Positions 1 to 37,913 of a stretch of DNA of 37,913 nt are shown piece by piece. Position 1 is the stretch's first letter; each line of letters opens with the position of its first letter. The notes under the pieces are model-generated. The model was not told the origin of the DNA, ran no database searches, and worked only from the letters and a program-made list of their open reading frames with translations. The translations under genes were made by a program, and so were the position numbers. The DNA comes from Candidatus Scatomonas merdavium (GTDB lineage Bacteria > Bacillota > Clostridia > Lachnospirales > Lachnospiraceae), in assembly GCA_018716575.1 (NCBI GenBank), contig DVJR01000040.1, positions 1-37,913 on the forward strand, in the 5' to 3' direction.

Positions 1-187
1 GCACACAACCCTACTGAAAAAACATCTAAATCGCTAACTCACTCGGTCTACATCCAAATCGACTACTCAACCCTCTGTAAATTTCAGTAGATATGTTCTG
101 TCATAGGCTATTTCGCAGTCAGTTCCGGTCTTCTGCTCTGACGGCAAGATGCTCGAAAACACCCAGAAATCAAACACTTTTCATGAG

Positions 188-1573
188 TCAATCCTTCACG
201 CGTGACATCAATACTACCGTCTCCACATGCACAGTCATCGGAAACATGTCCGCCGGCCTCACTCTCCGCAGCTCATACCCCCGCCCGCAGAGATACTTCA
301 GATCCCGGGCCAGGGTGGCCGGGTCGCAGCTCACGTACACGATCCGCTCCGGCTGCATCTGCACCATAGTCTCCAGGAGGCTTTCCTCGCACCCTTTCCG
401 GGGCGGATCGACCACAATTACATCTGCGTGTGCCTTTTCGCCGTGCTCCTGCTCATAGCGGGCGTAATATCCGGGCAGCACCTCTTCCGCCTTTCCCACA
501 TAGAATTCCGCGTTTTCAATTCCGTTCTCCGCCGCATTCCGGCGCGCGTCCTCTATGGCCTGGGGCACGATCTCCACGCCGTACACTTTTCCGGCCTGTC
601 TGGCCAGGAAGAGAGAGATCGTCCCGATTCCGCAGTAGAGATCCCATACGGTCTCGCTGCCGGTGAGCCCAGCGAATTCCAGAGCCGTTTCATACAGTCT
701 TTTGGTCTGGACGGGATTGACCTGATAGAAGGACAGCGGCGAAATCCGGTATTTCACCGGGCCAATGCAGTCCGTAATATACGGCCTCCCCCAGACTGTG
801 GAAACATTATCTCCCAGGATCACATTGGTGCGGGCCGTGTTGCTGCTGAAGGTAATGCCGGCCATGCCCTTTATCTTCTTCAGGCGGCTCACCAGCCTCT
901 CCGGGGCCGGCAGCTCCGCGCCGTTTATCACCAGGCAGACGATCATCTCTCCCGTAGAGAAGCCGCGGCGCACCAGCACATGGCGCACCAGGCCCCGGCC
1001 GTCCGCCTCGTCATAGGCCGGAATCCTGTTCTCCCGCATCCAGTCCAGCACGCCCTCCAGCACCGGCCGGTTCTCCGGCGCGCCCAGCAGGCAGTCCTTG
1101 CAGGGGATGATCGTGTGGGTCCGCCCCGCATAAAAGCCGGCCACCAGATTTCCTTCCCGGTCATATCCGATGGGAAACTGTGCCTTATTCCGGTAGCGCC
1201 AGGGATCTTCCATACCGATAATGGGCTCCATGGGCGGATTTTCAAAGCCGCCGATCCGCTGCAGGTCGTTTTTTACCTTGTTTTCCTTATACCGGAGCTG
1301 TTCCCGGTAGTCCAGCATCTGAAGCTGGCAGCCGCCGCACTGGCGTGCGACCGGGCAGCGGGGCTCCACGCGGTTTTCCGACGGCGTCAGGATCTCCATC
1401 AGCCGGCCGTATCCGTAATTTTTCTTTGCCTTGATCACCTTTGCCCGGATGACGTCTCCGATTACCGTATCCTTCACAAACAGCGTATAGCCGTCTGCCT
1501 TCCCGATGCCTTCCCCGTTCTGTCCCATGTCCTCGATCCGCACTGTCACCAGATCATTTTTCTGATAGCCCAT
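188..1573 (-). CDS. rlmD: 23S rRNA (uracil-5-)-methyltransferase RlmD/RumA (TRAM + SAM methyltransferase)
   Basis: ORF 188..1597; Fe-S Cys motif CPVARQCGGCQLQ...CKDC, SAM region DLYCGIGTISLFLA, catalytic VSCDPATLARDL, C-terminal MTVHVETVVLMSR. Start moved to MGYQKN because GGGAG lies upstream of that ATG; the upstream ATG lacks an RBS. Confidence 0.95.
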   Translation of the reverse strand: MGYQKNDLVTVRIEDMGQNGEGIGKADGYTLFVKDTVIGDVIRAKVIKAKKNYGYGRLMEILTPSENRVEPRCPVARQCGGCQLQMLDYREQLRYKENKVKNDLQRIGGFENPPMEPIIGMEDPWRYRNKAQFPIGYDREGNLVAGFYAGRTHTIIPCKDCLLGAPENRPVLEGVLDWMRENRIPAYDEADGRGLVRHVLVRRGFSTGEMIVCLVINGAELPAPERLVSRLKKIKGMAGITFSSNTARTNVILGDNVSTVWGRPYITDCIGPVKYRISPLSFYQVNPVQTKRLYETALEFAGLTGSETVWDLYCGIGTISLFLARQAGKVYGVEIVPQAIEDARRNAAENGIENAEFYVGKAEEVLPGYYARYEQEHGEKAHADVIVVDPPRKGCEESLLETMVQMQPERIVYVSCDPATLARDLKYLCGRGYELRRVRPADMFPMTVHVETVVLMSRVKD

Positions 1574-1655
1574 TCTGTCTCCCATCTCTTTCTTCATTTT
1601 CAGTCAGAATTTAAAAGGGGCGAAGCCGTCTCAAGCTGCCTCGTCCCTCTGCTTT

Positions 1656-2603
1656 TCATATCTCTCCGGTTCTCCGGATATTGGATTCGAAAATCCGGTT
1701 GTATCCCAGCCATTCGTCCTTTTCCCCGGCGTTTTCCAGCACCTCTCTCAGGGTCTCCATGCGGGCGTCCGTATTGTCCGCCAGATTCAGCGCCAGCGCC
1801 TCCGCCAGAGCCGGCTTCTTGGGAGATCCGTATTCCAGTTCCCCGTGATGGGCCAGAATACAGTGCTTCAGCTCATTTTCCAGCTTCGCGGGGAATCCCG
1901 GAATCGCCGCCGCACCGTCATGCACCATCTCCGCGCCGATCATGATATGGCCCAGAAGCTGGCCGTCGTCGGTATAGTCATTCTGGGGAAATGCGGAAAG
2001 CTCCCGCGTCTTTCCGATATCGTGAAAAATGGCGGCCGTAATCAGCAGATCTCTGTTCAGCACCGGATAGGCCTTCGTGAAATACTGGCAAAGGCGGGTC
2101 ACGCTCAGCGTGTGCTCCAGCAGGCCGCCGATAAATCCGTGATGAACGCTTTTTGCCGCGGAACTGCTCCGGAAGCGGCGTATGAACTCCTGATCCTCCA
2201 CAAAATACCGCTTCAAAAGCGCCGAAAGATAGGGATTGCCGACGCTTTCCACATAGGTCAGCAGCTCCTGATACATTTTCTCAATATCATAGCGGCTGGA
2301 GGGCAGATAATCCGCCGGATCATACTCTCCCTCTGACGCCTTCCGCGCCCGCTTGATGGAGATTTGCAGAGCGCCCGCGAAGCTGTTCACGTCGCCCATC
2401 ACTTCTATGTAATCCAGGGCTTCGAACTCGTCGATTCCCACAGAATTAGGCTCCCATATCTTTCCGTCTATGGTGCCGGTCTTATCCTGCAGAATCACGT
2501 TATCATAGGGCTTTCCGTTTTTGGTCACAGCAGACTGCCGGAATTTACACAGATAAATTCCGGAAATCCGGGTGCCCTCCCGCAGTTCCCTGATATATTT
2601 CAT
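1656..2603 (-). CDS. 3'-5' exoribonuclease YhaM family (OB-fold + HD domain)
   Basis: N-terminal OB-fold (ISGIYLCKFRQSAVTKNGKPYDNVILQDKTGTIDGKIW), HD motif FHDIGKTRELS, HHGELEYGSPKKPALAEALALNLADN. Confidence 0.88.
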   Translation of the reverse strand: MKYIRELREGTRISGIYLCKFRQSAVTKNGKPYDNVILQDKTGTIDGKIWEPNSVGIDEFEALDYIEVMGDVNSFAGALQISIKRARKASEGEYDPADYLPSSRYDIEKMYQELLTYVESVGNPYLSALLKRYFVEDQEFIRRFRSSSAAKSVHHGFIGGLLEHTLSVTRLCQYFTKAYPVLNRDLLITAAIFHDIGKTRELSAFPQNDYTDDGQLLGHIMIGAEMVHDGAAAIPGFPAKLENELKHCILAHHGELEYGSPKKPALAEALALNLADNTDARMETLREVLENAGEKDEWLGYNRIFESNIRRTGEI

Positions 2604-2670
2604 AATAATACTCCTCCTCCGCCTGCCGGACAGGCGATTGCTCTCTCTTTTTATTCTGCCGCTGTATTTC

Positions 2671-3957
2671 CTATATCTCTCCCACCGTCACGTCGAAGGT
2701 CACTTCCACATAGCCCTCCGCGCCCATGCGCATGGCCGCCACAGTCACGGTCTGCCCGGGAGTGAGCTCCTTCAGGCTGTTGAAATACTCCCGGATGGTG
2801 GAGACTTCCGTATCCCCGACACGGACGATTACGTCATATTCCTTGATGCCCGAAAGCATGGCCGGAGAATCCGCCTGCACAGACGTGACCAGCACGCCCT
2901 TGGGGATTCCCGTTCTCTCGGAGATTTCCGCCGTCACATCCTGGCCCCGGATGCCGATATAGGCCTGGGCCTCGTCATTGGACAGCCGTTCGATCAGCTC
3001 CTTAATCTGGGAAATGGCCAGTCCGGTGACAATATTCTTATTCTCCGAAGTGCTGTAGCTCTGGGCGATAATACCTACGATCTCTCCGTCCAGGTTCACC
3101 AGTATGCCGCTGCCGTCGCTGCTGCCCAGGATATCCGTGGTCAGCAGATTGTATTCCGTATCCAGAGTGGATATCTTATTGGTGACGGAGGTGACGACGC
3201 CGTAAGCCACCGAATCGCTGTACCCGATGGGGCTTCCCAGGGCCAGCACCGGCTCTCCCTGAGATACGCTGTAGGAATTTCCCAGCGGGGCCACTTCGAT
3301 ATTCTCCAGGGTTGTCTCATCCACATCCTCGCGGCCCACCCGCAGAATCGTCAGCCCGGTATTGCCGTCATGGCGCTGATAAATGGCGTCAACCATGGTA
3401 CCGTCAAAAAACGTCACCTGTATGCGCTCCACGTTCTCCACCACACGGTACTCTGTCAGCACGAACAGATCCTGGCCGTTGTCCGCCACAATCAGTCCGG
3501 AAATCTGCTGCTGATTCTCATAATTCTGATTGAAATAATCCATCTGACTGGTAATGCCGATGACAGTCACCAGCGCGCGCTTGGGCGTCTCCGCCACAGC
3601 CAGCATTTCCTGATAGACCTCCCGGTAATCCTCCAGGCTGATGGTTCCTTCCGACTCTGCCTCCTGAGTCGGCTCCGGCGTGGGCGTCTCCGTCTGCTGA
3701 ACCTCCTGTGTGGGTTCCGGAGTAGGCGTGGTTTCCGACTCCGGCGTATCATCTGACGGGATGCTCACCGGCGGCGGGCTTTCCGTCCCCACCAGCTCTT
3801 CCGCAACAGGCACCATTTTGACAAACACGAAGGCCGCAATGATGCCTGCCGCCACGGCTGCCGCCGCTATTGCCGCAATTTTCAGCAGCAGCGCCCGTTT
3901 GTTCAGCGGTTTCTTCTTGATTACTTCTTTGATAAAATGATAGGGTTTTTCATCCAT
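2671..3957 (-). CDS. HtrA-like trypsin-fold membrane protein with C-terminal PDZ domain (catalytic residues apparently degenerate)
   Basis: N-terminal TM, Thr/Pro/Glu-rich linker, trypsin-like fold motifs, PDZ (GVLVTSVQADSPAMLSGIKEYDVIVRVGDTEV). Start at MDEKPYHF preceded by GGGGGA. Confidence 0.85.
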   Translation of the reverse strand: MDEKPYHFIKEVIKKKPLNKRALLLKIAAIAAAAVAAGIIAAFVFVKMVPVAEELVGTESPPPVSIPSDDTPESETTPTPEPTQEVQQTETPTPEPTQEAESEGTISLEDYREVYQEMLAVAETPKRALVTVIGITSQMDYFNQNYENQQQISGLIVADNGQDLFVLTEYRVVENVERIQVTFFDGTMVDAIYQRHDGNTGLTILRVGREDVDETTLENIEVAPLGNSYSVSQGEPVLALGSPIGYSDSVAYGVVTSVTNKISTLDTEYNLLTTDILGSSDGSGILVNLDGEIVGIIAQSYSTSENKNIVTGLAISQIKELIERLSNDEAQAYIGIRGQDVTAEISERTGIPKGVLVTSVQADSPAMLSGIKEYDVIVRVGDTEVSTIREYFNSLKELTPGQTVTVAAMRMGAEGYVEVTFDVTVGEI

Positions 3958-4101
3958 AAGCAAATCCCCCATATCAAAAACCTGTATAATCCTGAATTAT
4001 TTTAACAGAAACATATGAACATTCTATGAATAATTTGGCGGAAAAAGCTCTTTTCCAGAGGAAGATTTTAGAGTACAATAGGGGCAGGAAAGGAAACAGT
4101 C

Positions 4102-6480
4102 ATGAACGAAAAAGCTCTTAAAATTCTGGAATACGATAAAATTATAGATATGCTGACCCGCTGTGCGTCTTCCCCTCTTGGGCAGGCGCGGTGCCGGGTT
4201 CTGACTCCGTCCGGCGACCTCGCCGCCATCCGCTCCATGCAGAGCCAGACGGCAGACGCCCTGAAGCGCCTGTTCCGAAAGGGCAGCATCTCCTTTGGAA
4301 ATGCCAGAGACATCCGGCCATCTCTGAAAAGGCTGTCCGTAGGCGGCTCTCTGAATCAGTCCGAGCTGCTGGCCATAGCCGGGCTTCTGGAAAACGCGGG
4401 ACGTGTAAAGGCTTACGGGCGTCATGAAAATGCAGATACCGCTGCCGACAGCCTGGATGCCTTTTTCGAAGGGCTGGAGCCGGCGGCGCCCCTGTCGTCA
4501 GAGATCCGCCGCTGCTTTCCCTCTGAGGATGAGGTCAGCGACGACGCCAGCCCCGCTCTGCGCCAGATCCGCCGCTCTATACGCACCAGCGGCGAACGGA
4601 TACACGCGCAACTGAACAGCATGGTAAACGGTCCCTTGCGGACATACCTGCAGGACGCCGTCATCACCATGCGAAACGGGCGCTACTGCATTCCTGTCAA
4701 ATCGGAATACCGCTCCCAGGTCCCCGGTATGATACACGACCAGTCCTCCACCGGTTCCACGATCTTCGTGGAGCCTGTGGCTGTTGTGAAGCTGAACAAC
4801 GATATCCGGGAGCTGGAGATTCAGGAGGCACGGGAGATCGAAGCCATACTGGCAGCCTTAAGCGAGCAGACCGCCCAGTATACGGAACTTTTGCAGTATG
4901 ATATGGAGACCCTGGCCGAGCTGGACTTTATTTTCGCCCGGGCGTCCCTGGCCATGGAAATGAACGCCACCGAACCGGTATTCAACACGGACGGCGTCAT
5001 CCGGCTGCGGCAGGCCCGTCACCCCCTGATCGACAGGAAGAAGGTGGTGCCCATCGACCTGACCCTGGGTGAGACCTTTGACCTTCTGGTGGTGACAGGG
5101 CCAAACACGGGCGGCAAAACCGTTTCCCTGAAAACGGCGGGCCTTCTGTCCCTGCTGGGACAGTCCGGCCTTCATATTCCGGCCCTGGACCGGTCCAGCC
5201 TGGCTGTATTTGACGAGATTTACGCGGATATCGGCGACGAGCAGAGCATCGAGCAGTCCTTAAGTACCTTTTCCTCCCACATGACCAATGTAGTCTCATT
5301 TCTGGAAAAGGCGGACCGCCGTTCGCTGGTGCTCTTCGATGAGCTGGGAGCCGGCACTGACCCCACGGAAGGGGCCGCTCTGGCCATCGCCATCCTCTCC
5401 CATCTCCATTCCCAGGGGATACGGACCATGGCCACTACCCACTACAGTGAGCTGAAGATCTACGCCCTGTCCACAGACGGGGTGGAGAACGCCTGCTGTG
5501 AATTCGACGTGGAGACCCTGCGTCCCACTTACCGCCTGCTGATCGGCGTTCCCGGGAAGAGCAACGCCTTCGCGATCTCCTCCAAGCTGGGGCTGCCCGA
5601 CTACATCATCCAGGCCGCCCGGGAGCAGATCAGCGAGCAGGATGAATCTTTCGAGGACGTGCTGACTTCTCTGGAGCAGAGCCGTGTGACCCTGGAGAGA
5701 GAACGGCAGGAAGTGGAACGCTACCGCCGCGAGGCGGAGGAGCTGCGGCAGCAGCTTTCGGAAAAACAGGAAAAGCTCACCGCCCAGAGGGAACGGATTC
5801 TCCAGAAGGCCAACGAGGAGGCCCACGCCATCCTGCGGGAAGCCAAAGAATACGCCGACCAGACCATGCGGGATTTCCAGAAATTCGGAAAGACCTCTAT
5901 TTCCGCCAGGGAAATGGAGAAGCGCCGGTCCGCCCTGCGGGAAAAGATGGACAAAGCCGGAGCGAAGGCTGCTCTGAAGCCGGCGGAACGCCCGGCGGGC
6001 ACCCTGAAGCCCTCCGACCTGTCCATCGGCGATACGGTAAAGGTGCTGAGCATGAATCTGAAGGGTACGGTCAGCACCCGTCCGGACTCCAAAGGAAATC
6101 TTTTCGTCCAGATGGGGATTATCCGCTCCAAGGTGAATATTTCCGATCTGCAGCTCATCGACGAACCGGTTATCACCGGAAAGGGCTTTGCAAAGACGGG
6201 CTCCGGCCGCCTGAAAATGAGCAAGTCCGCATCCGTCCGCACGGAGATCAATCTGCTGGGATGCACGGTGGACGAGGCCGTGGCCGAACTGGATAAATAT
6301 CTGGACGACGCCTATCTGGCACATCTGCCCAGCGTCCGCATCGTTCACGGAAAAGGCACCGGCGCTCTGCGTAAGGGAATTCACGCCTATCTGCGCACAC
6401 AGAAGCACATAGCCGATTTCCATCTGGCAGAATTCGGGGAGGGCGACGCCGGAGTAACAATTGTCACTTTCAAAAAATGA
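4102..6480 (+). CDS. mutS2: Endonuclease MutS2
   Basis: Walker A GPNTGGKTVSLKT, MutS ABC signature region, coiled coil, C-terminal Smr domain (INLLGCTVDEAV...VRIVHGKGTGALRKGI). Confidence 0.96.
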   Translation: MNEKALKILEYDKIIDMLTRCASSPLGQARCRVLTPSGDLAAIRSMQSQTADALKRLFRKGSISFGNARDIRPSLKRLSVGGSLNQSELLAIAGLLENAGRVKAYGRHENADTAADSLDAFFEGLEPAAPLSSEIRRCFPSEDEVSDDASPALRQIRRSIRTSGERIHAQLNSMVNGPLRTYLQDAVITMRNGRYCIPVKSEYRSQVPGMIHDQSSTGSTIFVEPVAVVKLNNDIRELEIQEAREIEAILAALSEQTAQYTELLQYDMETLAELDFIFARASLAMEMNATEPVFNTDGVIRLRQARHPLIDRKKVVPIDLTLGETFDLLVVTGPNTGGKTVSLKTAGLLSLLGQSGLHIPALDRSSLAVFDEIYADIGDEQSIEQSLSTFSSHMTNVVSFLEKADRRSLVLFDELGAGTDPTEGAALAIAILSHLHSQGIRTMATTHYSELKIYALSTDGVENACCEFDVETLRPTYRLLIGVPGKSNAFAISSKLGLPDYIIQAAREQISEQDESFEDVLTSLEQSRVTLERERQEVERYRREAEELRQQLSEKQEKLTAQRERILQKANEEAHAILREAKEYADQTMRDFQKFGKTSISAREMEKRRSALREKMDKAGAKAALKPAERPAGTLKPSDLSIGDTVKVLSMNLKGTVSTRPDSKGNLFVQMGIIRSKVNISDLQLIDEPVITGKGFAKTGSGRLKMSKSASVRTEINLLGCTVDEAVAELDKYLDDAYLAHLPSVRIVHGKGTGALRKGIHAYLRTQKHIADFHLAEFGEGDAGVTIVTFKK

Positions 6481-6496
6481 GGAGGAATGACTGACC

Positions 6497-7198
6497 ATGA
6501 TCGCAAAACAGAAAATTCTCATCGTAGATGACGATAACAATATCGCAGAGCTGATCTCTCTCTATCTGACGAAGGAATGCTATGAGTGCCAGATCGTCAA
6601 TGACGGCGAGGCGGCGCTGCAGGTGCTGGATTCCTTCCAGCCCAACCTGGTGCTGCTGGATCTGATGCTGCCCGGTATGGACGGCTACCAGGTCTGCCGG
6701 GAGATCCGTCACAAATCCAATCTGCCCATCATCATGCTTTCCGCCAAAGGAGAGATTTTCGACAAAGTGCTGGGCCTGGAGCTGGGCGCTGACGATTACA
6801 TCATCAAGCCCTTCGATTCCAAGGAACTGGTAGCACGTGTCAAGGCGGTACTCCGCCGCTTCCAGCCCGCTGCGCCCGCTGCTTCCCAGACCAACGGAAA
6901 GTACGTGGAATATCCGGATCTGATAGTGAATCAGACCAATTATTCCGTTCTTTATAAAGGCGAAACGGTGGATATGCCTCCCAAGGAGCTGGAGCTTCTG
7001 TATTTTCTGGCTTCTTCGCCCAATCAGGTATTCACAAGAGAACAGCTTCTGGATCACATATGGGGCTATGAATACATCGGCGATACCCGGACTGTAGATG
7101 TGCATATCAAACGCCTCCGGGAAAAAATCAAAGACCACGCGAACTGGTCTATCAGCACCGTCTGGGGCATCGGTTATAAATTTGAGGTTAAATCGTAA
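6497..7198 (+). CDS. OmpR/PhoB-family response regulator
   Basis: Receiver domain ILIVDDDNNIAEL...LLDLMLPGMDG...KPFDSKELVARV plus winged helix DNA-binding domain; GGAGGA upstream. Confidence 0.95.
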   Translation: MIAKQKILIVDDDNNIAELISLYLTKECYECQIVNDGEAALQVLDSFQPNLVLLDLMLPGMDGYQVCREIRHKSNLPIIMLSAKGEIFDKVLGLELGADDYIIKPFDSKELVARVKAVLRRFQPAAPAASQTNGKYVEYPDLIVNQTNYSVLYKGETVDMPPKELELLYFLASSPNQVFTREQLLDHIWGYEYIGDTRTVDVHIKRLREKIKDHANWSISTVWGIGYKFEVKS

Positions 7199-8628
7199 TG
7201 AAACAGAGGCTTTTCTGGAAATTTCTGATTATATATATACTGATCGGAATCGCCGGCTTCGTAATGATCGCCACTCTGGGCTCCCGTGTGACCGAGAAAG
7301 CACTTGTGGATACCAGGAGCATGTCCCTGTACAGGGAGGCTTCCCGCATCGCCACCTATCAGGCTTCCCGTTACTATACAGGCGACAGCTCACTGGAAGA
7401 TACCTACGGCAACCTGACGGCGCTGGCTGATTTTCAGGACACACAGATCTGGCTGGTCAGCACAGACGGTGAAATTTTCCTGAACACAAGTGAAGCGCTC
7501 AGTCCTGAGGATACTGATGTGCTGGAGGACTTCGATCCCATCGACCTGGGTTCGGATTATTACACTATCGGCCGGTTCTTCGGTTATTTTAACAGCGATA
7601 TGTTAAGCGTCATGGTTCCCGTAACCTCACGCCTGAACATACAGGGCTACGTTGCCGTCCACCTGCCCATGAACCAGATCTATCAGGAACGCGAGGTGCT
7701 GCTGGGGCGGTTCTATATTCTGTTCCTGCTCCTGTTCCTTCTGTTTCTGTCGGTCCTGATTCTGGTGGTCTTTACAGTCAACCGGCCTCTGAAAAAAATT
7801 ATCCGGGGCGCTCAGGAATACGCTGCCGGAAATCTGGAATACAATATTTCCGTAGCCTCCAACGATGAAATGGGCTACCTGGCACGCACCCTGAACTATA
7901 TGTCGGACGAGATGAACAAAACCGGAGAATATCAGCGAAAATTCATCGCCAACGTATCCCATGATTTCCGTTCTCCTCTGACCTCTATCAAGGGCTACGT
8001 GGAGGCTATTCTGGACGGGACAATCCCGCCGGAGATGCAGGAACGGTATCTGAAAATCGTACTTTTCGAAACAGACCGGTTAAATAAGCTTACCCGGAGC
8101 ATGCTGACGCTGAACAATGTAGATGCCCAGGGCTATCTGCTGGATATTACAGATTTCGACATCAACACTGTTATCAAGGATACCGCCGCCTCCTTTGAGG
8201 GAACCTGCACCTCCAAACATATTTCTATCGAGCTGCTCCTGGCCGCTGAGACCCTGTACGTCTCCGCCGACTATGGCAAAATCCAGCAGGTGCTGTACAA
8301 CCTTATTGACAACGCCATCAAATTCAGCCGCAATGATTCTTCCATACAGGTGGAAACCACAGAACGCCACGGCAAAGTTTCCGTATCCGTGCGGGATCAC
8401 GGCATCGGAATTCCGCGGAACGCCATTTCCAAAATCTGGGACCGTTTTTATAAGATTGACTCTTCCCGGGGCAAAGACCGGAAGGGCACCGGCCTGGGAC
8501 TGGCCATCGTCAAGGAAATCATTAATGCCCACAATCAGAATATCAATGTAGTCAGCACGGAAGGAGCCGGAACGGAATTTGTTTTCACTCTGGATAAGGC
8601 AGGAGCGAAAAAAGCGTCTCAAACGTGA
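7198..8628 (+). CDS. HAMP-domain sensor histidine kinase
   Basis: Two TM segments, HAMP, H-box FIANVSHDFRSPLTSIKGY, N-box NLIDNAIKFS, G-boxes DHGIGIP / GTGLGLAIVKEI. Start overlaps the RR stop (TAATG). Confidence 0.95.
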   Translation: MKQRLFWKFLIIYILIGIAGFVMIATLGSRVTEKALVDTRSMSLYREASRIATYQASRYYTGDSSLEDTYGNLTALADFQDTQIWLVSTDGEIFLNTSEALSPEDTDVLEDFDPIDLGSDYYTIGRFFGYFNSDMLSVMVPVTSRLNIQGYVAVHLPMNQIYQEREVLLGRFYILFLLLFLLFLSVLILVVFTVNRPLKKIIRGAQEYAAGNLEYNISVASNDEMGYLARTLNYMSDEMNKTGEYQRKFIANVSHDFRSPLTSIKGYVEAILDGTIPPEMQERYLKIVLFETDRLNKLTRSMLTLNNVDAQGYLLDITDFDINTVIKDTAASFEGTCTSKHISIELLLAAETLYVSADYGKIQQVLYNLIDNAIKFSRNDSSIQVETTERHGKVSVSVRDHGIGIPRNAISKIWDRFYKIDSSRGKDRKGTGLGLAIVKEIINAHNQNINVVSTEGAGTEFVFTLDKAGAKKASQT

Positions 8629-8656
8629 CACACTGTCCGCGTTTGAGACGCTTTTT
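8609..8656. terminator. Bidirectional rho-independent terminator shared by the convergent histidine kinase and trmL genes
   Basis: Perfect 17-bp stem AAAAAGCGTCTCAAACG / CGTTTGAGACGCTTTTT, A-tract and T-tract at either side. Confidence 0.9.
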
Positions 8657-8673
8657 CACTGAAATTTCTTCCG

Positions 8674-9171
8674 TTACCAGGGGCGGCTCCGCAGATGCCC
8701 TGTTCCGGTCATTTTTTCAAAGCCATGCTGCCGAAGGGCCTCATACAGGATGATGGCCGCCGAGTTGCCCAGATTCAGGGAACGGGTCTCCTCCAGCATG
8801 GGAATCCGTATGGCCGTATCCCGGTTTTCCCACAGGATCTCCTCCGGAATCCCGGCGCTTTCCTTGCCGAACATGATATAACAGCCGTCTTCATACTCGA
8901 CCTCCGTATACATTCGCGGCGCTTTAGTGCTTGCATAATAAATCTTCGCGCCGGGATTTCTCTCCAGAAAATCCCGGTAGTCGATATAGGTGGTTACATC
9001 CAGCCTGTCCCAGTAATCCATTCCCGCCCGCTTCAGAGCTTTTTCATTGATTTTAAAGCCCAGCGGTTCGATCAGATGAAGACTGGTTCCTGTAGCTGCG
9101 CAGGTTCGTCCGATATTCCCGGTATTGGCCGGTATCTCCGGCTCATGAAGCACGATATGAAAGTGCGCCAT
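8674..9171 (-). CDS. trmL: tRNA (cytidine(34)-2'-O)-methyltransferase TrmL (SPOUT)
   Basis: MAHFHIVLHEPEIPANTGNIGRTCAATGTSLHLIEPLGF ... MFGKESAGIPEE ... IPMLEETRSLNLGNSAAIILYEALRQ. Start placed at MAHFHIV. Confidence 0.94.
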   Translation of the reverse strand: MAHFHIVLHEPEIPANTGNIGRTCAATGTSLHLIEPLGFKINEKALKRAGMDYWDRLDVTTYIDYRDFLERNPGAKIYYASTKAPRMYTEVEYEDGCYIMFGKESAGIPEEILWENRDTAIRIPMLEETRSLNLGNSAAIILYEALRQHGFEKMTGTGHLRSRPW

Positions 9172-9218
9172 CCCTTTTCGTCCTTTCTGTCTCCGTATTT
9201 CCCCGTTTCTCAGTTGTG

Positions 9219-10208
9219 TCACTGCCGAAGCGCCCTGTACAGCTCGTCCGCCTGAGGCCTGTCCAGGTAGCGAATCTCTCCGTTATTCCGCAGAATCCGC
9301 GCCTTCTCGCCCGTCGTTTTCCCCACAACAGTTCCATGAATGCCCGCCTGCTCCAGCTTCTCCACCACAGCGTGTCCGTCGTCCGCTACGATCAGCATGG
9401 AACCGCTGGACATAATCTGGTAGGGATTCACCCCGAAAAATTCGCAGATTTCCACTGTCTCCTGCCGGAGCGGGATAGCCCGGAGATCGCACTCCAGCCC
9501 TACGCCTCCGGCTTCCGCAATTTCCCACAGCGCGCCGAATACGCCCCCTTCTGTAATGTCATGCATGGCCGTTACTCCCGCCTCTATGGCCGCCCTGGCA
9601 TCGGGCACCACGGACAGATACCTGATAAATTCTCCCGCTGTCCTGATAAAATCCGGAGAAAACCGGGTCAGAAGCCGTTCTTCTCTTTCTCTGGCCAGAA
9701 TTGCCGTGGCTTCCAGGCCGATCCACTTGCTGATAACGATATCCTGCCCCGGATGTATCCGATCCGGAGACAAAATTTTTTCCTTCTGTACTTTTCCCAC
9801 GCCCGTCACAGAGATCAGCGGCTGCTTTACCACATCCGTTACCTCCGTGTGGCCGCCGAAAATCTCCATATTCAGCTCCTGACAGACATTTTCCGCCTCC
9901 TGCACCATTTTCCGGATCTCCGGCTCTTCCACATCCTCCGGCAGCAGCACGGTCAGCATAACGCCTACAGGCTCCGCTCCGGACGCCGCCAGATCATTTG
10001 CCGTAATGTGTATGCAGTGGCTTCCGATATCCTTCACCGTCCCGGTAATAGGGTCTGAGGACATGACCAGCACCTCTCCCGGGGAAGTCTCAAGAGCGGC
10101 GCAGTCCACGCCCACCGCAGGCCCTGTCAGAATCTCCTTTCTCCTGTGTTTTACCTGTTTAATCACAGACCGGACCAGCACCGGCTCCGGCAGTTTTCCA
10201 ATCTTCAT
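9219..10208 (-). CDS. AIR synthase-related / HypE-like ATP-binding protein
   Basis: AIRS N-terminal domain (VGVDCAALETSPGEVLVMSSDPITG) and C-terminal domain (MHDITEGGVFGALWEIAEAGGVG). Confidence 0.85.
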   Translation of the reverse strand: MKIGKLPEPVLVRSVIKQVKHRRKEILTGPAVGVDCAALETSPGEVLVMSSDPITGTVKDIGSHCIHITANDLAASGAEPVGVMLTVLLPEDVEEPEIRKMVQEAENVCQELNMEIFGGHTEVTDVVKQPLISVTGVGKVQKEKILSPDRIHPGQDIVISKWIGLEATAILAREREERLLTRFSPDFIRTAGEFIRYLSVVPDARAAIEAGVTAMHDITEGGVFGALWEIAEAGGVGLECDLRAIPLRQETVEICEFFGVNPYQIMSSGSMLIVADDGHAVVEKLEQAGIHGTVVGKTTGEKARILRNNGEIRYLDRPQADELYRALRQ

Positions 10209-10271
10209 TCCGCTATTCCGTCTCTTTCTGTCACTTTCTTTTTCTGAGGCCGCAGCCTTTAAAATATGGCT

Positions 10272-11735
10272 CTATTCCGATGGCGCCTGTCCGTTCGGAT
10301 ACTGGCTGATGGCCTGGTATACCTGATTCAGATCTCCTGTGGCCGCCGCCGCTGAAATGGCCGAAACCGCCTCCGCGCCGGCGCCGCCGGTACCCACCGT
10401 ATAGGTCCGGGGCGACATCTGATATTCACTGGAGTTGATCTGTTCCCTGGACTGCTCCTCGCCGTTCACATAGACAATCTTCCACAGCCGGGCCGAGCTG
10501 CCGGTATGGCCGGAGGATGTCTCCGTGACGCTTCCGTAAGACGCAGAAGAATCCAGCGTAATGGTCGTAGTCGGTTCTGTGGTAGACAGCGTCTCGCTTT
10601 CAAACTCCACCGTTCTGGACGGATCCCTGGTCTCATGACCATAGATGGCAAAGGCCACCTCCCCGTCTCCGGCAGACGCCTCTATGTAAATCGGAGCGTC
10701 CGTATTATTTACAAATTTGAAATCCTTCACGCCTTCTGCAATAGCTGCATCCATGGAGGGCTTCACATAGCTGACCGTCATGGAATGGCTGTACCGTTCC
10801 GTCACCTCCAGCTCGGAACGCAGCACCGCCAGATACAGGGTAGTCGATACCTGGCAGATACCGCCGCCATAGCTGTCCACCACGCTTCCCATCTCATAGG
10901 AGGCCGCCGGAAGATACCCTTCTTCCGCTGTAAAAGGCGCCATGGTATCTCCCACAGAAAGCTCCTCGCCCGGATAGAGCACGATGCCGTTCAGCCTGGA
11001 CGCGCCTACAGATATATTCGTACTCCGGTTGGTATTCCAGGTTCCATATTCCGTACTGCTTTCTCCAAGCACATCCTGTACAAGAGCCAGCTGTTCCTCA
11101 TCCCCCTGCGCTTCCACCACATCCGTAGCAGCGCTGACGCCTCCCTGGCCCCCGTGCCATTCTGATTCCATGTATTCCACAGTTTTCGAAACGGTATCCT
11201 CCACCCTGACAGATACTCCGTCCTGCCTGGGTGTTATGGAGAAGGTTCCGTCCTCGCCCCTCACCAGTCCCATATCCACAGCATCGCAATTCAGGGGCAC
11301 ACATTTTTCCTCCACCACACTCCGCACCGCATCCGCGGAAACGGTCAGATTCAGTTCCAGAACCAGCGGCCCGTTCTTTTCCACGTACCGCTCCATCCGA
11401 AACCTCTGCAGTACATTCCCCTGTCGTCCGGCAGACAGCGCCTGCTGTATTACCTCCGGATTGGAATAGCCAAGCCCCAGCTCCCCTGCTGTGACCGATA
11501 CAGATCTGTCATTCACATAGAACACTATCGTATCCTGCTGCAGACGGGCCATTTTCTCACTGACCGCCTGACTGATCTCTTCCTCCGTCATACCCGATAC
11601 ATTCACATCTTCAATGTATACGCCCTCTGCCGCCACAGGCGTATCCTCCGCGGACACGCGTCCCGGAAAAAACAGAAGGCAGAGAAAAAACAGAGCCAGG
11701 CTTCCCAATGTCCATTTCACACTTTTCATACGCAC
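10272..11735 (-). CDS. VanW family protein (YoaR-like peptidoglycan-binding repeats + VanW)
   Basis: Signal peptide; VanW core LNGIVLYPGEELSVGDTMAPFTAEEGYLPAASYEMGSVVDSYGGGICQVSTTLYLAVLRSELEV. Confidence 0.9.
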   Translation of the reverse strand: MRMKSVKWTLGSLALFFLCLLFFPGRVSAEDTPVAAEGVYIEDVNVSGMTEEEISQAVSEKMARLQQDTIVFYVNDRSVSVTAGELGLGYSNPEVIQQALSAGRQGNVLQRFRMERYVEKNGPLVLELNLTVSADAVRSVVEEKCVPLNCDAVDMGLVRGEDGTFSITPRQDGVSVRVEDTVSKTVEYMESEWHGGQGGVSAATDVVEAQGDEEQLALVQDVLGESSTEYGTWNTNRSTNISVGASRLNGIVLYPGEELSVGDTMAPFTAEEGYLPAASYEMGSVVDSYGGGICQVSTTLYLAVLRSELEVTERYSHSMTVSYVKPSMDAAIAEGVKDFKFVNNTDAPIYIEASAGDGEVAFAIYGHETRDPSRTVEFESETLSTTEPTTTITLDSSASYGSVTETSSGHTGSSARLWKIVYVNGEEQSREQINSSEYQMSPRTYTVGTGGAGAEAVSAISAAAATGDLNQVYQAISQYPNGQAPSE

Positions 11736-11742
11736 ACCTGCC

Positions 11743-11838
11743 TTACCGGGCCAGCTGCAGAATCAGCGGCAGAACCATCATCAGAACCAGCACGATGGCA
11801 ATTACGGCAGTTACGATTTTTCGGGTCTTAGGTTTCAT
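11743..11838 (-). CDS. 31-aa small single-pass membrane protein
   Basis: MKPKTRKIVTAVIAIVLVLMMVLPLILQLAR; basic N-terminus then TM helix; AGGAAA upstream; start codon overlaps the 3' end of nth. Confidence 0.6.
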   Translation of the reverse strand: MKPKTRKIVTAVIAIVLVLMMVLPLILQLAR

Positions 11839-12475
11839 TCCGACGTTTCCTTTCCTGATATTCCACGCAATATTTCTGAAGAAAACATTCTTCACATTTC
11901 GGACTTCTGGCAAAACAGATCTGCCGCCCAAAGGTAATAATCTGTATGTTATAGAGAATCCAGTGATCTTTCGGGAGCACCTTCATCAGCTCATACTCCA
12001 CCTTCTCCGGATCCGTCTCCTCTGTGAATCCCAGACGCCGGGAAATACGCTTCACATGAGTATCCACCACAATACTGGGATCGTGATAGATATTTCCGCG
12101 GATTACGTTGGCCGTCTTGCGCCCGACGCCAGGCAGCGCCGTCAGCTCTTCCAGCCTGCGGGGTACTTCTCCGCCATATTGTTCACAGATCGCCTTCGCG
12201 CATCCGATGATATTTTTCGCCTTATTATGATAAAAGCCCGTGGGTTTAATGTCCTGCTCCAGCTCTTTCAGATCCGCCCCGGCAAAGGCCTGCATATCCG
12301 GATATTTCTGAAACAGACTTTCTGTCACAATATTGACCCTGGCGTCAGTGCACTGTGCGCTCAGGATCGTGGCGATCAGCAGCTGTCCGGGATTTTCATG
12401 ATTCAGATAACAGACGTACTCCGTCCCGTAATGTTCATCCAGCAGAGCCAGGATTTCTCCCGTCCTCTTCTTCAT
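11828..12475 (-). CDS. nth: Endonuclease III
   Basis: HhH LTALPGVGRKTANVIRGN, catalytic region VDTHVKRISRRLG, 4Fe-4S cluster loop CFARSPKCEECFLQKYC; strong SD AGGAGGTGA inside the upstream gene. Confidence 0.96.
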   Translation of the reverse strand: MKKRTGEILALLDEHYGTEYVCYLNHENPGQLLIATILSAQCTDARVNIVTESLFQKYPDMQAFAGADLKELEQDIKPTGFYHNKAKNIIGCAKAICEQYGGEVPRRLEELTALPGVGRKTANVIRGNIYHDPSIVVDTHVKRISRRLGFTEETDPEKVEYELMKVLPKDHWILYNIQIITFGRQICFARSPKCEECFLQKYCVEYQERKRRNET

Positions 12476-14240
12476 CTGTCGTCACCTCCTGGGTAATATC
12501 CGTAATCCGCGCCGCACCGTTTAAAGGATCACGGCAGGAATAATCAAATAATAGCACACAAAAGCCCTCCTGTCCAACAGCAGGCAGCCCCTTTGGAAAC
12601 ACCTCCGCATGTGTCACAGAACGAAGCTGCTTCCAGTCCAGCTCCGGATACCCCGGCAGGTACCGCCGCTCCTTTTCCTCACGCCGGTAAAACCGCCGCA
12701 GCATGTCGTTCCAGGGTTTCTGATCGTCAGCCCAGTCCGGCCGGCTCTTCAGATTCTCCCGTGCATACAGATCATACATCATACAGGAGCAAAATGCCCT
12801 CTCATTCCCCTCCTGCTCCCGGATAAATTCCAGCAGAATCTCATACCTCCGGAGCCTGCTGTGGGAAAGCTCCAGATACCCTTTTTTCTCATAAAAAAAT
12901 CCAAGGGCCTCATACATGGAAAAAGCGTCCGGAAACAGCTTCTCCAGTTCCCGTATCGTCGCACAAAACTGTCCGCTGTTATAGTAAACTTCCACCATTT
13001 CTTCCACCAGCTTCAGCTTCAGCACCTCTCCATAGGACAGCCATCTGGTGGACAGCACCTCATAAGGCGCCTCCGCCTTCCACACACAGTCATATTCCGC
13101 CGCCTGATACCGCATATCCGTCCCACGCAGCACTTTCAGAAAACCCAGCTGCAGCTGCTGGGGCTGCAGGGCATATACCTGCGCAAAAGACTGCCGGAAG
13201 CTCTCATAATTTTCCCAGGGAAGCCCGGCTATCAGATCCAGATGCTGATGTATATTATTCCCGGCGCTGACTGCGCGCACACTGTCCGCGATTTTCCGAA
13301 AATCTGCCGTACGACGAATTTCCTTCAGCGTCCTCCCGTTGACAGACTGCACGCCGATCTCCAGCTGAACCAGCCCCGGGCGCATCCGGCTCAAAAGCTC
13401 CAGCTCTTCCCGCTCCAGCAGATCAGCCCCGATCTCAAAATGAAAATTCGTATATCCGTTATCATGCTCCAGCAAATACTGCCAGACAGCCATGGTGTGA
13501 TCTCTCCTGCAGTTAAAAGTCCGGTCTACGAACTTCACCTGCGGCACCCGGGCATCCAGGAACACCTGCAGTTCCCGGCAGACCCGCTCCGTACTCCGGA
13601 ACCGCAGCTTTCTTTCCACGGACGACAGACAGTATATGCAGGAAAACGGACAGCCACGGCTGGATTCATAATAAATAATCCGGTTCCGGAAATCTTCCGG
13701 CTTTTCATAAGGAAAAGGCAGCTCATCCAAATCTGCCGGCTCCCGCTCTCCTGTCTCCCGCAGGGTGCCGTCCGCACTCCTCCAGGTAATACCGGCTATC
13801 TTTTCCAGCCTCCGGTCCCGCTTTTCTTCTTTTCGGAAAAGCTCCTCTCCCCGTCCGTTCCAGAAGGCACAGAGTTCCGAAAATGTTTCTTCACCTTCGC
13901 CCCGCATAATACCATCTGCAAAATCATACCGCTCCAGCAGAGCGGCGCTTTCATAAGATACTTCCGGTCCTCCCAGCCAGATCTCCGTCTCCGGACAAAT
14001 ACGCCTGTAGTTCCGAAGCAGGCGGCAGACAGGCAAAACATTCCATATATATACGGAAACCGCCAGCACATCGGGTCTTTCCCGATACAGTGCCCGCAGA
14101 ATCTCATCTTCTCTCTGATTCACCGTAAATTCCAGAAGCTCAGTCGAAAATCCCTGCCGGGCCGCACAGGCCCGCAGGGAATATACCGCCGGATTCGAAT
14201 GAATATATTTGGCATTCAGCGCCAGCAGCAGAATCTTCAT
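12435..14240 (-). CDS. B12-binding domain radical SAM protein (DUF4080-type C-terminus)
   Basis: N-terminal B12-binding-like region (MKILLLALNAKYIHSNPAVYSLRA), radical SAM motif SSRGCPFSCIYCLSS, DUF4080-like C-terminal region. Confidence 0.9.
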   Translation of the reverse strand: MKILLLALNAKYIHSNPAVYSLRACAARQGFSTELLEFTVNQREDEILRALYRERPDVLAVSVYIWNVLPVCRLLRNYRRICPETEIWLGGPEVSYESAALLERYDFADGIMRGEGEETFSELCAFWNGRGEELFRKEEKRDRRLEKIAGITWRSADGTLRETGEREPADLDELPFPYEKPEDFRNRIIYYESSRGCPFSCIYCLSSVERKLRFRSTERVCRELQVFLDARVPQVKFVDRTFNCRRDHTMAVWQYLLEHDNGYTNFHFEIGADLLEREELELLSRMRPGLVQLEIGVQSVNGRTLKEIRRTADFRKIADSVRAVSAGNNIHQHLDLIAGLPWENYESFRQSFAQVYALQPQQLQLGFLKVLRGTDMRYQAAEYDCVWKAEAPYEVLSTRWLSYGEVLKLKLVEEMVEVYYNSGQFCATIRELEKLFPDAFSMYEALGFFYEKKGYLELSHSRLRRYEILLEFIREQEGNERAFCSCMMYDLYARENLKSRPDWADDQKPWNDMLRRFYRREEKERRYLPGYPELDWKQLRSVTHAEVFPKGLPAVGQEGFCVLLFDYSCRDPLNGAARITDITQEVTTDEEEDGRNPGSAG

Positions 14241-15181
14241 AGTTCCTTCCGGACTTCCTCCAGAGAAGGCATGGCCGGAATTCCGCCCCTTCTCTCCACA
14301 CAGAGCCCGGCTACCGTGTTGGCAAACCGTACAAAATCAACTCCCTGTTCTTCCGTCAGCTCCTCCGGCTTCACTCCGGACTGAGCAAAATTGTACAGGA
14401 TACCACCCCAGAAGGAGTCGCCCGCTCCGGTGGTATCTACCACCTGCCTGGGACGTCCCTTGGCGCGCACCGTAAAGTTCCTGGTCCGCAGCAGGGCTCC
14501 CTCTCCGCCCAGCGTCACTACGGCGCAGGATACTCCCTGACGGATCAGCTCTCCGGCCGCTTCTTCCGGATCCTCATATCCGGTCAGAAGCTCTGTTTCC
14601 TCATCGGAAATTTTCATAATATCTGTGTAAGGAATCACAGAACGCATCTGCTCTTCAGCCGCCTCTCTGCTCTTCCACAGCAGAGGCCGGTAATTGGGAT
14701 CATAGGAAATCAGCGCCCCGGCCTTTTTGGCCTCCTGCAGCGCATAGAAGGTAGCGCTTCTGGCCGGCTCATCCGTCAGTGACAGGGAACCACAGTGGAA
14801 AATCCGCGTATTCCGCAAAAGGTCCGTCCGCACCTCCTCTTCTCGAAGCTGCGTATCCGCTCCCGGCTTCCGGGCAAAGGAAAAGCTACGCTCCCCGTTT
14901 TTCAGAGCCACAAAAGCCAGGGTAGTGAAATAATCGTCATCCACGATCAGGCCAGAAGCGTCAATCCCGCACTCCTCCAGCGTTTCCTTCAGAAGCCTGC
15001 CGTGCATGTCATTCCCCACCTTGCCGATAAAGGCTGTCCTGCGTTCCAGCTTCGCCAGCGCTGCCAGCACATTGGCCGGCGCACCTCCGGGATTCTGCTC
15101 AAAGAGAGCTCTTCCCCCTTCGCTGCTCCCGTAAGGAGTAAAATCAATCAGGATTTCTCCCAAAGCCACAACATCAAACAT
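14237..15181 (-). CDS. PfkB-family carbohydrate kinase (fructokinase-like)
   Basis: MFDVVALGEILIDFTPYG, FEQNPGGAPANVLAALAKL, DTTGAGDSFWGGIL; 4-nt ATGA overlap with the downstream radical SAM gene. Confidence 0.92.
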   Translation of the reverse strand: MFDVVALGEILIDFTPYGSSEGGRALFEQNPGGAPANVLAALAKLERRTAFIGKVGNDMHGRLLKETLEECGIDASGLIVDDDYFTTLAFVALKNGERSFSFARKPGADTQLREEEVRTDLLRNTRIFHCGSLSLTDEPARSATFYALQEAKKAGALISYDPNYRPLLWKSREAAEEQMRSVIPYTDIMKISDEETELLTGYEDPEEAAGELIRQGVSCAVVTLGGEGALLRTRNFTVRAKGRPRQVVDTTGAGDSFWGGILYNFAQSGVKPEELTEEQGVDFVRFANTVAGLCVERRGGIPAMPSLEEVRKEL

Positions 15182-15365
15182 CTTTTTTCCTCCTCTGTTC
15201 CGGCAGCCCTCTCGCCCGCCGTTTTTTCATCTGAAAACAGATCTGATACCTTCGTCTATCATATCATAAATACCCCGCGCTATCCATAGTTTTTCTTTCC
15301 TATTCGAAGGACCGCCTGCAAACTTTCCCGGCAGGGAAAATCTCCGTCAGAGCATTTCCGACACT

Positions 15366-15397
15366 CAAAAAGGGGAACTGCATACGCAGCACCCCTT
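15366..15397 (-). terminator. Rho-independent terminator downstream of tRNA-Phe
   Basis: Minus strand AAGGGG-TG-CTGC-GTAT-GCAG-TT-CCCCTTTTTG. Confidence 0.75.
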
Positions 15398-15407
15398 CTT
15401 CCGTATA

Positions 15408-15480
<73 letters not shown>

Positions 15481-15525
15481 CGGCTTCTTAAACCGTCCTC
15501 ATCTTACCATACCGCCCGGGAAATT

Positions 15526-16350
15526 TCAACCCAAATTTTCTCCGTTTAACATCTTTTCTATCACATAGGCGACGCCGTCTTCTTCGTTGGAAGGAGCTAC
15601 ATAATCAGCTACCGCCTTTACAGCCGCCTGTCCGTTTTCCATCGCTACGCCAAAACCGGCCAGCATGATCATGGATTTGTCATTATAGCCGTCTCCGAAG
15701 GCCATCATATCCTCCGTCCCCATGCCGGTCAGCTCCAGCAGGCGCCGAAGCGACTTCGCCTTGTCAATCCCTTCCGGCATAATCTCCAGGAAATACGGTT
15801 CAGACCGGTACACGCTTAAATGTTTCCCGATCCGCGCCTGCACCTTTTTTTCCACTTCTGCCAGATAACCGCCTCTTTCCAGCATCATGCATTTAACTAC
15901 CGGAAAATCCACATCTCTGATAAAATCCTCCAGCTTTTTCACTTTCATCTTCGTGCAGATTACTTCCTTCTGCACATAGATATTATCTGGTGTCTCCGTA
16001 CAGATACAGTCACCCTGATAAGTCAGAATAGAGGTCTTATATTCCCGTGCCATGGAAGCCAGCAGAGCCGGTATGCCCGGGGGAAGTTCCCGGCGAAACA
16101 GTTCCTTTCCGCTTCTGCATTCCGTAATCACCGCCCCGTTAAAGGACAGAATATAGCTCCCGTACCTGTCCAGCTCCAGTTCCTTCGCCAGTGGCCAGAC
16201 CCCGTAGGTAGGCCGTCCGGAAGCCAGTACGATCCGGCCCCCCTGCTCCTGATAGCGGAGCAGGGCAGCCTTCGTGCGGGGCGTGATTTCCTTTTTATTA
16301 TTCGTAAGGGTTCCGTCAAGGTCAAGAACCACCAGACGATACTGTTCCAT
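15526..16350 (-). CDS. Cof-type HAD-IIB family hydrolase
   Basis: LVVLDLDGTLTNNKKEITPRT, SGRPTYGV, MAFGDGYNDKSMIMLAGFGVAMENG. Confidence 0.93.
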   Translation of the reverse strand: MEQYRLVVLDLDGTLTNNKKEITPRTKAALLRYQEQGGRIVLASGRPTYGVWPLAKELELDRYGSYILSFNGAVITECRSGKELFRRELPPGIPALLASMAREYKTSILTYQGDCICTETPDNIYVQKEVICTKMKVKKLEDFIRDVDFPVVKCMMLERGGYLAEVEKKVQARIGKHLSVYRSEPYFLEIMPEGIDKAKSLRRLLELTGMGTEDMMAFGDGYNDKSMIMLAGFGVAMENGQAAVKAVADYVAPSNEEDGVAYVIEKMLNGENLG

Positions 16351-16353
16351 TTT

Positions 16354-17574
16354 TTATTTCTCCCTGATTTTTTTAATCGCTGTTGACAGCTTGATGGGAT
16401 TTCCATACATCAGTGTGCCGAAGCGGAAAATCTTAGCTGCCAGCATGCCCACCAGTATGCAGCTGATCCCCAGAAGCACGGCTGAAGCCACGATCTCCCA
16501 GGGTGCCACTGCTCCCATTGCCACGCGGATCAGCATGCTGTTACTGGACGTAAATGGTATAAAGGACGTAACGCGCACCAGCATAGAATCCGGCATCATC
16601 ATTCCGTAAATGGCAATGAAAAAGGAGGCCATATAAATAATCATAATCGTACCGGAGCTTTTGCTGATATCCTCTGTCTTGGATACCAGCGCGCCCACCA
16701 TGCCAAAGACAAATGCATACAGCAGATATCCCATTACTCCAAAGAACAGGAATGTAATCCACACTGCTGTCGGAATCCGGAACAGAAAATCCAGCCCATG
16801 GCCCCAGGCGTCGGCACAGGCCTGATAGGAAAACAGCGCGCTGCCCAGAATAATTCCTGCCTGTACCACGCCGCTGATGGCCCCGGCCAGCACCTTTCCG
16901 AAAATCAGGCTGTTGCTGTTCACACTGGTCACAAGTATTTCTATAGCCCGGTTACTCTTCTCCGTAGTGACAGAAACCGCAATCATCTGTCCATAGAATA
17001 TAATCATGAAATACAGCAGAAAAATCAGCACATAGGTATACCAGTAATTCTGCGCGCTGTCTTTGCCCAGAATCATCATTTCACTTTGCATGGGCTCCGC
17101 GTAAATGCTCTCTACCACAGTGCTGTCGATCCCCTGTTCCTGCAGAGCCGCATTCCGGTAATTCCACGACAGAGCCTGCTCAAACAACGCCTGCTTATCC
17201 TCGAACATAGTTCGATTCTGCAGTACATAGGTATAGCTGCTCGCTCCGGTAATCAGAAAGCCTCCTTCTGCCTCTTCCGATTCCACAGCCTCCTCCACGG
17301 CTTCCGCGCTGTCCATAAACTCCAGGCTGCACCCCGGCATCAGGGCCGCGAACTGTTCTCTGTCCGTTATGATCCCGTTTTCGTCCGCCACTGCCAGGAC
17401 AGCAGCTTCTCCTGTCTCCTCCGTTTTCGCTGTTTCCGTCCCGCCCATGAACATGGTGGGAACTATGATGACAGCTGCGACAATTACAGCGATCAGCACC
17501 GTTGCCGTCACGAAGCCTCTGTTTTTAAAGTAATTGCCAAGCTCAAACTTCAATACAGTCCAAAACTGCTTCAT
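16354..17574 (-). CDS. ABC-2 type transporter permease (NatB-like)
   Basis: N-terminal TM, large extracytoplasmic domain, C-terminal TM cluster (VTTEKSNRAIEILVTSVNSNSLIFGKVLAGA). Confidence 0.88.
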   Translation of the reverse strand: MKQFWTVLKFELGNYFKNRGFVTATVLIAVIVAAVIIVPTMFMGGTETAKTEETGEAAVLAVADENGIITDREQFAALMPGCSLEFMDSAEAVEEAVESEEAEGGFLITGASSYTYVLQNRTMFEDKQALFEQALSWNYRNAALQEQGIDSTVVESIYAEPMQSEMMILGKDSAQNYWYTYVLIFLLYFMIIFYGQMIAVSVTTEKSNRAIEILVTSVNSNSLIFGKVLAGAISGVVQAGIILGSALFSYQACADAWGHGLDFLFRIPTAVWITFLFFGVMGYLLYAFVFGMVGALVSKTEDISKSSGTIMIIYMASFFIAIYGMMMPDSMLVRVTSFIPFTSSNSMLIRVAMGAVAPWEIVASAVLLGISCILVGMLAAKIFRFGTLMYGNPIKLSTAIKKIREK

Positions 17575-18488
17575 GCCTGATCACCTGCCTTTTCTACGAA
17601 GATATCACCCAGCGAGGGTTCATAATTTCCAAACTGCTCCACGTCCAGATCGGCTTCGGCCAGAGCCGCCATCAGACGGCGCTTGTCGACGCCCTGGACA
17701 AGCTGCAGGATCGCCTGCTCCTTGCGGCAGCCCACAGCCGCCGCCAGATCGGAAAAGCGCTCCCGCACCAGCTCCTGCACTTCCTCGCCGCTTCGCCCCA
17801 CCAGGCTTAACACCAGACGGTTATGGCCGAATTCCTGCTTGATTTTCCGCAGATTGCCGGACAGCACGATTTCGCCCCGGTTGATCAGAACGATCTCCTC
17901 GCAGAATTCTTCCACATAGTTCATCTGATGACTGGAAAACACCACCAGCTTTCCCTCCTGAATCTGCTCCTGAATCACATCCTTCAGGATCTGTGAATTC
18001 ACCGGATCCAGGCCGGAAAAAGGCTCGTCCAGTATAATCAGCTGCGGGTCGCAGACCAGCGTCTGAGCCAGCTGTACCTTCTGCTGATTTCCTTTGGAGA
18101 GAGTCTCCAGTTTCCGGTTTTCATATTCTTCCACTCCCATTCTTTCCAGCCAGCGCCGCATATTCTTTCTCGCCTGAGCAGGCTTCATTCCACGCAGACA
18201 GGCCAGGTATACGATCTGCTCCCCCACCTTTTTCTTGGGATACAGCCCTCTTTCCTCCGGCAGGTACCCGATGCTTACCTGCTGCTTCTCCACAGGCTTT
18301 CCGTCCAGCAGTACTTCTCCCTGGTTCGCCCGGAATACGTTCATGATAATCCTTATGGTCGTCGTCTTCCCCGCGCCGTTTCGGCCCAGCAGGCCCAGCG
18401 CCTTCCCGCTCTCCACATCAAAGGAAATTCCGTGCAGGATTTCCGTCTCACCGAATTTCTTGTAGAGATTCTTCACTTCCAGCTTCAC
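17571..18488 (-). CDS. ABC transporter ATP-binding protein (NatA-like)
   Basis: Walker A GLLGRNGAGKTTT, signature LSKGNQQKVQLAQTLV, Walker B LIILDEPFSGLDPVN. Confidence 0.95.
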   Translation of the reverse strand: MKLEVKNLYKKFGETEILHGISFDVESGKALGLLGRNGAGKTTTIRIIMNVFRANQGEVLLDGKPVEKQQVSIGYLPEERGLYPKKKVGEQIVYLACLRGMKPAQARKNMRRWLERMGVEEYENRKLETLSKGNQQKVQLAQTLVCDPQLIILDEPFSGLDPVNSQILKDVIQEQIQEGKLVVFSSHQMNYVEEFCEEIVLINRGEIVLSGNLRKIKQEFGHNRLVLSLVGRSGEEVQELVRERFSDLAAAVGCRKEQAILQLVQGVDKRRLMAALAEADLDVEQFGNYEPSLGDIFVEKAGDQA

Positions 18489-18509
18489 ATTTCCTACCTC
18501 TCTTACCCT

Positions 18510-18761
18510 TCATTCTGTTTCGAACATTTCTGCAATATCCAGCATCAGCGCACTGATGCCGATATGCTGCGGGCAGACCTTTTCACACCGCCCGCAGCGG
18601 ATACACTCATCCGCCTTCGCTTCCAGCCGTCTGTACTTTTCCCGAACCTTTTCCGGTCCTTCCCTCTCCGCCTCGCTGCAGATGGCAAGCACCTCCGGTA
18701 TGAGAATTCCGGCGGGACACGGCAGGCAATAGCTGCACTGCGTACACTTCAGCAGCGACAT
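18510..18761 (-). CDS. Solitary 4Fe-4S dicluster mini-protein resembling the C-terminal tail of 4Fe-4S aldo/keto reductases
   Basis: CTQCSYCLPCPAG ... CIRCGRCEKVCPQHIGI; RBS AAAGGAGGCGGCAAA-ATG. Confidence 0.8.
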   Translation of the reverse strand: MSLLKCTQCSYCLPCPAGILIPEVLAICSEAEREGPEKVREKYRRLEAKADECIRCGRCEKVCPQHIGISALMLDIAEMFETE

Positions 18762-18875
18762 TTTGCCGCCTCCTTTCTTCCGCCCTCAAAACTGTACCCC
18801 CGGCTGCCTCCCCGGATTCTCTGCCCGGCCGCCTGTCGGCTTCTTCCGGGGTCTCCCTGGGCGGCGTCCTTTGTG

Positions 18876-18905
18876 AGTATACCATATCCGGTGGATTTCC
18901 TACAA
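18876..18905 (-). promoter_or_regulatory. Putative sigma-A promoter for the 4Fe-4S protein / ABC transporter unit
   Basis: Minus strand TTGTAG-18 nt-TATACT upstream of 18761. Confidence 0.45.
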
Positions 18906-18977
18906 TATGACGAACCATATCTTAAGAAAATTAACAGAATTTTTGCCTGCTCTTTACCGAAAACAGACGCGGGTGAA

Positions 18978-19026
18978 AAAAAGAGCCGGACGGTTCCGCA
19001 TCTCTGCGCCGCCGTCCGGCTCTTTT
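18978..19026 (-). terminator. Rho-independent terminator of rny
   Basis: Stem AAAAGAGCCGGACGG / CCGTCCGGCTCTTTT followed by a T-tract on the minus strand. Confidence 0.85.
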
Positions 19027-19028
19027 CC

Positions 19029-20594
19029 TTATTTCGCGTAATCAGTTACGCGGCTTTCACGAATTACATTCACCTTAATCTGTCCCGGATATTCCAGCTC
19101 ACTCTCAATCTGCTTGGAAATATCCCTGGCCAGCAACACCATATCTGCATCATTGACCTGTTCCGGCACTACCATGATGCGAACCTCCCGGCCTGCCTGA
19201 ATGGCATAGGATTTCTCAACTCCCTTGAAGGAATTGGTGATATCTTCCAACTGTTTTAATCTGTTCGTATATGTCTCCAGAGTCTCTCTCCGGGCGCCGG
19301 GCCTTGCCGCAGAAATCGCATCGGCAGCCTGTACGACGCAGGCGATCAGAGACTGAGGTTCAACATCGCCATGATGTGCTTCCACAGCATTCACCACAAT
19401 GCCGGACTCCTTATACTTCCGGCAGAGCTCTGCTCCAATCTGGATGTGGGAGCCCTCCACCTCATGGTCAATTGATTTTCCGATATCATGCAACAGACCG
19501 GCACGTTTTGCCGTCCGGACATCCAGTCCCACTTCTCCGGCCAGAAGTCCTGCCAGCTGTGCAACTTCGATCGAGTGTTTTAAAGCATTCTGTCCATAGC
19601 TGGAACGGAATTTCATCCTTCCCAGCAACCGCACCAGCTCCGGATGAATACCGTGCACGCCCACTTCCAGCGTGGCCGCTTCACCTTCTTCCCGAATCAT
19701 GGTGTCTACTTCTTTCTGGGCCTTCTCCACCATCTCTTCGATGCGAGCCGGATGAATACGCCCGTCAACAATCAGTTTTTCCAAAGCAATCCTGGCGACT
19801 TCCCGCCGGATTGGATCAAATGAAGATAATACGACTGCTTCCGGCGTGTCGTCGATAATCAGATCTACGCCTGTCAGCGTTTCCAGCGTCCGGATATTTC
19901 GTCCTTCCCGTCCGATAATCCGTCCCTTCATCTCATCGCTCGGAAGCTGTACCACAGATATCGTGGATTCCGCCACGTGATCAACCGCACATTTCTGAAT
20001 AGCTGTCACTACGTAATCCTTTGCTTTGCGTCCTGCTTCTTCTTTCGCCTTGCTCTCCAGTTCCTTGTAGAGCTTGGCCGTATCAATTTTCACTTCGTCT
20101 TCAACAGATTTCAGAAGATATTCCTTTGCCTGTTCGGAGGTCAAACCGGAAATTCTTTCCAGTTCCCGTACTCCTTGATCGTGTAATTCGTCAACCTTCT
20201 TTTCTTTCTTCTTCAGCTCTGCCTCTTTTGCTGTCAGGTCGTTCTCGCGTCTCTCCAGCGTCTCCGCTTTCCGGTCCGTAGATTCCTCTTTCGCCAGTAC
20301 ACGCTTTTCATACTTCTGCAGTTCCGCTCTCCGTTCCCGGTATTCCCTGTCCTGTTCATTCTTGACTTTCAGGTTTTCCTCTTTGGCTTCCAGGAGAGCC
20401 TCTCTCTTCTTGGTTTCAGCCGTTTTTAATGCCTCATCTATTATGTTTCTGGCTTTTTCCTCGGCAGTGCCAATCTTTTCAGCATCCTGCTGAACTTTTC
20501 TGGCAACTGCAGCCTTTCCGGCAACAGGAACCGCAATAAGTACGGTGACAACCACAGCAACGGCCGCAATAATAACAGTAATTATTGGATCCAT
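19029..20594 (-). CDS. rny: Ribonuclease Y
   Basis: N-terminal TM, coiled coil, KH domain ([29 protein letters not shown]), HD domain ([17 protein letters not shown]). ATG at 20594 (ORF track uses an adjacent GTG). Confidence 0.96.
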
Positions 20595-20644
20595 CACAGG
20601 AGCACCTCCTTATTCAGTTTTCATTGTACATTCACAACATCTCA

Positions 20645-20673
20645 ATTTTATACTCATTTCATAAATTTGTCAA
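20645..20673 (-). promoter_or_regulatory. Putative sigma-A promoter for rny
   Basis: Minus strand TTGACA-17 nt-TAAAAT in the recX-rny gap. Confidence 0.6.
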
Positions 20674-21255
20674 TCAGTCTGCAAAGAAATTTGACAACGC
20701 TTCATCCTGATAGTCCCTCAGCGCATGACGTATGTCTCCGGAAGAAAATCCCCGCCGGGCCAGATATCCGTACAGGCGCCGCAGCTCTTTTTCTTCCAGC
20801 TTATGGGGCTGACCGGCCCTTTTCAACAGGAGCCGGCGAATCAGCACACTTTCATCGCCCGCAGCCAACGTCAGAGCCTCTTCGATCAGTTCTTCCCGTA
20901 TGCCCTTGTCCAGCAGAAATGAGCGCAGGGCGGCCCTGCTTTTCTTTCCGCCCGCGCTCATCACATAATTCTCTGCATACCTCCGGTCATTGACGTAACC
21001 GTAGGATTTCACATATTCCAGCGCCGTTCCTGTCTCTTCCGGGCCAAAGCCTTCCCGTCCCAGCCGCTCCAGCAGCTCCCGTTCCGAACGGTCCCGGCTC
21101 ATCAGCAGGCGCATGGCTCTCCGGACGGCTTCCTTTGCCCTGCCGTCCGTCCCGCGTTCCCATTCTTCAGCCGCCGCGCCATGCGCCGCTTCCCTGTCCT
21201 CCTGCTCTTCTCCGCAGGGCCAGCGCTTACCCGCGCATTGCTCTTCATACGCCAT
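20674..21255 (-). CDS. recX: Regulatory protein RecX
   Basis: AMRLLMSRDRSERELLERLGREGFGPEETGTALEYVKSYGYVNDRRYAENYV; immediately downstream of recA. Confidence 0.9.
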   Translation of the reverse strand: MAYEEQCAGKRWPCGEEQEDREAAHGAAAEEWERGTDGRAKEAVRRAMRLLMSRDRSERELLERLGREGFGPEETGTALEYVKSYGYVNDRRYAENYVMSAGGKKSRAALRSFLLDKGIREELIEEALTLAAGDESVLIRRLLLKRAGQPHKLEEKELRRLYGYLARRGFSSGDIRHALRDYQDEALSNFFAD

Positions 21256-21257
21256 AA

Positions 21258-22322
21258 TTATTCTCCGTCATTCCCGCCGGGGACTTCAGCCTGCGCTCCC
21301 TCCGGATCTCCCGACGGCAGACCTGAATCCAGGCCATAGGCCGCCCGGACCTTCGCCTCCACTTCATCCAGCACCTCCGGATGCTCCTTCAGATAGATCT
21401 TGGCATTCTCGCGGCCCTGGCCGATCTTGCCCTCATTATAGGCAAACCAGGCGCCGCTCTTCTGGATCACGCCCATGCTGACCGCCAGATCCAGCACGTC
21501 TCCCTCCCGGGAAATACCCTTGCCGAACATGATATCGAATTCCGCCTCACGGAAGGGCGGAGCCACCTTATTCTTCACCACCTTGATGCGGGTGCGGTTG
21601 CCCACCACCTCGCCGCCCTGCTTAAGGGCCTCGATCCGGCGCACATCCAGCCGCACGGAGGAATAGAACTTCAGAGCCCGTCCGCCGGTGGTAGTCTCCG
21701 GATTGCCGAACATAACGCCCACCTTCTCACGGAGCTGGTTGATAAAGATTACAATACAGTTGGTCTTGCTGATGGCCGCCGTCAGCTTCCGGCAGGCCTG
21801 AGACATCATTCTGGCCTGCAGTCCCACATGGGAGTCGCCCATATCACCGTCAATCTCCGCCTTGGGTACCAGGGCCGCCACGGAATCCACGATCACAATA
21901 TCCACGGCTCCGGAGCGCACCATGGTCTCCGTAATCTCCAGCGCCTGCTCGCCGTTGTCCGGCTGGGAAATGTACAGATTGTCAATATCCACGCCGATAT
22001 TCCTGGCGTAGACCGGATCCAGGGCATGCTCGGCGTCGATGAAGCCGGCGATGCCGCCCCTCTTCTGCACCTCCGCCACCATATGAAGGGCCACCGTCGT
22101 CTTACCGGAGGACTCCGGCCCGTAGATCTCCACAATCCTGCCCTTGGGCACGCCGCCCAGTCCCAGGGCGATGTCCAGGCTCAGAGCGCCTGTGGGCACC
22201 GTCTCCACGTTCATATTCGCGCCGGAATCTCCCAGCTTCATGACGGCTCCCTTCCCATACTGCCTCTCGATCTGCCCCAGCGCCGCGTCCAGGGCCTTCA
22301 TTTTATCCTCATGATTTGCCAT
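21258..22322 (-). CDS. recA: Recombinase RecA
   Basis: [23 protein letters not shown], Walker [40 protein letters not shown]. Start placed at [12 protein letters not shown]. Confidence 0.98.
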
Positions 22323-22341
22323 AACAATCTCCTTTTCACAT

Positions 22342-22354
22342 GAACACATGTTCG
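22342..22354 (-). promoter_or_regulatory. LexA (DinR-type) SOS box upstream of recA
   Basis: Minus strand CGAACATGTGTTC matches the Gram-positive consensus CGAACRNRYGTTY; lies between promoter and start codon. Confidence 0.88.
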
Positions 22355-22367
22355 TTTCGCTATTAGA

Positions 22368-22396
22368 ATCATATTACACTTTTTCCCCGTTGTCAA
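22368..22396 (-). promoter_or_regulatory. recA promoter
   Basis: Minus strand TTGACA-17 nt-TATGAT, followed closely by the LexA box. Confidence 0.8.
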
Positions 22397-22687
22397 CACA
22401 AATTTCCGCCTGTCCGCGCCGGCTGCGAAAAAGCAAAAACTGCCGTTATTCTGTTGTACTCCTCAGGGAAATGCCGCAGCGACCGCTGCCGCCAGATGAT
22501 AGTATCACTTTAACACACCGGCAGGCCGCCGTCAACGATCCGTGGAAATTTTTATCCGGTTTTTCTGAATAAGCAGGAAATACAGAAGTTCTCTGGACTT
22601 CAGCCAAAGCTTTCCTGCCGATAGAGCATTTACTCCTTGTCTGTTTTACAACTGCACAGAGCCAGCCGGTCCGTCAGCAGACAAGAC

Positions 22688-22756
22688 GAATATAGCAGAA
22701 TACAGTGGCGGGAAAGCCCTGAAACGGTCTTCCCGCCACTGTATTCTGCCATATTC
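22688..22756. repeat. Long imperfect inverted repeat (27-bp arms, one mismatch) between glgA and recA
   Basis: GAATATAGCAGAATACAGTGGCGGGAA ... TTCCCGCCACTGTATTCTGCCATATTC; inner 20 bp perfect (22695-22714 with 22730-22749), 15-nt loop. Confidence 0.95.
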
Positions 22757-22840
22757 TTAAAGCAAGCCTCTCAACCCTGGAACCGCCTGCATCCGACTGT
22801 CCTCAGGGGTATTCAGAAGCAGCCATCTCCGAAAGCCTTC

Positions 22841-24280
22841 TTAAGCCAGCCAGTCGTACAGCTCCTGATACTGCCGCGCCGAGTTGCCCCAGGAATAATC
22901 CTGCGCCATGGCCCGGTCCACAATCTTGTTCCATTCCCGTTTCCGATCGTAATAAATCCTCTCCGCGTAACGGATGGTGCCCAGCATCTCATGGGCGTTG
23001 TAATTGGCGAAAGAAAATCCCGTTCCGGTTCCTTCGTATTCATTGTAGGGCTCCACCGTATCCTTCAGGCCGCCCGTCTCCCGGACGATGGGCACCGTCC
23101 CGTACCGCAGGCTCATGAGCTGGCTCAGGCCGCAGGGCTCGAACAGCGACGGCATCAGGAAGGCATCGCAGGCCGCATAGATCTTGTGGGACAGCTCCTC
23201 GGAATAATAGATATTCGCGGAAACCTTCTTATCATACTTCCAGGCGTAGTGCCGGAACATATTCTCATATTTCGGATCGCCGGTACCCAGAACCATCAGC
23301 TGAATGCCGTCCTGGCACATCTCTTCCATCATGTAGGCGATCAGATCGAAGCCCTTCTGGTCGGTCAGCCGGGAGACGATGCCGATCATCATAGTCTTGG
23401 GATCCACGTCCAGGCCCATATCCTGCTGCAGGGCCGTCTTGTTCCTGGACTTCTCCTTCCGGAAGGTACGGGCACTGTAATTCTTGTAGATATACCGGTC
23501 GGTCTCCGGATTGTACTCATCGTAATCAATGCCGTTGACAATCCCCCTCAGGTCATGCTCCCTGGCACGCATCAGGCCGTCCAGTCCCTCGCCGTAGAAC
23601 GGGGTCTTGATCTCCTCCGCATAGGTTCTGCTGACGGTGGTAATAGCGTCGGCATACACCAGGCCGCCCTTCAGATAATTGGCGTCCTTGTTGAATTCCA
23701 GCTTATCCGGCGTGAAGTAATAATCCGCCAGTCCGGTGATGCTCTTCACGCTCTTGATATCCCACACGCCCTGGAATTTCAGGTTGTGTATGGTCATAAC
23801 CGTCTTAATCCCCCGGAAAAACTCACTGCCCTGGAACCGTTCATGCAGATACACGGGAACCAGTCCCGTCTGCCAGTCGTGACAGTGAATAATGTCCGGC
23901 CGAAAATCAATTACAGGCAGCACCGACAGAACTGCCTTTGAGAAAAACGCGAACTTTTCCAAATCCCAGGGCATGCCCGCATAGGGACGATCTCCTGAGA
24001 AATGCTCTTCATTATCTATAAAATAAAACCGGATGCCTTCATACTCTGCAGTCAGTATCCCCACATACTGCTGCCGCCAGTTCAGATCCAGATAAAAACT
24101 GGTGATATACTGCATCTGGTTCTTGAATTCTTCCTTTATCATGGAGTATTTGGGAATAATGACTCTGACGTCAAAATATTCCTTCGGAAAACATTTCGGA
24201 AGCGAGCCTACCACATCAGCCAGCCCTCCCGTCTTGATAAACGGCACGCTTTCAGACGCTACGAACAAAATCTTTTTCAT
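22841..24280 (-). CDS. glgA: Glycogen synthase (ADP-glucose type, GT5)
   Basis: MKKILFVASESVPFIKTGGLADVVGSLPK, FHCHDWQTG-like HCHDWQTGLVPVYL, C-terminal MPSLFEPCGLSQLMSLRYGTVPIVRETGGLKDTV. Confidence 0.96.
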   Translation of the reverse strand: MKKILFVASESVPFIKTGGLADVVGSLPKCFPKEYFDVRVIIPKYSMIKEEFKNQMQYITSFYLDLNWRQQYVGILTAEYEGIRFYFIDNEEHFSGDRPYAGMPWDLEKFAFFSKAVLSVLPVIDFRPDIIHCHDWQTGLVPVYLHERFQGSEFFRGIKTVMTIHNLKFQGVWDIKSVKSITGLADYYFTPDKLEFNKDANYLKGGLVYADAITTVSRTYAEEIKTPFYGEGLDGLMRAREHDLRGIVNGIDYDEYNPETDRYIYKNYSARTFRKEKSRNKTALQQDMGLDVDPKTMMIGIVSRLTDQKGFDLIAYMMEEMCQDGIQLMVLGTGDPKYENMFRHYAWKYDKKVSANIYYSEELSHKIYAACDAFLMPSLFEPCGLSQLMSLRYGTVPIVRETGGLKDTVEPYNEYEGTGTGFSFANYNAHEMLGTIRYAERIYYDRKREWNKIVDRAMAQDYSWGNSARQYQELYDWLA

Positions 24281-24431
24281 ATGTGGAAAATCCCCCTTTT
24301 CCGGTATTCGCCGCCAGGACAAAAGCCTGTCAGACCTGACTAAATTATACCTTATCAAAAGTGCCCCGTCAACCCGGATGCCTGGGGTGCAAAGCCGGTT
24401 TTCCATCGAACGAAAAACCCGGCCCGCCTGC

Positions 24432-25220
24432 TCAGTTCTTATATTCCAGACGGATTTTATCAGCGATCAGCGCGATGAATTCCGAATTGGTCGGCTTGCC
24501 CTTCCCGGTGCTGACCGTATAACCGAACAGCTCGTCTATGGTATCCATTTTGCCGCGGCTCCACGCCACTTCGATGGCATGGCGTATGGCCCGCTCCACA
24601 CGGCTCGGCGTGGTCTGATATTTCTTCGCAATAGTGGGATACAGAATTTTGGTAATGGAGTTCAGCATCTCCATATCATCCACCGAAAGAATAATCGCAT
24701 CTCTCAGATACTGATAACCCTTGATATGTGCCGGAACACCGATTTCATGAATAATATTTGTCACATCCAGTTCCAGATTACGTTCCTGCCGGCTGCTTCT
24801 TCCGTCTCTGGCGCCGCCGTTTCCCTCTCTTCTCCTGGCAGATATACCACGGACGTTCTTGATACGGTTCAGAAGCATATCATTGTCAAACGGTTTCAGA
24901 ATGTAGTAAGCCGCGCCCAGATTGAACGCATCCTCTGTGATTCTGTCCTGTCCCACAGCAGAAACCACAATAAACGCGGGATGCTTTTTCAAAGTCGTAT
25001 CCTGATTGACTTTCTCCATCATCGTAAGGCCGTCCATTTTCGGCATAATGATATCCAGCAGAACAACATCCGGTTGTTTTTGCCGTATGATCTCATACAG
25101 ATCTTTTCCGTTATCGGCGCTTCCGACCAGTTCCAGCTCCCGGTCATTTTCAATCAGCGTACCGAAAAGATCCAGTATCCGTTCATTGTCATCGGCTACT
25201 GCAACATTCAACTTGTCCAT
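24432..25220 (-). CDS. spo0A: Sporulation transcription factor Spo0A
   Basis: Receiver [19 protein letters not shown]...[15 protein letters not shown]-terminal effector domain [18 protein letters not shown]...[20 protein letters not shown]. Confidence 0.97.
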
Positions 25221-25315
25221 ACTATCTCCTCCATAATTCATTCAGCTTTCTATCCATGTTTGTAAAAGACGGGCACCCTTTGTAACTTTTTCTATTCCTT
25301 CCAAACACTATCTGT

Positions 25316-25344
25316 ATTATATGAATTATGGACTACTAATTCAA
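25316..25344 (-). promoter_or_regulatory. Putative sigma-A promoter of spo0A
   Basis: Minus strand TTGAAT-17 nt-TATAAT about 95 nt upstream of the start. Confidence 0.6.
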
Positions 25345-25373
25345 TAGATTTTATGGCACAACGTTCATTTTCG

Positions 25374-25382
25374 TTCGACAAA
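25374..25382 (-). promoter_or_regulatory. Putative Spo0A-binding 0A box upstream of spo0A
   Basis: Minus strand TTTGTCGAA, matching the B. subtilis-type 0A box, about 30 nt upstream of the -35. Confidence 0.6.
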
Positions 25383-25510
25383 TATTTTATTTATATGATA
25401 TTTTCTGACATTTCATATTTTTACATTATTTTGCATAATTCTTTTTATTTTTACATTTTTTGATATAATTCAGCAAATTCTGATTTGTTTCGTCATATAT
25501 TTTCTTTCTG

Positions 25511-27046
25511 TCAGAAGCCATCCTTTTTTAACTCTGCCACCTGTCTCTGAAGCTCTGTTTCCTCATCGGATACAACCATCAGATCCAGATTTTTCTGATA
25601 CCTTTCACAGCTGCATACGCTCAGAAATTCAGCTGCCGCGCTATTCATGGACAAAGATGTCATGAAATATCCCAGCTCTTCTCCCCGCCCTACGCTGTGT
25701 TCCAGAAAGGCCATACACCGCTCCACCATATCGCGAAGCTCACCTGATAACCTTTCTTCTGATTTCCGCTCTTTCTCAAGCCATCCGTGAAGCCTCCCGA
25801 GCCCTTCCGCGCAGTCAGCGATTCTCTCTTCCTTCAGCCTGTACCGCCATTGTCCCAGGAAACGTCCGGCCGCTTCATCCCTCCGGCTTTCTTCTTCCGA
25901 AATCAGACGATGTTCTTCCTTTACCTGCAGCGCTTTTTCAAACTGCTCCAGGAAATCTCCCAGCAGCTGATCCACATTTCTGATATCTTTCCGATCCTTC
26001 CATTCAGAAAGCTGGCTGAAAAGCTCTTCCTTCCGCACAGTCAGCCGCCGGCCTTCCGCCCATGCCTCCATCCTGTCATACAAGCCTTCAAGCATCATCT
26101 GCATCACGCTGTATTGTTCATCCGGAACCGCTTCGGCCATCATTTTTTCCTGGCGCCGCAGCCTTTCTCCGTCCATGGTTCCGGACAGCAGCTCCGCCGG
26201 AGCGTATTCCTTCTTTCGGGTTCGGAACATCCGGTAGTATGCGGCAAAATCCCCACAGATTTTTCCGCAGTGCAGATATTCCCCGATCACCTCCTCCGTC
26301 ACCGGAAACTCTGCCGCCTCATACGCCTTCAGCAGCACGGACAGATCTTCCCATCCCCGTGCCGTCACGAATTCCCTGTCTCCTCTGGTCTCTTCTATAT
26401 AATAGAAATTCCGGGGCTTTGCTGAAAGGTAGGACAGAATGGCACTGTGGATTCCCCGGCCGGAAGCATACGCCTTCCAGACCGGAAAATCAATGCCGAT
26501 CTCCATCGTCTTTACCCGGTCCAGCGTCACCACGTCAAAATTCCGGGCGGATTTGTTGTATTCCGGCGGATTGCCTGCAGCCACGATTACCCAGCCCTCG
26601 GGTACGCGGTGAGTTCCGAAGGTTTTATTCTGCAGAAACTGAAGCATGGTAGGAGTCAGGGTTTCCGACACACAGTTGATCTCGTCGATAAACAGAATCC
26701 CCTCTCTGGCGCCGGTCTGCTCCATGCATTCGTATACGGATGCGATAATCTCTGACATGGTATACTCCGTCACTGTTACTTTCCGGTCCTGATACGTCCG
26801 TTCTTCCACCACCGGCAGACCTACTGCGCTCTGGCGGGTATGGTGAGTAATCGTATAAGCCACCAGCCCCACGCCGCATTCCTCCGCTGCCTGACGGATG
26901 ATAGCCGTCTTGCCGATTCCAGGCGGCCCGATCAGCAGCACCGGTCTCTGATGTACCACGGGAATCCGGTATCTTCCATTTTCATCCTTTGCCGTATAGA
27001 TCCTGACAGTCCGGATGATCTCTTCCTTTGCTTCCTGTATATTCAT
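25511..27046 (-). CDS. MoxR-type AAA+ ATPase
   Basis: Walker A LLIGPPGIGKTAIIRQ, Walker B ILFIDEINCV, sensor region VIVAAGNPPEYNKSARNFDVVTLDRV. Confidence 0.9.
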   Translation of the reverse strand: MNIQEAKEEIIRTVRIYTAKDENGRYRIPVVHQRPVLLIGPPGIGKTAIIRQAAEECGVGLVAYTITHHTRQSAVGLPVVEERTYQDRKVTVTEYTMSEIIASVYECMEQTGAREGILFIDEINCVSETLTPTMLQFLQNKTFGTHRVPEGWVIVAAGNPPEYNKSARNFDVVTLDRVKTMEIGIDFPVWKAYASGRGIHSAILSYLSAKPRNFYYIEETRGDREFVTARGWEDLSVLLKAYEAAEFPVTEEVIGEYLHCGKICGDFAAYYRMFRTRKKEYAPAELLSGTMDGERLRRQEKMMAEAVPDEQYSVMQMMLEGLYDRMEAWAEGRRLTVRKEELFSQLSEWKDRKDIRNVDQLLGDFLEQFEKALQVKEEHRLISEEESRRDEAAGRFLGQWRYRLKEERIADCAEGLGRLHGWLEKERKSEERLSGELRDMVERCMAFLEHSVGRGEELGYFMTSLSMNSAAAEFLSVCSCERYQKNLDLMVVSDEETELQRQVAELKKDGF

Positions 27047-27047
27047 T

Positions 27048-28724
27048 TTATTCGTCCTCCAGTTTCAGCCCCAGATTCAGCCGGAGTCCCCATTCGGGAA
27101 TCTCCTGCTTCTCATACCGGCTGTTCAGAAATATAAATGCAGTCTCATAGGCGGGCTTTTCCACGGGATATACCCCATCTCCGTCCGTAAAATACAGCAG
27201 TCCCTTCAGATGCAGAATCTGCTTTTCCTCTATCATCTGATCTACCAGCCGGAACACCGGGCGGAAATCTGTCCCGCCCAGCCCTTTCACCGTCACATGA
27301 TCGATGTAATCCAGGAATTCATCTCTGGAACGGACCACCACATGCTCCTGGATCATCGAATCGCACTGTATGATATGAACCTGCATTTTATGGAAAAAAT
27401 TTCCCCGCTCCGTGAGAATCCGGCAGGTTTCCTCCAGAAACTGCCGGACTACCCGGCCGGAACAGGAGCCGGAAGTATCAATGGCAATCACCATCTCATC
27501 CAGTTTATGGGTTTCCCGGTATTCCAGCGGCTCCAGAAATACAATCCCCCGGTAATGAGTGCGGCTGTACCAGTAGGGAAGATAATCGAAATTTTCCAGA
27601 TCCAGCTCCACCTCTTCCCGGCAGACCATAAACTCCTCCAGAAACCGCCTGTAGTCGTAGCCCTTTTTCCGCCGGACGGCCACCTGCTGTACGGCGCCTC
27701 CTGCGGCGGTACCGGCCTTCTGGTGGCTGCTGTCCGTCCGGAGTCCCATTTCCTTTCTCAGGCGATTCCACTTTCTCACAAACTGCACGCTGTCCGACTG
27801 TCCTTCTCCCCCGGACGGGGCCCCTTTCTGTTCCCGCCCTTCCGGCAACCGCTCTTCCTTTTTCCGGTATTTCCTCCATAACCGGTGATCGTCTATTTGA
27901 AACGCTTCCTCCAGTCGGAGGAGCCTGGCTTCCTCCGGCCGCTTTGCCCGCAGGGCCTCATACAGCTCCTCCGCGCTCCGCCACCGCCGCAGGATTCCGT
28001 TTTCCTTCAGCAGATAGCTTCGGGTATCCGCTCCGTCCCTTATGAGCCCCCGTATGTTCCAGCGGTCCAGCAGCCGCTCCGTCTGTATGTCGCAGGCCAG
28101 ATTCCAGAGACGCTCTTCCTTGCCTCTGCCCAGCACCGGGTGCAGATACAGGTTGTGCAGCGTCAGATGCAGCAGGCTCCGGGCCACCAGATCAGGTGAA
28201 TCCAGGTAGGCCGTCAGCAGCGCTTCTCTGTCATAATACACGGCGAAACCGTCGCCCGCCAGATAACAGACCCGCTTTCCTTCCAGGAATTTCATGGTTC
28301 CCAGAGCCTCCGCCATACCCGGCAGCCTGAGGCGGAGCTTCTTTCCTGTCAGCTTCCAGATTCTGCCGCACAGTTCCTCCGCAGAACTGCGCTCCGGACC
28401 GCGGGGCTCTTCCGCCTTCCCGGCCGTCCCGCAAAGCCATGCCCACACTTCCATTTCATGCAGCTCTGATGCCTGCGCCCGATAACCGGCCATATACTGT
28501 GCCTCCAGCCAGCCCAGTTTCTCCATAGCCTTAATTCCGTCCAGATCTCCCTGCCGTATCAGCTCTGTGACCGCAGAGCGCTTTCGATAGCTCAGATACT
28601 GCATCAGCTCTTTTTTGTCCTCTTCCGGCACCTGGGCCGACGGATGCAGAGCATCCAATGCCAGAGACAGTTTCTTTGCCTCTCTGCGGGCCCTGTGAAA
28701 TTCTTCCAAAATCGCTCCGCTCAT
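27048..28724 (-). CDS. VWA-like / DUF2201 putative metallopeptidase-related protein
   Basis: C-terminal MIDAS-like IAIDTSGSCSG and FTDGDG; N-terminal LLHLTLHNLYLHP...WNLACDIQTERLLD. Start moved to MSGAILEEF because AGGAG precedes it and the ORF-track start lies in a terminator. Confidence 0.85.
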   Translation of the reverse strand: MSGAILEEFHRARREAKKLSLALDALHPSAQVPEEDKKELMQYLSYRKRSAVTELIRQGDLDGIKAMEKLGWLEAQYMAGYRAQASELHEMEVWAWLCGTAGKAEEPRGPERSSAEELCGRIWKLTGKKLRLRLPGMAEALGTMKFLEGKRVCYLAGDGFAVYYDREALLTAYLDSPDLVARSLLHLTLHNLYLHPVLGRGKEERLWNLACDIQTERLLDRWNIRGLIRDGADTRSYLLKENGILRRWRSAEELYEALRAKRPEEARLLRLEEAFQIDDHRLWRKYRKKEERLPEGREQKGAPSGGEGQSDSVQFVRKWNRLRKEMGLRTDSSHQKAGTAAGGAVQQVAVRRKKGYDYRRFLEEFMVCREEVELDLENFDYLPYWYSRTHYRGIVFLEPLEYRETHKLDEMVIAIDTSGSCSGRVVRQFLEETCRILTERGNFFHKMQVHIIQCDSMIQEHVVVRSRDEFLDYIDHVTVKGLGGTDFRPVFRLVDQMIEEKQILHLKGLLYFTDGDGVYPVEKPAYETAFIFLNSRYEKQEIPEWGLRLNLGLKLEDE

Positions 28725-28758
28725 TTTTCTCTCCTGCCTGTATGCTTCCCTTTCCTCG

Positions 28759-28818
28759 AAAAAAGGATGTCTCAAAACAAAAACAGCTTTTGCCAAGCGT
28801 TATTGTTTCGAGGCATCC
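28759..28818 (-). terminator. Rho-independent terminator after the BMC gene pair
   Basis: Minus strand GGATGCCTCGAAACAA ... TTGTTTTGAGACATCC followed by TTTTTT. Confidence 0.8.
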
Positions 28819-28840
28819 CTTCTCCTGTTATAACCGGTTA

Positions 28841-29128
28841 TCAGGCTTCCGCCTTGCCGGCCCATTCTTCCACGATTCTGGCCGTCTCCTCAGAGGGGCT
28901 GGATATTACCGCAGCCGCTACAATTTCGCAGGGCGGATTTCCCTGTACGCTTTCCACTGCGGCCTTCACCGCGGCAACATCTCCGCTCATGAATACGGTC
29001 GCGTGGCCTCCGCACCTGGTATGCCATGTCTCATACCGCACATCGGCAGCCTTCAGCATCCGGTCTACCACCAGAATTGCGTTGGCGCTGCCTACTACTT
29101 CTACCAATCCAAATGCGCCATATCTCAT
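28841..29128 (-). CDS. Bacterial microcompartment (BMC-domain) shell protein 1
   Basis: RYGAFGLVEVVGSANAILVVDRMLKAADV...GDVAAVKAAVESV; single BMC domain, 95 aa. Confidence 0.88.
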   Translation of the reverse strand: MRYGAFGLVEVVGSANAILVVDRMLKAADVRYETWHTRCGGHATVFMSGDVAAVKAAVESVQGNPPCEIVAAAVISSPSEETARIVEEWAGKAEA

Positions 29129-29143
29129 CTTTCCATCCTCCCG

Positions 29144-29443
29144 CTACTTCCGAATGGTCATTTCCAGACCGATCTCCGTATCCTCTGACGGCGAAGCAAT
29201 AATATTCTGAGAAATTACCTTCGCCATGGGCTTCGCAGCTGCCAGAGCCGCTTCCATGGCAGCGCGGACATCGGAAACGCTGCCGCGCATTTTCACACAG
29301 GCGCCGCTTTTCAGACGGTTTCTCTCCACGCCCTGAATCCTGATATTTGCCGTTTTGGCTGCCGCGTCCAAAGCGACAAAACAGGCCACCAGATTGTCCA
29401 GCTCAAACATTCCCAGAGCCATTCCCTTGTATTTTTCTGACAT
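29144..29443 (-). CDS. Bacterial microcompartment (BMC-domain) shell protein 2
   Basis: ALGMFELDNLVACFVALDAAAKTANIRIQGVERN...GSVSDVRAAMEAALAAA; start at MSEKYKGMALG with GGAGGATATT upstream. Confidence 0.88.
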   Translation of the reverse strand: MSEKYKGMALGMFELDNLVACFVALDAAAKTANIRIQGVERNRLKSGACVKMRGSVSDVRAAMEAALAAAKPMAKVISQNIIASPSEDTEIGLEMTIRK

Positions 29444-29486
29444 AATATCCTCCCACGCAGCGGAACTCCCGCCGTTCGCTTTATTT

Positions 29487-29515
29487 ATTATACTATTGCA
29501 GTCCGAAAAACACAA
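29487..29515 (-). promoter_or_regulatory. Putative sigma-A promoter of the BMC gene pair
   Basis: Minus strand TTGTGT-17 nt-TATAAT in the ptsI-BMC gap. Confidence 0.6.
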
Positions 29516-29526
29516 GCATCTTGTTT
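29502..29526 (-). terminator. Possible terminator of ptsI
   Basis: Minus strand AAAAAACAAGATGCTTGTGTTTTT hairpin with a T-tract; overlaps the BMC -35 region. Confidence 0.5.
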
Positions 29527-29527
29527 T

Positions 29528-31168
29528 TTAGTTTTTATCTTGATTTTTATCTGTCCCTGCCAGGCTCGCCCGAATCTGCTTCCGCACGGGAAGAATCATG
29601 GACGGGGACACGGAAAGCTCGTCGATGCCCATCTGCAGAAATTTTTCTGTCAGTGCGGTGTCCGCTCCCAGTTCCCCGCAGATGCCCACCCAGCAGCCGC
29701 CTCTGTGGCCGTTCTCCGCCACCGTAGCGATCAGCCGCAGCACTGCCTCATGGTGTGGGTTATAAAACTCGTCAAGCCGGCTGTTCTGCCGGTCCATAGC
29801 CAGGGTATACTGGGTCAGGTCGTTGGTCCCGATACTAAAAAAATCCACTTCCCCTGCCAGCAAATCGCTGATCACAGCTGCCGCCGGCGTCTCTATCATA
29901 ATGCCCTGCTCCACCTTCCCGTGCGGAAGCCCCTGCTCTGTCAGCTCTCTCTCCACTTCTTGCGCTATGCGGCGGACCTTTTTTACCTCTTCTACGGAAG
30001 TAATCATCGGATACATCACTGCTATATTTCCAAAAGCGCTGGCCCGGTAAATAGCCCTCAGCTGACTTTTGAAGATCTCCGGTCTGGTCAGGCAGATTCG
30101 GATCGCCCGATACCCCAGAGCCGGATTTTCTTCCTTATCCAGCTTCAGATAAGCCGCCTGCTTATCCGCGCCGATATCCAGCGTCCGAATTATCACCTTC
30201 TTACCCGCCATCATCTCCGCCACAGACTTATAGATCTGAAACTGCTCATCCTCAGTGGGCAGGCTCTCTCTTCCCAGATAGATGAATTCGCTGCGGAACA
30301 ATCCGATACCGCCTCCGTCATTGGACAGCACACTCCCTACATCCGCCAGATTTCCGATATTTGCATAGAGCCGAATCTCTTTGCCGTCCTTCGTCCGATC
30401 CGGTTTCCCCTTCAGCTCCTGCAGAAGCTCCCGGGCCTGCCGATCCTTCGCCTGCCGCTCTTCCATCTCCTGCAGAATTGCTTCATCCGGATCCAGAATC
30501 AGAAAGCCGTTATGGCCGTCTACAACCGCCGTATGTCCATCCCACTCCTGTGTCACCGGTATGCCGGTCAGTGCCGGGATATTCATGGTCCGAGCCAGAA
30601 TAGCCGTATGAGAATTTGCCGAACCCTGCCTGGTCACAAAAGCCAGCACCTTATTTTTGTCCATCTGCACCGTCTCGCTGGGCATCAGATCATCCGCCGC
30701 AACAATGACCGGCTCGTCAAAAGCTCTTTTCTGCTCCCGCCCTGCAAGAACCGCAATCACCCGTTCCGCTATATCTTTCATATCCGCAGACCGGGCCCGG
30801 AAATATTCATCCTCCATCTGCGAAAACATCGCGGCAAAATTTTCCCCTGTAACGGCAGCTGCGTATTCCGCATTTACCTGCTGGGTCTTAATCAGATTCC
30901 GGACAGAATCGTTAAAATCATCGTCCTCCAGAAGCATGGCATGTACCTCGAAAATAGCCGCGTTCTCCTCACCTACCTTCTGAACCGCCGTATCGTAGAG
31001 ACTGTTCAGCTGTGCTGCCGCTGCATCCCTGGCGCGTTCATAGCGCGCAATTTCTGCTTCTGCGTCCGCCACTTTATATCGCTTGATGATCTCTTCTTTT
31101 TTTCCATAAAACAAAATTTTTCCGATAGCGACTCCCTGGAATATGGATTTTCCCAAATGCTTCTCCAT
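29528..31168 (-). CDS. ptsI: Phosphoenolpyruvate-protein phosphotransferase (PTS Enzyme I)
   Basis: Phospho-His domain TRQGSANSHTAILARTMNIPAL; PEP-binding GIGLFRSEFIYLGR, IMIETPAAAVISDLLAGEVDFFSIGTNDLTQYTLAMDR. Confidence 0.97.
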   Translation of the reverse strand: MEKHLGKSIFQGVAIGKILFYGKKEEIIKRYKVADAEAEIARYERARDAAAAQLNSLYDTAVQKVGEENAAIFEVHAMLLEDDDFNDSVRNLIKTQQVNAEYAAAVTGENFAAMFSQMEDEYFRARSADMKDIAERVIAVLAGREQKRAFDEPVIVAADDLMPSETVQMDKNKVLAFVTRQGSANSHTAILARTMNIPALTGIPVTQEWDGHTAVVDGHNGFLILDPDEAILQEMEERQAKDRQARELLQELKGKPDRTKDGKEIRLYANIGNLADVGSVLSNDGGGIGLFRSEFIYLGRESLPTEDEQFQIYKSVAEMMAGKKVIIRTLDIGADKQAAYLKLDKEENPALGYRAIRICLTRPEIFKSQLRAIYRASAFGNIAVMYPMITSVEEVKKVRRIAQEVERELTEQGLPHGKVEQGIMIETPAAAVISDLLAGEVDFFSIGTNDLTQYTLAMDRQNSRLDEFYNPHHEAVLRLIATVAENGHRGGCWVGICGELGADTALTEKFLQMGIDELSVSPSMILPVRKQIRASLAGTDKNQDKN

Positions 31169-31264
31169 GGCGTTTTACCTCCCTGAACGAACAAAACCAG
31201 CCATCCATTCCGGAGCCGGCTCTGCCTTCTCCGGAAATCCTTTCATCTGACCAGTATTGGCAAT

Positions 31265-32665
31265 TCAGCGCGTTTTCATGCCTGTATCCATATTCTTCAG
31301 CTGCCATCCAAAGCCTTCCATTCCCGGACAGCGCAGCTTCACTTCCAGCTGCCGGTTCCCACTGTAATCCGGATAAAATCTGGCGGTAAAGACTGTCTCG
31401 CCTCCGTTCAGATAGAGCTCCGCCATGCTGGTATCAATCAGCAGCCGGATTTTCCGGCATTTTCCCACACGGGCGCGCCGCACACGCCTGCCGCGGCCCC
31501 ACTGCTCTGAAAGCTCAAGGCACACCGTTCCGTCTCCTCCGGAAATCCGCAATCCCTCTCCTATCATGATCTGCCAGGGATATTCGTCTTCTCCGCTTTT
31601 TCGCAGCATTACCTCTCCGCTTCCGTCCTCCAGCACAAAGCTGTTCTCCCCTGTAAGTGCCGTCGCACCGTATCGCAGGTCTTCCAGCTCCCGGACCGGC
31701 TTCTGCAGGACTTTTCCGTTTTCTTCAACGATCTCCCTGGGGATGGTGAGGGCATGCTGCCAGCCCCGTTCCGCGGTAGGATTCTCATAGGGCGCATCCG
31801 GCATGCCTGCCCAGCCTATCAGCAAACGCCTGCCCCTGTCATCTGCAAAGGTCTGCGGCGCGTAAAAATCAAACCCATAATCCCATTCCCGGAACTCTCC
31901 CAGCTGCGGCGCGTCTTCCAGGATGCCTGTCACGGTGAAATATCCGGACTGATAGACATTCTGATACCGGTATTCTTCCGGCCCGAGTCCCTGGGGGCAG
32001 ACAGACAGCAGCGCATATTTCCCAACCCTGAAGTAATCCGGGCATTCCCACATATAGCCGAAGGCTTCTCCGGTGGTAATACACTTCAGAAATTCCCAGC
32101 GCTTCAGGTCAGAACTCCTGTAGAGCAGCACCGCTCCTTTTTCCTCCTTCAGCCTGGCTCCCAGAACCATGTAATAGTTCCCGTTTTCTTTCCACACCTT
32201 TGGATCCCGGACATGCCGCGTGCAGTCGGAAGGATAGTCTGCCGTCCGCAGCAGCAGTTCCTTGGTTCCGAAATGGAGCCCGTCGTTGCTGACGATCCGG
32301 ATCGTGTTGCTCTCCCGCCCGTCATGAATGTAATCATACTCTCCGGGAAGCCGGATATTTCCTGTGTAGAAAAGCTGCAGCTTACCGTCTTCCACCAGGG
32401 CGCTGCCGGAGTAGCTTCCGTTCCGGTCCAGTTCATTCTGTTCAAAGGGAATTCCCTCAAACCGCAGTTTCGTCAGGCCGGGGCCGGCATAGTGTCCCCA
32501 CAGCCTCGGTGTCTTTCCGGTTCCCCGGGGATCTTCCGGCTGATACTGGAAAAATATATGATACTGTCCCCGAAACTGGCACAGGCCATTGGGATCATTC
32601 AGCCACCCCTCCGGCGGCATCAGATGAAATTTCAGTCGCCATCCGTCCGGCTGCCTTCCTACCAT
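31265..32665 (-). CDS. scrB: Glycoside hydrolase family 32, sucrose-6-phosphate hydrolase-like
   Basis: FHLMPPEGWLNDPNGLCQFRGQYHIFFQYQP, RHVRDPKVW, MWECPDYFRV; 7-nt overlap with the PTS gene. Confidence 0.9.
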   Translation of the reverse strand: MVGRQPDGWRLKFHLMPPEGWLNDPNGLCQFRGQYHIFFQYQPEDPRGTGKTPRLWGHYAGPGLTKLRFEGIPFEQNELDRNGSYSGSALVEDGKLQLFYTGNIRLPGEYDYIHDGRESNTIRIVSNDGLHFGTKELLLRTADYPSDCTRHVRDPKVWKENGNYYMVLGARLKEEKGAVLLYRSSDLKRWEFLKCITTGEAFGYMWECPDYFRVGKYALLSVCPQGLGPEEYRYQNVYQSGYFTVTGILEDAPQLGEFREWDYGFDFYAPQTFADDRGRRLLIGWAGMPDAPYENPTAERGWQHALTIPREIVEENGKVLQKPVRELEDLRYGATALTGENSFVLEDGSGEVMLRKSGEDEYPWQIMIGEGLRISGGDGTVCLELSEQWGRGRRVRRARVGKCRKIRLLIDTSMAELYLNGGETVFTARFYPDYSGNRQLEVKLRCPGMEGFGWQLKNMDTGMKTR

Positions 32666-34572
32666 ATCTGCAATACCTCCTCGCCCGCATGCACCGTTCC
32701 GGTTTTCACAGGCTCTACATGTTCAAAATCATCACTGTTGCTTACAATTACGGGCGTCGTAATATCATACCCCGCCTTCTGAATTGCCGGAATATCAAAC
32801 TCCAGCATCAGCTGTCCCTTCTTTACGGTATCTCCCGCCGAAACATAAGCCGTATAATGCTGACCGTTCAGTTCCACCGTATTGATTCCCACATGAATCA
32901 GAAGTTCCAGCCCGTCCTCTGACATCAGCCCTATGGCATGCTTTGTCTCAAATACCGCGCCCACCGTTCCGTCAAACGGTGCTGTTATCCTGCCTTCCGA
33001 GGGCACCACCGCCACTCCTTTTCCCAGAATTTCTCCCGCGAAGGTAGCGTCATTGACTTCCGAAAGGGGAATAATCTCGCCGGAAGCCGGGGCGCAGACG
33101 ATCTTTCTGGCTGCAGAGGTCTGCTTCACTTCCGCCGGTACATCACTTTCAGGCGCTGCGACTCCTGTCTCGTCAAGACTGCCACTGACATTTTGCTCCG
33201 CCGGTGCCTCCTTATACATGATCCAGGAAAGAGCAAAGGCTACTGCAGCGGATACAGCCATCACCAGCGCATAGGTACCGATAAACTGAGTGGTAATCAG
33301 GAAACCGAAAACGCCCGTAATTCCGTAAGCCGTCGCCCCCACTCCAAACAGCCCTGCTATCAGCCCGCCGCAGGCGCCGCCGATACAGCCCGCCACAAAC
33401 GGCCTCATGTAGCGGATATTCACGCCGAAAATCGCCGGTTCTGTAATTCCCAGAAATGCTGAAAGGGATGCGGGAAGCGCCATGGATTTAGTCTTTTTAT
33501 TCTTTGTTTTTAAGGCCAGCGCCAGAGCTGCTGCTCCCTGTCCCACATTGGCCGCCGTAGCGATGGGCATCCAGATGTTCAGGCCGCCTGCGCTCAGCAG
33601 TCCTGCTTCAATGGCGTTATACATATGATGAACGCCGGCAACCACGGTAATGGCATAGACTCCTCCGATAATCAGCCCTCCCAGCCCGAACGGGAGACCG
33701 ATCAGCATCCTTGCTCCGCTCAGCACCCAGTTTTCCACGGTCGAAAATACGGGGCCGATTACTGTCAGCGTCACATATCCGGTAACCATAACCGTAACCA
33801 GAGGCGTCACGAACAGGTCGATAATCTCCGGGACAATTTTATGCAGTTTTTTCTCCAGAAAGCTCATAAGCCATACGGCGATAATCACCGGAATAACGTG
33901 TCCCTGATATCCCACCAGGTTAATGTCATAGAGGCCGAACCAGGCGGATGCCGTCGGTATCTCCGCCGCGTTCATTCCTGCCACAGACCATGCGTTGATC
34001 AGATCGGGATGAATCATAATCATGCCGATGACCGCTCCAAGAAACAGATTGCCTCCAAAAGCCTTTGCTGCGCTGACGGCAATCAGCACCGGCAGGAATG
34101 TAAAAGCCGTATTGCTGAACAGATGAAAAATCTGATACGTCCCGGATTCTGCCATAGACGGCCAGAGGTTGCAAAGTCCCTCCAGAAGGCCCATCAGAAG
34201 GCCGCTGGCCACGATAGCCGGAATAATGGGAACAAATATGTCTCCCAGCGTCTTGATTGCCCGCAGGAACAGATTCTGCTTTGACGCTGCCGCCTGCTTG
34301 ACATCCTCTTTGCTTCCCGCCTGAATACCTGCCATTCTGACAAACTCATCAAAAACCTTGTTGACCGTTCCTGTGCCGAAAATAATCTGAATCTGTCCGG
34401 CGGCTTCAAATACGCCCTTTACACCTTCCACTTCCTCCAACGCCGCCTTGCTGCACCTGGAATTGTCCGCAATCACCAGCCTGAGCCTTGTGGCGCAGTG
34501 CGCTGCCGATACGATGTTGGAAGCGCCGCCGATGCTCTCCAGCACGCCCTTTGCTGCATTCCTGTAATCCAT
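32659..34572 (-). CDS. PTS EIIBCA, glucose/sucrose/beta-glucoside superfamily, probably sucrose-specific
   Basis: IIB AAHCATRLRLVIAD, IIC multi-TM domain, IIA-Glc-like IVCAPASGEIIPLSEV...LLIHVGINTVELNG; coupled to a GH32 gene. Confidence 0.9.
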   Translation of the reverse strand: MDYRNAAKGVLESIGGASNIVSAAHCATRLRLVIADNSRCSKAALEEVEGVKGVFEAAGQIQIIFGTGTVNKVFDEFVRMAGIQAGSKEDVKQAAASKQNLFLRAIKTLGDIFVPIIPAIVASGLLMGLLEGLCNLWPSMAESGTYQIFHLFSNTAFTFLPVLIAVSAAKAFGGNLFLGAVIGMIMIHPDLINAWSVAGMNAAEIPTASAWFGLYDINLVGYQGHVIPVIIAVWLMSFLEKKLHKIVPEIIDLFVTPLVTVMVTGYVTLTVIGPVFSTVENWVLSGARMLIGLPFGLGGLIIGGVYAITVVAGVHHMYNAIEAGLLSAGGLNIWMPIATAANVGQGAAALALALKTKNKKTKSMALPASLSAFLGITEPAIFGVNIRYMRPFVAGCIGGACGGLIAGLFGVGATAYGITGVFGFLITTQFIGTYALVMAVSAAVAFALSWIMYKEAPAEQNVSGSLDETGVAAPESDVPAEVKQTSAARKIVCAPASGEIIPLSEVNDATFAGEILGKGVAVVPSEGRITAPFDGTVGAVFETKHAIGLMSEDGLELLIHVGINTVELNGQHYTAYVSAGDTVKKGQLMLEFDIPAIQKAGYDITTPVIVSNSDDFEHVEPVKTGTVHAGEEVLQIW

Positions 34573-34602
34573 GTTCCTTCTCCTTCCTGATTATGATATT
34601 GT

Positions 34603-34667
34603 TTCCACATGAAGTTATTCCCATTTTCCGTGCCTTTTACTGTTTTTTTCGTTCTATTCATGTGGAA
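34603..34667 (-). repeat. Inverted repeat in the EIIBCA leader (11-bp arms)
   Basis: Arms TTCCACATGAA (34603-34613) and TTCATGTGGAA (34657-34667), perfect complements separated by 43 nt. Confidence 0.85.
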
Positions 34668-34681
34668 TCTCTGTTATTTTT

Positions 34682-34697
34682 ATGAGATCGTTCTCAT
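34682..34697 (-). promoter_or_regulatory. Putative LacI-family operator of the sucrose PTS operon
   Basis: Minus strand ATGAGAACGATCTCAT, 14/16 palindromic with central CG, about 11 nt downstream of the -10. Confidence 0.72.
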
Positions 34698-34708
34698 ATG
34701 TTGGCTTT

Positions 34709-34737
34709 ATTATAGTGCATTTCTTCTCATTTGTAAA
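34709..34737 (-). promoter_or_regulatory. Promoter of the sucrose PTS operon
   Basis: Minus strand TTTACA-17 nt-TATAAT. Confidence 0.75.
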
Positions 34738-34762
34738 TCCTGAAGCAGCTGAATTTTTTCAT

Positions 34763-34810
34763 AAAAAACGGAGGATTTTTTTAGCAATATGCTGAAATCC
34801 TCCGTTTTTT
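34763..34810. terminator. Rho-independent terminator of the LacI-type regulator gene
   Basis: AAAAAACGGAGGATTT ... AAATCCTCCGTTTTTT stem-loop. Confidence 0.85.
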
Positions 34811-34822
34811 CTCCTCCGGGCC

Positions 34823-35836
34823 TCACCGGGCCGTCGCCAGGGCTTCTCTTTCCTTCCGTATGGAATCGTTCTCTATTATTTTGTATCCCATTTTGATTTC
34901 TTTTGCCACATTTTCTTCACTGTCCAGAAGATTCAGAAGCAGACGGGCAGCCTCTTCCCCGCTGGTCTTATAATAATAATGCACCGTACAGAGGGACGGC
35001 TGGACAATCCGTGCTTTTTCTGTATCACCGATCCCCGCCACCTGCACCTCGCCCGGTACGTCAATGCCCCGGTCGCGCAGATACAGCATTGCTCCGATGG
35101 CAATATTATCCGTGGCGCAGAACAGAGAATCTGGCACGTTCTCTCTCTCAAAAATCTGCCGGGCCGCTTCATAGCCTGAATCCATCCGGAATTTTGCCTC
35201 CGCTGTCCACTCAGGCACCAGTTTCCTTCCGGCCGCCCGCAAAGCATCCTCAAATCCCTTTCGCCGCATCCGGCCGGCCGCCTGATCCCGCTGTGTTACC
35301 CCGATACAGCCGATCCTGCTGCCTGCCCGCAGCAGAAGCTCTGTCAGCTCCCTGGCCGCACGGTAGTCATCGTAATAAACGCAGGAGCACTGGCTTACCT
35401 GCTGTCCCAGAACTACAATCGGCAGCCGCATATTCTTTATGGCCTTCCGGTGCTCGCCCGTCAGTATTGTTCCGATGAGAATCACGCCATCCACCTGATT
35501 GTTTGACGCAAACATATTTAAATATTTGATCTCTTCTTTTTCATTGTTGTCCGTATTGGCCAGCAGCAATTCATAGCCGCTCCGTGACAGTACGCCGCTG
35601 ATTCCTGCCACCATCCGGCTGATGGAATCCGAATTAATTTTGGGAATTACCACTCCGATCAGCCTGGTCTTTTTTGTCCTGAGAATCTGCGCCTGAGCCG
35701 AAGGCCGATATCCTGTTTCTTCTATCACGCGCCGTATTCTCTCGCTTTTCTCCGCGCTTACATAACCGCTGTTCAGATATCGGGATACTGTTGCCCGGGA
35801 AACTCCGGCCATCCGGGCAATTTCATTAATTGTCAC
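34823..35836 (-). CDS. LacI-family transcriptional regulator (probable sucrose operon repressor)
   Basis: VTINEIARMAGVSRATVSRYLNSGYVSAEKSERIRRVIEETGYRP HTH; periplasmic-binding-like domain. GTG start at 35836 preceded by AGGAGG; the ORF-track extension to 36370 is spurious. Confidence 0.92.
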   Translation of the reverse strand: MTINEIARMAGVSRATVSRYLNSGYVSAEKSERIRRVIEETGYRPSAQAQILRTKKTRLIGVVIPKINSDSISRMVAGISGVLSRSGYELLLANTDNNEKEEIKYLNMFASNNQVDGVILIGTILTGEHRKAIKNMRLPIVVLGQQVSQCSCVYYDDYRAARELTELLLRAGSRIGCIGVTQRDQAAGRMRRKGFEDALRAAGRKLVPEWTAEAKFRMDSGYEAARQIFERENVPDSLFCATDNIAIGAMLYLRDRGIDVPGEVQVAGIGDTEKARIVQPSLCTVHYYYKTSGEEAARLLLNLLDSEENVAKEIKMGYKIIENDSIRKEREALATAR

Positions 35837-35947
35837 TGCTCTTCCTCCTGTCGCCGGTACGTTTTCCGGCTTTTCTGCTATTACTATAGACCCTGACAGC
35901 CTGTTTGTCCACAGGTCAATTTTATTTTTCCCAAACCGGCACCGCAG

Positions 35948-35976
35948 TTGCTTTTTCTCTCTTCCCTGCCTATAAT
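35948..35976 (+). promoter_or_regulatory. Putative promoter for the divergent sugar kinase gene
   Basis: TTGCTT-17 nt-TATAAT upstream of 36026. Confidence 0.6.
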
Positions 35977-36025
35977 AAGACCAGGAAACCAAAACCTTCT
36001 GCTTTGGAAGAACGAGGAGAGGCTT

Positions 36026-37009
36026 ATGAAAAATACCACGTTTATTCTCATAGGCGCGGCCATCCTGGATGTGCTGGCCCGGCCGGTCGGCGCAGATGTA
36101 TTCCAGACCGGTTCCGTCCCCGCCGACACGCTCACGGTTCACACCGGCGGCGATGCCATGAACGAGGCCTGCGCCCTGGCAGCTCTCGGGGCGCAGGTGC
36201 GCCTTGTCACGCGCCTGGGCAATGATACTGCTGCAGACATGATTCTGGCCCGGTGCGGCAGTCTGGGGATAGATACTTCCTGCATAAAACGCAGTACTTC
36301 TGTCCCGACCGGCGTCAACGTCGTGCTGGTGGGGCCGGACGGGGAGCGCCACTTCATCACGTCGCCTCACGGAACGCTGCGAAAGTTTTATCCGGAAGAT
36401 ATCTCACCGGAAGCCCTTCAGGGCGGGAAATTTCTCTGCTTTGCCAGCATTTTTGTAGCCCCGCCCTTCACCGCCGGCGCCTGCGCGGCTCTTTTCCGCC
36501 AGGCGCGGGAGAATGGCCTGACCGTTTGCGCCGATATGACAAAGCGCAAAAACGGCGAAACTCTCGACGATATGCGGGAGTGTCTCTCCTGCCTGGATTA
36601 TCTGTTTCCCAACTATGAGGAAGCCTCTCTGCTGACCGGCAAAGCCGACTGGGACGACATTGCGGACGCTTTTCTGGACTGCGGCGTAGGCCATGTTATT
36701 CTGAAGGCCGGCTCCCGCGGCTGTTTCATCAAGACCCGCTCTGAGCGCTTCTGGATTCCCGCTGTCTCCGGCATATCATGCATCGATACCACCGGAGCCG
36801 GCGACACCTTTGCCGCCTGCTTTCTCTATGCCCTCGACAGGGGATTGTCCCTGGCGGACTGCGGCCGCTTTGCCAACGCCGGCGCTTCCTTCTGCATAGA
36901 AACCGTAGGCGCAGCCGGAGCCGGAAACGATCCTGACGCCATTTTGAAACGCGCCGGACTGGCCGGCAGATATCCGCCGGCCAGTCTGCAGCATAAACCG
37001 GTTGTATGA
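36026..37009 (+). CDS. PfkB-family carbohydrate kinase
   Basis: FILIGAAILDVLARPV, HTGGDAMNEACALAALGA, IDTTGAGDTFAACFLYAL; RBS GAGGAGAGG before ATG 36026. Confidence 0.92.
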   Translation: MKNTTFILIGAAILDVLARPVGADVFQTGSVPADTLTVHTGGDAMNEACALAALGAQVRLVTRLGNDTAADMILARCGSLGIDTSCIKRSTSVPTGVNVVLVGPDGERHFITSPHGTLRKFYPEDISPEALQGGKFLCFASIFVAPPFTAGACAALFRQARENGLTVCADMTKRKNGETLDDMRECLSCLDYLFPNYEEASLLTGKADWDDIADAFLDCGVGHVILKAGSRGCFIKTRSERFWIPAVSGISCIDTTGAGDTFAACFLYALDRGLSLADCGRFANAGASFCIETVGAAGAGNDPDAILKRAGLAGRYPPASLQHKPVV

Positions 37010-37047
37010 AAATACAGCAGCTTATCCTACAGGAGGACAGTTATATT

Positions 37048-37398
37048 ATGATGATTGAAAATAATCCCAAAGAGCTTGCGGCCATGCAGGAGTTCCACAA
37101 GGGGAACCGCCAGGAAGGCCTGCGGCTGCAGGAGGAATTTGCCGCGGAATTTCGGGAAGAATACAGGCACAGGGATCATTGCCCCTGTCAGAAGGCCTGC
37201 CGCTATCACGGCAACTGCAAAGAATGTGTGGCGATCCACCGGGCCCACCAGGAACATGTGCCCAACTGTATGCGGCCCATGCTGAACAGAAAGCTGAAGC
37301 TGCTGTCTGAGCTGACAGAACATACGCTGGCCCGGGAAATCGAACCGCCCAGAGAGGTGCTGCGGAAGGAATTTCAGGAGCAGAAAATGAAACAGTAG
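37048..37398 (+). CDS. Cys-rich conserved hypothetical protein
   Basis: RBS AGGAGG; Cys/His motif CPCQKACRYHGNCKECVAIHRAHQEHVPNC in a charged 116-aa protein. Confidence 0.7.
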   Translation: MMIENNPKELAAMQEFHKGNRQEGLRLQEEFAAEFREEYRHRDHCPCQKACRYHGNCKECVAIHRAHQEHVPNCMRPMLNRKLKLLSELTEHTLAREIEPPREVLRKEFQEQKMKQ

Positions 37399-37526
37399 CG
37401 CAGAAGAAAACAATGGGCGCCCTGTTTACCCTCTTAAGGGAGTGCCAGCCAATAAAATAGATTTTTATCAGAAAAGCCGTGAGGGAGCCCCCTCCGGGTA
37501 TACCATTATGCCTTTAAAAGACGGAC

Positions 37527-37709
37527 AACCAGTGCCAGACCCTTCTGAGCGTCACCGACTCCGGCAAAACCTTTACGATGGCGAACGTCATCCAGCAGCT
37601 GAATAAGCCGACGCTGATCATCGCCCATAACAAGACTCTGACGGCACAGCTCTACAGCGAGTTCAAAGAATTCTTCCCACACAATGCAGTGGAGTATTTT
37701 GTCTCCTAG
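37527..37709 (+). pseudogene. uvrB fragment (N-terminal Walker A region only)
   Basis: Translation [60 protein letters not shown] matches the UvrB N-terminus, but GVTGSGKT reads SVTDSGKT, a TAG follows FVS, and a frame disruption precedes NQCQ. Confidence 0.88.
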
Positions 37710-37751
37710 TGTGCCAGGATTTTTAGACAGATATATGATAATTTAAAACTG

Positions 37752-37913
37752 ATGCGTAAATTTTATCTGGTTTATTCCAAAGACTCAATTGGGGAAACGC
37801 CGTTTCCCCAATCTGAAAAACTTCCAGTTACACAGGAAGGAAGAAAATTTTACTTGAGCTGGTCTCATTATCTTATCCTTATGAGGATAAATAATGTTGA
37901 TGAACGTCATTTT
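37752..37913 (+). pseudogene. 5'-truncated DUF1016 / YhcG-type (PDDEXK nuclease family) ORF, runs off the window
   Basis: Open frame MRKFYLVYSKDSIGETPFPQSEKLPVTQEGRKFYLSWSHYLILMRINNVDERHF matches the conserved DUF1016 N-terminal domain core (MRxFY..Y / LSWSHY..L..I); the usual upstream part is missing. Confidence 0.72.

Follow-up and report, generated by a model that had tools for sequence, protein, structure and literature searches.

What does a pair of BMC shell genes do when no vertex gene stands beside it? The question is raised by a 37,913-nt stretch of DNA from Candidatus Scatomonas merdavium, referred to here as the window, which holds two PF00936 genes (BMC1 and BMC2) and no others. 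The initial annotation described adjacent single-domain BMC genes with a 15-nt gap, a promoter-like site upstream, a strong terminator downstream, and no vertex protein in the window, and each of these points was borne out by domain scores, fold models, coordinates, and folding (Table 1). Each protein is a single PF00936 domain, scoring 62.6 bits for BMC1 and 64.3 bits for BMC2, or ∼38-40 bits above the Pfam cut-off of 24.5. The AlphaFold (AF2) model of BMC1 had a pLDDT of 88.7 and its Foldseek matches were BMC-H hexamers, and that of BMC2 had a pLDDT of 92.3 with PduA as its top PDB matches. Both models resemble the hexamer subunits of PduA, EutM, and Cut/Cmc when compared with the PDB, and both proteins are predicted by this modeling to fold as BMC-H. 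EutN/CcmL (PF03319) and further BMC genes were absent from the window, and whole-genome searches placed them only on contig C119. An Rfam scan of the window returned nothing but a tRNA.

Table 1. Features of the two-gene unit and genes of the BMC locus on contig C119
Feature	Position	Strand	Description and evidence
BMC1 (BMC-H, 99 aa)	29144-29443 (29147..29443 also given)	minus	PF00936 match; AF2 model and Foldseek; ERNRLKSGACVKMRG
BMC2 (BMC-H, 95 aa)	28841-29128 (28844..29128 also given)	minus	PF00936 match; AF2 model and PDB matches
Promoter-like site TTGTGT-17-TATAAT	29487..29515	minus	predicted; 43 nt before BMC1 start; recurrence in orthologues
Intrinsic terminator-like hairpin and T-run	28758..28825	minus	closes the two-gene unit; -37.5 kcal/mol, z -4.73
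C119: EutS-like, EutP, class II aldolase, AldDH, Zn-ADH, four BMC-H (a-d)			ORF reading; aldolase and AldDH by Pfam
C119: PduL, EutN, PduS, PduT-like BMC-T, DeoR regulator, Fe-ADH			ORF reading

The promoter-like site occurs once in the window versus 0.01 occurrences expected, for a pattern that was picked after the site had been seen. It is missed by a generic promoter scan because its -35 element agrees with the consensus at only three of six positions. Support for the site comes from its recurrence across orthologues, since the sites of individual orthologues are often no better than shuffles; a TTGNNN-17/18-TATAAT-like site (with TATAAT or TATACT as the -10) lies ∼40-80 nt upstream in most of them, where the flanks are unrelated. 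A hairpin and T-run, as judged by eye, also follow BMC2 in many orthologues. The ptsI gene lies 84 nt upstream of the pair and seems to stand at the end of a sucrose-type PTS operon (window 29528-36370; LacI regulator, PTS IIBCA, GH32, ptsI), an unusual location for PTS enzyme I. Transcriptional read-through from this operon into the pair is possible because folding of the interval between ptsI and the pair revealed no terminator that beats shuffles.

The main locus on C119 and the origin of the pair

A whole-genome search for PF00936 and PF03319 recovered nine BMC domains together with a single vertex protein, the only EutN of this MAG, and all of these except the pair itself lie on contig C119. 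The C119 genes other than those for the aldolase and AldDH were named on the basis of ORF reading and their high identity to the genes of relatives. They include the markers of GRM5, namely a class II aldolase, a lactaldehyde reductase-type Zn-ADH, PduS, PduT, and a DeoR regulator, and the gene set is that described for this L-fucose/L-rhamnose compartment (PMC4207490, PMC6325248). The locus resembles the GRM5 loci of Clostridium phytofermentans and Roseburia inulinivorans in its class II aldolase, AldDH, PduL, PduS, PduT, EutN, DeoR, and BMC-H set (PMC4207490, PMC6325248), but differs from them in that searches of this 79.7%-complete MAG did not recover the glycyl-radical 1,2-propanediol dehydratase, the defining enzyme of GRM5. 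That enzyme was found in 25 of 28 pair-bearing genomes; being nearly universal in both genome sets, it does not discriminate with respect to the pair. On gene content, the C119 locus is a complete BMC locus of the GRM5 fucose/rhamnose type. A PHP-type phosphoesterase-like gene, identified by reading rather than by family search, adjoins the main locus here (L010:187-1116) and the satellite in Schaedlerella (L069:8581-9354), and a functional link between the two loci through this gene is possible.

To place the pair relative to its paralogues, trees were built with the main-locus shell proteins. BMC1 grouped with main-locus BMC-Ha in the first tree. A second tree, extended by BMC-H, PduT, and GrpU sequences that belong to other BMC types within this family, joined BMC1 to BMC-Ha with support of 100/98 and BMC2 to BMC-Hc with support of 100/100, and it nested BMC2 inside the BMC-Hc group (100/99). 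With a short alignment of 94 columns and a bootstrap that fell short of full convergence, the deeper branching order is unsure, as is the nesting of BMC1 inside the BMC-Ha group. The main locus is ordered a-b-c-d and the satellite a-c, with order kept. These comparisons indicate that the pair descends from, or shares an origin with, BMC-Ha and BMC-Hc of the GRM5-type locus, and we conclude from them that the pair arose by an ancient duplication of GRM5 shell genes and was relocated to a locus of its own.

Pore-loop changes and the BMC2 cysteine

The fixed differences between satellite and main-locus proteins (positions at least 90% fixed) cluster in the pore loop, which accounts for 10 of 11 alignment columns in BMC1 and three of seven in BMC2. 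BMC1 is missing an eight-residue pore-loop insert (main-locus consensus ...ADALPVPL...). BMC2 carries the pore motif Cys39-Gly-Gly-His42 in 28 of 28 proteins, whereas the main-locus paralogues have Leu/Met-Gly-Gly-Arg in 44 of 44; the Cys39/His42 combination was seen in none of the 44. Directly after this stretch, BMC2 has a one-residue deletion relative to the main-locus paralogues. Cys39 aligns without gaps to Cys38, the pore cysteine of the N-terminal PduT domain, and on this alignment it would face the pore.

PduT homologues ligate a [4Fe-4S] cluster via a conserved pore cysteine, and GRM5 loci reportedly encode PduS and PduT, with GrpU present in 0 of 57 (PMC6325248). With its invariant Cys39, BMC2 is like both GrpU (a BMC-H protein with a Cys pore and Fe-S) and PduT (an Fe-S BMC-T protein), the cysteine occupying the same position of the pore loop. 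The motifs differ, however: C-G-G-H in BMC2 versus G-X-C-P-Q-N/H in GrpU and C-P/S/A-G-K/R/S in PduT, and BMC2 groups with GRM5 BMC-Hc. An assignment of BMC2 as GrpU was rejected on the basis of its motif, which is C-G-G-H in all 28 proteins. A GrpU-like BMC-H with an NCPQN pore motif is encoded at L115:8946-9254, in another BMC locus of a relative.

Co-occurrence, genomic neighborhoods, and alternative explanations

We detected the pair in 29 genomes, namely this one and 28 more. Of the latter, 27 fall within Lachnospiraceae or were assigned close to it, most being of Blautia and Schaedlerella types, and one comes from another family; most of the orthologue genomes are MAGs. A scan of the GTDB collection located BMC2 orthologues in Lachnospiraceae, chiefly Blautia and Schaedlerella, with one record labeled only Clostridiales. 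The orthologues share 58-77% identity and the next matches fall at or below 45%, which sets them apart as a clear separate class. BMC1 adjoins BMC2 in every orthologous locus whose contig reaches both genes. In the family sample, 8 of 200 genomes, this one included, carry the pair. The EutN vertex protein is present in 29 of 29 pair-bearing genomes (57 of 200 as background in the family sample), so that no genome among those 29 has the pair without it, and the GRM5-type aldolase is present in all 28 that were searched (background 65 of 200). The genomes searched for both proteins comprise the 8 of the family sample and 20 from the GTDB scan. In the 29th (G296), AldDH, PduL, EutN, and shell genes are present and the contig ends before the aldolase. 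For the eight sampled genomes P was ∼3e-5 for EutN and ∼9e-5 for the aldolase, in statistics that ignore relatedness. The pair is dispensable because ∼38 of the 46 family-sample genomes with a close aldolase homologue have no pair.

The neighbors of the pair differ between genomes while the two-gene unit is kept. The distance from the pair to the aldolase main locus is ∼5 kb in both L069 and L071. In G036 the pair has a PduB-type BMC-T gene (L043:2039-2764; 350.8 bits, cut-off 310) ∼0.85 kb away; such a gene was sought at all pair loci and seen in this genome only, and the stretch of the G036 main locus that was examined contained none. One group of loci has XdhC and a MATE transporter near the pair. 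Of the genes near the pair in the window, only Spo0A and GlgA recur close to it elsewhere, in L063 and L065, where they lie on the opposite side, which hints at local rearrangement. Homologues of ptsI, GH32, and VWA/MoxR were near the pair in none of the relatives examined. We thus reject a functional link of the pair to ptsI or to VWA/MoxR. The initial annotation had raised conservation of a ptsI-BMC-BMC neighborhood, and this does not hold, with ptsI, VWA, and MoxR never recurring beside the orthologues; the setting is, by this comparison, incidental to this genome. Comparison of these loci shows that the pair persists as a two-gene unit at changing genomic positions, and it was seen only together with the main locus.

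The neighborhood in Blautia, where the pair lies inside or beside a purine-degradation cluster, suggests another reading, in which the two proteins form a shell-like assembly for purine or uric-acid degradation (selenium-dependent molybdenum hydroxylase, YgeW/YgeX/YgeY, carbamate kinase). Such a cluster encloses the pair at seven or eight loci of the Blautia group, the cluster genes being those for the xanthine dehydrogenase Fe-S subunit, YqeB, YqeC, carbamate kinase, YgeW, YgeY, and diaminopropionate ammonia-lyase, and an XdhC-family maturation gene adjoins the pair in G104, G148, and G113. An anaerobic purine/selenium-molybdenum hydroxylase cluster surrounds the pair in L055-L059, L067, and L077 (∼5-17 kb; Blautia). 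Unrelated genes adjoin the pair at most other loci, however, and the Blautia arrangement is limited to that lineage. The genome studied here (a 79.7%-complete MAG) lacks a YgeW orthologue and has just a 29% carbamoyltransferase match, all pair-bearing Blautia genomes have the GRM5 aldolase and EutN, and BMC1 and BMC2 group with GRM5 shell proteins in the tree. A purine-degradation compartment is therefore unlikely, given the lineage-limited neighborhood and the missing YgeW orthologue, though the setting in Blautia may leave room for another role of the pair.

The initial annotation had put forward two possibilities, a satellite locus acting with a distant BMC and a non-canonical, self-contained assembly, and only the former is upheld, and strongly, by the complete GRM5-type locus with paralogous shell genes in this and the other pair-bearing genomes. 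The initial annotation had itself named a complete BMC operon elsewhere, with close paralogues of the pair among its shell genes, as grounds against its reading, and the C119 locus is such an operon. A self-contained, enzyme-free shell would have the two BMC-H proteins form sheets, tubes, or a scaffold of their own, independently of any BMC. BMC-H proteins alone can make sheets and tubes in vitro, and the pair is flanked by a promoter-like site and a terminator of its own. A closed shell nevertheless requires a vertex protein, which is encoded solely on the main locus, and the vertex gene and main locus accompany the pair in 29 of 29 genomes. We reject a stand-alone shell without a core, to which we give very little credence, on the basis of the complete locus elsewhere in the genome.

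It is more doubtful still that the pair is a swap set, replacing BMC-Ha and BMC-Hc in a second BMC of different composition for another condition. The one-to-one correspondence with main-locus a and c in the tree and the apparently separate transcription of the pair would suit such an exchange, but there is no linked second set of core enzymes or vertex gene, and the genome has a single EutN. Least probable of all is that the pair consists of functionless relic duplicates of GRM5 shell genes, as its absence from most aldolase carriers of the family sample could suggest, because the intact frames, the ∼60-76% identity across genera, the pore motifs invariant in 28 of 28, the retained two-gene linkage, and the good ribosome-binding sites point to purifying selection.

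Proposed role of the pair

It is highly probable, in our view, that the pair serves as a satellite shell locus to the GRM5-type metabolosome (fucose/rhamnose, class II aldolase) encoded elsewhere in this genome, supplying hexamers with remodeled pores. Satellite BMC loci were defined in Axen 2014 (PMC4207490) and Sutter 2021 (PMC8217296), and tuning of shell permeability is their proposed general role. The pair is like them in gene content, with contiguous PF00936 genes only, distant from a main locus in the same genome that encodes BMC-H and BMC-P (on C119, EutN, BMC-H a-d, PduT, and enzymes); unlike generic satellite loci, it has identified parent genes (GRM5 a and c), a two-gene organization, and defined pore changes. 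It also resembles the CcmK3/CcmK4 satellite of beta-carboxysomes, in which adjacent BMC-H paralogues far from the main locus are thought to tune permeability (PMC8217296), but the organelle and phylum are different, and genomes with the GRM5 main locus may have or lack the pair. The GRM5 descriptions consulted (PMC4207490, PMC6325248) make no mention of a satellite, nor did the BMC articles searched yield a description of a GRM5 satellite pair; supplementary catalogues may list it.

As a satellite, the pair probably fine-tunes the wall of the main organelle rather than building a new one. The BMC1 and BMC2 hexamers would be inserted into the main shell as minor facet tiles, under transcriptional control separate from that of the main locus, and their altered central pores would change what crosses the shell. 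BMC1 would contribute a pore from which the long loop is gone, and BMC2 one at which a Cys and a His from each of six subunits are placed. An unproven corollary, drawn by analogy with PduT and GrpU, is that the BMC2 pore may bind a metal or an Fe-S cluster and act as an electron relay or redox gate. More tentatively, and with somewhat less than even confidence, we suggest that BMC2 could be the founder of a new redox- or metal-binding BMC-H class with a Cys-Gly-Gly-His pore. Such a protein would have arisen from a standard GRM5 hexamer and, expressed at a separate locus, would provide the fucose/rhamnose organelle with a gate for electrons or metabolites under its own regulation, taking the place of GrpU, which is missing from GRM5 loci.

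With this assignment an orphan shell pair becomes traceable to its source, as shell genes that were duplicated and now form a satellite equipped with a promoter-like site, with change focused in the pores. BMC2 becomes a new candidate for an Fe-S or metal pore in glycyl-radical-type compartments, and culturable gut Blautia and Schaedlerella species allow a direct test of whether satellite shell proteins tune permeability, as has been proposed.
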